DNA from: Deltaproteobacteria bacterium
GTDB lineage: Bacteria > Desulfobacterota_B > Binatia > UBA9968
DNA length: 58,555 nt
Reading direction: 5' to 3'
NCBI GenBank assembly: GCA_005879255.1
Contig: VBKY01000185.1
Coordinates: forward strand, 1 to 58,555
Shown here: in pieces, positions 1-58,555 of the stretch
Layout: each line of letters starts with the position of its first letter
Position numbering within the stretch: the first letter of the stretch is position 1
The notes under the pieces: generated by a model
The model's database searches: none
What the model saw: the letters and a program-made list of their open reading frames with translations, nothing else
What the model was told of the DNA's origin: nothing
Program-made: the position numbers and the translations under genes

Positions 1-342
1 AAAGTCCGTGCGCTCGACCAACCACGCGGCTGGCAGGCCGAAAAAGAACGATACGGCGAGCGCGATGAGCGAGAAGCCGGCGGTGTTCCAGAGGACTTTA
101 TAAGTAAAAGGTTCAGTGAAAACTTTCACATAGTTATTGAACGAATAGTGCGTGACAGGATCGAGCAACGAGCCTTCGAAAAAACTCAGCCAGAAAACCA
201 CTATGAGCGGCGCGAGAATGAGCAGACTAAAAAAGGCCGCAACCCCGACCATGAGCACTGCCCATGGATCGACTTGACCTAACCCCCGTGAAATTATTCC
301 CGGAAAAAAAGTATACACGCGGCTCGAATCAGACAAACTCAT
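1..342 (-). CDS. Iron-type ABC transporter permease, N-terminal part
   Basis: The 114 residues visible form the N-terminus of an inner-membrane permease of the Fe(3+)/thiamine (FbpB/ThiP) type; the rest lies beyond the left edge. After a short cytoplasmic head there is a hydrophobic first membrane segment (AVLMVGVAAFFSLLILAPL) and the reading ends in AAWLVERTDF, closely matching AWLVERTEI in the complete permease at 31424-33130. It lies downstream, on the same strand, of two binding-protein genes (571-2891), so the three probably form one import operon in which the permease moves the ligand delivered by either binding protein. No ATPase is visible. The ATG at 342 is chosen because the first hydrophobic segment follows at a normal distance. 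Confidence 0.85.
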   Translation of the reverse strand, partial: MSLSDSSRVYTFFPGIISRGLGQVDPWAVLMVGVAAFFSLLILAPLIVVFWLSFFEGSLLDPVTHYSFNNYVKVFTEPFTYKVLWNTAGFSLIALAVSFFFGLPAAWLVERTDF

Positions 343-441
343 GGCGTTTTCAGATTTATGAAATTGGCGAGTCTTTCGGTGTCATTTCGAGCCGGAGCAG
401 CGCGCAGACGAGATATCTTTCCGTCTCACCACGCCCGTGAC

Positions 442-575
442 GATAAGACGAGATCCCTCGCTTCACTTGGGGTGGCCGAAGATGAGATCCCTCGCGAAAG
501 CTCGGGATGACGGCGCCTGGCGCACAAGAAAGATCCCTCCCTCTGGTCGGGATGACGGCGCTTCGCGCCGTCACT
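442..575. repeat. Dispersed GATCCCTC / CGGGATGAC repeat cluster
   Basis: Three copies of a short unit, GAGATCCCTC or AAGATCCCTC followed about ten bases later by CGGGATGACGGCGC or a variant, are packed between the permease and the binding-protein gene. The last copy ends in a small palindrome (GGCGC TTC GCGCC). A closely similar array lies at 1680-1813 behind the second binding-protein gene. It looks like a dispersed non-coding repeat. Confidence 0.6.
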
Positions 576-1656
576 TTTGGGTTACGATTTTTACCATTTC
601 TTCGGAAATTTTTTCGATTTCCGGGTTATTGGCTACCCACTCCAACGTCGGCACGAAAAACTTTACGCCCTGCTTCTCAAGCCGTCGGACCTTCTGCCCC
701 AACTGTGACTCGGGGAACATGTAAAGATCTGAGAAGTCGCTTTCCCAAAGCAGTTTCTGTGCTTCCTTCGTAAGCAAAAAAGATGTGAAAAGCTTCGCGG
801 CGTTGGGATGCTCGGCGTTCTTGGGAATGTTTAGATAAAAGTGGCGGATCATCGCGCCGTCGGATGCAATAACATGCTCCAGCGGCGCTCCTTGAGCTTG
901 CAGCTCGAAGGTGCGGGCGCCGTTGCAATCCATCACCAGCGCAAGAAACTCGCCGGTGACGACGCGGTCCATCTCATTGCAGCGAATCAGGCCCGATACC
1001 TGTTTGGAAAACTGCTTGACGTAATCCAGCGCCGCTTCCCGTCCCCACAGTTCTTTTGCCGCGAGCAGATTCAGGCCGGTGACGTAGGGGGTGGAGGCGA
1101 CCTTGTTTTTCCAAAATGGTTTTAAGAAGTCTTTGAGCGTCTTGGGCGCGTCATTTTTCGGCACACGGATTTTGTTGTAGGGAGTGCCCGGCAATCCTGA
1201 AAACACTCTCAGGCTCTGGCTGTCGCCTTCGACCATTTGCGCCGTGATCCGCCCGGGCATGAGTTTCGGCCATTCGACTTCGAGAAAAATTTTCCGCTTG
1301 ATCAGAGGCACGAGGTAGCTCTCAGCGCCGATGTAAACGTCGCTAGCCGCAGGCTGGCCAGCCGCCAACTCTGTGGCGATCTGACTCCCCATGGCCGGCA
1401 TCGACGGTCCGGGAGTGAAACCGATCTTGACGTTGCTGTCGAACATCTTGTTCATCAGTTGCTCGTACCGCGCCATGCGTTTGGTGCCGCCCAAAGTGCC
1501 TTCACCCCAGCTTAATTTGAGCTGGCCTTCTTTGTTGGCCTCCTGGATCACCGTCGAAAGCGCGGGTGACCACTGGGACTGTGCCGCGTTAACCGAATCT
1601 AGCGATAACGAAAATAGGATGAATACGACGAAATAGAGCGCTAATGATTTTCTCAT
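571..1656 (-). CDS. Iron-type extracellular solute-binding protein (copy 1)
   Basis: A 361-residue periplasmic binding protein of the Fe(3+)/2-aminoethylphosphonate type (extracellular solute-binding family 1). It has a cleavable signal peptide (MRKSLALYFVVFILFSLSL, then an Ala-rich exit), followed by the fold motifs GEGTLGGTK and SDVYIGAES. AGGAGA seven bases upstream fixes the ATG at 1656. It ends in EEMVKIVTQK, nearly the same as the next gene, so the two are tandem duplicates. The partial permease lies just downstream. The ligand cannot be read from sequence; this family includes iron, sugar phosphate, thiamine and organic anion binders. Confidence 0.88.
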   Translation of the reverse strand: MRKSLALYFVVFILFSLSLDSVNAAQSQWSPALSTVIQEANKEGQLKLSWGEGTLGGTKRMARYEQLMNKMFDSNVKIGFTPGPSMPAMGSQIATELAAGQPAASDVYIGAESYLVPLIKRKIFLEVEWPKLMPGRITAQMVEGDSQSLRVFSGLPGTPYNKIRVPKNDAPKTLKDFLKPFWKNKVASTPYVTGLNLLAAKELWGREAALDYVKQFSKQVSGLIRCNEMDRVVTGEFLALVMDCNGARTFELQAQGAPLEHVIASDGAMIRHFYLNIPKNAEHPNAAKLFTSFLLTKEAQKLLWESDFSDLYMFPESQLGQKVRRLEKQGVKFFVPTLEWVANNPEIEKISEEMVKIVTQK

Positions 1657-1679
1657 CGAGTCTCCTGTTTCCTCATGTC

Positions 1680-1813
1680 ATTTCGAGCGGAAGGCGAGAA
1701 ATCTTTCTCAACGGTGACGGTTGAGTATAAGAACTCTCACTTCGTTCGGGATGACCGCGCTTCGCGCGGAAGAAAGATCCCTCGCCTTGCTCGGGATGAC
1801 GGCGCTGTGCGCC
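1680..1813. repeat. Dispersed GATCCCTC / CGGGATGAC repeat cluster
   Basis: This is the second copy of the repeat at 442-575, again directly behind the stop codon of a binding-protein gene. It holds GTCATTTCGAGCG, CGGGATGACCGCGC, AAAGATCCCTCGCC and CGGGATGACGGCGC, and ends in a short GGCGC/GCGCC palindrome. Its matching position suggests that it was copied together with the gene. Confidence 0.6.
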
Positions 1814-1814
1814 G

Positions 1815-2891
1815 TCACTTCTGAGTCATGATCTTTACCATCTCTTCGGAGATTGCATCGATCTCCGGATTGGCGGCGACCCAATCGACCGTCGGCACGA
1901 AAAATTTTGCGCCTTGTTTTTCGGCTCCTCTTACTCTTTGCCCCATTTGCGACTCGGGAAACATGTACATGTCGGAGAAATCGCTGTCCCAGAGCTGCTT
2001 CTGCGCCTCTTTGGTCAGCATGAAAGCGGTGAAAAGCTTGGCTGCGTTTGGATGCTCGGCATTTTTGGGAACCGTCAGCATGCGATGGCGGATCATCGCG
2101 CCGTCGACCGGAATGACATGCTCCACGGGAGCGCCGTGGGCTTGCGCCTCGAAAGTCTGCGAGCCGGAACAATCCATGACGAAGGCGAGAAACTCGCCGG
2201 ACGCAACCCGCTCGATCTCGTTACAGCGAATCAGGCCGACGACTTGTTTGGACAGCTGCCGGACATATTCAAGCGCCGCTTCCTTGCCCCACATCTCCTT
2301 GGCAGCGAGTATGTTTAGACTCGTTACATAAGGTGTGGAAGCGATTTTCCCTTTCCATTGGGGCTTAAGCATATCCTTGAGCGATTTGGGAGCCTCACCG
2401 TTAGGCGTTCGCCGCGTATTGTAGGGGATGCCGGGCAATCCTGTATAAACTCTCAAGCTCGTGCGTCCGCCCTCAACCATCTCGCTGGTGATCCGTCCCG
2501 GCAGCAATCTGGGCCAATCGATCTCGTGGAACAGTTTGTGTTTTACCAGCGGAGCGAGGTAGCTGTCCGCGCCGATATAGACATCCGACGCGGCGGATTG
2601 ACCGGCGGCATATTCAGCCGCGATCTGGCTGCCCATCTGTGGCATCGCAGCTCCGGGAGTGAAGCTGATTTTGATATTCGTGCCGAACATCTTGTTCATC
2701 ATCGTCTCGAACTTCGCGGCGCCTTTGGTGCCGCCTAAAGTTCCCTCGCCCCACATGAGTTTAAGCTTGCCTTCCTTGTTTGCGCCTTGAATTATTGTCG
2801 AAAGGGACGGCGTCCATTGCGCGGCGAGGATTGGCTCGGCGACCGCCAAGAGCGCTGTAAACAGTAGACTGATCAACCGGCAGAAATTCAT
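1815..2891 (-). CDS. Iron-type extracellular solute-binding protein (copy 2)
   Basis: A 358-residue secreted binding protein paralogous to 571-1656 along its whole length: both have LSTIIQ/LSTVIQ, GEGTLGGTK, SDVYIGA and the C-terminal EEMVKI.TQK. The signal peptide covers about the first 23 residues (MNFCRLISLLFTALLAVAEPILA). GGAGG five bases upstream of the ATG is a clear ribosome binding site. It is the first gene of the presumed import operon that continues with copy 1 and the permease at the window edge. Two binding proteins for one permease is often a way to widen substrate range; this is an inference. Confidence 0.88.
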   Translation of the reverse strand: MNFCRLISLLFTALLAVAEPILAAQWTPSLSTIIQGANKEGKLKLMWGEGTLGGTKGAAKFETMMNKMFGTNIKISFTPGAAMPQMGSQIAAEYAAGQSAASDVYIGADSYLAPLVKHKLFHEIDWPRLLPGRITSEMVEGGRTSLRVYTGLPGIPYNTRRTPNGEAPKSLKDMLKPQWKGKIASTPYVTSLNILAAKEMWGKEAALEYVRQLSKQVVGLIRCNEIERVASGEFLAFVMDCSGSQTFEAQAHGAPVEHVIPVDGAMIRHRMLTVPKNAEHPNAAKLFTAFMLTKEAQKQLWDSDFSDMYMFPESQMGQRVRGAEKQGAKFFVPTVDWVAANPEIDAISEEMVKIMTQK

Positions 2892-3028
2892 AATGCCTCC
2901 GGGAAAACCACTTGTGGTCTATATCTAACCGCTTTCGCCGGTGTCAAGGTGTAGTTGCCGCTCGTGCTTGACAACATTTTGGTTCCTTGAAAGGATCGCA
3001 AAATTACCGCAAGAAAAAACGCGATCTT

Positions 3029-4777
3029 ATGAATCAAGTAGCCGCGCCGAAAGTTTCTGAAAAGCCGCAAATCGATCCGATCACGCTGGAAGTGATTCGC
3101 CACGGCATCATTTCGATCTGCGATCAGATCGACGCCAACATGACGCGCACGGCATTCAGCCCGTATATTTACGAATATAAGGATTACGCCGTCGGCTTCG
3201 TCGGCGCCGAAGGCGAACTGCTCGCCCAGTCTACCGGCGGCATGCCAGTGTTTGTCGCCGACTCCGTCGGCATGGCGGTGAAGGACGGTTTAGAGGTCTA
3301 CGGTCGCGAGTATTTGCACAAAGGCGACGTGATCGTCTGCAATCATGCCGCCGTGCAAGGGCAACATCTCAATAACACGGTCATGTACACACCGGTTTTT
3401 GCCGGCCCCAAGGGCAATGAGCTGATCGGATTCTTCGCCGTCAATTGTCACTGGATCGACATCGGCGGCTCGGCCATCGGCTCGGTTTCCTATTCCTCCA
3501 CCGATATTTTCATGGAGGGGTTGCAGCTGCGCTCGATCAAACTCTGGTCGAAGGGCGAGCCCATAGAAGAAGTTTACCGCATCATCGAGAACAACACGCG
3601 TTTTCCCTTGGAATTGCTCGGCGACATCGAGGCGCAACTGGGTGGTTGTCTCTTGGGCCGCGATCTGACGCAAGCGATGGCCGATAAATATGGGATCGAT
3701 TACTTTCTCGGCGCCCTCGATGTCATTCTCGACCAGTGCGCGGCGGCTACGCGACAAAAAATTCGCGCGATCCCGGACGGCGTCTACCAACATGAGGCAT
3801 TTCTCGACAATGACGGCGTGCGCGATGAAAAGATTCCGATCAAAGTGAAAATCGTCGTCGCCGGCGATGAGATGACCATCGATTTTTCCGAGATGTCCGA
3901 TCAGGTCAAAGGTTGCATCAACTCGGGCTACTTCGGCGGCGGGCGCACCTGCGCGCGAGTCGCGTTTAAGTACCTGATCGCGACGGAGGAGCCAGCCAAC
4001 GAGGGAACTTTTCGGCCGCTCAAGATGATTCTTCCGGAAGGTAAATTGTTGAGCGCCGAGCCGACCGCCGCGATGGGGCTGTACAGCATTCCGTTTCCGA
4101 CGGTCATGGACTGCATCATCAAGGCGCTGGAGCCGGCGCTGCCGCAGCGCGTGACCGGCGCCCATTTCGGCACTTTTTCGTCGTTAAGTTTTGCCGGCAG
4201 ACGCATGGATACCGGCGCGGTGTTTAAAGCAAACGATAGCGGACACGGCGGCTGGGGTGCTTGCGCGACACATGACGGTGCGGGACCGTTCCGCACCATG
4301 GCCCATGGCGACACTCGCTTGATTCCCATCGAGCTGCAGGAGTCGATGTATCCCTTTCGCGTCGAAGAGTTCCGCTTGCGACAAGATTCGGGCGGAGCTG
4401 GTAAATGGCGCGGCGGTCTGGGATTCGATAAACAATATGTCCTGCTTGCGCCATGCGAACTGTGGGCGAACTTCGACCGCATCGGTTGTCCCCCCTGGGG
4501 TGTGCGCGGTGGCAAGGAAGCAAAGTCGGGACAGGTCCTGATCTTCAAGAATGGCGCGCAGGAGCCCGAGCTGCTCTACAAAACTGAAAATCGCCCATTG
4601 CAAGCCGGCGATCGCGTGCGCATGGCCACCGGTGGCGGAGGTGGCTACGGCGATCCGCGTGAGCGCCCTGTCGAATTGGTCCAGCGCGACGTGATTCGAG
4701 GCTTTGTCTCGCGTGAAAGCGCCTGCGATAACTATGGCGTCATTGTCGACGACAGCGGCAAGGCACGCCGATCATAG
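3029..4777 (+). CDS. Hydantoinase B/oxoprolinase family protein (copy 1)
   Basis: A 582-residue protein of the HyuB family, which pairs with HyuA subunits in ATP-dependent ring opening of N-methylhydantoin or 5-oxoproline, or in acetone/acetophenone carboxylation. The family opening DPITLEVIRHG, the central GHGGWGACATHDG and the late GGGGGYGDP are all present. The reading frame is open from a TTG at 2987, but the ATG at 3029 gives the normal family N-terminus (MNQVAAP). It precedes a HyuA homologue and is followed beyond it by a second HyuB, a B-A-B arrangement. The true substrate is unknown; homology alone does not separate hydantoinase from carboxylase. Confidence 0.9.
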   Translation: MNQVAAPKVSEKPQIDPITLEVIRHGIISICDQIDANMTRTAFSPYIYEYKDYAVGFVGAEGELLAQSTGGMPVFVADSVGMAVKDGLEVYGREYLHKGDVIVCNHAAVQGQHLNNTVMYTPVFAGPKGNELIGFFAVNCHWIDIGGSAIGSVSYSSTDIFMEGLQLRSIKLWSKGEPIEEVYRIIENNTRFPLELLGDIEAQLGGCLLGRDLTQAMADKYGIDYFLGALDVILDQCAAATRQKIRAIPDGVYQHEAFLDNDGVRDEKIPIKVKIVVAGDEMTIDFSEMSDQVKGCINSGYFGGGRTCARVAFKYLIATEEPANEGTFRPLKMILPEGKLLSAEPTAAMGLYSIPFPTVMDCIIKALEPALPQRVTGAHFGTFSSLSFAGRRMDTGAVFKANDSGHGGWGACATHDGAGPFRTMAHGDTRLIPIELQESMYPFRVEEFRLRQDSGGAGKWRGGLGFDKQYVLLAPCELWANFDRIGCPPWGVRGGKEAKSGQVLIFKNGAQEPELLYKTENRPLQAGDRVRMATGGGGGYGDPRERPVELVQRDVIRGFVSRESACDNYGVIVDDSGKARRS

Positions 4778-4778
4778 C

Positions 4779-4871
4779 GTTCAAGGTTCAAGGGTTCAAA
4801 AGTTCAAGGTCAGAAAAAACAAAATCCCGAATGGACCCATTGAACTCTTGAACCCTTGAACTTTTGAACGG
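4779..4871. repeat. Long inverted repeat built of TTCAAGG words
   Basis: The gap between hyuB and hyuA is a large hairpin-forming sequence: the left arm contains GTTCAAGGGTTCAAAAGTTC and the right arm contains its complement, GAACCCTTGAACTTTTGAAC, with about 30 bases between. The last bases run directly into the GGGAG ribosome binding site of hyuA. Related TTCAAGG repeats occur at 16284-16347. In the transcript this would be a strong stem-loop, which could stabilise or attenuate the mRNA. Confidence 0.75.
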
Positions 4872-4879
4872 GAGTTTGC

Positions 4880-6931
4880 ATGAGCTACGCCATTGCCGTC
4901 GACATCGGCGGCACCTTCACCGATTTAGTCGCTTACGATCACGCGGCACAAAAGGTTATTTACGCGAAGAGTCCAACGACCTACGACAATCTGGTCGAAG
5001 GCATACTCGATTGCTTTCACAAAGCCAAGATCAAACCTGCGGAAGCGTCGCTGGTGAACCATGGAACGACACTGGTCATCAATTCATTGATTCAACGCAC
5101 AGGGGCCAAAACCGCGTTGGTTACCAGCCAGGGCTTTCGCGACATTCTTGAAATCGCCCGCGGCAATCGGCCCGATCCTTTCGATCTTCACTATCAACGC
5201 GACGAGCCATTGATACCCCGCGAGCTCCGGCTCGAAGTTCCCGAGCGCATGGGCAGCAAGGGCGAGGTTGTGACGCCGCTCGACACGGCGGCACTCGAGA
5301 AGCTCGCCGTCGAGATTAGGAAAACCGGTGTCGAATCGGTGGCGATCTTTTTCATGAACTCCTACATCAATCCGGTGCACGAAGAGGTTGCCGCCGAAAA
5401 ACTGAGAAAACTTTTGCCCGGCGTTTATGTCACCTTTAGCACCGATCTGACGCGTGAGTGGTACGAGTACGAGCGCTGTTCGACGGTCGCCGCCAACGCT
5501 TACGTCGGGCCACAGGTGAGCACCTACATTCGCCAACTCGACAGCGATCTCGAGCAGCAGGGCTTCGCGGGCTCGTTGTTCATGATGGGCTCCAACGGCG
5601 GTTTATTGTCCGCCGAGCGCACTTGCCGGCAACCGATCGGTTTAGTCGAGTCAGGTCCCATCGGCGGTTGTATCGGGGCCAGCGCCTACGCCGATGCGCT
5701 CGGTTTCAAAAACCTGGTCGCCTTCGACATGGGTGGCACGACGGCAAAAAGTGCTTTGGTCGAGAACGGTCGCTTCTCGGTGAATTCCGTCTATTATGCC
5801 AACGGTTACGTAAAAGGATTTCCGATCAAGTCAGCGGTCATCGACATCGTCGAGGTGGGCTCGGGCGGTGGTTCGATCGCCTGGCTTGATTCGCAAAAGC
5901 GGGTTCACGTCGGTCCCCAGAGCGCCGGTTCGACGCCCGGTCCGGTGAGCTACGGTCGGGGCGGCATGGAGCCGACGGTCACTGACGCGAATTTGGTGCT
6001 AGGGCGCCTGAACGCAGGAAATTTTCTCGGCGGTGAGATGAAACTCGACGTGAATACGGCCCGGCGTGTCATCGAGGAACGGATCGTGACGCCGCTGGGA
6101 TACGGCGGCGAAAATGGCATGATCAAAATGGCCGACGGGATCATCTCGATCGTCACGGTGATCATGGCCAGCGCGATTCGAAAAATTTCCGTCGAGCATG
6201 GTCTCGATCCGCGCGACTTTATCCTTTTCAGCTATGGCGGCGGCGGACCGCTCCATGCTTGCGCCTTGGCGCACGAGCTTTCGATTCCCACCGTCGTCGT
6301 TCCGCCCGAGCCCGGCAATTTCTCGGCGATCGGCATGCTTTTGGCCGACGCGCGGATCGATACTTCGAAAACTTTCGTCGGGATGCTCGACGACAAGTCG
6401 GTGCCGGCCATGGCGGAAATATTCGCTGCGATGGAAAAGGAAGCCGCGGTTTCGCTGGCTGCCGAATTCGCCACCAGCGATGTTTTTTTCGAGCGCCACG
6501 CGGAAATGCGCTATCGCGGCCAGCGGCACAATATCAAGGTTCCGGTCTCGGGCCTGAAGGACAAGGAGCAGATACGCGTCGCCTTCGAACGCGATTACAA
6601 GCGACGCTATGGTCATGCGGATGCCAAGGCACCCGCTGAATTTCAGGCCCTGCATCTGTGCGCTTTCGCGCGCTTGAAGCAGCCTGAAATTGCTCGCCTG
6701 CCGCGTGCGGCGGCAAAAGCACCGCCGCCGCAAACGCGGCGAATTTATATCGGCAACGCCGGCGGCTGGGTCGACGCGCAGATTTTTCACCGAGATGCGC
6801 TGGCGGCTGGCTTCAGTGCCGCTGGTCCCGCCGTCATCGAAGAATATGGATCGACGACGGTCGTCTGGCCGGGCGATCGTTTCGAGATCGGTGCGCTGCG
6901 CGAGATTAAGATTCAGTGTTCGGCAAAATGA
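4880..6931 (+). CDS. Hydantoinase A/oxoprolinase family ATPase subunit
   Basis: A 683-residue HyuA homologue. The phosphate-binding loop of the ASKHA fold is at residues 8-15 (DIGGTFTD), with a second nucleotide-site motif around FDMGGTTAK and a late SYGGGGPLHACA. In characterised relatives this subunit phosphorylates or activates the substrate with ATP while HyuB completes ring cleavage or carboxylation. GGGAG lies upstream of the ATG. It sits between two HyuB genes on the same strand, so alternative A-B1 and A-B2 complexes are possible. A small third subunit typical of acetone carboxylase is absent, which argues for a hydantoinase/oxoprolinase-like role. Confidence 0.92.
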   Translation: MSYAIAVDIGGTFTDLVAYDHAAQKVIYAKSPTTYDNLVEGILDCFHKAKIKPAEASLVNHGTTLVINSLIQRTGAKTALVTSQGFRDILEIARGNRPDPFDLHYQRDEPLIPRELRLEVPERMGSKGEVVTPLDTAALEKLAVEIRKTGVESVAIFFMNSYINPVHEEVAAEKLRKLLPGVYVTFSTDLTREWYEYERCSTVAANAYVGPQVSTYIRQLDSDLEQQGFAGSLFMMGSNGGLLSAERTCRQPIGLVESGPIGGCIGASAYADALGFKNLVAFDMGGTTAKSALVENGRFSVNSVYYANGYVKGFPIKSAVIDIVEVGSGGGSIAWLDSQKRVHVGPQSAGSTPGPVSYGRGGMEPTVTDANLVLGRLNAGNFLGGEMKLDVNTARRVIEERIVTPLGYGGENGMIKMADGIISIVTVIMASAIRKISVEHGLDPRDFILFSYGGGGPLHACALAHELSIPTVVVPPEPGNFSAIGMLLADARIDTSKTFVGMLDDKSVPAMAEIFAAMEKEAAVSLAAEFATSDVFFERHAEMRYRGQRHNIKVPVSGLKDKEQIRVAFERDYKRRYGHADAKAPAEFQALHLCAFARLKQPEIARLPRAAAKAPPPQTRRIYIGNAGGWVDAQIFHRDALAAGFSAAGPAVIEEYGSTTVVWPGDRFEIGALREIKIQCSAK

Positions 6932-6933
6932 AA

Positions 6934-6990
6934 TGTAGGGGCAATCCTGCGTGCCCATGCGGAGGGCAGACACGGAGGTCTGCCCCTACA
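6934..6990. repeat. Palindromic GTAGGGGC repeat
   Basis: The element begins TGTAGGGGCA and ends with the complement TGCCCCTACA, and has an inner hairpin GGGCAGAC/GTCTGCCC at about 6964-6985. Elements with the same ends occur at 23149, 24571 and, as half-copies, near 27993 and 37985. They resemble dispersed REP/BIME-like palindromes. This copy lies in the leader between hyuA and the second hyuB. Confidence 0.75.
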
Positions 6991-7010
6991 AATGCCGAAA
7001 TTCAACGATC

Positions 7011-8741
7011 ATGAATTCACAGTCACAAACAATTCAACAACAAGAACATGTCGTCGATCCCATTACCCTCGAAGTGATCCGCCATGGCATCGTTTCGATC
7101 ACCGACCAGATCGATGCCAATATTACGCGTACGGCGTTCAGTCCGTACGTCTACGAGTACAAGGATTTTGCTGTCGGCCTGGTGAGTGCTGAAGGCGAGC
7201 TTATCGCCCAATGTACCGGCGGCATGCCCGTCTTTGTCGCCGACTCGGTCGGCATGGCGGTGCGCGACGGGCTTTCGGTATACGGCCGTGAGCGTTTGCA
7301 TCATGGCGATGTCGTAGCGTGCAATCACGCGGCGATTCAAGGCCAGCACCTTAATAATACCGTTATGTACACGCCGATCTACGCCGGCGCCAATCGAGAT
7401 GTTCTGATCGGCTTTTTCGCAATCAACGTCCACTGGATCGACATCGGCGGCATCACGCCGCGCTCCAGCGATATCTTCATGGAAGGGCTGCAGCTGCGCT
7501 CGATCAAGCTTTGGTCCAAGGGCGAGCCGATTCAGGAAGTTTACCGGATCATCGAAAACAACACGCGCTTTCCGGTCGAATTGCTGGGCGACATCGCGGC
7601 GCAACATGCCGGCTGCATGCTTGGCCGCGACCTTACTCAAAAGCTGGCCGACAAATATGGCGTCCAGACCTTTGTCAACGCGGTCAAAACGATTCTTGAT
7701 CAGAGCGAAGCCGCGGCGCGGGCACAGATACGCGCGATTGCCGACGGTGATTACAGTTACGAAACGTTTTTCGATAATGATGGCGAATCCGACGAACCGC
7801 TGCCAATCCGCGTCAAAGTGACTATTACCGACGATGAGATGACTATCGATTATTCCAGGATTGCCGAACAGGTGCGCGGCTGCATCAATTCGGGCTACTA
7901 CGGCGGCGGGCGAACGACTGCACGGGTGGCGTTCAAATATCTGATTGCCACGAACGAAATGGCCAACGAGGGCACATTCCGGCCGCTCAAACTGATTTTG
8001 CCCGAAGGAAAAATTCTCAGCGCTCACCCGACCGCGCCCATGGGCAATTACTCGCAGCCCTTTCCGACTGTGATCGACGTGATCATCAAAGCGCTTGAGC
8101 CGGCGCTGCCAGAGCGAGTCACCGGCGCGCACTTCGGAACATTCTCAGGTATTCGCTTCCGCGGAAAGCGGGAGAGTGGCGCCCCTTTCGATTGCCATGA
8201 CAGCGGTCACGGTGGCTGGGGCGCCTGCGCGACACATGACGGCGCCGGCCCGTTTCGCACGATGGCCCACGGCGACACGCGCATCATTCCAGTCGAGCTG
8301 CAGGAGTCGATGTATCCCTATCGAATAGTCGAGCTCAGCCTGCGGGAGGATTCCGCGGGCGCGGGCAAATTTCGCGGCGGCTTGGGTTTTCGCAAGCGCT
8401 ATCAAATTCTGGGGCCTTGCGATCTGCAGGCAATGTTCGATCGGGTGAAGTATCCGCCCTGGGGTGTGCATGGTGGCAAGGAGGGACAGCCGGGCCGGAT
8501 CACCGTCGTCAAAAAAACCGGCGAGACAGAGATCATCTATAAGAGCAAAGGGTATCCACTAAGCCCAGGAGACTCGATCATCGTCGAGACCGGCGGCGGT
8601 GGCGGTTATGGACCGCCGTCTGAACGCGCACGTCAACTGATCGAGCGCGATCTGCGGCGGGGTTTAATCTCGGCTGAAGCGGCGGCGAAGGACTATGGCG
8701 TTAGGATCGAGTCGCCTCCATGCGGAGGTTCGACATCATAA
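7011..8741 (+). CDS. Hydantoinase B/oxoprolinase family protein (copy 2)
   Basis: A 576-residue HyuB homologue, strongly similar to the copy at 3029 along its length (same DPITLEVIRHG opening, MPVFVADSVGMAV, GHGGWGACATHDG and GGGGGYG). The frame is open upstream, but the extra 20 residues are translated from the palindromic repeat, so the ATG at 7011 is chosen. The ribosome binding site is weak. It completes the B-A-B cluster and probably uses the same HyuA. Two B subunits may give two substrate specificities, or one may be a recent spare copy; both lack disabling mutations. Confidence 0.9.
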   Translation: MNSQSQTIQQQEHVVDPITLEVIRHGIVSITDQIDANITRTAFSPYVYEYKDFAVGLVSAEGELIAQCTGGMPVFVADSVGMAVRDGLSVYGRERLHHGDVVACNHAAIQGQHLNNTVMYTPIYAGANRDVLIGFFAINVHWIDIGGITPRSSDIFMEGLQLRSIKLWSKGEPIQEVYRIIENNTRFPVELLGDIAAQHAGCMLGRDLTQKLADKYGVQTFVNAVKTILDQSEAAARAQIRAIADGDYSYETFFDNDGESDEPLPIRVKVTITDDEMTIDYSRIAEQVRGCINSGYYGGGRTTARVAFKYLIATNEMANEGTFRPLKLILPEGKILSAHPTAPMGNYSQPFPTVIDVIIKALEPALPERVTGAHFGTFSGIRFRGKRESGAPFDCHDSGHGGWGACATHDGAGPFRTMAHGDTRIIPVELQESMYPYRIVELSLREDSAGAGKFRGGLGFRKRYQILGPCDLQAMFDRVKYPPWGVHGGKEGQPGRITVVKKTGETEIIYKSKGYPLSPGDSIIVETGGGGGYGPPSERARQLIERDLRRGLISAEAAAKDYGVRIESPPCGGSTS

Positions 8742-8798
8742 ATAACGAGGAGTCGTCAATTCCTGACAGCGCTGGCCAAAGTAGTGGGTTGTCCGTTT

Positions 8799-11438
8799 TT
8801 AGGCGTTGAGCTCTGACAGCGATACTGCAGAATCGAAGAAGCGGACGGCTTGCGTTGCCTCGAGCGCGGGCGCGAAAAGAAAGCCCTGGCCAAATTGACA
8901 CCCGAGTTCTTTGAGTACGTTTAACTGTTGGATGACTTCTATCCCCTCCGCGACAACCTGGAGATCGAGGATTTGCGCCAGTGCCAAGATCGTACGAATG
9001 ATTTCATAGGGACGCCGTTTGCCGTGTTCCATCGGGAAAGTGGCGCCCAATCGCCGGACAAACGAGCGGTCGATTTTTAGGACGTCGATGGGAAATCTAT
9101 GAAGATAGTTGAGCGAAGAAAACCCCTTTCCGAAGTCATCCAGGCAGAGCTTAATCCTCCGTTTCCGCAATTGGGATAAGGTATGAGCTACGCCCCGAGT
9201 GCTTTCGACGAGTGCGCTCTCGGTGATTTCAAGCCGGAGATGTTGAGGTTCCAGCCCGGTTTCATGAAGCACTTCGTCGAGTTCATCAATCAGTCCGCCA
9301 CGAGATACCTGCTTGCTCGAGACGTTGACGCTGATGTAACAGTTTTCATCCATCGGAAAATGCTCTTGCCAATTGCGCATCTGGCGGCAAGCCTCTCGGA
9401 ACACCCAGCTGCTCAGCGGGCCGACAAGGCCGGTTTCTTCGGCAAGGGGTATGAACTCAGCCGGCGAAACCGCGCCTCGTCCATTGTGCTGCCAGCGCGC
9501 CAGGGCTTCGAATCCTGCCAGCTTGCCGCTTTCCAACGACACGATCGGCTGGTAATGAAGGTGGATTTGTTTTCGTTCGATGGCGCGTTTCATATCCATT
9601 TCCAAACGCATTCGTTCCAGTGCGCGAGCGTGCATTTTGGCGTCAAACATCTGATAGCCCGACCGGCGAGTCTTGGCCTGATACATGGCCATGTCCGCGT
9701 CTCGCAGTAAGTCCTCGGGCATCTTCTCGCCGGTGAGACTTAGCGCGATACCGATGCTGGCGCCGATCGAGACTTCGTTATCATCCAATATCAGCGGGTC
9801 CGCCAATCGCTCCAAGGTCCGCTCGGCCACGCGAACTGCGTCCTCAGGACCGCGAATCTGTTCGAGCAGGATCGCGAATTCATCGCCCCCCAAGCGCGCT
9901 ACCGTGTCCTCCTCGCGCGTGCATTCGACGAGCCGATGAGCCATCTCGATCAATAATTTATCGCCCACCATGTGGCCGAGGGTGTCGTTGATCACTTTGA
10001 AGCGATCCAAATCCAAGAAAAGCAGCGCGAAGGGGTGATGTCCATGGCGCTTCGCTGAGGCATTGAGCCGTAGCAGGTTGTCGAGGAACAACGTGCGATT
10101 GGGTAGGCCGGTCAAGCCGTCGTGAAACGCGGTACGTTTGAGCTCCGATTCGACTCGCTTACGCTCGGTGACGTCGACAACAGCGACCAAAACTCCTCTC
10201 CCCTTAGGGGTGTGAATCGGATTCAAGCCGATCTCCAGTGGAAATTCGGTACCATCTTTGCGCAGGCCATACAATTCTCGGCCGCGCCCGATCCATCTTT
10301 CATTCGAACTCATGAACAGGCTCTGTCCAGGATGTTCGCTACGAAAACGTTCGGGCAGCAATATTTCAACCGGCCGGCCCATCAATTCGTCGCGATTGTA
10401 GCCAAATAGTTGCTCAATGTGGGCATTCACGAGCGTGACGTTTCCATCTTGATCCACAATCAGCATGCCGTTCGGCGCTGATTCCACCGCAACGCGAAAT
10501 TGCTCTTGAGCCCAGGTACGCTCGCTGATCTCAGACTTCAAGGCATCGCTCAAGCGAGCAACCTCGGCGCTTTCCTCGCGCACACGGGCTTCCAATTCAT
10601 CGTGCGCGCGCTGCAGCGTTTCGCGTATTTGCACGTCCACCGTGATATCCCGCAGAAAGCCGGTATACAAAATCTGACCTTTAGTGCGAAGTTCGCTGAA
10701 CGTGATCTGCACGGGCAAGATTTTATTGTTGCGGCACTTGGCGACGGCGGTATGAGCCTGCCGGGCGGAGATCGGCAACGGGTGCCCACTGGGGCCGGTC
10801 ACAAGCTCATCGAGGTTTTTACCGACGATCTCGGAGGATGTATAAGCCAGCAATTCTTCAACCGCCGGATTGACCGTGTCTATCCGGCCGGTTTTATCGA
10901 TGGTCAAAATTCCGATCGGTAAGCTGGCCAGAAGAGACTGATAACGAATCTGATTTTCCAAGAGCAAGATGGCGCGCTGATAGACAACATCGTCATTTTT
11001 CTTCTTATCGGTGATATCACGGACCAACATCCAGATGCCCTGTGCTTTTCCTCGCTCGTCGGTTTGCAGCCATTTTTTGACGGCCACAGGAAAGACTGTC
11101 CGATCGCTTTTGCGGAGCTCAATTTCGTATTCATCGGTCACGCCTTTGTCGATGACCTCGGCGCGCGTTGATTCTTCCTTCTCGTGCCATTTATTCGGCA
11201 TGAGACTCAAAGTCTTACAGGCTCTGAAATCGTCTTGGTTGGCTAACAACATCCTGGCAAGAGCCGGGTTGCAATCGACAATCCTTCCGGTCAGATCCGT
11301 TTCGACGATACTAAACGCCACCGAGTTAAAAAGGGACTGATAATGTGATTGCTTCGCCAGATCCTGATTGGAGTCCTGATCGCGCGAAGCGATAAAGCGG
11401 TTGTTAATCAGCTTAGGCCCGCGTTTCATTTTCTTCAT
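8799..11438 (-). CDS. PAS-PAS-PAS-GGDEF-EAL cyclic-di-GMP regulator
   Basis: An 879-residue cytoplasmic signalling protein without membrane segments. Three PAS domains lie at about 30-150, 165-285 and 315-435, with a coiled coil (about 285-315) before the third. The GGDEF domain has an intact GGDEF site at 517-521 and the EAL domain has EALARW at 644. An intact GGDEF site would allow c-di-GMP synthesis and the EAL domain its hydrolysis to pGpG; which wins cannot be told from sequence. The PAS array should sense a small molecule, redox state or oxygen. The gene is convergent with hyuB2 and stands alone. The ATG at 11438 is followed in frame by another at 11429. Confidence 0.93.
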   Translation of the reverse strand: MKKMKRGPKLINNRFIASRDQDSNQDLAKQSHYQSLFNSVAFSIVETDLTGRIVDCNPALARMLLANQDDFRACKTLSLMPNKWHEKEESTRAEVIDKGVTDEYEIELRKSDRTVFPVAVKKWLQTDERGKAQGIWMLVRDITDKKKNDDVVYQRAILLLENQIRYQSLLASLPIGILTIDKTGRIDTVNPAVEELLAYTSSEIVGKNLDELVTGPSGHPLPISARQAHTAVAKCRNNKILPVQITFSELRTKGQILYTGFLRDITVDVQIRETLQRAHDELEARVREESAEVARLSDALKSEISERTWAQEQFRVAVESAPNGMLIVDQDGNVTLVNAHIEQLFGYNRDELMGRPVEILLPERFRSEHPGQSLFMSSNERWIGRGRELYGLRKDGTEFPLEIGLNPIHTPKGRGVLVAVVDVTERKRVESELKRTAFHDGLTGLPNRTLFLDNLLRLNASAKRHGHHPFALLFLDLDRFKVINDTLGHMVGDKLLIEMAHRLVECTREEDTVARLGGDEFAILLEQIRGPEDAVRVAERTLERLADPLILDDNEVSIGASIGIALSLTGEKMPEDLLRDADMAMYQAKTRRSGYQMFDAKMHARALERMRLEMDMKRAIERKQIHLHYQPIVSLESGKLAGFEALARWQHNGRGAVSPAEFIPLAEETGLVGPLSSWVFREACRQMRNWQEHFPMDENCYISVNVSSKQVSRGGLIDELDEVLHETGLEPQHLRLEITESALVESTRGVAHTLSQLRKRRIKLCLDDFGKGFSSLNYLHRFPIDVLKIDRSFVRRLGATFPMEHGKRRPYEIIRTILALAQILDLQVVAEGIEVIQQLNVLKELGCQFGQGFLFAPALEATQAVRFFDSAVSLSELNA

Positions 11439-11958
11439 TTAACACCGTTCCCAAAATTTGTGATGTCCCAGCTCCAGATCGATCCTCTTCGCGAACGGCG
11501 CCATGGAGATGTTTCCGCACCGGACGATTTGGTACGAAATCCCGAATAGAACGTCGACTTTGTGAATATACCGATCAATTTTGTCGGGCCGACCAAGTTC
11601 CAGCGCGATTCTTGATCAAATATAGCTTTGATAAACCCGCGAATTCCGGTCAAATCTACGAATTTTATGTCAAGCCAAATTGGTTAGGTGCACCTCTGAC
11701 CGTAATTCCCCCAAATCCACACTCAAATGAAGCAACCGAGGGGCCACCTGGGCTGTGAAGTCAATCGCGGAATAATGCAGTCGTCGAGTGACAGAGTAGC
11801 TCGATTGACGAGTGAGAAGTCACAAAACTCCCAGCATGCCAAATGTGGCTGAATCTGCAGCGATTCACTGTGCCAAATGAAGAGCGAAGTTCATTTCCCC
11901 GGTAACAAAGGCATCCCTATGCTACGGTCGCCCCTCCTGAAGAAAAGAGGGTAGTTAT
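11439..11958. other. Gene-free stretch upstream of the PAS-GGDEF-EAL gene
   Basis: About 520 bases with only short, unconvincing reading frames in all six frames. It must hold the promoter of the minus-strand regulator and perhaps that of the small SEC-C gene, but I see no convincing -35/-10 pair, RNA fold or repeat. Confidence 0.4.
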
Positions 11959-11977
11959 ATGGACAAGAAACGCTACT

Positions 11978-12200
11978 ATGAGGAACCGAGTTGCTTTTGC
12001 ATACTCGAGCAAACGGCGCAGGGATTTCCCATCACAAACTCATGTGCAGCGAGGCCAACGGACGGTTAATGGCAACAAAGATCTGACAGAAAAGCTCGGA
12101 CGAAACGATCCATATCCCTGCGGCTCGCGGAGGAGGTTTCAAAAAGTGTTGCATGGCGACGGGTAAGTACGACGGCTCAGAGCGACACTATTATTTTTAG
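11978..12200 (+). pseudogene. Small SEC-C motif protein, frameshifted
   Basis: The reading ends in [10 protein letters not shown] and then loses the expected continuation. One base later the next frame reads FKKCC and runs to a TAG at 12198-12200. Together they make the SEC-C zinc-binding signature (RNDPCPCGSGKKYKKCC), except that the first Cys is Tyr. SEC-C is a short metal-binding tail on SecA and many other proteins. The shift lies near 12125-12137 and deletion of one base restores the frame. An ATG at 11959 behind AAGAGG opens a different frame that stops at 12069, so the 5' part is also broken or the start is unclear. It is either a decayed gene or a sequencing error. Confidence 0.6.
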
Positions 12201-12220
12201 GGAATGAGAGAAAAACAAAA

Positions 12221-12247
12221 GGGCTGCGATGTACCGCAGCCCTTTTT
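12221..12247. terminator. Rho-independent terminator, probably bidirectional
   Basis: GGGCTGCG, a six-base loop and CGCAGCCC, followed by TTTTT on the plus strand and preceded by AAAA, so the same hairpin has a T tract on either strand. It separates the SEC-C remnant from the convergent molybdenum hydroxylase operon. Confidence 0.85.
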
Positions 12248-12295
12248 AAGGTTTTCTGAACTATCTTTTTGTTGTCTATCGCCTGTGGCTTTCGC

Positions 12296-14611
12296 CTAGT
12301 GATTTCTTTCCGCGTTTCTAATCGCTTCCCACAATTTCGGCGCGGTGTACGGCATATCAATGTGATCGATTCCGAGCGGCGAAAGCGCATCCATGACGGC
12401 GTTGGCGATGGATGGCGGGGCGCCGTTCGTGCCGGCTTCGCCGACGCCCTTGACACCGAGCGGATGAAAAGGATTGGGCGTTACCGTTTCGCCGAGCGTC
12501 AACTCGGGCATGTCGCCAGCGCGCATTACGGCGTAATTCATCAGCGTGCCGGTCACCACTTGACCATCTTCGCCATAGAGCATTTCCTCCCGCAGCGCTT
12601 CGCCGAGGCCCTGCGCGACGCCACCGTGAATTTGTCCTTCGACGATCATCGGATTGACGATAACGCCGCAGTCGTCGACCAGCACGAGTTTTTCGATAGT
12701 CGGGTTTCCCGTTTCGCGGTCAATGCTGAGCATGCACACGTGCGCGCCAAAACCCCATGCCTCGCGTCGAGGATCGAAGAAGCAAGTCTCTTGTAAACCG
12801 AGCTCCATACCGCGCGGAACCTTGCCGGCATAAGCGGCAGCGGCGACCTGCCGCCAGGTCACTTTTTTCTCGGGGACGCCCGCGACGGCGAATCCACCAT
12901 CGCTTTGAACGATATCTTCCGGAGCTGCTTCGACCAGGTGGGCGGCAATACGCTTCGCCTTCTCGATCACTCTCCGAGCCGCCACTGCCAACGCTCCGCC
13001 ACCGACAACAGCGCTGCGGCTGCCGAAGGTGCCGGTGCCTTGCTGCGAAACGAAGGTGTCGCCGTGGAGAACCGTTACTCGATCCATGTCCGTTTTCATC
13101 ATGTCGGCAGCGATCTGTGCCCACACGGTCTCGTGCCCTTGGCCATGGGCGCTCGAGCCCGTGAGGACGGTTATGTCGCCGCCGCGTTCGATACGCACGG
13201 TGCCGCTCTCGAATCCGGCGCCACCGCTCGGTTCGACGAAAGTCGAAACGCCGACGCCGACGATTTCTCCTTTAGCGCGCCGTTGGTCGCGCCGGCGGAT
13301 GAGGTCGTGATAATTGGAAATTTTCACTGCTTCGTCCAGTGACTTGAAATAATCTCCCGAATCGTACTCCATGCCGACGCCGGTTCGGTACGGAAACTGT
13401 TCCGGACGAATGAAGTTCTTGCGCCGGATTTCCAAACGATCGATGCGCAAATCTTTCGCCGCCTTGTCGATCAATCGCTCGATGTTCAGGACCGACTCCG
13501 GCCGGCCCGCGCCACGATACGGGCCAGTCGGGACGGTATTTGTGAAGACGCCGACCACTTCGACGTGGCAATTTTGGATTTGATAACAGCCGGGCGCCAT
13601 CGCCATCATGCGCTGCGGCGGCCCGGCGGTACTCGACTGCAAGTACCCGCCGAGGTTGGCCACAACGCGGACTTTCAATCCGAGCATCGTGCCATCCTTC
13701 TTGAGCGCGAGCTCGGCGGTCATCGCTTGGTCGCGGCCCTGAATCGTCGTGACGATGTCATCGCTGCGCGTGGCGATCCACTTTACCGGCTTGCGGAGTT
13801 TAAGCGCCAAGTAAGAGACCAGCACGTCCTCGCGATAAAGCGGCCCCTTGCTGCCAAAGCCGCCGCCGACGTCAGGGGCGATCAGGTGAATTTTGTTCTC
13901 CGGCATGCCAATCGTAGCGGCGAGATCGGCGCGGACGCGGTGCGGTCCTTGGGTAGAAAGCCAGACCGTTAGTATTCGACCCATCGGATCCGGGCTCGCC
14001 ACAATGCCGCGCGGCTCCATCGCTAGTGCGACTTGACGTGGGCTGGCGATGTGCATGCGTACGATATGCTCGGCCTGAGCGAAGGCCTTGTCGACGTCAC
14101 CGCCTTTTTTGGTCGCAACGTAACATACGTTACTATCCAGCTCTTCGCGCGCCAGCGGCGCGCCGGGCTTGAGCGCGGCTTCGGCGCTTTGTACTGAAGG
14201 TAGTGGATCGTATTCGACTTCGATCGCATTGCAGGCGTCCTGCGCCACGGCGCGGCTTGCCGCGACGACGGCGGCTACCGGCGTTCCGGGTGCGTGCACA
14301 GCACCGCGAGCAAGAACAGGATGCGGCGGTATTTTCTGGCCGGGAAATGCCACTGGCGCGTTGATGTTCAAGCGCTCCGGTAATTCGGCACCGGTCACAA
14401 CGGTGACGACGCCTTTGAGCGTTTTTGCCGCCGTGGTGTCGATCGAACGAATCTTGGCGTGGGCATAGGGGCTTCGCAGCACGACCATATGCAACATGCC
14501 CGGCAAATTAATGTCGTCGACAAAGCAGCCTTTGCCGGCGAGTAGCATCGGGTCTTCCACCCGGCGAATCGCCGCGCCGATAAGTCCGTTCGATGAATGT
14601 TCGATCGCCAT
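12296..14611 (-). CDS. Molybdenum hydroxylase large (molybdopterin) subunit
   Basis: A 771-residue CoxL/XdhB-type catalytic subunit of the xanthine oxidase family; it binds the Mo-molybdopterin cytosine dinucleotide cofactor and hydroxylates a heterocycle or aldehyde with water-derived oxygen. The N-terminal hammerhead domain begins GAAIRRVEDPMLLAGKG, the active-site loop reads GPYRGAGRPES, and the C-terminal GVGEAGTNG contains the conserved catalytic Glu. The AYxCSFR loop of true aerobic CO dehydrogenase is absent, so this is a form II-like enzyme of unknown substrate. AAGGGG precedes the ATG. It is the last gene of an S-M-L operon. Confidence 0.92.
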   Translation of the reverse strand: MAIEHSSNGLIGAAIRRVEDPMLLAGKGCFVDDINLPGMLHMVVLRSPYAHAKIRSIDTTAAKTLKGVVTVVTGAELPERLNINAPVAFPGQKIPPHPVLARGAVHAPGTPVAAVVAASRAVAQDACNAIEVEYDPLPSVQSAEAALKPGAPLAREELDSNVCYVATKKGGDVDKAFAQAEHIVRMHIASPRQVALAMEPRGIVASPDPMGRILTVWLSTQGPHRVRADLAATIGMPENKIHLIAPDVGGGFGSKGPLYREDVLVSYLALKLRKPVKWIATRSDDIVTTIQGRDQAMTAELALKKDGTMLGLKVRVVANLGGYLQSSTAGPPQRMMAMAPGCYQIQNCHVEVVGVFTNTVPTGPYRGAGRPESVLNIERLIDKAAKDLRIDRLEIRRKNFIRPEQFPYRTGVGMEYDSGDYFKSLDEAVKISNYHDLIRRRDQRRAKGEIVGVGVSTFVEPSGGAGFESGTVRIERGGDITVLTGSSAHGQGHETVWAQIAADMMKTDMDRVTVLHGDTFVSQQGTGTFGSRSAVVGGGALAVAARRVIEKAKRIAAHLVEAAPEDIVQSDGGFAVAGVPEKKVTWRQVAAAAYAGKVPRGMELGLQETCFFDPRREAWGFGAHVCMLSIDRETGNPTIEKLVLVDDCGVIVNPMIVEGQIHGGVAQGLGEALREEMLYGEDGQVVTGTLMNYAVMRAGDMPELTLGETVTPNPFHPLGVKGVGEAGTNGAPPSIANAVMDALSPLGIDHIDMPYTAPKLWEAIRNAERNH

Positions 14612-14706
14612 GAGTTACCCCTTAAGAACGTGATGGTGTTCGTGCTTCGTGCTCGTGGGTCGGAATCACGTGAGCGTTTCTCCAAACACGCATCACGATC
14701 ACGTCG

Positions 14707-15573
14707 TCACTTTGCCGCTCTTTCCACTGCCGTTTGGATCGCCTTTCTGGCGTACACTGTTGCCACGTGGAGCTTGTACTCCGCACTGGCATACGAGTCT
14801 TCCGTAGGATCGGCATTTTCGGCCGCCTTCGCTGCCGCTGCGTTGATCACCTTCAGGGTCAAGGACTTACTTTTTAATTCTGTTTCAGTCGCGACGGCGC
14901 GGATCGGACCGCTGCCTAATCCGCCGATCGCGACACGGGCTGATGCGCATGAACTAGATGATACTGTGATGAGCGCACCCGCACTCACAACCACGTAGCC
15001 AGAAGCGGGATGGGGCAATTTTACATAGGCCGTGCCGCTGCCAGGATCAGGAATAGGTACGCGTATCTCCGTCAAGATTTCATTTACCGCCATCGCCGTC
15101 GTGAAGAAATCGGTGAAGAATTCGTCCACGCCAATGCTCCGGTTGCCGGTTGACGAGTGCACGACCAACGAGGCGTTCAACGCGGTTAGAATCACTGGAA
15201 AGTCGGCCGCGGGGTCGGCGTGAGCGACACTGCCACCGATGGTGCCGCGGTTTCGTACTTGCATATCTCCGATCACATTGGCGGCGTCGGCCAAGCCGGG
15301 GAGATGTTTACGGACGAGATCCGATGAAGCCACGTCGGCGTGAATGGTAAGAGCGCCGATTACGAGGTTACTGCCGTCAAGCCGAATACCTCGCAGGCCC
15401 GGAATCGTCCCCAAGTCGATCAGAGTCCGCGGCGAGCTCAATCTCAGCTTCATTGCCGGGATCAAACTATGGCCGCCGGCAAGCAGTTTGCCCTCGTCGC
15501 CGTGTTTTTCCAATAGTACAAGCGCTTCGTCGACCGAATGCGCCGCCACGTAGCCAAAGCTAGCGGGAAACAT
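14707..15573 (-). CDS. Molybdenum hydroxylase FAD-binding (medium) subunit
   Basis: A 288-residue CoxM-like subunit that carries FAD and passes electrons from the Fe-S subunit to quinone or oxygen. The first FAD motif is [16 protein letters not shown] and the second is [18 protein letters not shown], both at their usual places. The gene overlaps the Fe-S subunit gene upstream by 14 bases and has GGGAGG before its ATG. The 95 bases between it and the large subunit gene contain repeated and inverted CGTGATCGTG/CACGATCACG words, a small palindromic insertion that does not interrupt either gene. Confidence 0.92.
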
Positions 15574-16066
15574 TTTCGCCTCCCATCTTTGCCGCGGCCC
15601 ATTTGATGGATTCGATGATATTTACGTAACCCGTGCAGCGGCAAAGGTTGCCCTCGAGGGCATGTTTGATCTCTTCGTCCGTCGGATGTGGATTGGTTTC
15701 CAAGAGATGCACCGCAGTCATGACGATGCCCGGCGTGCAATAGCCACACTGCAAACCATGCTTCTCGCGAAATCCTTCCTGCACTGGATGAAAGATATCG
15801 CCGTTTGCGAGTCCTTCGATCGTCTTGATCTCCGCACCATCGGCTTGAACCGCGAGAATAGTGCAGGACTTCACGGCGCGTCCGTTTAAATGCACTGTGC
15901 AAGCGCCACACTGGCTGGTGTCGCAGCCGACATGCGTCCCGGTTAATCCCAAGTGCTCGCGTAAGAAATAGACCAGCAATGTCCGCGGTTCGACAACGGC
16001 ATCATGGCTGACCCCGTTGACGGTAACACGGATCGGAACCGCTGCGTACTCGGCCTCAGCAGTCAT
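15560..16066 (-). CDS. Molybdenum hydroxylase [2Fe-2S] (small) subunit
   Basis: A 168-residue CoxS-like subunit. The plant-ferredoxin type cluster motif [10 protein letters not shown] with a following C, and the second cluster motif CGYCTPG with NLCRCTGY, are complete. It carries two [2Fe-2S] centres linking the Mo site to FAD. CGGAGGAACG lies before the ATG. It opens the operon S-M-L (16066 to 12296), which runs divergently from the Rieske dioxygenase genes; shared control of the two is possible but not shown. Confidence 0.94.
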
Positions 16067-16398
16067 ACCACTCGTTCCTCCGTTGGTAATTCGATGGATT
16101 GATTTCCGGCGAGAATATCGCCAGATCGATGCCGCCCAATGGCCGCGTCGCCGGGAGGCACTAGCTAGCTCTCTTACACCCGATTCGGGCCGCTCTCAAG
16201 ACTTGCCATAGAAAGGAGTAGACTTGACACAAGCGGCTTGACAGTCAGCTGCCGGCCCGATAATCAGCGATAAAAGGGATACCGGTTCAACGTTCAAGGT
16301 TTAAGGTTCAAGGTTAAATCAATGGGAACTACATTGAACTTTGAACCACCAGGAAGAGTGACGCCCCCTTTGCCACATGCATCAGTAAGGAGTGTCGG
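16067..16398. promoter_or_regulatory. Divergent promoter region with TTCAAGG inverted repeat
   Basis: 332 bases between two divergent catabolic operons (molybdenum hydroxylase, minus; Rieske dioxygenase, plus). It must hold both promoters. At 16284-16347 it contains GGTTCAACGTTCAAGG and related words with the complement TTGAACTTTGAACC to the right, similar in style to the repeat at 4779-4871. I do not see a convincing regulator binding site. Confidence 0.5.
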
Positions 16399-17662
16399 AT
16401 GGATATCAAATCTCTCATCGATCCCGAAGGCGGCCTTATCGATCGGCGTATCTTCGCCGATCATGAGATTTACGAGCTGGAGCGCGAGCGTGTCTTTGCG
16501 CGCTGCTGGCTTTATCTGGGCCACGAATGCGAGATCCCAAATCCCGGCGATTTCGTCACCCGATACATGGGCGAAGAGCCCGTGATCTTGTGCCGTGACT
16601 CAAACGGCCAGCTGCGGGCGCACTTGAATCTTTGCCGGCATCGCGGCAATCGCGTCTGCCGTGCCGATCGCGGCAACACTAAACTGTTTACCTGTTCGTA
16701 TCACGGTTGGACTTATGCCAACGACGGCAAGCTCGCGCTGGTGCCGATGATCGACTCGGAAGTGGGGCCTGATCCCGGTCGCGCAGATTGACAGCTACAA
16801 GGGATTGATCTTTGCGACCTTCGATCCGGAGGCGCCCACGCTGAAAGACTATCTGGGCGACATGGCTTGGTATCTCGATATTCTCTTTGATCGACGTGAA
16901 GGCGGCACCGAAGTCAGCGGGCCGCACCGTTGGTTGTTGGACGCCAACTGGAAAACCTCGGCGGAAAACTTTGGTGGTGACGGCTATCATATCGCGGCGA
17001 CGCATGGCTCGGCGCGCGAAGTCGGCGTCGACACGACCACGAGTCAAACACGACAATGGAGCAAGGGATGTCAAATCGACTGCGGCAATGGACACATTTT
17101 AAATTTGTGGATCACGCCGCCGGAGGGCGGCCTATGGTTCGGTCAGCCTGACGATGAGATCGCTAACTACATGAAAGAAAACGCGGCTGAGATCGAGAAT
17201 CGGCTGGGCACAATGCGGGCCCAGCAAATCGCGCCCTCGGCAGGGACGGTCTTTCCCAATCTCTCGGTGCACTGGCTCACGCGCACGGTTCGATTGTGGC
17301 AACCGCGTGGCCCGGACAAAATGGAGATCTGGAGCTGGGCGGTTGTCGACAAGGCGGCGTCGGCAAAAATCAAGGACACGATGCGGTTTGTCTCCCAATA
17401 CCGTTTCAGTCCCACCGGTGTTTTCGAGCAAGATGATATGGACAACTGGATACAAGTTACCGCCGCGGCGAAAAGTTTGATCGGCCAGCGTTATCCCGCT
17501 AACTACCAGATGCGCGGCGATAATTCGCCGATCGAAATCGACTTGCCCGGACGGGTAAAGAGCCGTTTTAGCGACAACAATCAGCTAAGCCTTTACATGC
17601 ATTGGGCCAAGATGCTCCAAGCGAAGAACTGGGACGAAATCATGAGTGCGGAAAATGGATAA
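16399..17662 (+). pseudogene. Rieske ring-hydroxylating dioxygenase alpha subunit, frameshifted
   Basis: The first frame (16399-16791) carries the Rieske [2Fe-2S] ligands, CRHRGN and CSYHGW. The frame then shifts: from TGG at 16763 the +1 frame reads GLIPVAQIDSYKG and continues to the TAA at 17660. That part has the mononuclear iron site, GDGYHIAATH, and a late DNW that may hold the third ligand. One extra G in or next to the GGGG run at 16764-16767 explains the shift. Related proteins, as I recall them, also have around ten more residues at this point, so a small deletion is likely too. AAGGAG precedes the ATG. If the shift is real, no active oxygenase is made unless translation slips. Confidence 0.85.
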
Positions 17663-18164
17663 CGAATTGCGCCATAGAATCGAAGACTTTTTGTATCTTG
17701 AAGCCGAGCTCTTGGACGATCGCAAGCTGCGCGAATGGCTCGATCTTTTAACCGACGATGTACGCTACTGGATGCCGCTCCGCTACAATCCGCTGGACCG
17801 ACCTGACGAAGTATCAGAAGAACTCGCCAAGCCCGGGGAAGGTTATTACTTCGACGATGATAAGAAAAGTCTACGTATCAGAGTCGAGAGGGTTTATTCT
17901 AAGAATGCCTGGGCGGAAATGCCGCCTTCGCGCACGCGCCATCTGATTTCGAACGTGCGTATTAAAAAGGACGACGGTTCCGAGATCGAAGTCCATTGCA
18001 ATTTTCTGGTTTATCGTACGCGCATGGAAACCGATCAGGATATTTTCGTCGGGACGCGCATAGACACGCTTCGCCGCGTCGACGGCGATTTCAAAATCGC
18101 CAAACGGACTATTATCTTAGATCAGGCGGTCTTGAGCGCGAAAAACATCAGCGTGTTTCTGTAA
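17655..18164 (+). CDS. Ring-hydroxylating dioxygenase beta subunit
   Basis: A 169-residue small subunit with the SnoaL/NTF2-like fold that packs with the alpha subunit into an alpha3-beta3 oxygenase; it supports structure and sometimes specificity. The sequence has the typical acidic start with FLYLEAELLDD, the core DDVRYWMPL and the C-terminal AKRTIILDQAVL. The ATG at 17655 lies inside the end of the alpha gene (ATGGATAA), so the two are translationally coupled. The gene is intact although the alpha gene is shifted. No ferredoxin or reductase component lies nearby, so electrons must come from elsewhere. Confidence 0.9.
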   Translation: MDNELRHRIEDFLYLEAELLDDRKLREWLDLLTDDVRYWMPLRYNPLDRPDEVSEELAKPGEGYYFDDDKKSLRIRVERVYSKNAWAEMPPSRTRHLISNVRIKKDDGSEIEVHCNFLVYRTRMETDQDIFVGTRIDTLRRVDGDFKIAKRTIILDQAVLSAKNISVFL

Positions 18165-18518
18165 GCGAATGAGGTGGCAGTGAAGTTTAGAACGCGAACT
18201 AACTTTGATTACGCCGCCGCAACCATCGTTCACGCTGCTCTAATTTATTTCTAGTTTTCTGGCGGGCGCCCATTAACAGCAAAAGTCTGCATGGCACTCG
18301 CTTTGCTGGGTGTCCATCCCAATGAAATCTGCCGCCTTGTACAACAAAACTCCGGCCTTTTTTTCGTCCACGCCCGGGATTCCATCGCGGCGCGATGTCA
18401 ATTCGAGGATCGCGTAGTTTCTCCGCTCGGTGTATCGTGGCGAAGGGAGGGCGCAAAACCGCCGGACAATATTGCTCGCCGACATTTCGATCTTGGACCA
18501 AATGGGGAGGAGGCATTT
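18165..18518. other. Leader region of the patatin/SLOG pair
   Basis: 354 bases between the dioxygenase beta gene and the patatin gene. A frame is open from 18291 but lacks homology, and the strong ribosome binding site is only at 18505-18513, so I treat the stretch as non-coding and probably containing the promoter of the patatin operon. No clear repeat or RNA fold was found. Confidence 0.4.
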
Positions 18519-19688
18519 ATGCCATACAAAATCCGCACCCGCGATGAACATTTTCTGAATGATGGGAGTCCCAAGCGTATTCTAGCTCTGGATGGCGGCG
18601 GTCTAAGGGGAATTCTGACGCTATCGTACCTCGCCGAGATCGAATCGACTCTGAGCGGACGCCACGGAGGAGCGGAAAACTTTCGTCTCAGCCACTATTT
18701 CGATTTGATTGCCGGCACCTCGACGGGCTCGATCATCGCCGCGGCGTTGGCGCGTGGCATGTCGGTGAGTGAGATCGCAAAGAAATATCTCGACCTCGGC
18801 CAGCGCGTGTTCCAGAAAAGCTGGTTACGCCAGGGTTTCGTCCGGGCGTTTTACGACGAAGCCGGCTTGATCGAAGAGCTGAAGCAGGTATACGGTGCCC
18901 AGACAACGCTGAGCGATCCATCGTTGCAAACCGGGCTTCTAATCGTCACAAAGCGACTCGACACGGAGAGCGTGTGGCCGATATCGAACAATCCGCGCGG
19001 AAAATATTACGGTCCGCGACCGGACAGCAATGTCATTCCTAACTCAGCCTATCCGCTCTGGCAGGTCGTTCGATCGTCGACGGCGGCACCTCGTTTTTTT
19101 GATCCAGAAAAGATCGAAATCAGCCGTGGCAAGTCTGGCGAGAAACCGGTCCAGGGGGAATTTGTCGACGGCGGTGTGAGCCCGTTCAACAACCCAGCAT
19201 TGCAGGCCGTCATGCATGCGACGTTGGATGGCTATCGCATCGGCTGGCCCACCGGCTCGGACAAGTTGCTCGTCGTGTCGGTCGGTACGGGGTCGCGTGA
19301 TCTAAAAGTCGCGCCGGCCAAGTTGGCGGTCGACAACGCACTCAAATCGCTTCTGTCGGTAATGGATGACTGCGCTACTCTGATGGAAACGCTGCTGCAA
19401 TGGTTGTCGAGTAGCCCGACAGCGCGCATGATCAACCGCGAGGTGGATGATTTGCGCCATGACCTGATCGCCCCGGTGCCACTGATCAGTTACCTGCGCT
19501 ACAATGTCGCGCTAAGCAAGGATTCCTTGGCGCAGATCGGCATGGAGTTCGACGACGAAAAGATCGAGGGCTTGAGTGCGATGGACGATCCCGGCAACAT
19601 GAAGACGCTGCAAGAGATTGGCACCAAGGCGGCAAAGCAGCAGGTGCGCGCCGAAGACTTTCCATCAAACTTCGATCTTGTGGGATGA
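18519..19688 (+). CDS. Patatin-like phospholipase
   Basis: A 389-residue patatin-fold lipid acyl hydrolase. The oxyanion loop GGGLRG is at residues 26-31, the nucleophile elbow GTSTG places Ser at about 68, and the DGG motif places the catalytic Asp at about 217, so the Ser-Asp dyad is complete. No signal peptide or membrane segment is present; it should be cytosolic, attacking membrane lipids from inside. GGGGAGGAGG just before the ATG at 18519 decides the start against an upstream open frame. The next gene, 68 bases on, encodes a TIR/deoxyribosyltransferase-like plus SLOG protein. Patatins are established effectors in nucleotide-signalled antiphage systems (CapV of CBASS), so an effector role here is a reasonable inference. 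Confidence 0.9.
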   Translation: MPYKIRTRDEHFLNDGSPKRILALDGGGLRGILTLSYLAEIESTLSGRHGGAENFRLSHYFDLIAGTSTGSIIAAALARGMSVSEIAKKYLDLGQRVFQKSWLRQGFVRAFYDEAGLIEELKQVYGAQTTLSDPSLQTGLLIVTKRLDTESVWPISNNPRGKYYGPRPDSNVIPNSAYPLWQVVRSSTAAPRFFDPEKIEISRGKSGEKPVQGEFVDGGVSPFNNPALQAVMHATLDGYRIGWPTGSDKLLVVSVGTGSRDLKVAPAKLAVDNALKSLLSVMDDCATLMETLLQWLSSSPTARMINREVDDLRHDLIAPVPLISYLRYNVALSKDSLAQIGMEFDDEKIEGLSAMDDPGNMKTLQEIGTKAAKQQVRAEDFPSNFDLVG

Positions 19689-19756
19689 GGCTTGAAACAA
19701 AAAAACTTGAAACAGGGTAACGTCGCGGAATTCTAAATCGACGTGAAGGCAAGCCC

Positions 19757-21760
19757 ATGATGAATGTATTTATTGTGCGTCCGTTCGGCACCAAGAATGG
19801 AATCGATTTCGACCGAGTTGAAAAAGAACTCATTCGTCCGGCCATGGGGCAAGCGGGTTTGACGGGCGGCACGACCGGCGAATTTATCCAGCAAGGCAAC
19901 ATTCGCACCGACATGTTCGAGCAATTGCTGATCGCCGATCTCGTCATCGCAGATATTTCGATCCACAACGCCAACGTTTTTTATGAGCTGGGAATTCGCC
20001 ACGCATTCCGGGACAAACGCACTTTCCTGCTCAAGTCGAAGGGAGATAAATCCAAAGAAAATGAGTCCAAAGAAAGCGACGTCCCATTCGATTTAAAAAC
20101 GGACCGATATCTGTCCTATGATGGCAACGATCCGGCAGCCAGCGTGGCGTCCTTTGCCGATGCGCTAAATGCGACATTAGATTCGCAAAAAGCCGATAGT
20201 CCGGTTTACCAGCTGCTACCGGAGTTGGAGCCTTCGGATCCAAACAAGCTCTTGGTCGTGCCGCTCGATTTTCGCGAGGAAATTGAACGGGCAGAGGCCG
20301 CTAATAATTGCGGCGATCTACAACTTTTGGCGGCGGAGATGGACGGCTTCGTCTGGCGGGTGGCTGGCCTTCGCCTCGTCGGCCATGCCCAATTTCGCTT
20401 GAAAGACTGGCCGGGCGCAAAGATAACGTGGCAGGCGGTGCGGGACTATGGCGACATGGATGTCGAAGCGAACACGCTGCTTGCGACGATCTTTCAACGG
20501 TTGGGCGATCTCTTGAGCTCCGATCAAGCCGTTGAGCGCGCCCTTCATAACAAAGAAATCTTCGCGAGAGACCGGGCAGAAGTCCGCGCCTTGATGGCGC
20601 GCAACGCGAAAACTCAATGGCATCAGAGCTGGGCGACGGCCGCGGACGTCGAGACTGCGCAGAAGTCCGCCTTGGTTTCGCCCTATCTCGAAAAGTCATT
20701 CGAGCTTTACCGTGAAGGTTTCATTGAAGACCGCAATCATTTCTACTCAGGCCTCAACGCTTTAGCGATGGTGACTATGCTGACTGAGCTGGCGCAAGCT
20801 CAATCGACGATCTGGGAGGATAGCTTCGATTCAAAGGAAGACGCCGCCCAGAAACTTCAGAAGCTGAAAGAGCTGCGCGGTGACCTCGCCGCTGGAGTAA
20901 GGTTAGCGATCGAGTCGAAGCAGGTTGCATTGCAGCGCACCAATAGAAGCGACATTTGGGTCGAGATCAGCACCGCCGATCTGATTTGTTTGACCTCCAG
21001 TAGACCCAATCGGGTGGGACAGGCGTACAGGAAGGCTCTCGCCGATGCTTCGGAGCAGGCGCGCGACGCCTTGCGACGACAACTGTTGCTCTATCAACGG
21101 CTCGGAATTCTAAAAGAGAATATTCAAGCCGGTCTCGACAACATTGCGCCGGTTACTCAACAGACCCAAACCCAACAAGCGCCAACCCACGTGCTTTTGT
21201 TCACTGGACATCGCATCGATGCTCCCGATCGCAAAACTCCTCGTTTTCCGGCCGCCAAAGAGAAGCACGCGCGCGCGATGATTTTCGAGGCCGTAAGGAA
21301 TGAAAAAGCGAAAGCGAAAGGGCCAGTATTCGGCATTGCCGGAGGCGCTTGCGGCGGCGATATTCTTTTCCATGAAATTTGCGAGGCGCTCGAAATCCCG
21401 AGCCAAATGTATCTGGTCTTGCCGAAAAACGATTATATCAAGGTCTCGGTGGCGGATGGCGGGCCGGATTGGGTCGAGCGCTTCAATCGGCTCTACGATA
21501 AAATGAAGCCGAAAATTCTTTCCTACTCCGACCGACTGCCGCGCTGGCTCAGGACAAAAAAGGACTACAACATCTGGCAACGCTCAAATCTCTGGATGCT
21601 CCACAACGCCCTTTTCATCTCGCAGGACCACCTAAGTCTCATTGCATTATGGAACGGCGCCACCGGCGACGGCCCCGGAGGCACCGAAGACATGGTGGAG
21701 CGGGCCAAAGATCGCGGTGCGACGTTCATTCATCTGGACGCCCGCAAGCTTGTTGAGTGA
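19757..21760 (+). CDS. TIR/deoxyribosyltransferase-like, TPR, SLOG three-part protein
   Basis: A 667-residue cytosolic protein with three parts. Residues 1 to about 150 look like a TIR or nucleoside deoxyribosyltransferase-like Rossmann domain: it opens VFIVRPFGTKNG and has ADLVIADISIHNANVFYELG, where the Glu fits the catalytic acid of that family. About 150-470 is all-helical and TPR-like (DUF4071/MAP3K TRAF-binding type). About 475-667 is a SLOG/LOG-DprA-like nucleotide-binding domain with FTGHR near 482 and GIAGGACGGD near 526-535. SLOG domains in Thoeris sense NAD-derived signals. Adjacent to the patatin gene, this suggests a sensor or signal maker with a lipid-cleaving effector. I recognise the parts but know no experimental study of this exact protein. 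Confidence 0.72.
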   Translation: MMNVFIVRPFGTKNGIDFDRVEKELIRPAMGQAGLTGGTTGEFIQQGNIRTDMFEQLLIADLVIADISIHNANVFYELGIRHAFRDKRTFLLKSKGDKSKENESKESDVPFDLKTDRYLSYDGNDPAASVASFADALNATLDSQKADSPVYQLLPELEPSDPNKLLVVPLDFREEIERAEAANNCGDLQLLAAEMDGFVWRVAGLRLVGHAQFRLKDWPGAKITWQAVRDYGDMDVEANTLLATIFQRLGDLLSSDQAVERALHNKEIFARDRAEVRALMARNAKTQWHQSWATAADVETAQKSALVSPYLEKSFELYREGFIEDRNHFYSGLNALAMVTMLTELAQAQSTIWEDSFDSKEDAAQKLQKLKELRGDLAAGVRLAIESKQVALQRTNRSDIWVEISTADLICLTSSRPNRVGQAYRKALADASEQARDALRRQLLLYQRLGILKENIQAGLDNIAPVTQQTQTQQAPTHVLLFTGHRIDAPDRKTPRFPAAKEKHARAMIFEAVRNEKAKAKGPVFGIAGGACGGDILFHEICEALEIPSQMYLVLPKNDYIKVSVADGGPDWVERFNRLYDKMKPKILSYSDRLPRWLRTKKDYNIWQRSNLWMLHNALFISQDHLSLIALWNGATGDGPGGTEDMVERAKDRGATFIHLDARKLVE

Positions 21761-21825
21761 TCGGTTAGAGCAAAAACAAGTTGATTCGTAGGTTTGGGTG
21801 CCGGCGGGGCGCTTGCGTCTAGGCG

Positions 21826-23109
21826 TTATTCTCTTTCATTGGACTGCAGTGCATCGAGGGCCTTCTGCACCAGCTTTCGCCGCAGTTCCTTTTCATCGGC
21901 CGGCGGTAACTTGGCGTCGCCCGTCACGTGCACGATTCCGGTTCCTAAAACCACGCGGTTGGCTCCCACCATCTTGGCGATGGGCAGGGCGGAGGTAATC
22001 TGCACCACTGGGATGCCCGCTTTCTCTAGTTCTGTTGTGATCGCAGCGCCGCTGCGCGTGCTCGTTCCTCACGTCGAGGTGAGGATGACGGCGTCGACGC
22101 CGTCCCGTTTGATCTTTGCCGCCATCTCCCGGCCGAGACGGCGTGTGTTTGACAGCGGGTTGGAGCGGCCGCAGGTGGAAATGAATTCGTCATGAAGTTT
22201 GCCGATGACGCCGTTTTTTTCCATCTCGCGCAGGGCATCGAGGGGCACTAACCGGTCAGGATCTTCCTGGACGAACCGCGTGTCGTAGCCGCCGTGGGAA
22301 ACTTCGTAGTCTTCAGCGCGCAAATCATCGCGTCCCTCGATGCTGTAAGACCCCCAACGCGTCGCTGCTGTTCCTTCGATTCGATCTGGATTGCCTTTAG
22401 GGACAAGTCCGCCGTCGGTGATCAGCATCAGTTTGGCTCTCGATAAGTTTTTGACGCCCGCAGGCATCGGAATCGGCGCGAAAGCGGTCGGCGGCATCTC
22501 GGATTCGAATGGTTCTCCGTTCATCTTCGCCAAGAGCATGTCGACGAGCCGCGTCGCGGCTTTTTTCTCCACGAGCTGGTCGCGCAACCATCCGCGCCGC
22601 AAGTATCCTTCTTCGTGCGGCAGGCCGATCGGTTCCTTGGTGACAAGTTTCCGGCTGAGCCTTGCCATCTTGTCCAGGACATTGCGCATGTTGGCGATGC
22701 TCGTCCCCGAGTCGATGATATAGAGCGCGTCGCGGTTAAGATCGACACCGGGATTCTCTTCGCTCATCGCGGTCACGACAGAAATGCTAAGCTCGGCTTG
22801 AACGGCGCGGCAGAGCGCGCCGGCCGCCATGCCGTAGCGCCCTGCATCAAAGCATGGCCCGGCGACGAAGAGGTCCACGTTTGCGTGACGGACCTTTTCC
22901 ACGACGGAAGCCGTAACCTCGTCTTGATGTTCGACGGCGTAATTGTCACCGCAAACCAACGTCAGGACGATGCGGGCGTCGTTTCCCAGCAACGATTCCA
23001 ACAACCGGCCGGGTCCGACCGCGCCGTCACGGACTTCCAGTTCCTTGCCAGCGTGCTCTTCGGCGCCGATGCCGCCAAAGAACTGATTCAGATAATGGGC
23101 GATTCGCAT
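21826..23109 (-). CDS. grdB: GrdB-like reductase component, predicted selenoprotein
   Basis: A 427-residue homologue of selenoprotein B of glycine/sarcosine/betaine reductase (GrdB/GrdF/GrdH). It opens with the family start IAHYLNQFFGGIGAEE and has VCGDNY and GPCFDAGRYG. After AVILTST an in-frame TGA (22069-22071) interrupts the frame; the frame then continues GTSTRSGAA, IPVVQIT and KMVGANRVV to a stop at 21826. The TGA is where family members have selenocysteine, so Sec347 is predicted. The two Cys that usually follow (UGTCTRC) are Ser here. CGGAGGAG before the ATG at 23109 sets the start. In known systems GrdB binds the amine substrate and passes its carbon to GrdA; no grdA or grdC is in the window. 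Confidence 0.87.
22042..22056 (-). promoter_or_regulatory. Possible SECIS hairpin
   Basis: Twelve bases after the UGA the mRNA reads CGCAGC GGC GCTGCG, a six-base-pair stem with a three-base loop. Bacterial SECIS elements lie just 3' of the Sec codon and have a short stem with a loop containing G. The position and size fit, but SECIS sequence is poorly conserved, so this is only a candidate. Confidence 0.45.
22069..22071 (-). other. In-frame UGA, predicted selenocysteine codon 347
   Basis: The codon before is ACG (Thr) and the one after GGA (Gly), giving STUGTS, the selenocysteine context of the GrdB family. Homology continues without a break on both sides, which speaks against a plain stop or a frameshift. 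Confidence 0.85.
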
Positions 23110-23148
23110 AGCGAACTCCTCCGGATAGGCGCGAGGCGACAGGCGTGA

Positions 23149-23176
23149 GTAGGGGCACGGCATGCCGTGCCCCTAC
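23149..23176. repeat. Perfect 28-base GTAGGGGC palindrome
   Basis: A perfect inverted repeat starting GTAGGGGCACGGCA and ending in its complement, with no spacer. It lies between grdE and grdB, 39 bases before the grdB start. It belongs to the same family as the elements at 6934 and 24571. Confidence 0.85.
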
Positions 23177-23197
23177 ATCCATTGCCGCTCGTGCTCT

Positions 23198-24478
23198 TCA
23201 GTAGACCATTGCCCTCATTCTGGACGCACCTTGTTGATTAGTTACGCCGACGATGTTGGAAGCGTCGATCGTCATCGGACCGGCGAGCAATTCGGTGAAT
23301 TCAGGCGTGGCTGCGATGATTCGATCGACCCGTGGCACTTCCCACTGCTTACCGTTGCCGCCGTTGTAGACGATGGCGTCGACTTCCGGAACGTTGAAAA
23401 GCAACGCCGACTCGACGCGGCGGTCTCTCGACACGTCGGAAACCATAACCGAAGTTTTTATTCCCATGCCTTCGAGCAGGCGTGCGGTCTCCGCCAGGTC
23501 GGCATGGGGCAATCCGCCACCGTACTTGGATAACACCGCGCCGTCCGCGTTCAAGTTCCACTTGACGAGATTGGCGGCGGCGCGACAATGGCGCTCGCGG
23601 TCGAAATTATCCGAGCCGGCGATCGTGGCTACTGTGCCGACGAAATTAATTTCACGCGCCTGGTGGCGCTGATAGAGTTCCAGGATAATGGGATGATTTT
23701 GATAAAAATAAGTTTCCGTGCCGCCAAACCACGAATGCAGCGATGGCACGACAGCGCCGTCGAGCCACTCGTCGGGGTGCAGCATAACCGGTAGCATGCC
23801 GTCAGTGTTAGCGCCATAGAGAATCGGCTCGTCCACCGCTGGTTTGCGCTGCCGTGAAAAAATCTGCCCAACATAAGCGACTCGCGCCCGTCCGTCGCGC
23901 CCTTTCTCCCCTGGACCCACCGGCTCAAAGGTCTGGAGGTTAGTGGGGAGATGATTCCAGGCACTGCGGGCAACCTCGACGGCGACTCGTATGCCGGCAA
24001 GGCGGTAAGCTTTTTCCAATGTTTGGCGCGGCAATCCTGGTTTGGTGTGCGGGATCACGATCAAGTGTTGCAGCGAAGAGTACTCGCTCGCCTCAACCGG
24101 AGCGCCGCTCATTTCCAAAACGCGCCCAGTTGCGCTTCGAGTCGGGTCCGGTGAAATCTCGGCCAGAACCGACACCGCAGCGCCGGTCAGGACATGAGTC
24201 GTGCCGATGCCGGCGGTAATCGGTGCGCCCAGTATGCCGGGAAAATCGGCGCCGCAACCGGGTGCTTTCGCTCTCGGTTCAATCACGTCAAAGATTGGAC
24301 CGGCACGGCAGCGCTCTCCGGGCCGCGCGATATCGAAGTCGACGCTGACGATGGATTCGTCTTCAAGAACCAGCCGGCGTAGTTCGGCACGATCGATCAG
24401 GAGAATTGAACCTTCCAAGCGCGCTGGTGTGTCGAAGCGTAAGTCGGTGACGGGATGACGCGCCAAAGTTAGTTGCAT
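23198..24478 (-). CDS. grdE: GrdE-like component B subunit of glycine/betaine-type reductase
   Basis: A 426-residue homologue of GrdE/GrdG/GrdI, the component B subunit that in characterised clostridia is cleaved to form a pyruvoyl group which makes a Schiff base with the amine. Typical parts are ERCRAGPIFDVIEPRAK, GIGTTHVLTG and, later, NADGAVLSKYGGGLPHADL. The region before YFYQNHPI, where I expect the cleavage Cys (GNC in clostridial GrdE), reads SLHSWFGG and has no Cys; this is from memory of the family. GGTGAGGAC before ATG 24478 fixes the start. It is followed by grdB on the same strand after 88 bases, an E-B operon. Confidence 0.85.
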   Translation of the reverse strand: MQLTLARHPVTDLRFDTPARLEGSILLIDRAELRRLVLEDESIVSVDFDIARPGERCRAGPIFDVIEPRAKAPGCGADFPGILGAPITAGIGTTHVLTGAAVSVLAEISPDPTRSATGRVLEMSGAPVEASEYSSLQHLIVIPHTKPGLPRQTLEKAYRLAGIRVAVEVARSAWNHLPTNLQTFEPVGPGEKGRDGRARVAYVGQIFSRQRKPAVDEPILYGANTDGMLPVMLHPDEWLDGAVVPSLHSWFGGTETYFYQNHPIILELYQRHQAREINFVGTVATIAGSDNFDRERHCRAAANLVKWNLNADGAVLSKYGGGLPHADLAETARLLEGMGIKTSVMVSDVSRDRRVESALLFNVPEVDAIVYNGGNGKQWEVPRVDRIIAATPEFTELLAGPMTIDASNIVGVTNQQGASRMRAMVY

Positions 24479-24570
24479 GGTCTTTGTCCTCACCTGAAGC
24501 GCTACAGAAAAGTGAACCGAATCGTTGACCCAAATCTTATTCCCGGACGGAGAATCTTGTCAACGTAAGT

Positions 24571-24631
24571 TGTAGGGGCAACCCTCCGTGGTTGCCCTTC
24601 CGGAGGGCAGGCACAGGGGCCTGCCCCTACA
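24571..24631. repeat. Palindromic GTAGGGGC repeat
   Basis: Begins TGTAGGGGCA and ends TGCCCCTACA, with an internal GGTTGCCC/GGGCAGGC partial pairing. It lies between the divergent grdE and DUF255 genes, so it is in or near both promoters. Confidence 0.75.
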
Positions 24632-24758
24632 TCAGACAAGTGATCGACAGTGATTTTGGTACAAAGATTAGCTGCGTTCGTTATTGAATCACTCACCGTT
24701 TTCCTATCGAAGCCTCAGGTGATAAATACCTCTCCAGGAATAAGAGGCAGATCCAGTC

Positions 24759-26255
24759 ATGCTTCGCTTTTCGCCAAATCCCAATCTCGCCCATCTTGTC
24801 CACTGGTTCGAATGGGAAAGAGACGCTTTTCGCCGGGCGCAAGAGCAGGACAAGCCCGTGATGCTTTTCCTATCGGCGTTCTGGTGTCGCTACTGCCAGC
24901 GCATGGACGAGGGAGCTTTCTCGGATCGGGAAAACATGGCGTTGCTCAACGCCTACTTCGTCGCGCTACGTGTCGAGAACGCCATGCGGCCCGACATTGA
25001 TGCACGCTATAATCTCAACGGCTGGCCGACCGTCGCCTTCTTCACGCCCTCGGGAGAGCTGCTCGCGGCAGTCAATTATCTCGGTGCCGATGAGTTCAAG
25101 GAGCTGCTGCTGAATGTTTACATGGATTATCAAGAAAAGAAGACTGAAACCCGCGTGGCGAAAGCGCCGGATGACAGTGAAGCCGTCGTGGCGCGTCAGG
25201 CAGCGCGCGAACCAGCCGGTGTTTCGGCTCTGACGGAGATTACAAATGGGATCATGGCGCTCGCCGATCGGTTCCACGGCGGCTACGGGCAGGGACAAAA
25301 ATTCATCCATGCGGAAGCGAACGATTTTCTGTTACGCCGCTACGAGGCGACAAAAGACGCTGCTTATCTCGATCATGTTCGCTTGACGCTCGACCGGATG
25401 CGAGAGAGCCCGATCTATGATGACAAAGACGGCGGCTACTTTCGCACCACCTCGGGCGCAGACTGGGTACAACCGCACCGCGAAAAGCTCTTGGGTGAGC
25501 AGGCCGGTCTCTTGTCCAATTGCCTCCATGCGCTCCGTTTCACCCAGCGTCGCGAGTATGCGCGCATGGCCGAGGAAATCATCGACTACCTCGATCGCAA
25601 ACTCTTCGATCCGTCCAGCGGCGCCTTTTTCGGCTGCGAGGATTTTCTTCGGCGTGAAACAAGCGCGGATACTTCCGCCGACGAGTTTTTCACCATCATC
25701 GATCAGTGCGTTTACACCGACGCCAACGCGCAGGCGATCAGCGCCTATTTGGACGCCGCGGCGATCTTGGGGCGAGCCGACTGCAAAAAGCGGGCGCTGA
25801 GTGTTGTTGAGTTTCTTTGGAGCCATAGCCGCAGCGCGGCGGAAGGCATGTACCATTATTATGATGGCACGCCCCACGTGTCAGGACTGCTGAACGATCA
25901 AGCATGGATGGGCGCGGCGCTCGTAGAGACCCACCATGCGAGTGGCGAGGCCGTGTATCTAGAGCGAGCGCGGGAATTGGTGGAGTTTATTCTCGCACGC
26001 TTGAGAAATTCCGAGGGCGGTTACTTCGATCTAGGCACGGGCGAGCTGGGCTTTCTCAAATTCCGTCTCACCGCGATCGAGCAAAACGGCGCCGCTGCAT
26101 TTTTTTTCCTGAAGCTGGCGCAAGCAGGGCGAGAACCAAAGTATTTTGAGGCTGCTGGTTGGGCTTTGCGCGCGTTTAGTGGAGATTTCGCTTCTTGCGG
26201 CATTCATGCCGCCCCGTTCGGGCGGGCCCTTGGTGAATGGCTGAACCGTCGGTAA
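24759..26255 (+). CDS. DUF255 thioredoxin-fold / (alpha/alpha)6-barrel protein
   Basis: A 498-residue protein of the YyaL/SPATA20-like family. The N-terminal thioredoxin fold (about 1-130) has the redox motif FWCRYCQRM with Cys43 and Cys46 and the cis-Pro WPTVAFF; the rest (about 140-498) is a helical barrel of the N-acylglucosamine 2-epimerase type with MYHYYDG and LLNDQAW. Common family members are near 650-700 residues, so this is a short form. AAGAGG lies before the ATG. It is divergent from grdE; glycine reductase of clostridia depends on thioredoxin, so a functional link is conceivable but only inferred. The cellular role of the family is uncertain. Confidence 0.85.
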   Translation: MLRFSPNPNLAHLVHWFEWERDAFRRAQEQDKPVMLFLSAFWCRYCQRMDEGAFSDRENMALLNAYFVALRVENAMRPDIDARYNLNGWPTVAFFTPSGELLAAVNYLGADEFKELLLNVYMDYQEKKTETRVAKAPDDSEAVVARQAAREPAGVSALTEITNGIMALADRFHGGYGQGQKFIHAEANDFLLRRYEATKDAAYLDHVRLTLDRMRESPIYDDKDGGYFRTTSGADWVQPHREKLLGEQAGLLSNCLHALRFTQRREYARMAEEIIDYLDRKLFDPSSGAFFGCEDFLRRETSADTSADEFFTIIDQCVYTDANAQAISAYLDAAAILGRADCKKRALSVVEFLWSHSRSAAEGMYHYYDGTPHVSGLLNDQAWMGAALVETHHASGEAVYLERARELVEFILARLRNSEGGYFDLGTGELGFLKFRLTAIEQNGAAAFFFLKLAQAGREPKYFEAAGWALRAFSGDFASCGIHAAPFGRALGEWLNRR

Positions 26256-26260
26256 GACTT

Positions 26261-26320
26261 GGAGTACTGGAGTGTTGAATCATGCCCCAGTACTCCATTA
26301 CTCCAACACTCCAGTAATCC
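26261..26320. repeat. Inverted repeat with CTGGAGTGTTG arms
   Basis: CTGGAGTGTTG (26267-26277) is repeated as its complement CAACACTCCAG (26304-26314), with GAGTACTGG/CCAGTACTC words in between. It sits between two convergent genes, the DUF255 gene and the peptide-binding protein gene. There is no T tract on either side, so it is more likely a dispersed palindromic element than a standard terminator. Confidence 0.65.
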
Positions 26321-26328
26321 ATTTCCCA

Positions 26329-27864
26329 TCACCCCTTGATCTTCATATCGGCCACGATGATTTCGTTATTCGGGTTGCCTTTCCAGACGATGTTTCTCGC
26401 CACACCATAAATTTCCGCAAGCGTATAGAGCGGCACGACGGGCGCATCTTCCATGATAATTCGCCCCGCCTGCTGCAATACGGCGACGCGCTTTTTGTGA
26501 TCGCCGGTGCGTTGCTCTTCTTCTATGAGCTTGTCGAGATCAGGATTGCTGTAGCCGGTGCGCTTGGTGACGCCCGTGTGGAAGTATTGGTCATAGAATG
26601 TGTCGGCATCGTAAGCCGATCGGCCGGCGTAGTAGAACGGCAGCTTGCCGCCGTTGACTCCGTCTCTGCCCCAGTAGATCGGGTACTCCTGCGCTACAAG
26701 CTCAACCTTAATGCCGCTCTCGCCGAGCTGGTGCGCGATGACCTGGCACACTTCTTTGCCTTTGAGATGGCGGTCGGGCGCCAGATAAAGCTTCACTTCC
26801 AAGCCGTTGGGGTGACCGGCTTTGGCGAGCAGCTCGCGCGCCTTTTTTTGATCGAATGGATAGCGTTTGATGGCCGGATCATGGCCGATCATGTTCGAGC
26901 TCAATGGGCCGTTAAGCACGTAACCGTTGCCTTCATAGATGTGTTTCAAAATGACGTTCGGGTCGATGGAATAATTGAAAGCCTGGCGTACCAGCTTGTT
27001 GTCAAACGGCTTGTGCGTGACATTCATGGCCAAAAAATACATGCGATAGCCCGGAACTTTTTCAACCCGCGTGCGCGGATGCTTGCTAACGCGCGGAATC
27101 TCTTCGATGGGGAGATTGCTGATCACGTCCGCTTGACCCGCAAGTAATCCGGCGACGCGCGCTGATTCCTCTTTAACCGTTTTGAACAATACCTCTTTGA
27201 TTTCCGGCTTCGCCCGCCAATAATCGTCGTTGCGCGCCAGCACCAAATGGCCGTCTCGCTGCCAGCTTGCGAGCTTGTACGGGCCGGTGCCGATTTTGTA
27301 GTTATCGAGTTGGTTGCCGTTCTTTTCGACCGTCGATTGGCTGACGATAAAACGGTTGTTCAACCGTTCGAGCAAGACGGCGTTGGGCTGTTTGGTTGAT
27401 ATAACAACCGTGTGATCGTCCGGTGCTTCGACGCCCGTGACCTCGATGAAGTTGGATGCTTGCAGGCTCTTTCGGTCGCTAACCATTCGGTCCAGCGAGA
27501 ACAACACATCTTTCGATGTGAACGGCGATCCGTCGTGAAAGCGAACATTCTTTCTAAGACGAAACAGCCATTTCCTTCCCTGAAACTCCCACGCCTCGGC
27601 CAACACGCCGACGTATTCATTTTTAGAGAAATCCATTTCAATCAACGGCTCGATCACATGCTGCCAGATGCCACTGATCCCGCCGCCGCTGTAAGCGTAC
27701 GGATGCAGCGAATCCAAGCCGACGCCTTGAAAAACCACGACTCGATCTTTTGAAGCTGCAAACGCTCGGCGCGGATGTGTTGCCGTGGTCAATCCAGCGA
27801 CGCTCAAGGCAGCGCCTGTTTTCAAAAACTCCCGGCGATTCATTTTACGTTCGGTCGAAGGCAT
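26329..27864 (-). CDS. Peptide/nickel-type ABC substrate-binding protein, Tat-exported
   Basis: A 511-residue family 5 solute-binding protein (DppA/OppA/NikA type) that would collect a peptide, opine, glutathione or similar ligand in the periplasm. A Tat signal is visible, NRREFLKTGAALSVAGL, about seven residues after the ATG. The family block with FHDGSPFTSKDV and later FNYSIDPNVI is intact. GGGAGGTC lies before the start. No permease or ATPase genes adjoin, so it is an orphan binding protein. The Met eight residues further in is an alternative start that leaves the Tat motif intact. Confidence 0.9.
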   Translation of the reverse strand: MPSTERKMNRREFLKTGAALSVAGLTTATHPRRAFAASKDRVVVFQGVGLDSLHPYAYSGGGISGIWQHVIEPLIEMDFSKNEYVGVLAEAWEFQGRKWLFRLRKNVRFHDGSPFTSKDVLFSLDRMVSDRKSLQASNFIEVTGVEAPDDHTVVISTKQPNAVLLERLNNRFIVSQSTVEKNGNQLDNYKIGTGPYKLASWQRDGHLVLARNDDYWRAKPEIKEVLFKTVKEESARVAGLLAGQADVISNLPIEEIPRVSKHPRTRVEKVPGYRMYFLAMNVTHKPFDNKLVRQAFNYSIDPNVILKHIYEGNGYVLNGPLSSNMIGHDPAIKRYPFDQKKARELLAKAGHPNGLEVKLYLAPDRHLKGKEVCQVIAHQLGESGIKVELVAQEYPIYWGRDGVNGGKLPFYYAGRSAYDADTFYDQYFHTGVTKRTGYSNPDLDKLIEEEQRTGDHKKRVAVLQQAGRIIMEDAPVVPLYTLAEIYGVARNIVWKGNPNNEIIVADMKIKG

Positions 27865-27954
27865 ATAAGACCTCCCGATAGCATTACCCTTTGCTTACGA
27901 TCGGCCGTGAATTCTTATCCAGTGCTCGCTTATAGCTGCACTGGTGGAATAACG

Positions 27955-28164
27955 TCAAGGCGACTGCAACTGATTGACTTTAACGGATGAAAGGGCGCGA
28001 TGAATCGCGCCCCTACCAGTGAGCGTGCTCGTCCGGCACCGGTGTGCGCGGTAGAGCACGGCGCGCTGAGCGGGAACCGAGTTGACGAGGTAGCCATGGG
28101 CCGAGAGGGTGGACGGCGCAAGTAGAATTAACACAGTGAAGATTGCGCTGCACGACTTGACCAT
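27955..28164 (-). pseudogene. CopC-like protein, truncated
   Basis: A signal peptide (MVKSCSAIFTVLILLAPSTLS) is followed by AHGYLVNSVPAQRAVLYRA, which is the N-terminal copper-binding start of CopC/YobA-type periplasmic proteins. After about 42 residues the similarity stops and the frame runs into a GGGCGCGA/TCGCGCCC palindrome. A complete CopC would need about 80 more residues; none are found in the other frames nearby. Its ATG overlaps the stop of the rhodanese gene (TGATG), so it was once the third gene of that operon. Confidence 0.6.
27993..28017. repeat. GGGCGCGA palindrome with GTAGGGG end
   Basis: GGGCGCGA-TGAA-TCGCGCCC followed by CTACC (complement of GGTAG). It has one end of the GTAGGGGC family and lies just beyond the point where the CopC-like sequence is lost. 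Confidence 0.6.
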
Positions 28165-28595
28165 CAGCGACGGGTGGTTTCGAGCGGGTAGCCGCGTTTT
28201 ACCCAGCCCACGTAGCCTTCCGGCATGATGAAAATATTGCGATAGCCGCGGTACTCGAGAAACACCGCGCGATCGGCCACATCGTAAGTCTTGCAGTCGC
28301 AGTAGAGAACCACTCGACCGTTCTTGGGAATCTCGTTGTAGCGACTCGCCAACTCGCCGAGCGGAATGGAACGTGCGCCCGGCAGGCGGTTCTGCTGGAA
28401 GTCTTTTGCCGGCCGCAAATCGATGAAAGTCAATTTTTCGCCGGCGTCGAGCAACTGCTTGGCCTGTTCCGCAGGGAGATTGTCGACGGTGTCTTCCACG
28501 CCATGGCCGGCAAACGCGATCGCAGGTAAGAAGACACCGATCCAGGCGAGGAGAACAAAATAGAGCTTTAGTTTAATTCTCCTGCCGTTTGTCAT
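28164..28595 (-). CDS. Secreted single-domain rhodanese-like protein
   Basis: A 143-residue protein with an N-terminal signal peptide or anchor (KLYFVLLAWIGVFLPAIAFA) and one rhodanese domain with FIDLRPAKDF and GARSIPLGEL. The position of the catalytic Cys is occupied (Cys99 in LYCDCKTY), so sulfur transfer or sulfide handling in the periplasm is possible. A second Cys two residues on (CDC) is unusual in the loop. It overlaps the LVIVD gene by 23 bases upstream and the CopC fragment downstream, so the three are coupled. Confidence 0.88.
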   Translation of the reverse strand: MTNGRRIKLKLYFVLLAWIGVFLPAIAFAGHGVEDTVDNLPAEQAKQLLDAGEKLTFIDLRPAKDFQQNRLPGARSIPLGELASRYNEIPKNGRVVLYCDCKTYDVADRAVFLEYRGYRNIFIMPEGYVGWVKRGYPLETTRR

Positions 28596-29979
28596 ACTTC
28601 ACGGTCACATTTTTATTATCCGCTGTCCAGGAGACCGTGCCTTTCACGCCCGGAGTATGACGCATGATCCAAAAGCCGCCGCCGGGATCCGACGAGCTAG
28701 CGAACACCAATCCGTTGTCGTGAACGAACACGTCGTCGGCGTGGCCGGCATCCGAATTCACCCGGCGAAACACCGGCGGGACGAAATGGCCGACGGCCTT
28801 GGGCGAATGCGGATCGGAAATGTCAACGGCCCAAAAGCCGGAATTCTCCCAGGCACTGAAAACGATATTCCCCTTTATCATTCGTTCGACATCGTGAATA
28901 CCAAAGCGCCGGCCAGGCCGGTCGGGAGGGCAAAACCTGTTCAAGGGGAGCCTGAAAGTCGAAATCTGAACCGGATTTTTCTCGTTGCGCACGTCAATGA
29001 CGTGCATGTAACCAAAAGGACAATGTTCGGGACGGACTAATTCGTCGCCCGCGATGATGATGTCGGGTCTGCCGCCGTGGGGTGGAATAACGATACCGAT
29101 ACTGTGCGTGTTGCCTTCCTCAGGCGGCGACCATTTGATTTGGCTGATCATGGTCGGCTTGCGCACATCGCTGATATCCAGAATGATTACGCCCTGATCG
29201 CGGTAGGCGAGGTAGGCACGGTCTTTGTAGACGGTGACATCATGCAGAGCGACCCAGATCTTCGGCAGTCCTTCACGCAGTCCTCGGTCGGGTTCGACCC
29301 AGTTCTCCCCGGGCTTTTCTCCTCCGGCAGTCCACTGTCCGGGAAACCACCAGCGGGCAACCTCTTTTGGTTTGGCGGGGTCGTTAATGTCGATGATCAT
29401 GAGAATGTTGTCGTAATAACCTTCCATTGTTGTTGCGATGAATGCGAATTTTCCTTGTTTTGGATCTTCATGGAGCCAGAATCCATGGACGCCGCGCCGG
29501 GGGGCAACGTCGGTTTTGAAGAAACCCACTTCGCGCGGCTTTGCCGGATCGCTGACATCGTAAAGGCGAATACCGCCCACCCAGGTTTTGATCTTCTCAT
29601 CGCGAACTCCGTCCTGGTTTATGACTAGTATGTTTCCCAAGACGTCAATGTACTGGCTCTGCACGCTGGGATCGTTCTTGACCTGGGAGATCACTTTAGG
29701 TCGGGCGGGATCGCTGACATCGACGATGCTGAAGCCTTGATAGTTCGATATGTAAGCGTGTTTGCCATCTTTGCTGACACGAAATTCAGCGGCTTGATCC
29801 CAGCCGTCGAGATCGGTGTAAGAAAGGATGGTGAAATTTTCCAACTCGCCGTAACTTGGCTGTTTCTCCTTCGCCTCGCCGAGAATTTTGCTTTGGCTGA
29901 ACGCCGCGGACGCCGACGCCAATACAAAAAAAATCACAGTTCCGATCATCGATCGGCGCAAGATTGTGGACTGCTTCAC
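28573..29979 (-). CDS. Secreted LVIVD-repeat beta-propeller protein
   Basis: A 468-residue exported protein (signal peptide RRSMIGTVIFFVLASASAAF). It carries LVIVD-type propeller repeats: IVDVSDPARPKV, LYDVSDPAKPREV, IIDINDPAKPKEV, ILDISDVRKP and AVDISDPHSP. The family binds surfaces or partners; no enzyme activity is assigned. Although the frame is open to 30009, AGGAGG followed nine bases later by GTG at 29979 makes this the likely start. Downstream are the rhodanese and CopC-like genes. Together with a periplasmic rhodanese the operon may act in extracytoplasmic sulfur or metal handling; this is only context. Confidence 0.85.
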   Translation of the reverse strand: MKQSTILRRSMIGTVIFFVLASASAAFSQSKILGEAKEKQPSYGELENFTILSYTDLDGWDQAAEFRVSKDGKHAYISNYQGFSIVDVSDPARPKVISQVKNDPSVQSQYIDVLGNILVINQDGVRDEKIKTWVGGIRLYDVSDPAKPREVGFFKTDVAPRRGVHGFWLHEDPKQGKFAFIATTMEGYYDNILMIIDINDPAKPKEVARWWFPGQWTAGGEKPGENWVEPDRGLREGLPKIWVALHDVTVYKDRAYLAYRDQGVIILDISDVRKPTMISQIKWSPPEEGNTHSIGIVIPPHGGRPDIIIAGDELVRPEHCPFGYMHVIDVRNEKNPVQISTFRLPLNRFCPPDRPGRRFGIHDVERMIKGNIVFSAWENSGFWAVDISDPHSPKAVGHFVPPVFRRVNSDAGHADDVFVHDNGLVFASSSDPGGGFWIMRHTPGVKGTVSWTADNKNVTVKYDKRQEN

Positions 29980-30271
29980 TTTGTTTGCCCTCCTCATCGT
30001 ATCGAACATTGTCTCATCGGGTGATCAGGTTTATGAATTTTCGCATCCGAAGCGCGATTCCGAGCAAGTCGGCCGACACACTGCTCCCCCTCATAATCCA
30101 TAAAGGTCCATGAGTCAAAGGAAGTGGCTCGCGACGCTACGATCGCCCGTCACGAATAGACGGAACGCGATCTCAACTGGACATTTCTTTTGGCGAAAGG
30201 TAAGGAAAGTCAGAAATTAGCGAACGCGTGCGGCTGAGCCGATTAGCCGTCCATCGTGCGGAGTTTCTCTC

Positions 30272-31246
30272 ATGAAAATTGTCACGCTCACGGCGTTGCT
30301 TTGGCTCATATTTTCGAACATAGCGGGCGCGCAGACGACCGTGGTCGGCTATTCCGCCGTCACATCGGTATTTCTTCCCTTCTGGATCGGCAAGGAAGCG
30401 GGGCTGTACAAAAAAGAAGGACTCGATGTACAGCTTGTCTATATCGCAAGCTCGACGACGATGGCGCAGGCGATGTTCGCGCGGGAAGTCGCCATCTCGA
30501 CGGTCAACAGCGGCAGCGTGGTGAGCAGCGGACTTCAGGGCGGCGATCTCGTTCTCATGGGCGCCGTGATGAACGCCGCGGCGTTTTACATCATGACCCG
30601 GCCGGAGATCGCAAATGTTCAGGACTTAACAGGCAAGAAAATCGGCGTTACTCGTTTAGGCTCCTCTTCCGACTTCGCGATTCGTGAGTATCTACAAAAA
30701 CACAAGCTGCAGCCCAACCGCGACGTGAACATCGTCCAGGTTGGCGGCATGCCTGAATTGGCCGCGGCATTGAACAACGGCTCGATCAGCGCGGCGCCGC
30801 TGTCGTCGCCGAGCTCTCACGTCGCCCAGCAGAAAGGCAATAGAGTGATCGCCAATCTAGCCGACGAAGGCATCTATTTCGTCATCGCCGGACTGACGAC
30901 GTCGCGCCGTTACTTGCGTGAGCATCGAAACGAAGCGAAAGCATTCCTGCGCGCCTTCGGCCGCGCCACCCATTCGATGTTCCAGCAGCGCGATGAAGCA
31001 AAACGGATTCTGACAAAATATGCCAGGATCGACGACCCCGGCATGCTCGACGGCAGCCTGAAATATGCGCACGATTTCACCGAGAAAATTCCGTTGGTGA
31101 AGCGTGAGGGCGTCCAGGTGGTGCTCGACCAAGAAGCCGCGAAAAACGCTCAGGCCAGGGAATTTAGCGCTGAACAGTTTTATGACAACAGTCTTGTCCA
31201 GGAGCTTGTCAACGAGGGATTCTACAAGGCCCTGTGGGGCAAGTGA
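30272..31246 (+). CDS. NMT1/THI5-type ABC substrate-binding protein
   Basis: A 324-residue secreted binding protein of the NMT1/SsuA-like family, with a signal peptide ending IFSNIAGAQ, then FWIGKEAGLYKKEGLDVQLV and LTGKKIGVTRLGSSSDF. Relatives bind thiamine precursors, sulfonates, nitrate, taurine or aromatic acids; the ligand is unknown here. GGAG stands nine bases before the ATG. It has no transport partner next to it. A short amidohydrolase-like remnant follows directly. It resembles the two genes at 51118-53182. Confidence 0.88.
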   Translation: MKIVTLTALLWLIFSNIAGAQTTVVGYSAVTSVFLPFWIGKEAGLYKKEGLDVQLVYIASSTTMAQAMFAREVAISTVNSGSVVSSGLQGGDLVLMGAVMNAAAFYIMTRPEIANVQDLTGKKIGVTRLGSSSDFAIREYLQKHKLQPNRDVNIVQVGGMPELAAALNNGSISAAPLSSPSSHVAQQKGNRVIANLADEGIYFVIAGLTTSRRYLREHRNEAKAFLRAFGRATHSMFQQRDEAKRILTKYARIDDPGMLDGSLKYAHDFTEKIPLVKREGVQVVLDQEAAKNAQAREFSAEQFYDNSLVQELVNEGFYKALWGK

Positions 31247-31283
31247 TAGGAAGATAGAATTATGATCGATTGCGCGCCCATCG

Positions 31284-31397
31284 ATGCCGACGGACATTCC
31301 CCACTTCCGCGCTAGAAAAGATCTCTCGGACGAGGTGAAGAAGCTCATCCCGCGCGATAACTGCATCGACTTTTACTCGCTGAAGTTGTCGACATAG
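31284..31397 (+). pseudogene. Amidohydrolase C-terminal remnant
   Basis: A 37-residue reading contains DIPHFRARKDLSDEVKKLI and DNCIDFYSL, which resemble the C-terminal end of amidohydrolase family 2 proteins (compare SDYTHRD and ILYDNAKTFYGL in the gene at 55984-57069). The rest of such a protein is missing upstream, where the NMT1-type gene ends 37 bases earlier. I read it as the tail of a deleted gene. Confidence 0.45.
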
Positions 31398-31423
31398 AAA
31401 ATCGGCAATCGCGAATACCAATC

Positions 31424-33130
31424 CTACCCACGCGTCCCGGTCAGCGCATCGCCGACTCTGTTGCCGACATGCCAGTATAGAAGCATGACCGGCAACATGA
31501 GCGCGATCATGATCAGACTCATCGCGGCTGAAGGGCCGTGTTGACCGGAGCTCCAAAGGCTCCAGACGACGACCGACAGTGTGATGTTGCTTGGACTGAA
31601 GAGAATCGTTGCCAGCGTCAACTCTCTCAGCGTTAGGAGCGCGATCCAAAAGAAGGCGTTGATGAGCGTCGGCGAAATCAATGGCAGTAGAATTCGCGCG
31701 ACCACATCGCGCCGGCGCGCGCCGCAAACCTCGGCAGCTTCCTCCAGTTCTTCGCTGACGGCGATAATCGCCGAATTGGCGACTCGCGTACCGAAGCTCA
31801 AGCGTTGAATGATGTGAACCATCATGAGCAGGGCGAGCGTGCCGTACAGCGGAATGATTTGCCGGAGGAAAAATAGCGAGAGCAAAAGACCGGCGACGCC
31901 AAAAACGATCGACGGCACGGCATGGGGCAAGAACACAAGCGCGTCGAGGAAATATTTCAGCCGGGTTTTCGATCTTAACACCACCCAGGAATAAATGAAG
32001 CAAACCAGGATCGACAATGTCGGCACAGCGACTGTCAGGGTAAGGCTGTTACGCAGCGCTCTGCCGAAAAGATCCCAAGGCGCGTTCGTGAAGTTCGATA
32101 GACTCATCTGTGAAAGCGCTTCGACCGACGGCGGTTGCACATAGGGCTGAAACGCGACCCAAACCAGAAGGCCGAGAGGAATCGCGATCGCAACGAGGAA
32201 GTAAAACAGGACGAAGATCGCCGCCGATAAAATCCACGGACCCAAAGGATATCGCAGCGGCCGATAATCTTTGCCGGTCACCAGCCGATAACGGTTGGCT
32301 CGTGCGATTTCACGCAGGTACCAAATCGAAAGCAAGCCGCCCAGAGTCACGAGTATGGTGCTTACGGCTGCGGGCCTGCCGTATTGAGGGAAGCCCTGGT
32401 GCGGCACCAAATCCTCGTAGATAAACGTCCCGAGAGTGTAAACCCGATTCGATAACCCGATGATTGCCGGAACATCGAACGAGGCAACGGCAATCGTGGC
32501 GACATAGAACGCCGCAGCCAGAGTCGCCGGCGTCGATAGCGGCAAAATGACGCTGTTAAAGAGCTGCCACGCGCTGGCGCCGGAGACTTTGGCCGCCTCT
32601 TCCAGCGTCGTGTCGGCCATGCGCAGATTGGCCGCGACCATGATGAAGACGACCGGCGCCAAAGTGATTCCTTCCACCCAGCCCATGCCGACGGGAGTTG
32701 CTATGTTCAACGCGAGGCTTTCAGAGAGCCATCGTTTCAGCCAAATATTCAAAAAGCCGATGCGCGGATGGAGCAGGAAAAGCCAGCCCATTGCCGGGAA
32801 AAAAGTTGGAATCAGCAAGCCGACGGTCATCCCGGTGTAAATAAGATTGCGTCCGCGAATCTCCGTCCGTTCCACCAACCAGGCGATGAGGACGCCAAAC
32901 AGTAGAGAAAAGAACACCGCGGTAACCGTGTAGATGAGCGTGTTACTCGTCACGCGAATGACAAGACGGTCTTTAACCAGTTCAACGTAGTGCGCCGTGG
33001 TCAGAAAGCCGCCCGGGATTCCCGGCAAGCCTTCATAGAAACTCAGATAGGCCACGACCAGGAGCATCGCGCCGATGATGGAGCCGATAAATACGGCGAA
33101 CGCTACTGCGGGGTTAGGAAGGCGATTCAC
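31424..33130 (-). CDS. Iron-type ABC transporter permease, two-domain
   Basis: A 568-residue inner-membrane permease formed by two fused BPD transport domains, as in FbpB/SfuB. About twelve hydrophobic segments are visible, with AWLVERTEI before the first permease core and ATPase-contact loops EEAAKVSGAS and EEAAEVCGARR in each half. The start codon is GTG at 33130 with a weak ribosome binding site. The binding-protein gene 33189-34280 lies just upstream, so they form one importer lacking only the ATPase. It is paralogous to the partial permease at 1-342. Confidence 0.9.
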   Translation of the reverse strand: MNRLPNPAVAFAVFIGSIIGAMLLVVAYLSFYEGLPGIPGGFLTTAHYVELVKDRLVIRVTSNTLIYTVTAVFFSLLFGVLIAWLVERTEIRGRNLIYTGMTVGLLIPTFFPAMGWLFLLHPRIGFLNIWLKRWLSESLALNIATPVGMGWVEGITLAPVVFIMVAANLRMADTTLEEAAKVSGASAWQLFNSVILPLSTPATLAAAFYVATIAVASFDVPAIIGLSNRVYTLGTFIYEDLVPHQGFPQYGRPAAVSTILVTLGGLLSIWYLREIARANRYRLVTGKDYRPLRYPLGPWILSAAIFVLFYFLVAIAIPLGLLVWVAFQPYVQPPSVEALSQMSLSNFTNAPWDLFGRALRNSLTLTVAVPTLSILVCFIYSWVVLRSKTRLKYFLDALVFLPHAVPSIVFGVAGLLLSLFFLRQIIPLYGTLALLMMVHIIQRLSFGTRVANSAIIAVSEELEEAAEVCGARRRDVVARILLPLISPTLINAFFWIALLTLRELTLATILFSPSNITLSVVVWSLWSSGQHGPSAAMSLIMIALMLPVMLLYWHVGNRVGDALTGTRG

Positions 33131-33188
33131 GCTTGCGCTGGGCCGTGCGGTGAAAAAGTTGCGACAACCACACGCTCGCCGTCGTCGG

Positions 33189-34280
33189 TCAGTTGCCCAC
33201 GATCTTGATGATGTTTTCCAGCTCCTTGGCGTATTTCAAAACCGGAAAGCTCATGACGTAATCGACCGACACGTCAAGCGGCTTGACGCCAGCGGCGTTG
33301 AGTTCTTTAAGTATGCGATTGTATCTAGTGCCGGGAAATTTCTCGCTGTCCTGCCGGTCGACGTTCCATTGAAATTCCTGGCCGGATTTTGTCATTAAGA
33401 ATGCGCAAAAAAGTTTCGCGGCATTCTTTGCCCGTCCGTTCTTTGGCACCGCGCAATAACGATGGGTCACCATCGCGGCGTCACTGGGAATCACATAGCG
33501 AAGCGGTGCGCCTTTTTCCATAAAGGGCAGCACGCCGCCCTCGCCGCAGGCGAGGGCATGGATCGGAAACTCGCCGCTGACGACCCGTTCGTATTCGCCG
33601 CACCGCATAAGTCCGGCGACCTGGGCGGATAGCTTTTGGACGTAGTCCACGGTCCTTTCGGGACCCCATAGTTTTGGACCCGATAAGATATCGAAATAAG
33701 AAATATACGGCTGGGTCGATACTTTTCCTTTTAACCTTGGATTTAATAAGTCCTTCAGACTCTTGGGCACGTCGTTCTGGGAAATCAGTTTGGTATTGTA
33801 AACAATCCCCGGAAAGCGCCCGCTAATCTCCAGCGCCGCGCCTTTAAGCGATACGGCGGCCGGATCGATCTGCGGGAAAGTCGCAGCCCAATCAAACTGG
33901 TCGAGGACCATCAGTGGCGTTGCCAAAGTGGCGATGTAGGTTTCGGAACCGCCGATATAAACATCGGACGTCGAGGGCACGCCGGCGGCGAATTCTTGAG
34001 CGATCTTTGCCGCCATTTGCGGTTGGCTCGGACCGGGCGTCCAGTTGGCGATGATGCTGGTGCCGAATTCTTTGTTCATGCCGGAAACCAGTTCGCGCAC
34101 GCCGTGCAATCCTCGGAAGGTGTTTTCGCCCCAGACCAGATTCAGCATGCCTTCGGTTTGCGCGGCTTTAATGAGGGCGGCGAGCTTTTCATTGGCTTTG
34201 ACGGCGGCGGCCGCATCATTCAAAAGCGAGCCAAGCAACGATAGTGATAACGCGGCGACGAGGGAAACGATCAAGGTCAT
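33189..34280 (-). CDS. Iron-type extracellular solute-binding protein (copy 3)
   Basis: A 363-residue secreted protein with a signal peptide (LIVSLVAALSLSLLGSLL). It is a more distant paralogue of 571-1656 and 1815-2891: the blocks NLVWGENTF, WTPGPSQPQM and SDVYIGGSE align with theirs. It is transcribed with the permease at 31424-33130 (58-base gap). The same gene order, binding protein then permease, is found at the left window edge. Ligand unknown. Confidence 0.88.
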   Translation of the reverse strand: MTLIVSLVAALSLSLLGSLLNDAAAAVKANEKLAALIKAAQTEGMLNLVWGENTFRGLHGVRELVSGMNKEFGTSIIANWTPGPSQPQMAAKIAQEFAAGVPSTSDVYIGGSETYIATLATPLMVLDQFDWAATFPQIDPAAVSLKGAALEISGRFPGIVYNTKLISQNDVPKSLKDLLNPRLKGKVSTQPYISYFDILSGPKLWGPERTVDYVQKLSAQVAGLMRCGEYERVVSGEFPIHALACGEGGVLPFMEKGAPLRYVIPSDAAMVTHRYCAVPKNGRAKNAAKLFCAFLMTKSGQEFQWNVDRQDSEKFPGTRYNRILKELNAAGVKPLDVSVDYVMSFPVLKYAKELENIIKIVGN

Positions 34281-34322
34281 CTTTCCAACCTCCGGAGATT
34301 TTGCGCGCCGGCAACGACAGAG

Positions 34323-35168
34323 CTATTCCGAGCCCTCGACCTGAAGTTGCAGCGGATTGCCGTCGAAGTCGGTGAAATAGAGTCCATGCGCCGTTGCGCT
34401 GCGGACTTGAGTTTGTTCCAGCGCATCGACCTTGCCGCCTGCGCGGCCGACCGCCTCGCGAAAGTGAAGCAGCATTTCCGGAGTCGGAGTGAAAAACGCG
34501 TAATGCTGGCCCTCGAAGCGATAATTGGCACTGCTCCGCTCATGCAATGATTTTACTTTGTGGAGGATGAGCCACTGGCCGCTGTGCAGTTGCAGGCAGG
34601 CGGTCTCGCGTCCCAAGGCATCTTTTTCGCGGCCGAGCAGTTTCAAACCAAACACGCGGCTATAAAAGTCGACTGACCGATCGAGATCGGTCACTTCCAA
34701 CTCCAACTGGCTCAAACCCAAATACGCCGAGTCTTCCTGTACAGCCGGGCGACCTTTCTCAATTAGTTCGAGGCGATTGCCGAAGGGATCTTGCAGCAAG
34801 ATGGATTTTGCATTTGGTCCCAGTCGTTTGCGCAAACGCGGACCGTCAAACTTAACAGATTTATTCTCTTCGAGTTTACGTACGATACGGGCAAAACCAT
34901 CGGGAGTAACTTCGATGCCGACCACGGGTGCGCCGTAGAGTTCTTTGTCTTCGGGCAACGGTTCTTTGCCGAGAAAGATGCCGACGCGGCTGCCGGCAAC
35001 GTTCAAGAAAGTCCGCGGCAGTGTCCCCGCGCGCACATCAATCACGCGCAGCCCGCGCCGCTCGTAGATCGGCACTTCCAACACTCGGGTGTAGAAATCT
35101 TCCGCTTTGACAAGATCGTCCACCGGATAGGCAAAGTGATCGAACCGAATCGATGCTTGAGTTTCCAT
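34323..35168 (-). CDS. Two-domain VOC (glyoxalase/extradiol dioxygenase fold) protein
   Basis: A 281-residue protein with two VOC modules, residues about 5-135 (FDHFAYPVDDLVKAEDFYTRV ... DPFGNRLELIE) and about 147-278 (LGLSQLELEVTDLDRSVDFYS ... DFDGNPLQLQVEG). This layout fits extradiol ring-cleavage dioxygenases and related metal enzymes, but the fold alone does not give the reaction. GGAGG precedes the ATG. It lies 42 bases before the binding-protein gene 33189-34280 on the same strand, so it may be the first gene of that transport operon. Confidence 0.82.
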   Translation of the reverse strand: METQASIRFDHFAYPVDDLVKAEDFYTRVLEVPIYERRGLRVIDVRAGTLPRTFLNVAGSRVGIFLGKEPLPEDKELYGAPVVGIEVTPDGFARIVRKLEENKSVKFDGPRLRKRLGPNAKSILLQDPFGNRLELIEKGRPAVQEDSAYLGLSQLELEVTDLDRSVDFYSRVFGLKLLGREKDALGRETACLQLHSGQWLILHKVKSLHERSSANYRFEGQHYAFFTPTPEMLLHFREAVGRAGGKVDALEQTQVRSATAHGLYFTDFDGNPLQLQVEGSE

Positions 35169-35356
35169 AGATTTTCCTCCGGGCGAGCTAGAGGCGATCA
35201 GTCATGGAATTAGTACATGGGATAAATGCTGTCAATGCTCCTTAGCATAGCTTCGGCGTCGTGGGTTGTGATCCAAGGTACGGCAATCGACGCGCTACGG
35301 ATTGCAAGTCCCGCTGCGATCATCCTATTATCCCGCGAAACACAAAGGAGATTCTT

Positions 35357-35770
35357 ATGTCCATCGACGGAGTTCGTTTCGGCCATGTAGCTTTTAAAGT
35401 TGCCGACGTTGAGAAGAGCATTCGCTGGTATGGCGACGCCTTTGGCGCGAAAGTGATTTATCGCGTCGAGCCAAGCGGCGACCGGCCGGAGCTGATGTTT
35501 CTGGAATTTTCCAAGGGGCAATATGTCGAGCTTTTCCCCGGCGGCAAAAACATCTTGCCGTCGCCGCCCGATCCGATCGGCTACATCCATTTCTGCCTGG
35601 TGATCGATAATTTGGAACAGGCGTTGAATCACTTGGCGAAAATGAACGTAAAGCCGGAAAGAAAATTTATCGGCCGCGCCAAACAGCGCATCGCGTTTAT
35701 TTCCGATCCCGACGGCAACAGCATCGAATTGATGGAGATCCCGCCCGAGTCGGAAATCTATCGAGCCTGA
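35357..35770 (+). CDS. Single-domain VOC (glyoxalase-like) protein
   Basis: A 137-residue protein consisting of one glyoxalase/VOC module: FGHVAFKVADVEKSIRWYG at the start, IGYIHFCLVIDNLEQAL in the middle and DPDGNSIELMEIPPES at the end. The His and Glu placed as in metal-binding members (GHVAF, IHFCL, IELME) suggest a metal site. It is smaller than the divergent two-domain protein. The ATG at 35357 is set by AAAGGAG seven bases before; the open frame upstream is non-coding. Confidence 0.85.
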   Translation: MSIDGVRFGHVAFKVADVEKSIRWYGDAFGAKVIYRVEPSGDRPELMFLEFSKGQYVELFPGGKNILPSPPDPIGYIHFCLVIDNLEQALNHLAKMNVKPERKFIGRAKQRIAFISDPDGNSIELMEIPPESEIYRA

Positions 35771-35969
35771 ACCGGTGCCGCTAAGATCGTTCTGTTCCCT
35801 CAGAGGGCGACTATCGTCAACCTGAGCTGTCTAAAAGTTTTCGCGGCACACACAAATTTTCCAATCCCGAAAAGGGACGGGCAACTTTTCTCTGAAGAAC
35901 GCGAGAAAAGTGGCTAGTTTCCATCCTACTATGCGCTCTTTGCGGTTAAATTGTCTTTCGGTAGTTTCG

Positions 35970-37049
35970 CTAGTACGGTTCGAAGTCGCGCAAGGCTGGA
36001 ATAACTTGTGTCCCAAAGAGTTTGATCGAGCGCATCAAGTCTTCCTCGGCGATCGCGCCGATGTTGTACTCGCCCATGACGGTGTTGAAGACTCCTTCGC
36101 TGGCAGCTGCCTTGATTTGCTCGATGACGGTCTGCGACGAGCCGACAAAGGCTAAGTTGCGTTCGCGCAAATATTCGACGTCGATCGAGTGGCGCGCGAT
36201 CTCGGCGCCGCGGGGATTGCCTCGTTTCTCGTGGTTCTCGGCAAGCCTCTGGTAGCCGATGCCTCCCTCCGCCCGGGTGCCGAAGACGTTAGTGAAACAG
36301 TATTCGAAATAGGGTTTAGCTTTCGCCACGGCTTTGGCGTCGGTCTCATCGACATAAACCAAAATCCAATAGCCGATGTTGGGCTTGCCGGTGTGGCCGG
36401 CGTCGCGCCACAAGCGTAAATATTCGCGATAACGTGGCGCGACCTCGTCGCGCGGCACCAAGAAAAGATACCCCGTATGAACCCCTTCACGCGCGAGCAG
36501 CGCCAGGGTGTCGGCGTCGCGCGAGTGAATCCAAATCGGCGGATGGGGTTTTTGCAGCGGGTGTACCCCCAGCGTGACGTTTTGATACTGATGGAATTCG
36601 CCTGTGAAACTGAACGCACCGTTGGTCGAAAGCGCTTGCTTGACGAACATCAGCGCTTCATGGGTGAATGCCCGGCGACTCTGAAAGTCGGCGCGGTAGG
36701 GTCCGAAAAAATCCGGGACGATGCCCGAAACCAAGCCGAGTTCGAACCGGCCGTTGGCAACATTGTCAAGCACCGCGGCGTCCTCAGCGATGCGCAGGGG
36801 ATCGTAGAGCGGCGCGATATTGCCCATCGTGCCGATGCGCAGTCGGCGCGTGTGCGCTAATGCCGCCGCGCAATAGATCGACGGCGACGGCATCCAGCTT
36901 TCGTTGGGATTGAAGTGATGTTCGACACAAAAGCCGAAATTGAAACCCGATTCGTCAGCGAGCGCCAGCTCACGCCAGAGCTGTTCGTAACGTCCCGCGG
37001 CGGTCATTCCCGGTTTGTTCCAGACGTGAGAAAAGTGGGCGAACTTCAT
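35970..37049 (-). CDS. LLM-class (luciferase-like) flavin-dependent oxidoreductase
   Basis: A 359-residue TIM-barrel FMN/F420-type monooxygenase of the bacterial luciferase family. FGFCVEHHFNPNES, IGTMGNIAPLYDPLRIAEDAA and LGLVSG are standard blocks. Members hydroxylate or desulfurise small organic compounds with reduced flavin; no flavin reductase is adjacent. A GTG two codons earlier (37055) is also in frame, but the ATG at 37049 is better spaced from GAAGGCG. The PEP-mutase-family and aldolase genes are upstream on the same strand, so a catabolic operon is likely. Confidence 0.9.
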   Translation of the reverse strand: MKFAHFSHVWNKPGMTAAGRYEQLWRELALADESGFNFGFCVEHHFNPNESWMPSPSIYCAAALAHTRRLRIGTMGNIAPLYDPLRIAEDAAVLDNVANGRFELGLVSGIVPDFFGPYRADFQSRRAFTHEALMFVKQALSTNGAFSFTGEFHQYQNVTLGVHPLQKPHPPIWIHSRDADTLALLAREGVHTGYLFLVPRDEVAPRYREYLRLWRDAGHTGKPNIGYWILVYVDETDAKAVAKAKPYFEYCFTNVFGTRAEGGIGYQRLAENHEKRGNPRGAEIARHSIDVEYLRERNLAFVGSSQTVIEQIKAAASEGVFNTVMGEYNIGAIAEEDLMRSIKLFGTQVIPALRDFEPY

Positions 37050-37079
37050 GGGCACGCCTTCAGCGCGATTCGCTTGGCA

Positions 37080-37943
37080 TCAATAGCCGTACTTGGCCTC
37101 CAACTCTTTGAGTTCTTTGTTGCCCATGCCCGCATACCATTTGCGCGTGTCTTCGATGCCGGGGGTTTCTTTGAAATAGCGCGCTTCGGTGCCGTTGGTT
37201 TTTAATTCTTCCAAACACTGGCGCATGCCGTGCAGCGCCGCCACCTGTAAAACCGTCGGAATACAGCCGACCCTGCCGCCAAGCTCGCCCCAGCGTTGGA
37301 GCGGCATCTGCTGGCGCGGTGGCACTCCGACCAACGGCTTGCCGAGTTTGGCGTACGCTTTAACTTCTTCCTCGGTGCGCGCGCTCGCCCAGGCAGCGTC
37401 GGCGCCGGCTTCGATGCATGCTTGCGTGCGGTCCAGGCGTTCCTGCAAGGAATCTTTCGCCTCGGAACGCGCAATGATTAGCAGATTCTCGTCGCGGCGA
37501 GTGTCGACGGCAGCTTTGATCTTGGCGACGAATTCGGCCTTAGAGATCAATCCAACGTCGAAGCCTTCGTGGCCGGCGCGCTTGGGCGTCATCTGGTCTT
37601 CGATGTGAATTGCCGCAACGCCGGAGCGCTCGAATTCTCGCACGGCGCGCACAACGTTCACCGCATTTCCATACCCGGTCTCGGCATCGCTGACGATCGG
37701 GATATTCACCGCATCGGCGATCTCGCGCGCGCGGTTGATCATCTCCGTAAGCGTGAGTAACCCGGCGTCGGCGAAACCGAGAGCGCGATGTTGGCCGCTG
37801 CCGGAAATGTGGACAAGGGGAAATCCTAGCCACTCGACCAGTCGAGCTTGAATTCCATCATTACAGCTCGGCGCGATATGGCACACCGGCTCATTGAGCA
37901 TTGTACGCAAAGATTTGCGTTTGTCTCCTGCTGTTAGTTCCAT
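37080..37943 (-). CDS. Isocitrate lyase/PEP mutase family protein
   Basis: A 287-residue TIM-barrel enzyme related to methylisocitrate lyase, oxaloacetate decarboxylase and PEP mutase. The Mg site DAETGYG is present and IHIEDQ follows. The family catalytic signature K-(K/R)-C-G-H is replaced by KRAGH: Cys is Ala. This argues against isocitrate or methylisocitrate lyase and for a C-C or C-O bond-cleaving relative such as a decarboxylase or hydrolase. AGAAAGGAAA precedes the ATG. It lies between the luciferase-like gene and two class II aldolases. Confidence 0.88.
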   Translation of the reverse strand: MELTAGDKRKSLRTMLNEPVCHIAPSCNDGIQARLVEWLGFPLVHISGSGQHRALGFADAGLLTLTEMINRAREIADAVNIPIVSDAETGYGNAVNVVRAVREFERSGVAAIHIEDQMTPKRAGHEGFDVGLISKAEFVAKIKAAVDTRRDENLLIIARSEAKDSLQERLDRTQACIEAGADAAWASARTEEEVKAYAKLGKPLVGVPPRQQMPLQRWGELGGRVGCIPTVLQVAALHGMRQCLEELKTNGTEARYFKETPGIEDTRKWYAGMGNKELKELEAKYGY

Positions 37944-37984
37944 TTTCTCTTTTTCCTTTCTGGTTAGTGATCTTTGCTTCTTTG

Positions 37985-38007
37985 TAGGGGCGACCGGCCG
38001 GTCGCCC
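37985..38007. repeat. GTAGGGGC-type palindrome
   Basis: GTAGGGGCGACCGG followed directly by CCGGTCGCCC, a perfect 20-base palindrome at 37988-38007 with one GTAGGGG end. It lies between the class II aldolase and PEP-mutase-family genes, so it would be transcribed as a hairpin. Confidence 0.75.
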
Positions 38008-38027
38008 TCAATCTGCGTTGAACCAAA

Positions 38028-38708
38028 TCATCGCGCCTTCTGAGTCCCGGCCCGAGCGAATTCGTCTCTACGCCCCACCGTCGCTTTGAGTAGCTCGGGC
38101 GGAATGTTTTTCGCGCCGCCGAGCACTTCGGCGAGGATCGCCATTTGTGCCGCTTCTTCGACGATAAGATTTGCCCGGGCTGCCGCCGCGGGATCCGCGC
38201 CAAACGCCAGCACACCGTGGTTTTCCAATAGCACCGCTTTGGTATTTTTCGTGACGTGAAGAGCCTTGGCGATATTCGCAACTGACTCGGCGGAGCCACG
38301 CGGCCCATACTTAGCGAGCGGAATGCCGTCGGTCATGTCTGAGCGCACCAGGGCTTCGTAGGAACATCCGAGCGACCGGCTCGCCAATGCGAAACTGGTC
38401 GCATAAGTGGAATGGGTATGCACCACCGCGCCGGTCTCGGGCCGCTCCTTGTACACGATCGCATGCATGTGCACGATCTCGGCATTGGTCGGATTGATCT
38501 CGCCTTCGACGAGCTTTCCTTCGAGATCGAGAAGCGCCAGGTTCTCCGGGTTTAGATTGTCGAAGGAGCTCGTCGCGGTCAGCAGAATCGTATCCGTGTT
38601 CGGCACCCGCACGCTAAAGTTACCGTGGTGGCTCATCGAAATCGCGCCGACCCGCACGAGCAAGTTCGCGCTATCGATAACGGCTTGGCGGAGTGCTGAG
38701 TGATTCAT
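38028..38708 (-). CDS. Class II aldolase/adducin family protein (copy 1)
   Basis: A 226-residue zinc-dependent aldolase-fold protein (fuculose-phosphate aldolase/adducin family). The zinc ligands appear as HTHST, preceded by GAVV, and a third His in LLENHGVLAFG; the catalytic acid is likely one of the early acidic residues (GEINPTNAEIVHMH). Relatives cleave phosphorylated sugars or decarboxylate 3-oxo-tetronate. GGAGG lies before the ATG. It is followed by the PEP-mutase-family gene and preceded, 22 bases away, by another aldolase gene. Confidence 0.88.
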   Translation of the reverse strand: MNHSALRQAVIDSANLLVRVGAISMSHHGNFSVRVPNTDTILLTATSSFDNLNPENLALLDLEGKLVEGEINPTNAEIVHMHAIVYKERPETGAVVHTHSTYATSFALASRSLGCSYEALVRSDMTDGIPLAKYGPRGSAESVANIAKALHVTKNTKAVLLENHGVLAFGADPAAAARANLIVEEAAQMAILAEVLGGAKNIPPELLKATVGRRDEFARAGTQKAR

Positions 38709-38730
38709 GGTTTTTGTGCCTCCTGATATT

Positions 38731-39408
38731 TTACGTTTCGATTAGGCTGCTGAAATAATCCCATGCTCGATTCGAGACTTCTTCCGGAGAGACTTGGCTA
38801 TACATATGCTCCAGTTCTTCAGGAGTAAAATAGCGCGGCTTGCCGGCGGACATGGCGCGGAGTTGGTAATTTGCTGCCTCTTCCATCCATAGAGTCATCA
38901 CGCATACTCGACGGACATCTTTGTCGGCGACATTGACGCCATGGCCGCGCAGTAGCATGGCGCCGTGCGCACCTAAAGTTTGCGCGACCTGATCGCCGAG
39001 CTCACGCGTGCGTATCAGGGTAATGGGGTCAAACACCTGGACGTTGTTTTTGAAAATCGCTCCCGAAGCATGGAGCGGGCGAATCGTTTCGCCGAGCGAA
39101 CCTAGTATGACACAGTTGGGAGGATGGACGTGGCAAACCGACTGCACATCGGGCCGAGCCTTATAAATGCGCGCATGAATCCAGAATTCGGTATTCGGTC
39201 GTCCATTGCCGGACAGTTGGTCGCCTTCGACGTTGAGTACGAGCAGATTATCTTTACGCACCAGCGCCGGACTCATCCTCGGAGGAAAAACGAACGTATC
39301 GGTTCCGGGGATGCGCGCGCTCACGTGGCCGAAAGCAGCGGCGATGCCCTGTTGGTGCAAAACGTGGCTTGCGGTTACGATGTCTTGCTTGAGTTGATCG
39401 ATGTCCAT
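38731..39408 (-). CDS. Class II aldolase/adducin family protein (copy 2)
   Basis: A 225-residue relative of the neighbouring aldolase but with clearly different sequence. Zinc ligands fit HVHPP (in SVCHVHPPNCV) and the His in LLRGHGVNVAD. Its FGHVSARIPGTDTF start is typical. GGAAAGA precedes the ATG. First gene of the minus-strand set aldolase-aldolase-PEP mutase-luciferase-like. Two aldolases of one family side by side may act on different chain lengths or form a heteromer. Confidence 0.88.
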   Translation of the reverse strand: MDIDQLKQDIVTASHVLHQQGIAAAFGHVSARIPGTDTFVFPPRMSPALVRKDNLLVLNVEGDQLSGNGRPNTEFWIHARIYKARPDVQSVCHVHPPNCVILGSLGETIRPLHASGAIFKNNVQVFDPITLIRTRELGDQVAQTLGAHGAMLLRGHGVNVADKDVRRVCVMTLWMEEAANYQLRAMSAGKPRYFTPEELEHMYSQVSPEEVSNRAWDYFSSLIET

Positions 39409-39562
39409 TCTGTCTTTCCGTGCGCTTCAGCAGTCTCAACTCCCATACGCCACGCAAAACAAAATGTCCATCCAAACTGACGCCGCTGTTAACGGATATT
39501 ACGGGGAATAAGGCGACCTGCAAAATTGACAGCCGAGTCGGTTGTTCGATATATCGAAGCCC

Positions 39563-39709
39563 ATGCTGACACAGAAATGGAAAACTTCGGAGCGCCAATA
39601 CCGCGTGCGTGAAGAGCGGGATTTCGTGACTCCGCTTTCCGACGGCACGAAGCTCAATAGTTATCTATACCGGCCCGATGCCGAGGGTAAGTTGACCGCG
39701 GCGTTTTAA
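39563..39709 (+). pseudogene. CocE/NonD-type hydrolase, N-terminal fragment
   Basis: A 48-residue reading that starts MLTQKWKTSERQYRVREERD and continues FVTPLSDGTKLNSYLYRPDAEGK, the N-terminal beta strand of X-prolyl dipeptidyl-peptidase/cocaine esterase-type hydrolases. It then ends at TAA, long before the catalytic serine region. The rest of a gene that should exceed 500 codons is not found downstream, where a minus-strand fragment lies instead. Confidence 0.6.
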
Positions 39710-39746
39710 AGACTCGAGAACTGCGAACTCCGAGAAATTCCAACGC

Positions 39747-40132
39747 TCATGACGCCGACGGTTTTGCTTCGAGGCGTCTTATTCCTTTTGCACCGATCAG
39801 GGCAAAATCGATTCTGTTTTGAAAACCCGAAACCGCGGTGAAGGGCGCGCCGCGATCGATGGCGCGTATAATTGCCGCAACCCCTGAGACGACGAGGTCG
39901 GCGTGGCCGCTGGTGAGGATCGCCACCATCAACGTTCCGCCGCTCGCGATGGTGACGCTGTGGACATTTAGACCTTCATCTTTGAAAAACCCGTTTGCTG
40001 CGCAACCACGATCGGCAGTTGCGTGCTCAGGTTGGGCGAAACCAACCCTAGACTTATGTTACGCAGCTCGGCAGCGTGAATTGCCGTGACGCACAGGAAA
40101 AAAAGCGGAAAGAAAATTCTCACTCGTGTCAT
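39747..40132 (-). pseudogene. NMT1-type substrate-binding protein, frameshifted and truncated
   Basis: The start (signal peptide IFFPLFFLCVTAIHA, then LRNISLGLVSPN and VVAQQTGF) is out of frame with the continuation DEGLNVHSV, VAILTSGHADLVVSG and RGAPFTAVSGF. Adding one T to the run at 39985-39989 (five A on the plus strand) restores GFFKDEGL. After GAKGIRRLE the sequence ends at TGA without the second lobe, so it is also truncated. A dead relative of the genes at 30272 and 51118. Confidence 0.7.
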
Positions 40133-40319
40133 TTACGGGGGAAGGCCGTGGGTTCGAATTTCTTTATCACAGGGGGAACGGTCACGGCCGGATGAATCTT
40201 ACATGTTATGATTCTGGTAAGAAAACACTGGGTATTAAGCCGAGGGTGGGTTGTTTTCTGCATACGTATAGATCGATTACATCGATTCGATTTCAATAAT
40301 TGTTGCGACTACTTGTCAA

Positions 40320-40354
40320 AAATAAAACTGGCCCGGCGGGTTACGCCGGGCCAG
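40320..40354 (-). terminator. Rho-independent terminator of the metallopeptidase gene
   Basis: CTGGCCCGGCG, a five-base loop and CGCCGGGCCAG, followed on the minus strand by TTTTATTTTT. It lies 34 bases beyond the stop of the metallopeptidase gene and is oriented to end it. Confidence 0.9.
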
Positions 40355-40388
40355 TCTGATTTGCCTCCGATCTCGAAGTCGCGCCGGT

Positions 40389-42194
40389 CTAATTGGCTCT
40401 AACGCTGATTGTGTTCGAGTAAGGCGAGTTACCGATGCTGTTGTATGCGCGGACGCGATAGAGATAGGTTTTTCCACGGCGCAGGCCCGTGTTTGCGAAC
40501 GTAGTTGTTCCCGCCTGAAGTATTGCAATCTGGGAAAATTTTGTGCCGTTGTTGGATCGCTCGATTTTGAAACTGCTTTCATTGGTCGAGTTATCCGTCC
40601 AACTCAGATCGATTCGTTTCAAACCGACCGGAGTACCGACGAGATCGGACGGCGCTGCTGGTTGTCCAGCGACGTTGATTTGTAGCGTTGCCGCAGCCGA
40701 TCCCCCTCGACCGTCCGACACGCTGACGGTGAAGGTATTAACGCCAACGTCTGCGGCGGCGGGAGTGCCGATCAATGCGCCATCCGATGCGACCGAAAGC
40801 CATGCGGGACCACCCGTTTTCGCGAATGTCAGAGGGTCCGAGTCCGGATCGCTGGCATCGCTGGCAATACTTGCAGCATAGGACTGACCTTCGTTGCCGT
40901 TGGGTTTAACGATTGGGTCGCCGTTGAATGTCGGCGGATTATTACTGTCGCCACCGCCGCCCAAGCGGAAATTGGCGACAATCGGCGCCGTCAGATCTCC
41001 AGTGTGGGCGTTATCCCGTTGGTCTTGAATTCCGGTCGCGACGCCGTTGTAGAGCACGTCCGGATTTGAGAAGTGCAGGACGCGCGGGCAGCTAATCGTA
41101 CAAACATTGTAAGACATGATCGTGCGAAACTCACCGTTTACGTAATGACCGAATGACCAGGGATACGATGCGCCTAAGGGAGCAATCCCGGCACTCGCCG
41201 GGTCATGCTCCATGCCCATATTATGACCATGCTCATGGGCCAAGGTGCTATTGGCGAGACAACCGAGCGCTGTGACCTGAAACGCATAATTGGCAAAGCC
41301 TGATCCCGGGTGTCTCTGTACCCAACCGATGCCGCAATACGCCCCACCATTGGCGACGATCAGGGAGACCATATCGGCCGAGTACGTGTTGCGTAGCGAG
41401 GCGACCGTAGAATTGGACGTCACCCAATTCAAATCTGTCTCGATATTTCCGGCATCGTTATGAGCGACTTCCTCGGTGTGAGCCAGAAAAAAGCGCGCGA
41501 TCATATTGCTGTTGATAAAGGCGGTGTTTGCCTGGTCAATGGCCGCTTGAATTTGGCCTTCAATCTGGGTGGTGCCGCCGGCTACGGTACGGGCCTGCGG
41601 GGTATAAACCGACATTAAAACGATCTGTACGGTGCCATCGGCGGCCGGCGTCGCTGGAGCGGTAGAGGAGCCTTGTTGCATCATGTCTCCGCCGGTCACC
41701 GCGGGTACTTTTTCATGACCGTGAGTCGCCGCGTCGTGCCCCCACTCCGGCGCAAAACTGTCAGAATCGAGTTTTTCAACTATGGTGCGGCCATTTGCTC
41801 CTGGACGGACGGCAAATGTATCACTGCCGCTCTCAATGCGCCCGAATAGCAGTCCTTCGTGGAGAGTAAGCGTGACCTTGCTACTATCGGATTGGCCGCG
41901 ACCGCGCCAGACCACGCTTCTGGCGCCGCGCCGTTCGTGGGTCTCTCTTTCGATCTGAAGGTCCGGTTTGCCGGGAACGGCAAGTGTTATCCCAGCTGGA
42001 CCGCTTGAAAGAAGTGATTCATCGACATCCCCAGCAAGCGCCTCCACTCCATGGCGACTGGGCGGCGTCCAGGCGGGGCGCTGGCGAAACAGCTGCGGGC
42101 GTGTCTGCGCATCTGCTATCGAGCCTATTAAGACGAATATGGCGGCGCCCGCCAGAACTAGGAACCGCCTCCAGGTAATCTTCGATTGCTGCAT
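40389..42194 (-). CDS. Secreted reprolysin-like metallopeptidase with Ig-like and Fn3 domains
   Basis: A 601-residue exported protein. A signal peptide (FLVLAGAAIFVLIGSIADA) is followed by a pro-region, then a zinc peptidase domain with HEHGHNMGMEHD at residues 320-331, matching HExxHxxGxxHD of metzincins. About 420-505 is a putative Ig/cadherin-like module (DPDSDPLTFAKTGGPAWL), and about 512-601 an Fn3 module ending in RAYNSIGNSPYSN. AGGAGAG before the ATG at 42194 favours it over the ATG at 42209. The Fn3 tail resembles that of the GH44 gene next door. It is probably a secreted scavenging protease. Confidence 0.92.
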   Translation of the reverse strand: MQQSKITWRRFLVLAGAAIFVLIGSIADAQTRPQLFRQRPAWTPPSRHGVEALAGDVDESLLSSGPAGITLAVPGKPDLQIERETHERRGARSVVWRGRGQSDSSKVTLTLHEGLLFGRIESGSDTFAVRPGANGRTIVEKLDSDSFAPEWGHDAATHGHEKVPAVTGGDMMQQGSSTAPATPAADGTVQIVLMSVYTPQARTVAGGTTQIEGQIQAAIDQANTAFINSNMIARFFLAHTEEVAHNDAGNIETDLNWVTSNSTVASLRNTYSADMVSLIVANGGAYCGIGWVQRHPGSGFANYAFQVTALGCLANSTLAHEHGHNMGMEHDPASAGIAPLGASYPWSFGHYVNGEFRTIMSYNVCTISCPRVLHFSNPDVLYNGVATGIQDQRDNAHTGDLTAPIVANFRLGGGGDSNNPPTFNGDPIVKPNGNEGQSYAASIASDASDPDSDPLTFAKTGGPAWLSVASDGALIGTPAAADVGVNTFTVSVSDGRGGSAAATLQINVAGQPAAPSDLVGTPVGLKRIDLSWTDNSTNESSFKIERSNNGTKFSQIAILQAGTTTFANTGLRRGKTYLYRVRAYNSIGNSPYSNTISVRAN

Positions 42195-42209
42195 AAAAGC
42201 TCTCCTCAT

Positions 42210-42551
42210 CTACCATCGTGGTGGGCCGCGAGTCAAAGTCTCCCGCGGGCCTTCGACAACTCCTCAATAAGTTAGAAATAGGTAAACCCCTGAGCACGCC
42301 CTGTGCCAATGAAAAGCAGTCTATTGTTGGCATCGCGATATTATCCTTGGCATCTCGTGTCTCACCTTTGTTAGTCTCAGTGATGAGATTCGGAACATTG
42401 ATTGATCATTGGGTCGACAAGTTTTGGTTTCAGCGGCTGATTCACGAACGCTGCCGTAGATGCGCTGGAGGGAAACAATTCACATTCGTGGACGTAATGT
42501 GCTGCTTGCTTCCATATTTGCTCTCAAGAACAACTCTTTTCGCCTTCGTTC
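42210..42551. other. Spacer between the metallopeptidase and GH44 genes
   Basis: About 340 bases. It probably holds the metallopeptidase promoter and the end of the GH44 transcript. I see no convincing hairpin with a T tract, no c-di-GMP riboswitch signature and no coding sequence. Confidence 0.4.
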
Positions 42552-44750
42552 TCAGCGCGTTGTCTTGACGCTTGCAATGTTCGAGTAGGCTGAGTTTCCC
42601 GAGGTGTTGAAGGCACGAACACGATAGCGATAGGTGGTGTTTCGTTTGAGGCCTGAGTTGGAATAATTCCTGACGTTTGCGGCAACGGTTGCGATCTGAC
42701 TGAAGTTGGCGCAACTGGCGCCGGAGCAGCGCTCGATTTTGAAGCCGTCTTCGTTGGTTGTATTGTCAGTCCAGGCGAGATCGATCTGCGTTTTCGATAC
42801 CGCGGTAGCAACAAGATTACTCGGCGCGACCGGGATAGTTGTTGTATTGGGGTTTACTTGAATTGTCGTGGTTGTCGAGCTGCTAGCAGTTTGGTTGTCA
42901 GTAACCGTGAGCCGAGCAGTGTAGGTTCCTGCCGTTGGGTAAGTATGGCTGGCGGTCATACCGAAGCCCGTAGTCCCATCGCCGAAGTTCCACGCAAAGG
43001 AAACGATTGTGCCGTCAGCATCCGACGAACTGCTGCCATCGAAAGCAACGGCCAAAGGCGCTAGGCCGGAAGTGGGCGCGGCCGCCATCACGGCAATTGG
43101 TGCTTGGTTGCCAGTGGCCATGGGAAGAACGAAAAGCGTGATACTTTGCGGCGGCAGTGTGGCCGTGAAACTATTGCTCGCAAAGCTCAAATCCGCGAGG
43201 CGGTTAATGGCATTAGTCGCGCTAAGCTGCCAGACCTGAGCCGTGCCGTTATGTGGGAAGTTGGCGAGATTGACGGTTGCAGGCGTGTTGCCTGAGAGAT
43301 ACTTGCTAATGACCATGATCGTCAGCGCAGCGTCGACCGAGCGTTCGGCGGCGAAGACGGAAAGGTTATCCGGATTCGGTCCCGTCGCTGAGACGCTGAT
43401 ATCGCCGAAAATAGACTTGTTGCCGTCGTAGTTGCGATACATTTTTATTGCTTTGTACGTTGGCGAGCTTGCATCCGGCGTCGTCCAGCGAGCGGCTATG
43501 TCTAACCCTTCGCGGCCAAAGATTCCCAATATATCGGCCTGCGCGGTAGCGCCGTTGATATGGGTTTCCGCACCCCAGTTGTATTCCGTAAGGCCCGTCA
43601 GCGTGCCGGGGTAATACGTGTTTACCCAGCTTTTTAAACGCGGCACCAACTGAACGCGATCGTTGATCCAGGACTCATCGACGTAGTTTGGATCCCACAG
43701 TGAGCGAGTCGAGTGATTGCGGCGGAGCTGCATCGAAGTCGAAACGTCATTGCTGAATTCGCCGCCCTGCGGATAATAATGCACGGTAAAAATATCGAGG
43801 ACCCGTTTGCCGGTTGTCGCGTTGTTTTGACGCAGTTGATCGAGGAGCCACGGCAAATAATCCCAGCCGCCGTGGTTGCTTCGGTCCGGCATGAAGCTCC
43901 AACCATGCACGCTGCCATACTGCTGATCGTAGCCGCTCAGAATGTAACCGCTCCAACCCCACTCTTCGGGACCAACGACGAGCGCCGACGGATCAACGGA
44001 TTTGATCTTGCCGGCGTAGTCGATGATCTTGTTCTTGATTTCATCCATCGTCGCGCCAGTGGAATGAACATCGCGATGGGTCGAATGCCAAATGCTCGGT
44101 TCATTGTCGAGAATGTAGTAACGTAAGCCGCCACTCGCGTTGGCGCCCCAGCGGCTGACCAGGTGTTGCATCCATCCTTGTTGAAAAGTCGAATTCGAGG
44201 GTACATTGGAGTCGTTCGGATCGTTGCCGGAAACATACTGGCCATTGGTGCGAATGCCATTGCCGGCGTCGGGAAACCATTGCCAGTCGTTGCCGGTCTG
44301 GGCGCCATATTTGGCGATGGAAAAACTGGCGAGCTTGCTCCGGTTGGCGCCAAGTTTGGCGACCCAATCGATCATCGGAATGGTGAGCATGGCTTGAGCG
44401 TTCGCCGCTTTGGAATTTGCAATGAAAGTATCACCGCGCTCGCCCGCAACCGAGCTTGGCTCTGGTATACTTTCAAAATACCAATCGTTGGCCCGGTTGT
44501 CGGCGTTCAGTTGCCAATTGTAGCGCGTCGTGTTGTTGCCGCCATTACGGTTAAGCGGGCTATTCAAGTCACTCAATTGCGCTGTCGTCGCGTGTGCCAC
44601 GCCGTAAATGTTCGGATTGATCACATGACGGTTGGCGTTGGCGTCGATGCCAATCGTCACGGCGATATTCTGCGCGTTGGCAGTTAGAGGAAAGGAAATC
44701 AGAAGGGCCAAAATTAGATGGAAATGCATGACAAATTTCTTAGAATTCAT
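42552..44750 (-). CDS. Glycoside hydrolase family 44 with PKD and Fn3 modules
   Basis: A 732-residue secreted enzyme of the GH44 type (endoglucanase/xyloglucanase/mannanase). A signal peptide (FHLILALLISFPLTANA) precedes the barrel, residues about 30-540, with acid/base Glu217 in LDNEPSIWH and nucleophile Glu389 in LTEYNWGAE. A PKD module follows (about 550-635, SFAWNFGDGT) and an Fn3 module ends the protein (RVRAFNTSGNSAYSN). GGAGCTG lies before the ATG. It suggests attack on plant cell wall glucans. The divergent gene is an HD-GYP protein. Family assignment is firm, the polysaccharide is not. Confidence 0.92.
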   Translation of the reverse strand: MNSKKFVMHFHLILALLISFPLTANAQNIAVTIGIDANANRHVINPNIYGVAHATTAQLSDLNSPLNRNGGNNTTRYNWQLNADNRANDWYFESIPEPSSVAGERGDTFIANSKAANAQAMLTIPMIDWVAKLGANRSKLASFSIAKYGAQTGNDWQWFPDAGNGIRTNGQYVSGNDPNDSNVPSNSTFQQGWMQHLVSRWGANASGGLRYYILDNEPSIWHSTHRDVHSTGATMDEIKNKIIDYAGKIKSVDPSALVVGPEEWGWSGYILSGYDQQYGSVHGWSFMPDRSNHGGWDYLPWLLDQLRQNNATTGKRVLDIFTVHYYPQGGEFSNDVSTSMQLRRNHSTRSLWDPNYVDESWINDRVQLVPRLKSWVNTYYPGTLTGLTEYNWGAETHINGATAQADILGIFGREGLDIAARWTTPDASSPTYKAIKMYRNYDGNKSIFGDISVSATGPNPDNLSVFAAERSVDAALTIMVISKYLSGNTPATVNLANFPHNGTAQVWQLSATNAINRLADLSFASNSFTATLPPQSITLFVLPMATGNQAPIAVMAAAPTSGLAPLAVAFDGSSSSDADGTIVSFAWNFGDGTTGFGMTASHTYPTAGTYTARLTVTDNQTASSSTTTTIQVNPNTTTIPVAPSNLVATAVSKTQIDLAWTDNTTNEDGFKIERCSGASCANFSQIATVAANVRNYSNSGLKRNTTYRYRVRAFNTSGNSAYSNIASVKTTR

Positions 44751-45048
44751 GATTACAGCTCCATGTTTGCCGAACCGTAAGAATGATTGATCGGCTCGCT
44801 AACGTGCAGGAATTATGCCGCGCTCGCACCAAAGATTCGCTGGTGACTTGCGGCAAATTCCTGTAATCATAACGGACGAAAGGTGACACTCCCGTCGTGG
44901 AATTCCCGCCAAAGCCTGACGCCATTGCGCGAAGTTGACGTGGTGGCTAGATTTCGGATAGGTTTTTTCCGGCACCGCGTGCAGCTTCATCGGGCCAGCG
45001 CTGCGAAAGAATCGTGTCGCTGGCCGTCGCGGACTGGATCGAGGTTTT

Positions 45049-47031
45049 GTGATTAAGACTTCCAACGCCAAGGAATCCGAAGGCACGCCATTTTCGGCGG
45101 ACGCAGATCTACAGCGGATTTATTACACAAGCCCAAAGGGAGCTCGGCTGCTGAAAAGAGAAAACTCCGGCTGGGTGATAACACCGTTGCCGGAAAAGAT
45201 TGGCAAAGAAACATTTGCTACCGCTGTCGTTATCGGCGATGGTCCAGCGGTCTTTTCCGACGAACTGCGCAAGGCTATCGAGACCAATCAGGCTCGGCTC
45301 ATCTACCTCTTAGATTCAAAGCAAAGCTTGCCTGTCGAGGCGAGCGGCGTGTCGGTTTTCAGTTTTCTAACCGATTCCGTGCAAGTCGAGTCACTTCATC
45401 GAATTGTCGACGCGGCATTCGAGAGTCTCTCATTAGCACGCCATCAGGCAACGCTCGAAGTCGAGCTTCACCGCGCCCGAAGCGAAATTGATCAACTGAA
45501 CGAAGCCGGCATTGCGCTTTCAACCCAGCGGGATCGGGACTCTTTGCTGAATTTGATACTGCAGAAGAGCCGCGAGATTACTCACAGCGATGCAGGTTCG
45601 CTTTACCTAGTCGAAGAAAATGACCAGGGATCACGGCGGCTCCGCTTTAAAATCACGCAAAATGACAGCGTCAAATTTTCCTTCACCGAGTTGGTGTTAC
45701 CCATGGATAGCTCGAGCATCGCGGGCTATGTGGCCCTAACCGGAGACGAGGTGCATCTGGCGGATGTCTATCAGATTCCGTCGTTATTTCCATTTGATTT
45801 CAATCGCAAGTTTGACGAGGAAAGCGGCTATCGTTCTAAGTCGATGCTGGTCGTGGCGATGAAAAATCCGCAGAGCGAAATCATCGGTGTCGTGCAGCTC
45901 ATTAACTGCAAGCGCGCTACCGATCTGCGGGTCAATCACCGAACGGTCGACGAAGTTGTTATCCCTTTTCCCCAAGAGTGCCGCCCATTGTTAAGGTCTT
46001 TGGCGAGCCAGGCCGCAGTGGCGCTGGAGAACATCCGGCTCTACGAAAGTATCGAGACGCTATTCGAAGGTTTCGTTCGAGCTTCGGTCAGCGCCATCGA
46101 GGCGCGCGATCCGGCGACCTACGGTCATTCCTTCCGCGTCGCGGACTTAACGGTCGGATTGGCGGAAGTGGTGGATCGCGACGATTCTTCTCATTTTCGT
46201 AACATACGTTTCAGCCGCGCGGAAATGAAGGAGATACGCTACGCGTCGCTGCTGCACGACTTCGGTAAAGTCGGCGTGCGCGAAGAGGTTTTAGTCAAAG
46301 CAAAAAAGCTCTATCCCATGCAGCTCGACCTTGTGAAGCAACGCTTCGCTTACGCGCGCAAAGTTATCGAGCACGAACAGAGCGAACGGAAGCTCGCCTA
46401 CCTCCTAGAGAAAGGAAGGGAACAGTTTCTGGCGCGCCAAGCGGAGTTTCAACGAGACCTCGAAGAACAGCTCCGCGAGCTTGACGAGTTCCTCGATTTC
46501 GTCGTGAGATGCAATGAACCGACGATTTTGCGCGAGGGTAACTTCGAGCGCCTGAGCGAGTTTGCCGCGCGGCAGTTTTTTGATTCCCTGGGTCAGCGCC
46601 GCCCTCTGCTCACGCCGCAGGAAGTAAAGTTCCTGTCCATTTCTCGGGGCAATCTTGACGAGAGAGAGCGACGGCAAATCGAATCCCACGTCAATCACAC
46701 GCTGAGCTTTTTACGTCAGATCCCGTGGACCCGGGAGATCAAGAACATCCCGGCGATCGCTTCGGCCCATCACGAGAAGCTCAACGGCACAGGGTATCCA
46801 TACAATTTGCCCGCCTCGGAAATTCCCTTCCAGTCTAAGATGATGACGATCTCGGATATTTATGACGCCCTGTCGGCGACCGACCGACCGTACAAAAAGG
46901 CGGTGCCATCGGACCAGGCTCTCGACATTCTCTTCGATGAGGCCAAGCAAGGCTTGGTCGACCGCGAGCTGCTTTGTCTTTTCCGTGAAGCGGAGATTTA
47001 TCGACTGACATCAAACTGGAAACCGACCTAG
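45049..47031 (+). CDS. GAF and HD-GYP domain protein with a large insert
   Basis: A 660-residue cytosolic protein. Residues about 1-130 look like a degenerate receiver-like domain, followed by a coiled coil (about 130-165) and a GAF domain (about 165-330). HD lies at 403-404 (LLHDFGKVG), HH at 574-575 and GYP at 582-584 (HHEKLNGTGYP). The distance from HD to HHE, about 170 residues, exceeds the usual 60-65, because a charged coiled-coil insert (about 415-540) separates them. All recognisable metal ligands remain. The start is a GTG behind GATCGAGG. It should hydrolyse c-di-GMP in response to the GAF ligand, unless the insert alters it. Confidence 0.88.
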   Translation: MIKTSNAKESEGTPFSADADLQRIYYTSPKGARLLKRENSGWVITPLPEKIGKETFATAVVIGDGPAVFSDELRKAIETNQARLIYLLDSKQSLPVEASGVSVFSFLTDSVQVESLHRIVDAAFESLSLARHQATLEVELHRARSEIDQLNEAGIALSTQRDRDSLLNLILQKSREITHSDAGSLYLVEENDQGSRRLRFKITQNDSVKFSFTELVLPMDSSSIAGYVALTGDEVHLADVYQIPSLFPFDFNRKFDEESGYRSKSMLVVAMKNPQSEIIGVVQLINCKRATDLRVNHRTVDEVVIPFPQECRPLLRSLASQAAVALENIRLYESIETLFEGFVRASVSAIEARDPATYGHSFRVADLTVGLAEVVDRDDSSHFRNIRFSRAEMKEIRYASLLHDFGKVGVREEVLVKAKKLYPMQLDLVKQRFAYARKVIEHEQSERKLAYLLEKGREQFLARQAEFQRDLEEQLRELDEFLDFVVRCNEPTILREGNFERLSEFAARQFFDSLGQRRPLLTPQEVKFLSISRGNLDERERRQIESHVNHTLSFLRQIPWTREIKNIPAIASAHHEKLNGTGYPYNLPASEIPFQSKMMTISDIYDALSATDRPYKKAVPSDQALDILFDEAKQGLVDRELLCLFREAEIYRLTSNWKPT

Positions 47032-47172
47032 ACGGCGCGGCGCAGCGGTTCCAGTATTCGTTCGAGGAGGATATCTTCTCACCGTTTCAACGATCGAATA
47101 CGATTACGCTCGGTTCTTAGGTAAAGACGTTTGCTTGAAACAGCAGCGAATCCTTGCGATGAGGAAGAGTAC

Positions 47173-48081
47173 TTGCTTTATGGGCGGCGACATTTTCTGC
47201 GGATGGCGCTTGGCGCGACGTTGAGTTCGGTGGGCGGCTGCGCCGCTCAAGGACGGAGTTTACTGCGTTGTCCAACGACGTTGGCCGACTTCGAACCGGT
47301 AAATGATCTCGGGCCGTTGCCGGTGTATCGCTGCAAAAATGGATCGGGACCGGCGATCGTCTTGCTCCACGAATTGCCGGGTATGTCGCCAAGTAACCTT
47401 GCGCTCGCAAGGTGCCTCTCTGGGGAAGGGTTCGCGGTTTATCTGCCCCTTTTGTTCGGCGAACCAGAACAAGAGCGTTTCTTGGTCGGTTATTTCCAAT
47501 CTTGCGCGCAATCCGAATTCCAGTGCTCCGCGCTCTCTACGAGCAGTCCTATCATAGGGAAGCTACGCGAAGTCTGTGGACGGATCGTTGACCGGACTCG
47601 ACGCCCGGTCGCGGTCATCGGCATGTGTTTGACGGGCGCGTTCCCGCTGGCGCTTTTGGGCGACGGCGTCGAAGCCGCGGTGCTATGCCAACCGACCTTG
47701 CCTCTTAATGTGCTTCTCATGCGGCCGATCGGTAAACAAAAGGAAGCACTAGGGCTCAGCGAAGACGACATCAATAGGGCCAAGAAAGTTAAGACTCCGC
47801 TGCTTGCTTTGCGTTATCAGACCGACCACTTATGTCCGAAGGAGCGAATGAAAACTCTACGGGAAATATTCCAATTACGCGTCGCAATGATTGAGATCGA
47901 TGGCGAGTCACAGGGGCATTCGACGTTGGCGGATCATTTTGATGACCGAGCCTTCATGGACTCTGTCAATTTTCTCAAAGTGCGCCTTGGTCTCGAAAGA
48001 AGCGCGAAGCGGATGAATCTCGCAAAGTTGGGAGATCGAGCCTGCGAGATCACAGTGGACGGCCACTGGCGCGCGCTGTAA
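47173..48081 (+). CDS. Dienelactone hydrolase-like lipoprotein
   Basis: A 302-residue alpha/beta hydrolase of the dienelactone hydrolase family. The start TTG at 47173 gives GRRHFLRMALGATLSSVGGC, a twin-arginine-like signal ending in a lipobox with Cys; an open frame reaches TTG 47131 but adds an unlikely head. The catalytic nucleophile position has Cys, GMCLTGAF, as in dienelactone hydrolase, with HELPG for the oxyanion region and GHSTLAD for the His. It may act on lactones or esters at the membrane. The gene follows the HD-GYP gene without clear coupling. Confidence 0.75.
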   Translation: MLYGRRHFLRMALGATLSSVGGCAAQGRSLLRCPTTLADFEPVNDLGPLPVYRCKNGSGPAIVLLHELPGMSPSNLALARCLSGEGFAVYLPLLFGEPEQERFLVGYFQSCAQSEFQCSALSTSSPIIGKLREVCGRIVDRTRRPVAVIGMCLTGAFPLALLGDGVEAAVLCQPTLPLNVLLMRPIGKQKEALGLSEDDINRAKKVKTPLLALRYQTDHLCPKERMKTLREIFQLRVAMIEIDGESQGHSTLADHFDDRAFMDSVNFLKVRLGLERSAKRMNLAKLGDRACEITVDGHWRAL

Positions 48082-48228
48082 TTCAGAGTAAGACTTTTAG
48101 CAGCTATCAGAGAAGACTATCGTTCCGCGCTGTTTAGAATCAAATTGTCTGTCAGTGCGCAGCCAAGATCTATGGGTGCCGAATACAGAACGGCACGATG
48201 GTACCTTAGGCAAAGAGGGGACAAAAAG

Positions 48229-49332
48229 ATGGCGACGCAAAAGCAGCTATCGTTGGGTTTGTTAGCCTTTCTTCTTCTCGAAAACGCTCTGTGGCTGATT
48301 CCATTAAAAAACGAGGTTGTATTCGCTGCGAGCGTCGAGGATGTCGCTCTGCTGAAATCGAGCAACCGTGAAAAGGTTCTGGTCGAAGGGGCCAAGAAAG
48401 AAGGTAAAGTCAGTTTCTATACCGGATTGATCGTCGACCAAGTCGTGCGGCCCGTAAAAGACGCCTTTGAAAAGGAATATCCCTTTCTGCAAGTGGAATT
48501 TTTTCGCGGCAACTCCGAGCGCATCGCGCAAAAAGTTTTAGCCGAATATCAGGCCAAGAGATATGAAGTCGACGTCATCAGCGGCAGCGCCGCCGCAACG
48601 ATGGTGCAGCGAGCCGGATATATGCAGCGATTCTATTCGCCTCATCTCACCGAGTATCCGCCTGAGTTGAAAGATGCCAAAGGTTTTTGGGGCAGCACCA
48701 ACGTCTATTTCATGACGCTCGGCTACAACACGCGGAGCGTTAAAGCGAGCGAGCTGCCGAAAACCTACGAGGATCTGCTGAATCCGCGCTGGAAGGGCCA
48801 GACGATGTGGTCGACCAGCCGCGGCTCCGGCGCGCCCCAGTTCATCGGCAATATTTTTATTACGATGGGCCAGGAAGCGGGCAAGGTCTACATCCAAAAA
48901 CTGAAGCAGCAAAACATCGCTAAGAGCACCGCCAGCGCGCGGCAGATTCTTGATTTAGTCATCGCCGGCGAATATCCAATGGCGATCCAGATCTTTAATC
49001 ACCATGCCTATATCAGCAAGATGGCCGGCGCGCCGGTCGAGTGGCAACCGCTGGAGCCGGTGACCGCGACCAACAATTCGATCGGTCTAGCTAAGAACGC
49101 GCCCCATCCGCATGCGTCGATGTTGTTTCTCGACTTTGTGCTGTCAAAAAAAGGGCAGCGTGTATTTCAACAGTCAAACTATCTACCGGCCCATCCTGAA
49201 ATTCCGGCGCTGCAAGCGGACTTGAAACCAGGTGGTGGCCGATTCAAAAAAGCGAACTACCTAAGCCCGGAGATTCTCTACGACAAGGGCAATGACTGGG
49301 TGGATTATTTTCAGAAAGAATTCATGAAGTGA
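48229..49332 (+). CDS. Iron-type ABC substrate-binding protein (copy 4)
   Basis: A 367-residue secreted binding protein of the Fe(3+)-binding family (signal peptide LSLGLLAFLLLENALWLI and a later Ala-Ala exit). Typical blocks are EGAKKEGKVSFYTGL, YEVDVISGSAA and GYNTRSVKASELPKTYEDL. AGAGGGG nine bases before the ATG at 48229 decides the start against the upstream open frame. It is an orphan: no permease adjoins. Sequence is more distant from the three copies listed above, so the ligand likely differs. Confidence 0.88.
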   Translation: MATQKQLSLGLLAFLLLENALWLIPLKNEVVFAASVEDVALLKSSNREKVLVEGAKKEGKVSFYTGLIVDQVVRPVKDAFEKEYPFLQVEFFRGNSERIAQKVLAEYQAKRYEVDVISGSAAATMVQRAGYMQRFYSPHLTEYPPELKDAKGFWGSTNVYFMTLGYNTRSVKASELPKTYEDLLNPRWKGQTMWSTSRGSGAPQFIGNIFITMGQEAGKVYIQKLKQQNIAKSTASARQILDLVIAGEYPMAIQIFNHHAYISKMAGAPVEWQPLEPVTATNNSIGLAKNAPHPHASMLFLDFVLSKKGQRVFQQSNYLPAHPEIPALQADLKPGGGRFKKANYLSPEILYDKGNDWVDYFQKEFMK

Positions 49333-49506
49333 TCTTTCACAGGCTATTCATCATGCGCATGTACTCGTTCCGTATGGGTTGTAGGGCTTGCTTCACTTGG
49401 CTCTTTATAGCGTAAGGGCATCAAGCCTGCACTTGCTTGCTACCATCGCCTAATAAACAATCATTAGCTAAATGCCGCCCGTTCAGCCCGCCGTTTCATC
49501 AATCCG

Positions 49507-49755
49507 TCAGCGCTTGTCCTTGAAGTAGTCGGCGTTGATCCTGGTGTAGTCCCGCCACTTTTCCGGCACTTCGTTCTCGGGGAAAATTGCGTCTACCGGG
49601 CAGGCCGGCACGCAGCCGCCGCAGTCGATGCATTCCTCCGGGTCGATGAAAAGCATGTTGTCCTGGTCGGTGCCGTGAATGCAGTCCATCGGGCAGACAT
49701 CGATGCAGGTACCGTCTTTGACGCCGATACAAGGTTGGGTGATCACGTAGGTCAT
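49507..49755 (-). CDS. Seven-iron-type ferredoxin
   Basis: An 82-residue ferredoxin with two cluster motifs: C-x7-C-x3-CP (Cys9, 17, 21) and C-x2-C-x2-C-x3-CP (Cys43, 46, 49, 53), an arrangement of the FdxA [3Fe-4S][4Fe-4S] type. It is a low-potential electron carrier of the cytosol. It lies 57 bases after the reductive-dehalogenase-like gene on the same strand and may be its direct electron donor. Confidence 0.92.
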   Translation of the reverse strand: MTYVITQPCIGVKDGTCIDVCPMDCIHGTDQDNMLFIDPEECIDCGGCVPACPVDAIFPENEVPEKWRDYTRINADYFKDKR

Positions 49756-49812
49756 GGGCTCAGCACTCCATCAGTCGACAAATTATCGCATTCATTCGCC
49801 ATGATCCGGCGC

Positions 49813-51009
49813 CTATCCGACGTGCAGCTTCTTGTGCTGCAGGTTTGCGTGTTTCGCGGTGCAGCCCGGAATGTTGCAGTACTTCGGCTCGGGAGCGTTA
49901 TCGTAGCCCAGCCATTTCATGTGCATCCAAGGCCGCTTGCCCCAAATCAGGTCGTCGATCCAGAGCAATGGCTTAACGACCAGAACCCGCAGCTTTGGCG
50001 GAGTCTTCTTAACCGACCACATCGCCAAATCATGATACCAAGTGTCGGCTTTGTTGTAGCAGCACGATGAAACGCACACGACGCAGTTGGTCCACTCGCC
50101 TCGGCCGGCCAGCTTGTACTTGTAGCAGCTCTCGACGTTGATGGCGTATTTTTCGACGCCGTTGACGACCGTTTTTCCGCCGAACGGAATGCTGTGCGAA
50201 GGGCAGGTGCGCGCGCACTTCTTGCAATATTTGCAAAACTCTTCGACGCCGATGTCCACGGGCTCATCCACCGTCAGCGGCAGGTCCGTCGTCACGACGG
50301 TCAAGTGCAGTCGCGAGCCGTACTTCTCGTGAATCAGCATTCCATGCCGGCCCAACTCTCCCAGTCCGGCTTTGATCGCCAAGGGAATGGGATTGACGGA
50401 TGATTTGCCGTGATGGTTCGCGGTCGCCGGATAACCCATCTCACGAATATACGACGCCAGCATGAAGGTCGGCACAATCGCGTGGTTGTTGCCGAACTGG
50501 TACTCGGTGTCGGAGATTTTGCTGTTGTTGCTCATGTAGCGATAGTAATCGCTGGCGAAGCCGAGACAGATGGCAAAGCGATGCGGCAGATTGACCGGAT
50601 CGCCCGGCTTCTCGCCCATGGCGGCGTTGCCGCGGGCCCGATGGGAATACACGTAAAGCTGATCGAGCTCACAGATACCGACCACGTCGGCGCCGAGATA
50701 TTGGGCGACACCTTTGATTTGCTTCGCCATTTCGTCCGTGTCGTCCACCGGGACCTGGTTAGGATTGACCTTGCCCTCGGGCGCCTGCTTCATGATCTGC
50801 TGCAAGGTGTTGTTCGGGTCGCCTTCGCCGCCGCCGCCAAAGAGGCGCCGGAAGGGATCGCTGCCGACGCGATTCTTGCGCCAGTCGCGCAGCCGCGCGC
50901 CGAACTCGCCGCGGTCAACTCTCGGATGGGGCGTCTCGCGCTCGTCGATTTGTCGCTGTGGCCCGACGATCCGGTAACTGCGCGGCTCGGATGGTTTGCT
51001 TGCAAACAT
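49813..51009 (-). CDS. Reductive dehalogenase-like Fe-S protein
   Basis: A 398-residue member of the RdhA/QueG-related cobalamin and Fe-S superfamily. CKYCKKCARTCP (Cys259, 262, 265, 269) and a second set around CVVCVSSCC make two [4Fe-4S] clusters; GLGELGRHGMLIHEKYG precedes them as in RdhA. It lacks a Tat signal, so it is cytosolic, unlike respiratory RdhA. The tail has an extra cysteine pair (CNIPGCTAKH). AAAGGAG nine bases before the ATG at 51009 sets the start. Next to a ferredoxin, it could reductively remove halogen or act on another substrate; no anchor gene (rdhB) is seen. Confidence 0.82.
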   Translation of the reverse strand: MFASKPSEPRSYRIVGPQRQIDERETPHPRVDRGEFGARLRDWRKNRVGSDPFRRLFGGGGEGDPNNTLQQIMKQAPEGKVNPNQVPVDDTDEMAKQIKGVAQYLGADVVGICELDQLYVYSHRARGNAAMGEKPGDPVNLPHRFAICLGFASDYYRYMSNNSKISDTEYQFGNNHAIVPTFMLASYIREMGYPATANHHGKSSVNPIPLAIKAGLGELGRHGMLIHEKYGSRLHLTVVTTDLPLTVDEPVDIGVEEFCKYCKKCARTCPSHSIPFGGKTVVNGVEKYAINVESCYKYKLAGRGEWTNCVVCVSSCCYNKADTWYHDLAMWSVKKTPPKLRVLVVKPLLWIDDLIWGKRPWMHMKWLGYDNAPEPKYCNIPGCTAKHANLQHKKLHVG

Positions 51010-51117
51010 GAGATCGACTCCTTTTCGGGTTGGATCAATTGAAGATGGATCCGACGATTTGGCTGGAATATATGCCTTGGCCAAGTGAAGCGTCAAGGGG
51101 CGATGATCGCCGGCGCT

Positions 51118-52113
51118 TCATCTGCCGTATAATTGCCGGATGAAACCTGACGCCTGAACTTCTTGAATAAAGCTCAAGTCGACAAACTCCTTCGGATTCA
51201 CTTTCGCCGCTTCAGGTCGGTTGGCGGTCAGGTAATCAATGTAAGTCTTCACGCCTTCGGGTGACGGTGACGGCGTTTCCGGCAACAATCTGGCGAATGC
51301 CTGATGAGTCCGTTCGAGGCTGTCGGGATTCGTGATCCGAGTGAACTTACTGATGATCTTCAAGGTGGCATCTTTGTCTGTTTTAAAGATGTGAATGGCT
51401 TCGACTAAGGCCCGAGTAAACTTCGCCATCAATGGACCCTTTGACCGGATCGTTGCTTCCCGAGTGAGGGCGGCGTTCCAGTGAAACGGAATGTTCAACG
51501 AGCCGATATCGACCAGGGACTTGAAGCCAAGTTTTTCGGCTTCGCGAACGAACGGTTCGACCAAAATAGAAAATTGCACGAGTCCCTTTGAAAGCGCCGC
51601 AAGCGCGTCGGCCGTAGCTCCCACGGGCACAAGTTTCACATCGGAGTTGGGATCGATCCCCAGCCGGCTCAGACCGAGGCGCATGCCGATTTCCGTGGTC
51701 GTGCCGGCGCGACCTACTCCACCAGTCTTGCCCTTGAGTTGCTTTATGTCGGTAACGCTTTTTGCCGTTACGATGTGCGCGGGAAACGTCGGCACGATCG
51801 AGACGATCATGACCACGTCCGCGCCGGTCAAGCGCGAATTCACCAGAGTGGTCACCGAAGTCACGATAACATCGACCTCACCTGCGATCATCGCCTGAAG
51901 CGCCATCGGACTGGCATTGACGGAAATAAACTCGGCGTTGACACCTTGCTTTTTCATCAAGCCCTTTTCTTGAACAATCCAAACCGCTGCGTTAGAAGCG
52001 CCGCCGGCCCAAGCGACGCGGAGCCTCTCTTGCGCGTTCGCGCAAACGACAGGCGCCATCGCGCCAAACGTCAGGGCGAGAGCGAGGATAAAAATAGTTG
52101 ATGGACGATTCAT
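51118..52113 (-). CDS. NMT1/THI5-type ABC substrate-binding protein
   Basis: A 331-residue secreted protein; the signal peptide (IFILALALTFGAMAPVVCANA) shows that ATG 52113 is the start, the open frame before it being unlikely. GLMKKQGVNAEFISVNASP and LKGKTGGVGRAGTTTEIG are family blocks. It follows another NMT1-type gene (52163-53182) on the same strand, and both follow a CoA transferase. No transport genes adjoin. Ligand unknown. Confidence 0.88.
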   Translation of the reverse strand: MNRPSTIFILALALTFGAMAPVVCANAQERLRVAWAGGASNAAVWIVQEKGLMKKQGVNAEFISVNASPMALQAMIAGEVDVIVTSVTTLVNSRLTGADVVMIVSIVPTFPAHIVTAKSVTDIKQLKGKTGGVGRAGTTTEIGMRLGLSRLGIDPNSDVKLVPVGATADALAALSKGLVQFSILVEPFVREAEKLGFKSLVDIGSLNIPFHWNAALTREATIRSKGPLMAKFTRALVEAIHIFKTDKDATLKIISKFTRITNPDSLERTHQAFARLLPETPSPSPEGVKTYIDYLTANRPEAAKVNPKEFVDLSFIQEVQASGFIRQLYGR

Positions 52114-52162
52114 CGCCGTATTGTTTCGTTCGTAGGTGTTTACCGCAGGCTTAGTTGTGGCG

Positions 52163-53182
52163 TTATTTTTCGTAGAGCTTTTTGATGAAACCACTTTTGT
52201 CGAGCTCTTCAACGAAGCTTCGGTCGACATACTCTTCGGGTTTATGATCCAACACGTCAGGGCGGGTCATGGCGACATATTCGAAACTGGTCTTCATCCC
52301 TGCCGTGTTCGGATAGGGTGTGGGTAGAAACGCTTTGGCGAAAAGATCGTAGGATTCATTCACCAGTTCTTCGTTGTCCAAGCGTAGCGTCTTCTTAATC
52401 ACTTTCTTGCCGAAGTCGCGGTCACGCTTAAATAAGGCCGTGGCTTCGAGATGGGCCTTCATATAGTTCATCACCAGCTCGCGGTCTTTCTGGATGATGG
52501 AACGCCGCGTGGTGATCTCGATCCAGGGATAGATAATGTCTTTCGCCGAGTCCCAGAGCATCGGGAAGCCCATCTTCATGGCGATACCATAGCCGGGAAA
52601 CGACAGCGACGCCGCGTCGATGGAACCCTGCTTGAGTGCGCCGATACGCTCCGGATCTCCGCCGATTTGGATGAGCGCAACGTCGCGCTGCGGGTTGAGC
52701 CCTTTTTTCTGCAGCGCATAACGGACCAGAAAATCGGTGAGCGAACCGAAGGTGGTGACACCGATCTTTTTGCCTTTGAGGTCCTCGACTCTTTTGATTT
52801 CCGGCTTAACGATCATGGCGTGGACGACGCCCGGCAGCGTGTGGCCGAGGATCACGAGATCGGCGCCGGAAAGGTCGGCATTGATCACCGTCGGCGTCGC
52901 GATCGGCGAAAATTGAATGCTGCCGCCGATCATGGCCTTGGAGGATTCGCCCGAGCCGCGCATGGCGACCGGGTCGGCATAGAGCCCGTACTTTTCATAA
53001 AGCTTTGCCTCTTTGGTCACGAAGATGATGATGTTGCCCATGCTGACGGAAGAAACGCCGACGTAGATTTGTCTGAGCGGTTTGGTTTGCGCCGAAGTGT
53101 TGCAGGGGAAAGCCAGCGAAATTAGCAGGACGGTGAGCGTCCACGCTGAAAAATGACAACAAAATGGAGTCACGTTAAACAT
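52163..53182 (-). CDS. NMT1/THI5-type ABC substrate-binding protein
   Basis: A 339-residue secreted binding protein (signal peptide FSAWTLTVLLISLAFPCNTSA) with KEAKLYEKYGLYADPV and LKGKKIGVTTFGSLTDFLV. GGAGGTG lies directly before the ATG. It is the upstream member of a tandem pair, divergent in sequence from its neighbour at 51118. It lies 58 bases after the CoA transferase gene, so the three likely share a promoter. Confidence 0.9.
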   Translation of the reverse strand: MFNVTPFCCHFSAWTLTVLLISLAFPCNTSAQTKPLRQIYVGVSSVSMGNIIIFVTKEAKLYEKYGLYADPVAMRGSGESSKAMIGGSIQFSPIATPTVINADLSGADLVILGHTLPGVVHAMIVKPEIKRVEDLKGKKIGVTTFGSLTDFLVRYALQKKGLNPQRDVALIQIGGDPERIGALKQGSIDAASLSFPGYGIAMKMGFPMLWDSAKDIIYPWIEITTRRSIIQKDRELVMNYMKAHLEATALFKRDRDFGKKVIKKTLRLDNEELVNESYDLFAKAFLPTPYPNTAGMKTSFEYVAMTRPDVLDHKPEEYVDRSFVEELDKSGFIKKLYEK

Positions 53183-53240
53183 CTTTCACCTCCGCGATGG
53201 AATGGTGAATCCGACGTCGAAACAAGGTTGAAGTATCTGG

Positions 53241-54404
53241 CTACTTAACCACGCCTTCGGCGCGCAGCGCGCTTAGCTCAGTGGCGCTTAATCCCAAAAT
53301 GCCACCGAGCACTTCGTCAGTGTGTTGCCCCAGAGCGGGGGAATCGTCGCGAATGCTAGCAGGTGTCTTGGACATGTGAATCCAGGGCGCGAGGAGCTTG
53401 GTCGGTCCCGCCGTGGGATGATTGCGTTCGATGAATGCATTGCGTTCTTTGATATGCGGGTCTTCGATTACTTCGCCCATCGACAACACAGGGGCGCCGA
53501 AATAATCGATGTTGCGCAGCCCGTCCCATAATTCCTGGCGCTTCTTGCCGCGCATCCATGATTTGATGAGATCTTGCAATTCAGCGCGATGTTGTTTGCG
53601 CGCAGGCGCGTTTGCGAAGCGCGCGTCTTCGATTAGATCGTCGCGTTCCATGAGCTTTGCTAGCCTCACCCAGCCGCTGTCGCTGAGGTCCGGGATACGC
53701 AAAGTAAAATAGCCGTCGGCCGCCGGGACGGGTTTATTGCCGATTTCGATGCCGATGAAGTGCTCGTGAAACTCGCTGATCATAAAACCGAGCAGCGCTT
53801 CCTGCATCGACACGACGATTCTTTGGCCTTCGCCGGTGCGCTCGCGGGCATGGAGCGCCGCCAAAATTCCACATACCATGCTGACGCCGGCGGCTTCGTC
53901 GCCGATGCCGATCGCTTTGGTTCCCGGCGCGCCGTTATAGTTCCATCCCGTGTGGGTCCAACCGGTCATGCTGTTATTGGTGTGCGCCGTGCTGCCATAA
54001 TCCTTGTACGGTCCTGATTCACCGAAGCCGCGCGAGCATGAGTAGACCAAGCGCGGATTGATTTTTTTCAGGTCACCGTAACCGAGGCCAAATTTCTCCA
54101 TCTGCCCCGCATGATAGTTCTCGACGACGACGTCGGCTTTGGCGATCAGTTGGCGGGCCAGATCCATGCCGCGCTCGGTTTTCAAATTCAGCACGACGCT
54201 CTTTTTGTTAACGTTGATCCACAAAAACTCATAGGCGTCTACTTTAGCGTCGGGCGGCATCCACGACCGCCGAAATCCGTCGCCGGCCGGCGGTTCGATT
54301 TTAATAATCTCCGCTCCCATGTGACCGAGAAGCATGGTGCAGAAAGGGCCATTGAGCGCGTGAGTAAAATCGATTACGCGAATATCGTCTAAAGCGCCGG
54401 GCAT
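53241..54404 (-). CDS. Class III (CaiB/BaiF) CoA transferase
   Basis: A 387-residue family III CoA transferase, which exchanges CoA between an acyl-CoA and a free acid through a covalent aspartyl-CoA intermediate. The opening VIDFTHALNGPFCTMLLGHMGAEIIKIE is the family CoA-binding start; VVENYHAGQMEKFGLGYGDL follows and GIGDEAAGVSMVCGILAALHARERTG completes the core. An ideal AAGGAGGT lies before the ATG. Upstream of two NMT1-type binding proteins, it may activate the imported acid. Confidence 0.93.
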   Translation of the reverse strand: MPGALDDIRVIDFTHALNGPFCTMLLGHMGAEIIKIEPPAGDGFRRSWMPPDAKVDAYEFLWINVNKKSVVLNLKTERGMDLARQLIAKADVVVENYHAGQMEKFGLGYGDLKKINPRLVYSCSRGFGESGPYKDYGSTAHTNNSMTGWTHTGWNYNGAPGTKAIGIGDEAAGVSMVCGILAALHARERTGEGQRIVVSMQEALLGFMISEFHEHFIGIEIGNKPVPAADGYFTLRIPDLSDSGWVRLAKLMERDDLIEDARFANAPARKQHRAELQDLIKSWMRGKKRQELWDGLRNIDYFGAPVLSMGEVIEDPHIKERNAFIERNHPTAGPTKLLAPWIHMSKTPASIRDDSPALGQHTDEVLGGILGLSATELSALRAEGVVK

Positions 54405-54423
54405 GGTACCTCCTTTTACACTC

Positions 54424-54458
54424 CGTCATTCCCGCATGGTTTTAGCGGGAATCCAGGC
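54424..54458. repeat. ATTCCCGC / GCGGGAAT repeat
   Basis: CGTCATTCCCGC, a nine-base loop, then GCGGGAATCCAGGC: a well-paired hairpin (54428-54435 with 54445-54452). The wording is a common dispersed bacterial intergenic repeat. It lies just upstream of the CoA transferase start. Confidence 0.7.
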
Positions 54459-54648
54459 GAAACTTCAACGGGACCCCGATGAAAATATTCGCGCGTGACA
54501 ACTCCAGGTAAATCATCACTGACAGATCTCTCGTTACCGCAGCTGACTGCGCGGTAATTCATCGTAAGTGGCCGGACCATACCACGAATCGGCGGGCAGA
54601 CAACAGAAATCTGTCCGGCACCGTGCTCGCGATCCGTCGGAGGCGACA

Positions 54649-54666
54649 ATACACTGACCAGTGTAT
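54649..54666. promoter_or_regulatory. Operator-like palindrome
   Basis: ATACACTG AC CAGTGTAT is a perfect 8+8 inverted repeat with a two-base centre, in the 380-base gap between the CoA transferase gene (minus) and the unknown gene at 54786 (plus). Length and symmetry fit a dimeric regulator site, and the position could control either gene. No regulator gene is near. The remainder of this gap shows nothing else. Confidence 0.4.
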
Positions 54667-54785
54667 CCGGGTGGTTGAGGACTCGTGTTTGACAAGTCGT
54701 TGAATGACTGAGTAAATCACGTCGTTGTGATTTTTAATCATCCGAATACACAGTCAGTAGCCTCAACAGTTCGGCATTGGAGTCT

Positions 54786-55331
54786 ATGATTCTCGAAGGA
54801 GACGCAGCGTGGCGATTCATAAAGGGGTACAAGAAGCTCCTCCTTGAGATTCACGGTGAAGGTGGGAGCCATGCCAAAGAGAATGTTGTCCCGAAGCTGG
54901 CGAGAGCCAGAGCGACGTTGATGGAACAGCCCACCTTGCTCCAGGAAGCACCCGCCCGCTTGGCGGCCAGGTCAGAGTCGATTGACCCAGAGGTGTTCCA
55001 AGCTGTGGCGAGCTTGGAAGTAAGAGAGTGGATATATCTAAGGGATACGAAAGTTCATTCGATCTTCATGGATGCTGCGACCAAGCGAGCGTTCGGGGTA
55101 CTGGGGCTGACCGAGCGTTTGCGCGATATCATTGGCGGATCTGGTGTTTCCCTTGAAGCTGGTCTTGTACATTATCGAGGGCGCTTCGTCTGCGACGGCG
55201 TCCTGAACACAACACTGTGGCTTGGTCCAAGCTACAAGAGGAGTTTCAACGCCGCCTTTGCGGAAATGAAAGCTGAGGGGCGGTTTTATGTCAAGTGCGA
55301 TGCCAATAGAGTATCGCATATCTCCGATTGA
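54786..55331 (+). CDS. Unrecognised 181-residue protein
   Basis: I do not recognise this protein. It has no signal peptide, no membrane segment and no obvious metal motif. The first half is helical and charged (WRFIKGYKKLLLEIHG, VVPKLARARATLME), the second mixed (VREWIYLRDTK, GVLGLTERLRDII, YRGRFVCDGVLNTTLW). The gene stands alone on its strand, about 170 bases before an ankyrin gene. GGAG a few bases before ATG 54786 suggests the start; TTG 54777 is also in frame. Base composition looks slightly less GC-rich than in its neighbours, so recent transfer is possible. Confidence 0.6.
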   Translation: MILEGDAAWRFIKGYKKLLLEIHGEGGSHAKENVVPKLARARATLMEQPTLLQEAPARLAARSESIDPEVFQAVASLEVREWIYLRDTKVHSIFMDAATKRAFGVLGLTERLRDIIGGSGVSLEAGLVHYRGRFVCDGVLNTTLWLGPSYKRSFNAAFAEMKAEGRFYVKCDANRVSHISD

Positions 55332-55502
55332 GTGTGCCCTTTCAGGTGCATACAATGCTCCGGAAGTCCGGAGCTGCGTGGCGTAGTCGAAACGCTTTGC
55401 GACAGCTTGAGGAAGGGGCGGCGGCCAAAAAGATCTATAAAGTTTGCCTGACCCTAGCCTCTAGTCCCTAGCCTCGGCACGTTCGAGCGCAAAGGACCAC
55501 CG

Positions 55503-55946
55503 ATGTCGAAGATTACCGACCTACACGATGCGGTAAAGCGAGGGAACCTCGCTGAGATAAAAAGGCTCCTTGAAGCAGACCGTTCGTTAGCGAATGCTCG
55601 CAGCGAAACGGATGTGAGAGGCACGTATCCTCTTCATGTCGCGGCTGAGTTTGGTCAAGCTGGCGCCGCGCGGCTGCTGCTCGATTACGGCGCGGACATT
55701 ACGCTGCTGGATTCCGAAAATGATGCGATCGCGCTTTGCTGGGCCGCATTTTTTGGTCGCCCCGATGTCGTGGCAGTGCTTCTGGCCGCCGGCTCAGAGC
55801 CGAGCCAACGTAACAAGCACGGCCTTACGCCGCTTGCGTGTGCACTGGGTGGAACACAAGGGCGATGGAAGCAATTTTCCAATGCCTCATTGGAGGATTG
55901 GCAAAAATCGCTGGAGGCTATCCGTCTGCACGGGGGTGTCGAGTGA
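55503..55946 (+). CDS. Ankyrin repeat protein
   Basis: A 147-residue protein made of about three to four ankyrin repeats: DLHDAVKRGNLAEIKRLLEA, then TYPLHVAAEFGQAGAARLLL with DYGADITLLD, ALCWAAFFGRPDVVAVLLAAG and GLTPLACALGG. Ankyrin repeats bind partner proteins; no target can be named. No signal peptide. It is convergent with the amidohydrolase gene downstream. Confidence 0.9.
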   Translation: MSKITDLHDAVKRGNLAEIKRLLEADRSLANARSETDVRGTYPLHVAAEFGQAGAARLLLDYGADITLLDSENDAIALCWAAFFGRPDVVAVLLAAGSEPSQRNKHGLTPLACALGGTQGRWKQFSNASLEDWQKSLEAIRLHGGVE

Positions 55947-55983
55947 GTGCCGTTAATTAGTCCGTTGTAACGTTGCCTGTCTT

Positions 55984-57069
55984 TTACAACCCATAAAACG
56001 TCTTCGCGTTGTCGTAGAGAATCTTTTGCACCGCCGATTGAGAAATCTCACCTCTGTCGGCGCGTTCTTTTAACAGCCGTGGAAATTCGTATTCCATCGA
56101 GGAATCGCGGTGCGTGTAGTCGGAGCCGACCATGAGGCCGTCTTCTCCGGCGACTTTTAGAATATAGGGCAAGTCTTCGTCGACTTGGCAGGTGACGTAC
56201 ATGCGGTTGGCTTTGAGCAATTCCGATGACAAGGTGTAGCGCGCGAACTGGCTGAACGTGCCGGCGCCGTCGGCGGACTTTTCCATGCGCCGTTTGAGTT
56301 CCCAAGCAATGAAGGGCACCCAGGAGCAGCCGGCCTCGATGATGCCGAAGCGGAGTTTAGGAAATTTCACCGGCAGTTGATGGCGGATGATCGTGTGGAA
56401 GGCATGCACGCTCGGCAATTGCGAGCGCATAAACGATCCCAGGGAAAATTCCCGCGCCGGGACAAAGTCCGGTGTGCCGGAGCCGATGTGAACGCAGATA
56501 GGCAAGTCCAAACGATTCGCTTCTTCGTAGAGCGGAAAAAAGTAGGGATCGGCCGGCCATTTGCCGGCCTCCAGGTCTCCCTTTTTTAAAATTCCGCAGG
56601 CGCCGTGATCCTTCGCAAATTGAAGTTCCTTGACCGACTCGTCCATGTTCATCAGCGGTGGCAGGCAGACCCAGCGCAAGCGACCGCGAGACTCGGCGCA
56701 GCGGTCGGCTAGCCAGCGGTTGTAGCTGCGTCTGAGCGCCAGCGAAACGTCCGGGCGCGTGGTCGCTTCCATTAAAAATAACGTGGGATAAAGCACCTGC
56801 ACCTCGGTGCCCATCGCGTCCATATCGCGCAGGCGCGCTTGCACGTCCAACAGTTCGCGTGTCTCGACCGTGGTGCGCGTGTTGTTATCGTCGCGCACGA
56901 ATCGCATCTGGCGGTGTCCGTCGATCAGCCAATAGCGCGTTGGCGTTTTAGACGGATCGACGCGGCTTGGATATTGAGTGATGGGTTTGAACTCCTGCTC
57001 GTCCTCGCTCAGATATTCCCACGTGGCTTCGGTTTCGTCGATGTGAGTATCGGCGTCGATGATCGGCAT
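55984..57069 (-). CDS. Amidohydrolase family 2 protein
   Basis: A 361-residue metal-dependent hydrolase or decarboxylase with the TIM-barrel fold (ACMSD-like). The N-terminal metal motif is IIDADTHID, the mid motif ICVHIGSG and the late GSDYTHRD includes the family Asp and His. Relatives decarboxylate aromatic acids or hydrolyse amides. AGGAGGT seven bases before the ATG at 57069 is decisive; the frame is open for 16 more codons. It is similar in style to the remnant at 31284-31397. Confidence 0.92.
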   Translation of the reverse strand: MPIIDADTHIDETEATWEYLSEDEQEFKPITQYPSRVDPSKTPTRYWLIDGHRQMRFVRDDNNTRTTVETRELLDVQARLRDMDAMGTEVQVLYPTLFLMEATTRPDVSLALRRSYNRWLADRCAESRGRLRWVCLPPLMNMDESVKELQFAKDHGACGILKKGDLEAGKWPADPYFFPLYEEANRLDLPICVHIGSGTPDFVPAREFSLGSFMRSQLPSVHAFHTIIRHQLPVKFPKLRFGIIEAGCSWVPFIAWELKRRMEKSADGAGTFSQFARYTLSSELLKANRMYVTCQVDEDLPYILKVAGEDGLMVGSDYTHRDSSMEYEFPRLLKERADRGEISQSAVQKILYDNAKTFYGL

Positions 57070-57237
57070 GTCCGCACCTCCTGCATCTGTCGCGGTTCTA
57101 TCAGAGATATTAATCACAAATGCTACAAGGCGCGCAAAGAAAAACCTTCACCTTTGCTCTATCCCGCAAAGCGGGCGAGGGGACAGATGCGGCACGCCGG
57201 ATTATGAGGAAAATGGCATGCCGTGATGAGCGAGAGA

Positions 57238-57270
57238 CAAACAAAAAGAGCCGTTCAGTTGAGCGGCTCT
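57238..57270 (-). terminator. Terminator-like hairpin without an obvious gene
   Basis: On the minus strand AGAGCCGCTC, four bases, GAACGGCTCT, followed by TTTTGTTTG. No minus-strand gene precedes it; only the plus-strand transporter wreck lies on that side. It may be left over from a deleted gene. Confidence 0.6.
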
Positions 57271-57299
57271 CTGCAACAAAGACGTTGATCTGACAGAAG

Positions 57300-57727
57300 G
57301 TGATTAGCCAGCAGATTCGGCAAAAAACTTGCCCGATTCGATGGGCGGGAAATTGCGGTTCTCCCAACCGGCTGGAAAAAAACTTTATCAAGGTTTTAGT
57401 CGTCACGTCTCCCCAGCGTGATTCTCGCCTGCCGAACGTGCCGACCCTCGAAGGGATCGCTCCAGCGGACAAAAACCCCCTGTTAGAAGCCATGTACTCC
57501 GTGCAAGGTCGGACATTCGCCATGCCGCCGGGGGGTCCCTCCCGAACGGGTGAAAATCCTGCGCGATGCATTTGCGGCCATGTTTAAAGACAAAGACTTT
57601 CAACAAGACGTCGATAAATTGGGTTGGAATGACGAGCTCATACGGGGCGACGAGCTGAACAAGAAAGTAGACGGGCTCGTCCACAATGAAATTGGCGATG
57701 GGCTTTTTTCGAAAAATATTGCAATAG
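57300..57727 (+). pseudogene. TctC/Bug-type tricarboxylate-binding protein, frameshifted and truncated
   Basis: The C-terminal third of a Bug-type receptor can be read in two frames: KVLVVTSPQRDSRLPNVPTL, continuing EAMYSVQGRTFAMPPG, then out of frame VPPERVKILRDAFAAMFKD and NKKVDGLVHNE. One extra G in the run at 57530-57535 explains the shift. The first two thirds, including the signal peptide, are missing, so the gene is also truncated at the 5' side. It is followed by TctB- and TctA-like fragments, the normal gene order of tripartite tricarboxylate transporters. Confidence 0.75.
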
Positions 57728-57736
57728 CGAGCTTTC

Positions 57737-58201
57737 GTGCCGATCCGTCATTTTGGCTCGCTTTTTTTTTGCCGCAGCATTGCCGTATTGGTCGGGACCG
57801 CGGCTCGCTTGGACTGGGATACGCGACTCTTCCCGTGGGCAATCGGAATACCCGCCTTGGCGCTGGCCGTGCGCCGGCTTCTTGCCGATTGGCGGAGCGC
57901 CGGCACGAATGCTGAGCCAGGGGAAGCAACGCGGTATGTCGGAGTCCTCGATATTCCGGTTGATCGCAGCATTCCGCCGGACGAAATGTTTCGACATACA
58001 GTGTGGACCGCATATTGGATTCTGACTTTTGCCTGCGGCATCTGGTTTTTGATCTCCGAAGCTAACGCGGGCAAGTTCAGCGCCGCGATTGTCGGCGGGT
58101 TAACGTTTCTATTTGTCTGGGCGTTGTTCGACCAGCTGATGCACCTCGCCTGGCCGGAAGCGGCGCTCTTCACGCTACTCCGATTCAAGGTCCTGCAATG
58201 A
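57737..58201 (+). CDS. TctB-like small membrane subunit, possibly broken at the 5' end
   Basis: A 154-residue reading with VLVGTAARLDWDTRLFPW and then three further hydrophobic stretches (WILTFACGIWFLI, AIVGGLTFLFVWALF, ALFTLLRF), typical of DUF1468/TctB membrane subunits. The first membrane helix seems spread over frames around the T run at 57758-57767 (FWLAFF, FFAAAL and IAVLV lie in three frames), so the 5' end is likely frameshifted and the GTG start is doubtful. Its TGA overlaps the ATG of the next fragment. Confidence 0.55.
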   Translation: MPIRHFGSLFFCRSIAVLVGTAARLDWDTRLFPWAIGIPALALAVRRLLADWRSAGTNAEPGEATRYVGVLDIPVDRSIPPDEMFRHTVWTAYWILTFACGIWFLISEANAGKFSAAIVGGLTFLFVWALFDQLMHLAWPEAALFTLLRFKVLQ

Positions 58202-58329
58202 CTGTTTTCGAGCTGCTCATTGATTTGATTTCGGCAGCATTTTCACTACAATCAAAGCGGTCGTTTAATTGGATCCATTTCCCTATCAATAGCCCTAAGA
58301 TCATGATATTTATGATTTATAGTGAGTGA
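58198..58329 (+). pseudogene. Possible TctA N-terminal fragment
   Basis: A 43-residue reading begins with ATG overlapping the stop of the TctB-like gene (ATGA), as TctA genes often do: MTVFELLIDLISAAFSLQ. After about 18 residues the hydrophobic pattern ends and the frame runs into unrelated, AT-rich sequence. A real TctA has about 500 residues. Identification rests mainly on position. Confidence 0.4.
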
Positions 58330-58555
58330 TAAAGCGGACATAGAAGCGGACATTTCAGCGGTCATGGATCGTAACGAAACCGTAGCGCTGATGGAGCCGC
58401 TGCTTATCGCCGAAGGTTCACGTCATCGCGGTGAACTTACCGATCTCGCGATCGAAGTGGCCGCCCGCTCGGCCGGATTCCGGCGCAGCCTGCCCGATGG
58501 TGTGCGCACTGCCCTGGCCGATCTGGTGCGAGCCATGAACTGCTACTACAGTAAT
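58322..58555 (+). CDS. Fic family protein, N-terminal part
   Basis: The window ends inside this gene. The 78 residues seen, with NETVALMEPLLIAEGSRHR, AARSAGFRRSLPDGV and LADLVRAMNCYYSN, match the helical N-terminus of Fic (AMP-transferring) proteins just before the inhibitory helix. The active-site HPFxxGNGR motif would be to the right. The start may be GTG 58322 or ATG 58364; both are in frame and neither has a good ribosome binding site. It follows the broken transporter genes directly, which suggests an insertion or deletion joint here. Confidence 0.75.
   Translation, partial: MSDKADIEADISAVMDRNETVALMEPLLIAEGSRHRGELTDLAIEVAARSAGFRRSLPDGVRTALADLVRAMNCYYSN

Follow-up and report, generated by a model that had tools for sequence, protein, structure and literature searches.

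The window, i.e., the whole 58,555-nt stretch of DNA analyzed here, carries a grdB-like gene on its minus strand (21826–23109) whose frame is interrupted by an in-frame UGA. The gene runs from an ATG (23109–23107), preceded by a GGAGGA ribosome-binding-like site (23117–23122, minus strand), to a stop codon at 21828–21826, and the UGA (22071–22069, minus strand) is codon 347 of 427. Read through, it would yield a 427-aa selenoprotein subunit of a Grd-type protein B with Sec347. An earlier sequence-only reading had correctly placed the interrupting TGA at 22069–22071, leaving the strand unstated, and had taken STUGTS as the GrdB selenocysteine context. STUGT is indeed common to both, but the canonical UGTCTRCGA is here UGTSTRSGA, i.e., the motif reads UGTSTRS in place of UxxCxxC. 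We refer to genes with this signature (UGTSTRSG) as type I.

Profile searches placed the read-through product in the GrdB family, at scores under the cut-offs of its named members. It passed the cut-off of the subfamily profile TIGR01918 (482.2 vs 65.45 bits) and matched Pfam GRDB with 442 bits, this match stopping at residue 346, the final model position, just before the UGA. It fell below the NCBIfam equivalog cut-off for GrdB (TIGR01917; 444.4 vs 602.2 bits), the cut-off for GrdF (491 vs 800 bits) and the exception-level cut-off for GrdH (434.4 vs 775 bits), while 4/4 clostridial copies scanned passed the GrdB or GrdF cut-off. A type I paralogue scored much like the window GrdB. An AlphaFold model of GrdB (pLDDT 87.6, pTM 0.64) gave no meaningful structural match in the PDB (one at E ≤ 0.001, TM 0.21–0.27), and neither GrdB nor GrdE had a PDB sequence match.

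Directly upstream of grdB, on the same strand, lies a grdE-like gene (23198–24493, minus strand; 431 aa from a GTG, with an ATG at 24478; PF09338, 237 bits), the predicted partner subunit of protein B. It had been overlooked in the sequence-only reading. The product scored 190.6 bits against NF040793, far below the cut-off, and 138.2 bits against NCBIfam FarE (cut-off 675). Clostridial GrdE proteins carry a GNC motif at residue 242/243, and Cys242 of Clostridium sticklandii GrdE is the residue from which the pyruvoyl group arises. No Cys occupies this column in the window GrdE or in 23 type I relatives; in the type I GrdE of locus L089, a Cys sits one column off. The earlier remark on the absence of grdA and grdC is correct as far as the window goes, where tblastn found no grdA, grdC or grdD (best match E = 0.037), but relatives carry both grdA and grdC elsewhere in the genome. 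With grdE adjacent and grdA and grdC in relatives, an orphan GrdB was ruled out.

To place the UGA in context, we compared the locus with its relatives, a genome scan yielding 22 loci. Besides the window, 26 distinct type I relatives carry TGA within STUGTSTRSGA; they were counted by sequence, with the repeats L067, L084, L086, L091, L092, L093 and L097 counted once. Although this recount used the TGA-containing motif as query, an unbiased listing agrees, with one TGA in 17/18 matches and none in 1. The codon was UGA in all 26 readable type I relatives and never UAA or UAG, so that a sequencing error or frameshift at this position was ruled out. In a 27th copy the codon is deleted: L011 (identical to L100; a single MAG, G011) lacks ~22 nt including the selenocysteine codon from its type I grdB (9384–10642), which is either a broken gene or an assembly chimera. 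Identity to the window shifts from 80% to 96% at the deletion site, which resembles a chimera of assembly or strain origin. This MAG carries selA, selB and a partial selD, without a tRNA-Sec over the cut-off, GrdA or GrdC.

Beyond the UGA, pN/pS over 74 codons was 0.08–0.21 in 15/15 comparisons between the window and relatives, which from these sequence comparisons indicates purifying selection on the tail; the window tail can also be aligned with those of clostridial GrdB and GrdF. The sequence-only reading had pointed to 80 in-frame codons past the TGA. The stretch is indeed open, but since such an opening has p ~0.065 by composition alone, openness is weak evidence and conservation decides. 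A conserved in-frame UGA and coding constraint past it, two marks of a selenoprotein, were thus both found.

We also searched for a type I orthologue with Cys at the selenocysteine column, using the C-terminal region as query, and found no clear case in 8 matches among 355 candidates. P0123, a type I fragment in the database with 87% identity across residues 335–427, has W at this column, for which we could not tell a TGG from a TGA translated by code 4. Other C-terminal matches have W (P0125, P0126, P0128 and P0130) or G (P0124), which we take, without proof, to come from gene calling with translation codes 4 and 25. P0127 and P0129 do have C at the column, but both lie outside type I.

Downstream of the UGA, comparative analysis revealed the SECIS-like hairpin that the sequence-only reading had proposed to look for (22041–22057, minus strand). 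It lies 18 nt after the UGA and consists of a 7-bp stem, with positions +15 to +21 paired with +25 to +31, and a 3-nt GGC loop; the window has an unpaired G-A at the bottom of the stem, leaving 6 pairs. Synonymous variation is almost absent from codons +4 to +11, whose mean entropy is 0.34 vs 1.17 for 93 other conserved codons (0/20000 matched draws as low). Covariation was assessed on 22 distinct sequences of several GrdB types, hand-picked from a larger set: 95.5% of cells were paired in the stem, 17 cells showed a double change and the covariation score was 0.338, and each of these three values was reached by 0/500 shuffles, figures that are not probabilities as the 22 sequences are related. 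Two of five covariation measures did not exceed shuffles, namely pairs with a double change (466/500) and pair types (320/500). Control stems slid along the alignment showed far less pairing than the hairpin position, and at the codon level, Ser AGC is accompanied by Ala GCU, whereas Cys UGC occurs together with GCA or GCG. Single-sequence folding energies (z-scores) near the UGA were no better than shuffles, and the free-energy fold of the window favors a shifted stem over the conserved hairpin by 0.9 kcal/mol. Folding energy gave no support; that for the hairpin comes through comparison only, and at this level the hairpin behind the UGA covaries across paralogues. No Rfam family reached its gathering score in the window, and ARAGORN found no tRNA genes there.

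Next, we evaluated whether relatives could decode such a codon, in 14 non-clostridial genomes behind the loci and 14 control genomes. tRNA-Sec was over the cut-off in 12/14 relatives (best scores 68–79 bits, cut-off 47) and selB in 13/14. Since searches for both at E ≤ 0.001 give matches in all 14 controls (over the cut-off in 5 and 2, respectively), only cut-off counts were used. For selA and selD, a second set of 15 genomes was searched, and each of the two was over the cut-off in 14/15, vs 1/14 and 2/14 controls, and every selD copy over the cut-off has one TGA inside. Five genomes (G001, G002, G003, G008 and G011) belong to one family: the first three have selA, selB and selD over the cut-off, and the first four a tRNA-Sec over the cut-off at 74–79 bits. 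G008 has no selA, selB or selD over the cut-off, gaps that a single missing contig could account for because the three genes are adjacent to each other in G001, G003, G005, G011 and G013. The window's own sel, grdA and grdC genes are thus predicted from relatives' genomes, in which selA, selB, selC and selD, whose absence the sequence-only reading had named as counter-evidence, are all present.

Taken together, the UGA in the window grdB is very probably read as selenocysteine, judging from the conserved column (26 distinct type I copies, as the sequence-only reading had proposed to check), selection past the UGA, the covarying hairpin and the sel genes of same-family genomes, and the proposed GrdB-family selenoprotein stands. 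If the UGA were instead a true stop, the 346-residue product, which takes in nearly all of Pfam GRDB, would be functional and the tail a relic. The Pfam match ending at residue 346, gene calls of 345–367 aa in 120/120 of the best listed homologues and the modest p ~0.065 of the open codons could be read that way, but purifying selection in all 15 comparisons, alignment of the tail with clostridial GrdB and GrdF, a codon that in 26 type I relatives is never UAA or UAG, the conserved covarying hairpin and the sel genes of relatives make this highly improbable.

The type I copies form one side of a tree branch with 100/100 support (25 rows), and throughout this clade both Cys of UxxCxxC are Ser. 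Their hosts are MAGs labelled Binatia, Deltaproteobacteria and SAR202. SAR202- and Dehalococcoidia-labelled copies nest among Binatia copies (97/95), a topology which suggests transfer. The copy closest to the window GrdB is that of G318 (84%), and in the nearest family, that of G001, G002, G003, G008 and G011, type I was found in 14/25 genomes. Across the phylum, 12/297 genomes had GrdB at E ≤ 1e-100, with type I in G005 only (71%) and the other GrdB matches at 42–48%; type I is therefore rare in this 297-genome sample. Canonical GrdE with GNC are present in the same phylum, hence it is the type I clade, together with its paralogues, that has lost the Cys, and not the phylum as a whole. Including fragments, 13/14 non-clostridial genomes hold 2 to 10 GrdB-family matches. 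A large expansion is seen in the Dehalococcoidia- and SAR202-labelled G010 and G012 (loci L032/L033; 10 and 7 matches, fragments included), some copies of which flank grdC-grdA.

Other Grd components follow a distinct pattern in these genomes. GrdA with one TGA was detected in 12/14 relatives' genomes and GrdC over the cut-off in 11/14, with partial, below-cut-off matches in 2 more; grdA lies beside grdC in 12/12 genomes, the grdC match of G003 being cut by a contig end. An invariant Cys of GrdC is kept in 12/12 aligned sequences (10 of them non-clostridial). GrdD, which in the known system bears the acetyl thioester, was over the cut-off in 0/14 relatives vs 2/2 clostridial genomes. Weak GrdD matches (18–23 bits) occur in 5/14 relatives, with below-cut-off matches in 7/14 controls, and type I genomes may hold a very divergent GrdD. 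The single-contig chromosomes G005 and G013 gave no GrdD match at all, so that an assembly gap would hardly account for the absence there.

The haem-copper oxidase gene COX1 was found in 13/14 relatives and 0/2 Clostridia, the only relative without it being the 2.2-Mb G009. COX1 indicates a capacity for oxygen respiration and is no proof that the enzyme works in air. The contrast that the sequence-only reading had drawn with anaerobic Grd hosts is borne out to this extent, but it is not unique, given Shewanella sp. MTB7 and aerobic Sec users (see below).

Divergent from grdE lies a gene for a thioredoxin-fold protein (Thioredox_DsbH/DUF255; 24759–26255, plus strand) with a CxxC in the motif FWCRYCQRM, a candidate reductant partner. 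It adjoins type I grdEB in 10/13 other loci (absent in L002, L008 and L012), between grdB and grdE in L010 and L013, and its CxxC is kept in 11/11 copies, window included. None of 11 further loci showed it, 8 of them with flanks long enough for a verdict, and 7 of those 8 fall in one sub-clade of the tree; the thioredoxin-fold neighbor is thus confined to some of the type I loci. In a search for a substrate hint, grdE was the one gene found next to all type I copies.

The window and G011 share gene order over ~18 kb (12.3–30.0 kb), except for two window genes (18.3–21.8 kb). These form a defence-like pair (18291–21760, plus strand), a patatin-like phospholipase resembling a CBASS effector (PADLOC PDLC00758, 151 bits) and, after it, a TPR-S sensor. 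In the window the pair separates grdB from the dioxygenase genes, and it looks inserted because these genes lie directly beyond grdB in L011 and L101. A similar pair occurs near grdA in G001 (L023, 4090–7186, minus strand), with a phospholipase (PDLC00758, 156 bits) and a 654-aa protein that, like the second gene of the window pair, has a weak TIR-profile match. Separately, a ring-hydroxylating dioxygenase alpha subunit (16399–17662, plus strand) is spread over two frames in the window, one holding the Rieske part and the other the catalytic part. It is one open frame in L008, and the split in the window would be a frameshift or sequence error.

As the sequence-only reading had expected, standard annotation truncates this protein: among the best 120 of 6637 database homologues, all are 345–367 aa long, covering 81%. 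These 120 entries (P0003–P0122) end near the UGA, some under the name betaine reductase, likely a systematic annotation gap. Because the listed homologues are 345–367-residue fragments, some named glycine or betaine reductase, their selenocysteine and function are hidden. Most descriptions of glycine-reductase-type enzymes present them as Stickland enzymes of anaerobic, ATP-forming metabolism. The type I enzyme, a Sec-dependent relative, lacks the pyruvoyl site, the protective cysteines and GrdD, and it recurs in genomes with haem-copper oxidase. With type I, one can test which Grd parts cannot be dispensed with and how Sec stays active in such cells.

Our preferred explanation, which we hold to be probable as a whole, is a substrate-specific protein B that acts on a non-amine or quaternary substrate with GrdA and GrdC and without GrdD. 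Its core, i.e., protein B of a GrdA/GrdC-linked system lacking the pyruvoyl group and GrdD, is likely on sequence grounds, and for the quaternary or non-amine nature of the substrate we would give about even chances. In such a system, grdB and grdE would supply the two subunits, B and E, of a Grd-type protein B with Sec347 as the predicted catalytic nucleophile, inserted at the UGA by SelB with the hairpin at 22041–22057, as the comparison suggests. By analogy with the known system, Sec would attack the activated substrate carbon, releasing the leaving group, and the Se-bound acyl precursor would be handed to GrdA (CxxU), encoded elsewhere, as suggested by the GrdA of relatives. No Schiff base with an amine would form in the known way, the pyruvoyl-forming Cys being absent, and it is from this that a quaternary or non-amine substrate seems probable, the reasoning being that applied to betaine GrdI and fluoroacetate FarE. 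Where present, the neighboring CxxC thioredoxin-fold protein may protect or reduce the enzyme, replacing the lost Cys of UxxCxxC. Because relatives have GrdC and no GrdD, the product is probably not acetyl phosphate made in the clostridial way; we speculate that release proceeds via the conserved Cys of GrdC, e.g., as acyl-CoA. A protein B without CxxC might be impaired rather than specialized, but purifying selection argues against this.

Two other readings keep the enzyme closer to characterized systems. The first, that a genuine glycine, sarcosine or betaine reductase was taken for something else, draws on the top NCBIfam scores (GrdF 491 bits, TIGR01918 482 bits), on the JGI names of some matches (betaine or glycine reductase) and on GrdI of betaine reductase, which according to PMC10838667, as far as its accessible part goes, likewise has no pyruvoyl Cys. 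However, scores far under the GrdB, GrdF and GrdH cut-offs (444/602, 491/800 and 434/775 bits) argue against it, all four clostridial copies scanned passing the first or second of these. Without a pyruvoyl Cys, glycine and sarcosine are unlikely substrates. Betaine is still a candidate; in the accessible part of a sponge study, grdH is said to have gone undetected in the genomes at hand (PMC9999580). We consider such a reductase unlikely, and on sequence evidence the grdEB pair is not a canonical glycine reductase. Somewhat less likely still is a FarEB-like reductive dehalogenase of small haloacids. Both reported Cys losses are common to FarEB (PMC10838667, in part), and NCBIfam FarE does align to the window GrdE, but at a score far below its cut-off (138 vs 675 bits), the window ORFs scanned (16.4 to 47.0 kb) contained neither an MFS antiporter nor a radical-SAM domain, and the shared losses may be convergent.

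Extending the preferred explanation, i.e., a GrdA/GrdC-linked protein B for a quaternary or non-amine substrate, beyond this locus is more tentative. Conceivably, though we would sooner doubt than assert it, oxygen-respiring Binatia and SAR202 of soil, sponge and ocean may have expanded a selenium-dependent Grd system without pyruvoyl or GrdD that cleaves carbon-heteroatom bonds of non-amines, with acyl release by GrdC alone (e.g., as acyl-CoA) serving assimilation rather than fermentative ATP formation. Literature searches found no paper on the type I clade, wider searches being judged by title and abstract of the best matches. In what was accessible of each source, GrdB is described as UxxC or in general terms (PMC13188914, PMC1088965, PMC2398784 and PMC10418091); sponge-symbiont bins mostly have SelA and SelB, in a text from which "glycine reductase" is absent (PMC5649159); and for Binatota, "selenocysteine" appears only in the reference list (PMC9999580). 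A GTDB survey used a GrdB motif containing TxGNxTxV (PMC9751293, partial text); as the window protein has STCGRSNPL at this place, such a survey would presumably pass over it.

Compared with clostridial GrdBE and GrdFG, the window shares the adjacent grdE and grdB, Sec in STUGT and the hairpin position, and type I relatives' genomes share with clostridial protein B systems homologues of GrdA (CxxU) and GrdC. In contrast, UxxCxxC is replaced by UxxSxxS, type I GrdE lacks the equivalent of Cys242, and type I genomes have COX1 and no GrdD over the cut-off. Betaine reductase GrdHI also does without a pyruvoyl group, GrdI not being a proprotein (PMC10838667, accessible part), but the GrdH profile gives the window GrdB only 434 bits (cut-off 775). 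FarEB of Cloacibacillus porcorum MFA1 resembles the window pair in having Sec, no CxxC after Sec and no pyruvoyl cysteines: in the same partially accessible report (PMC10838667), FarB lacks CxxC and FarE, like GrdI of betaine reductase, lacks both pyruvoyl cysteines, so that the Cys losses of type I have precedent. FarEB is also predicted there to depend on GrdA, as the window pair is here, and growth on fluoroacetate reportedly upregulates grdA. Unlike the window pair, FarEB belongs to a far operon with antiporter and radical-SAM genes, its host is an anaerobe with a full glycine reductase system, unlike type I hosts (both PMC10838667), and the FarE profile scores the window GrdE at 138 bits (cut-off 675). 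Finally, according to the accessible part of PMC10059138, Shewanella sp. MTB7 combines Grd genes and cytochrome oxidases in one bacterium, as type I relatives do, and one count puts the aerobic share of Sec-using bacteria at 40.4% (PMC5029168, in part), which makes Sec or Grd beside oxygen respiration less surprising; unlike type I genomes, this Shewanella is a facultative anaerobe with a complete grd operon including grdD, trxA and trxB (PMC10059138).
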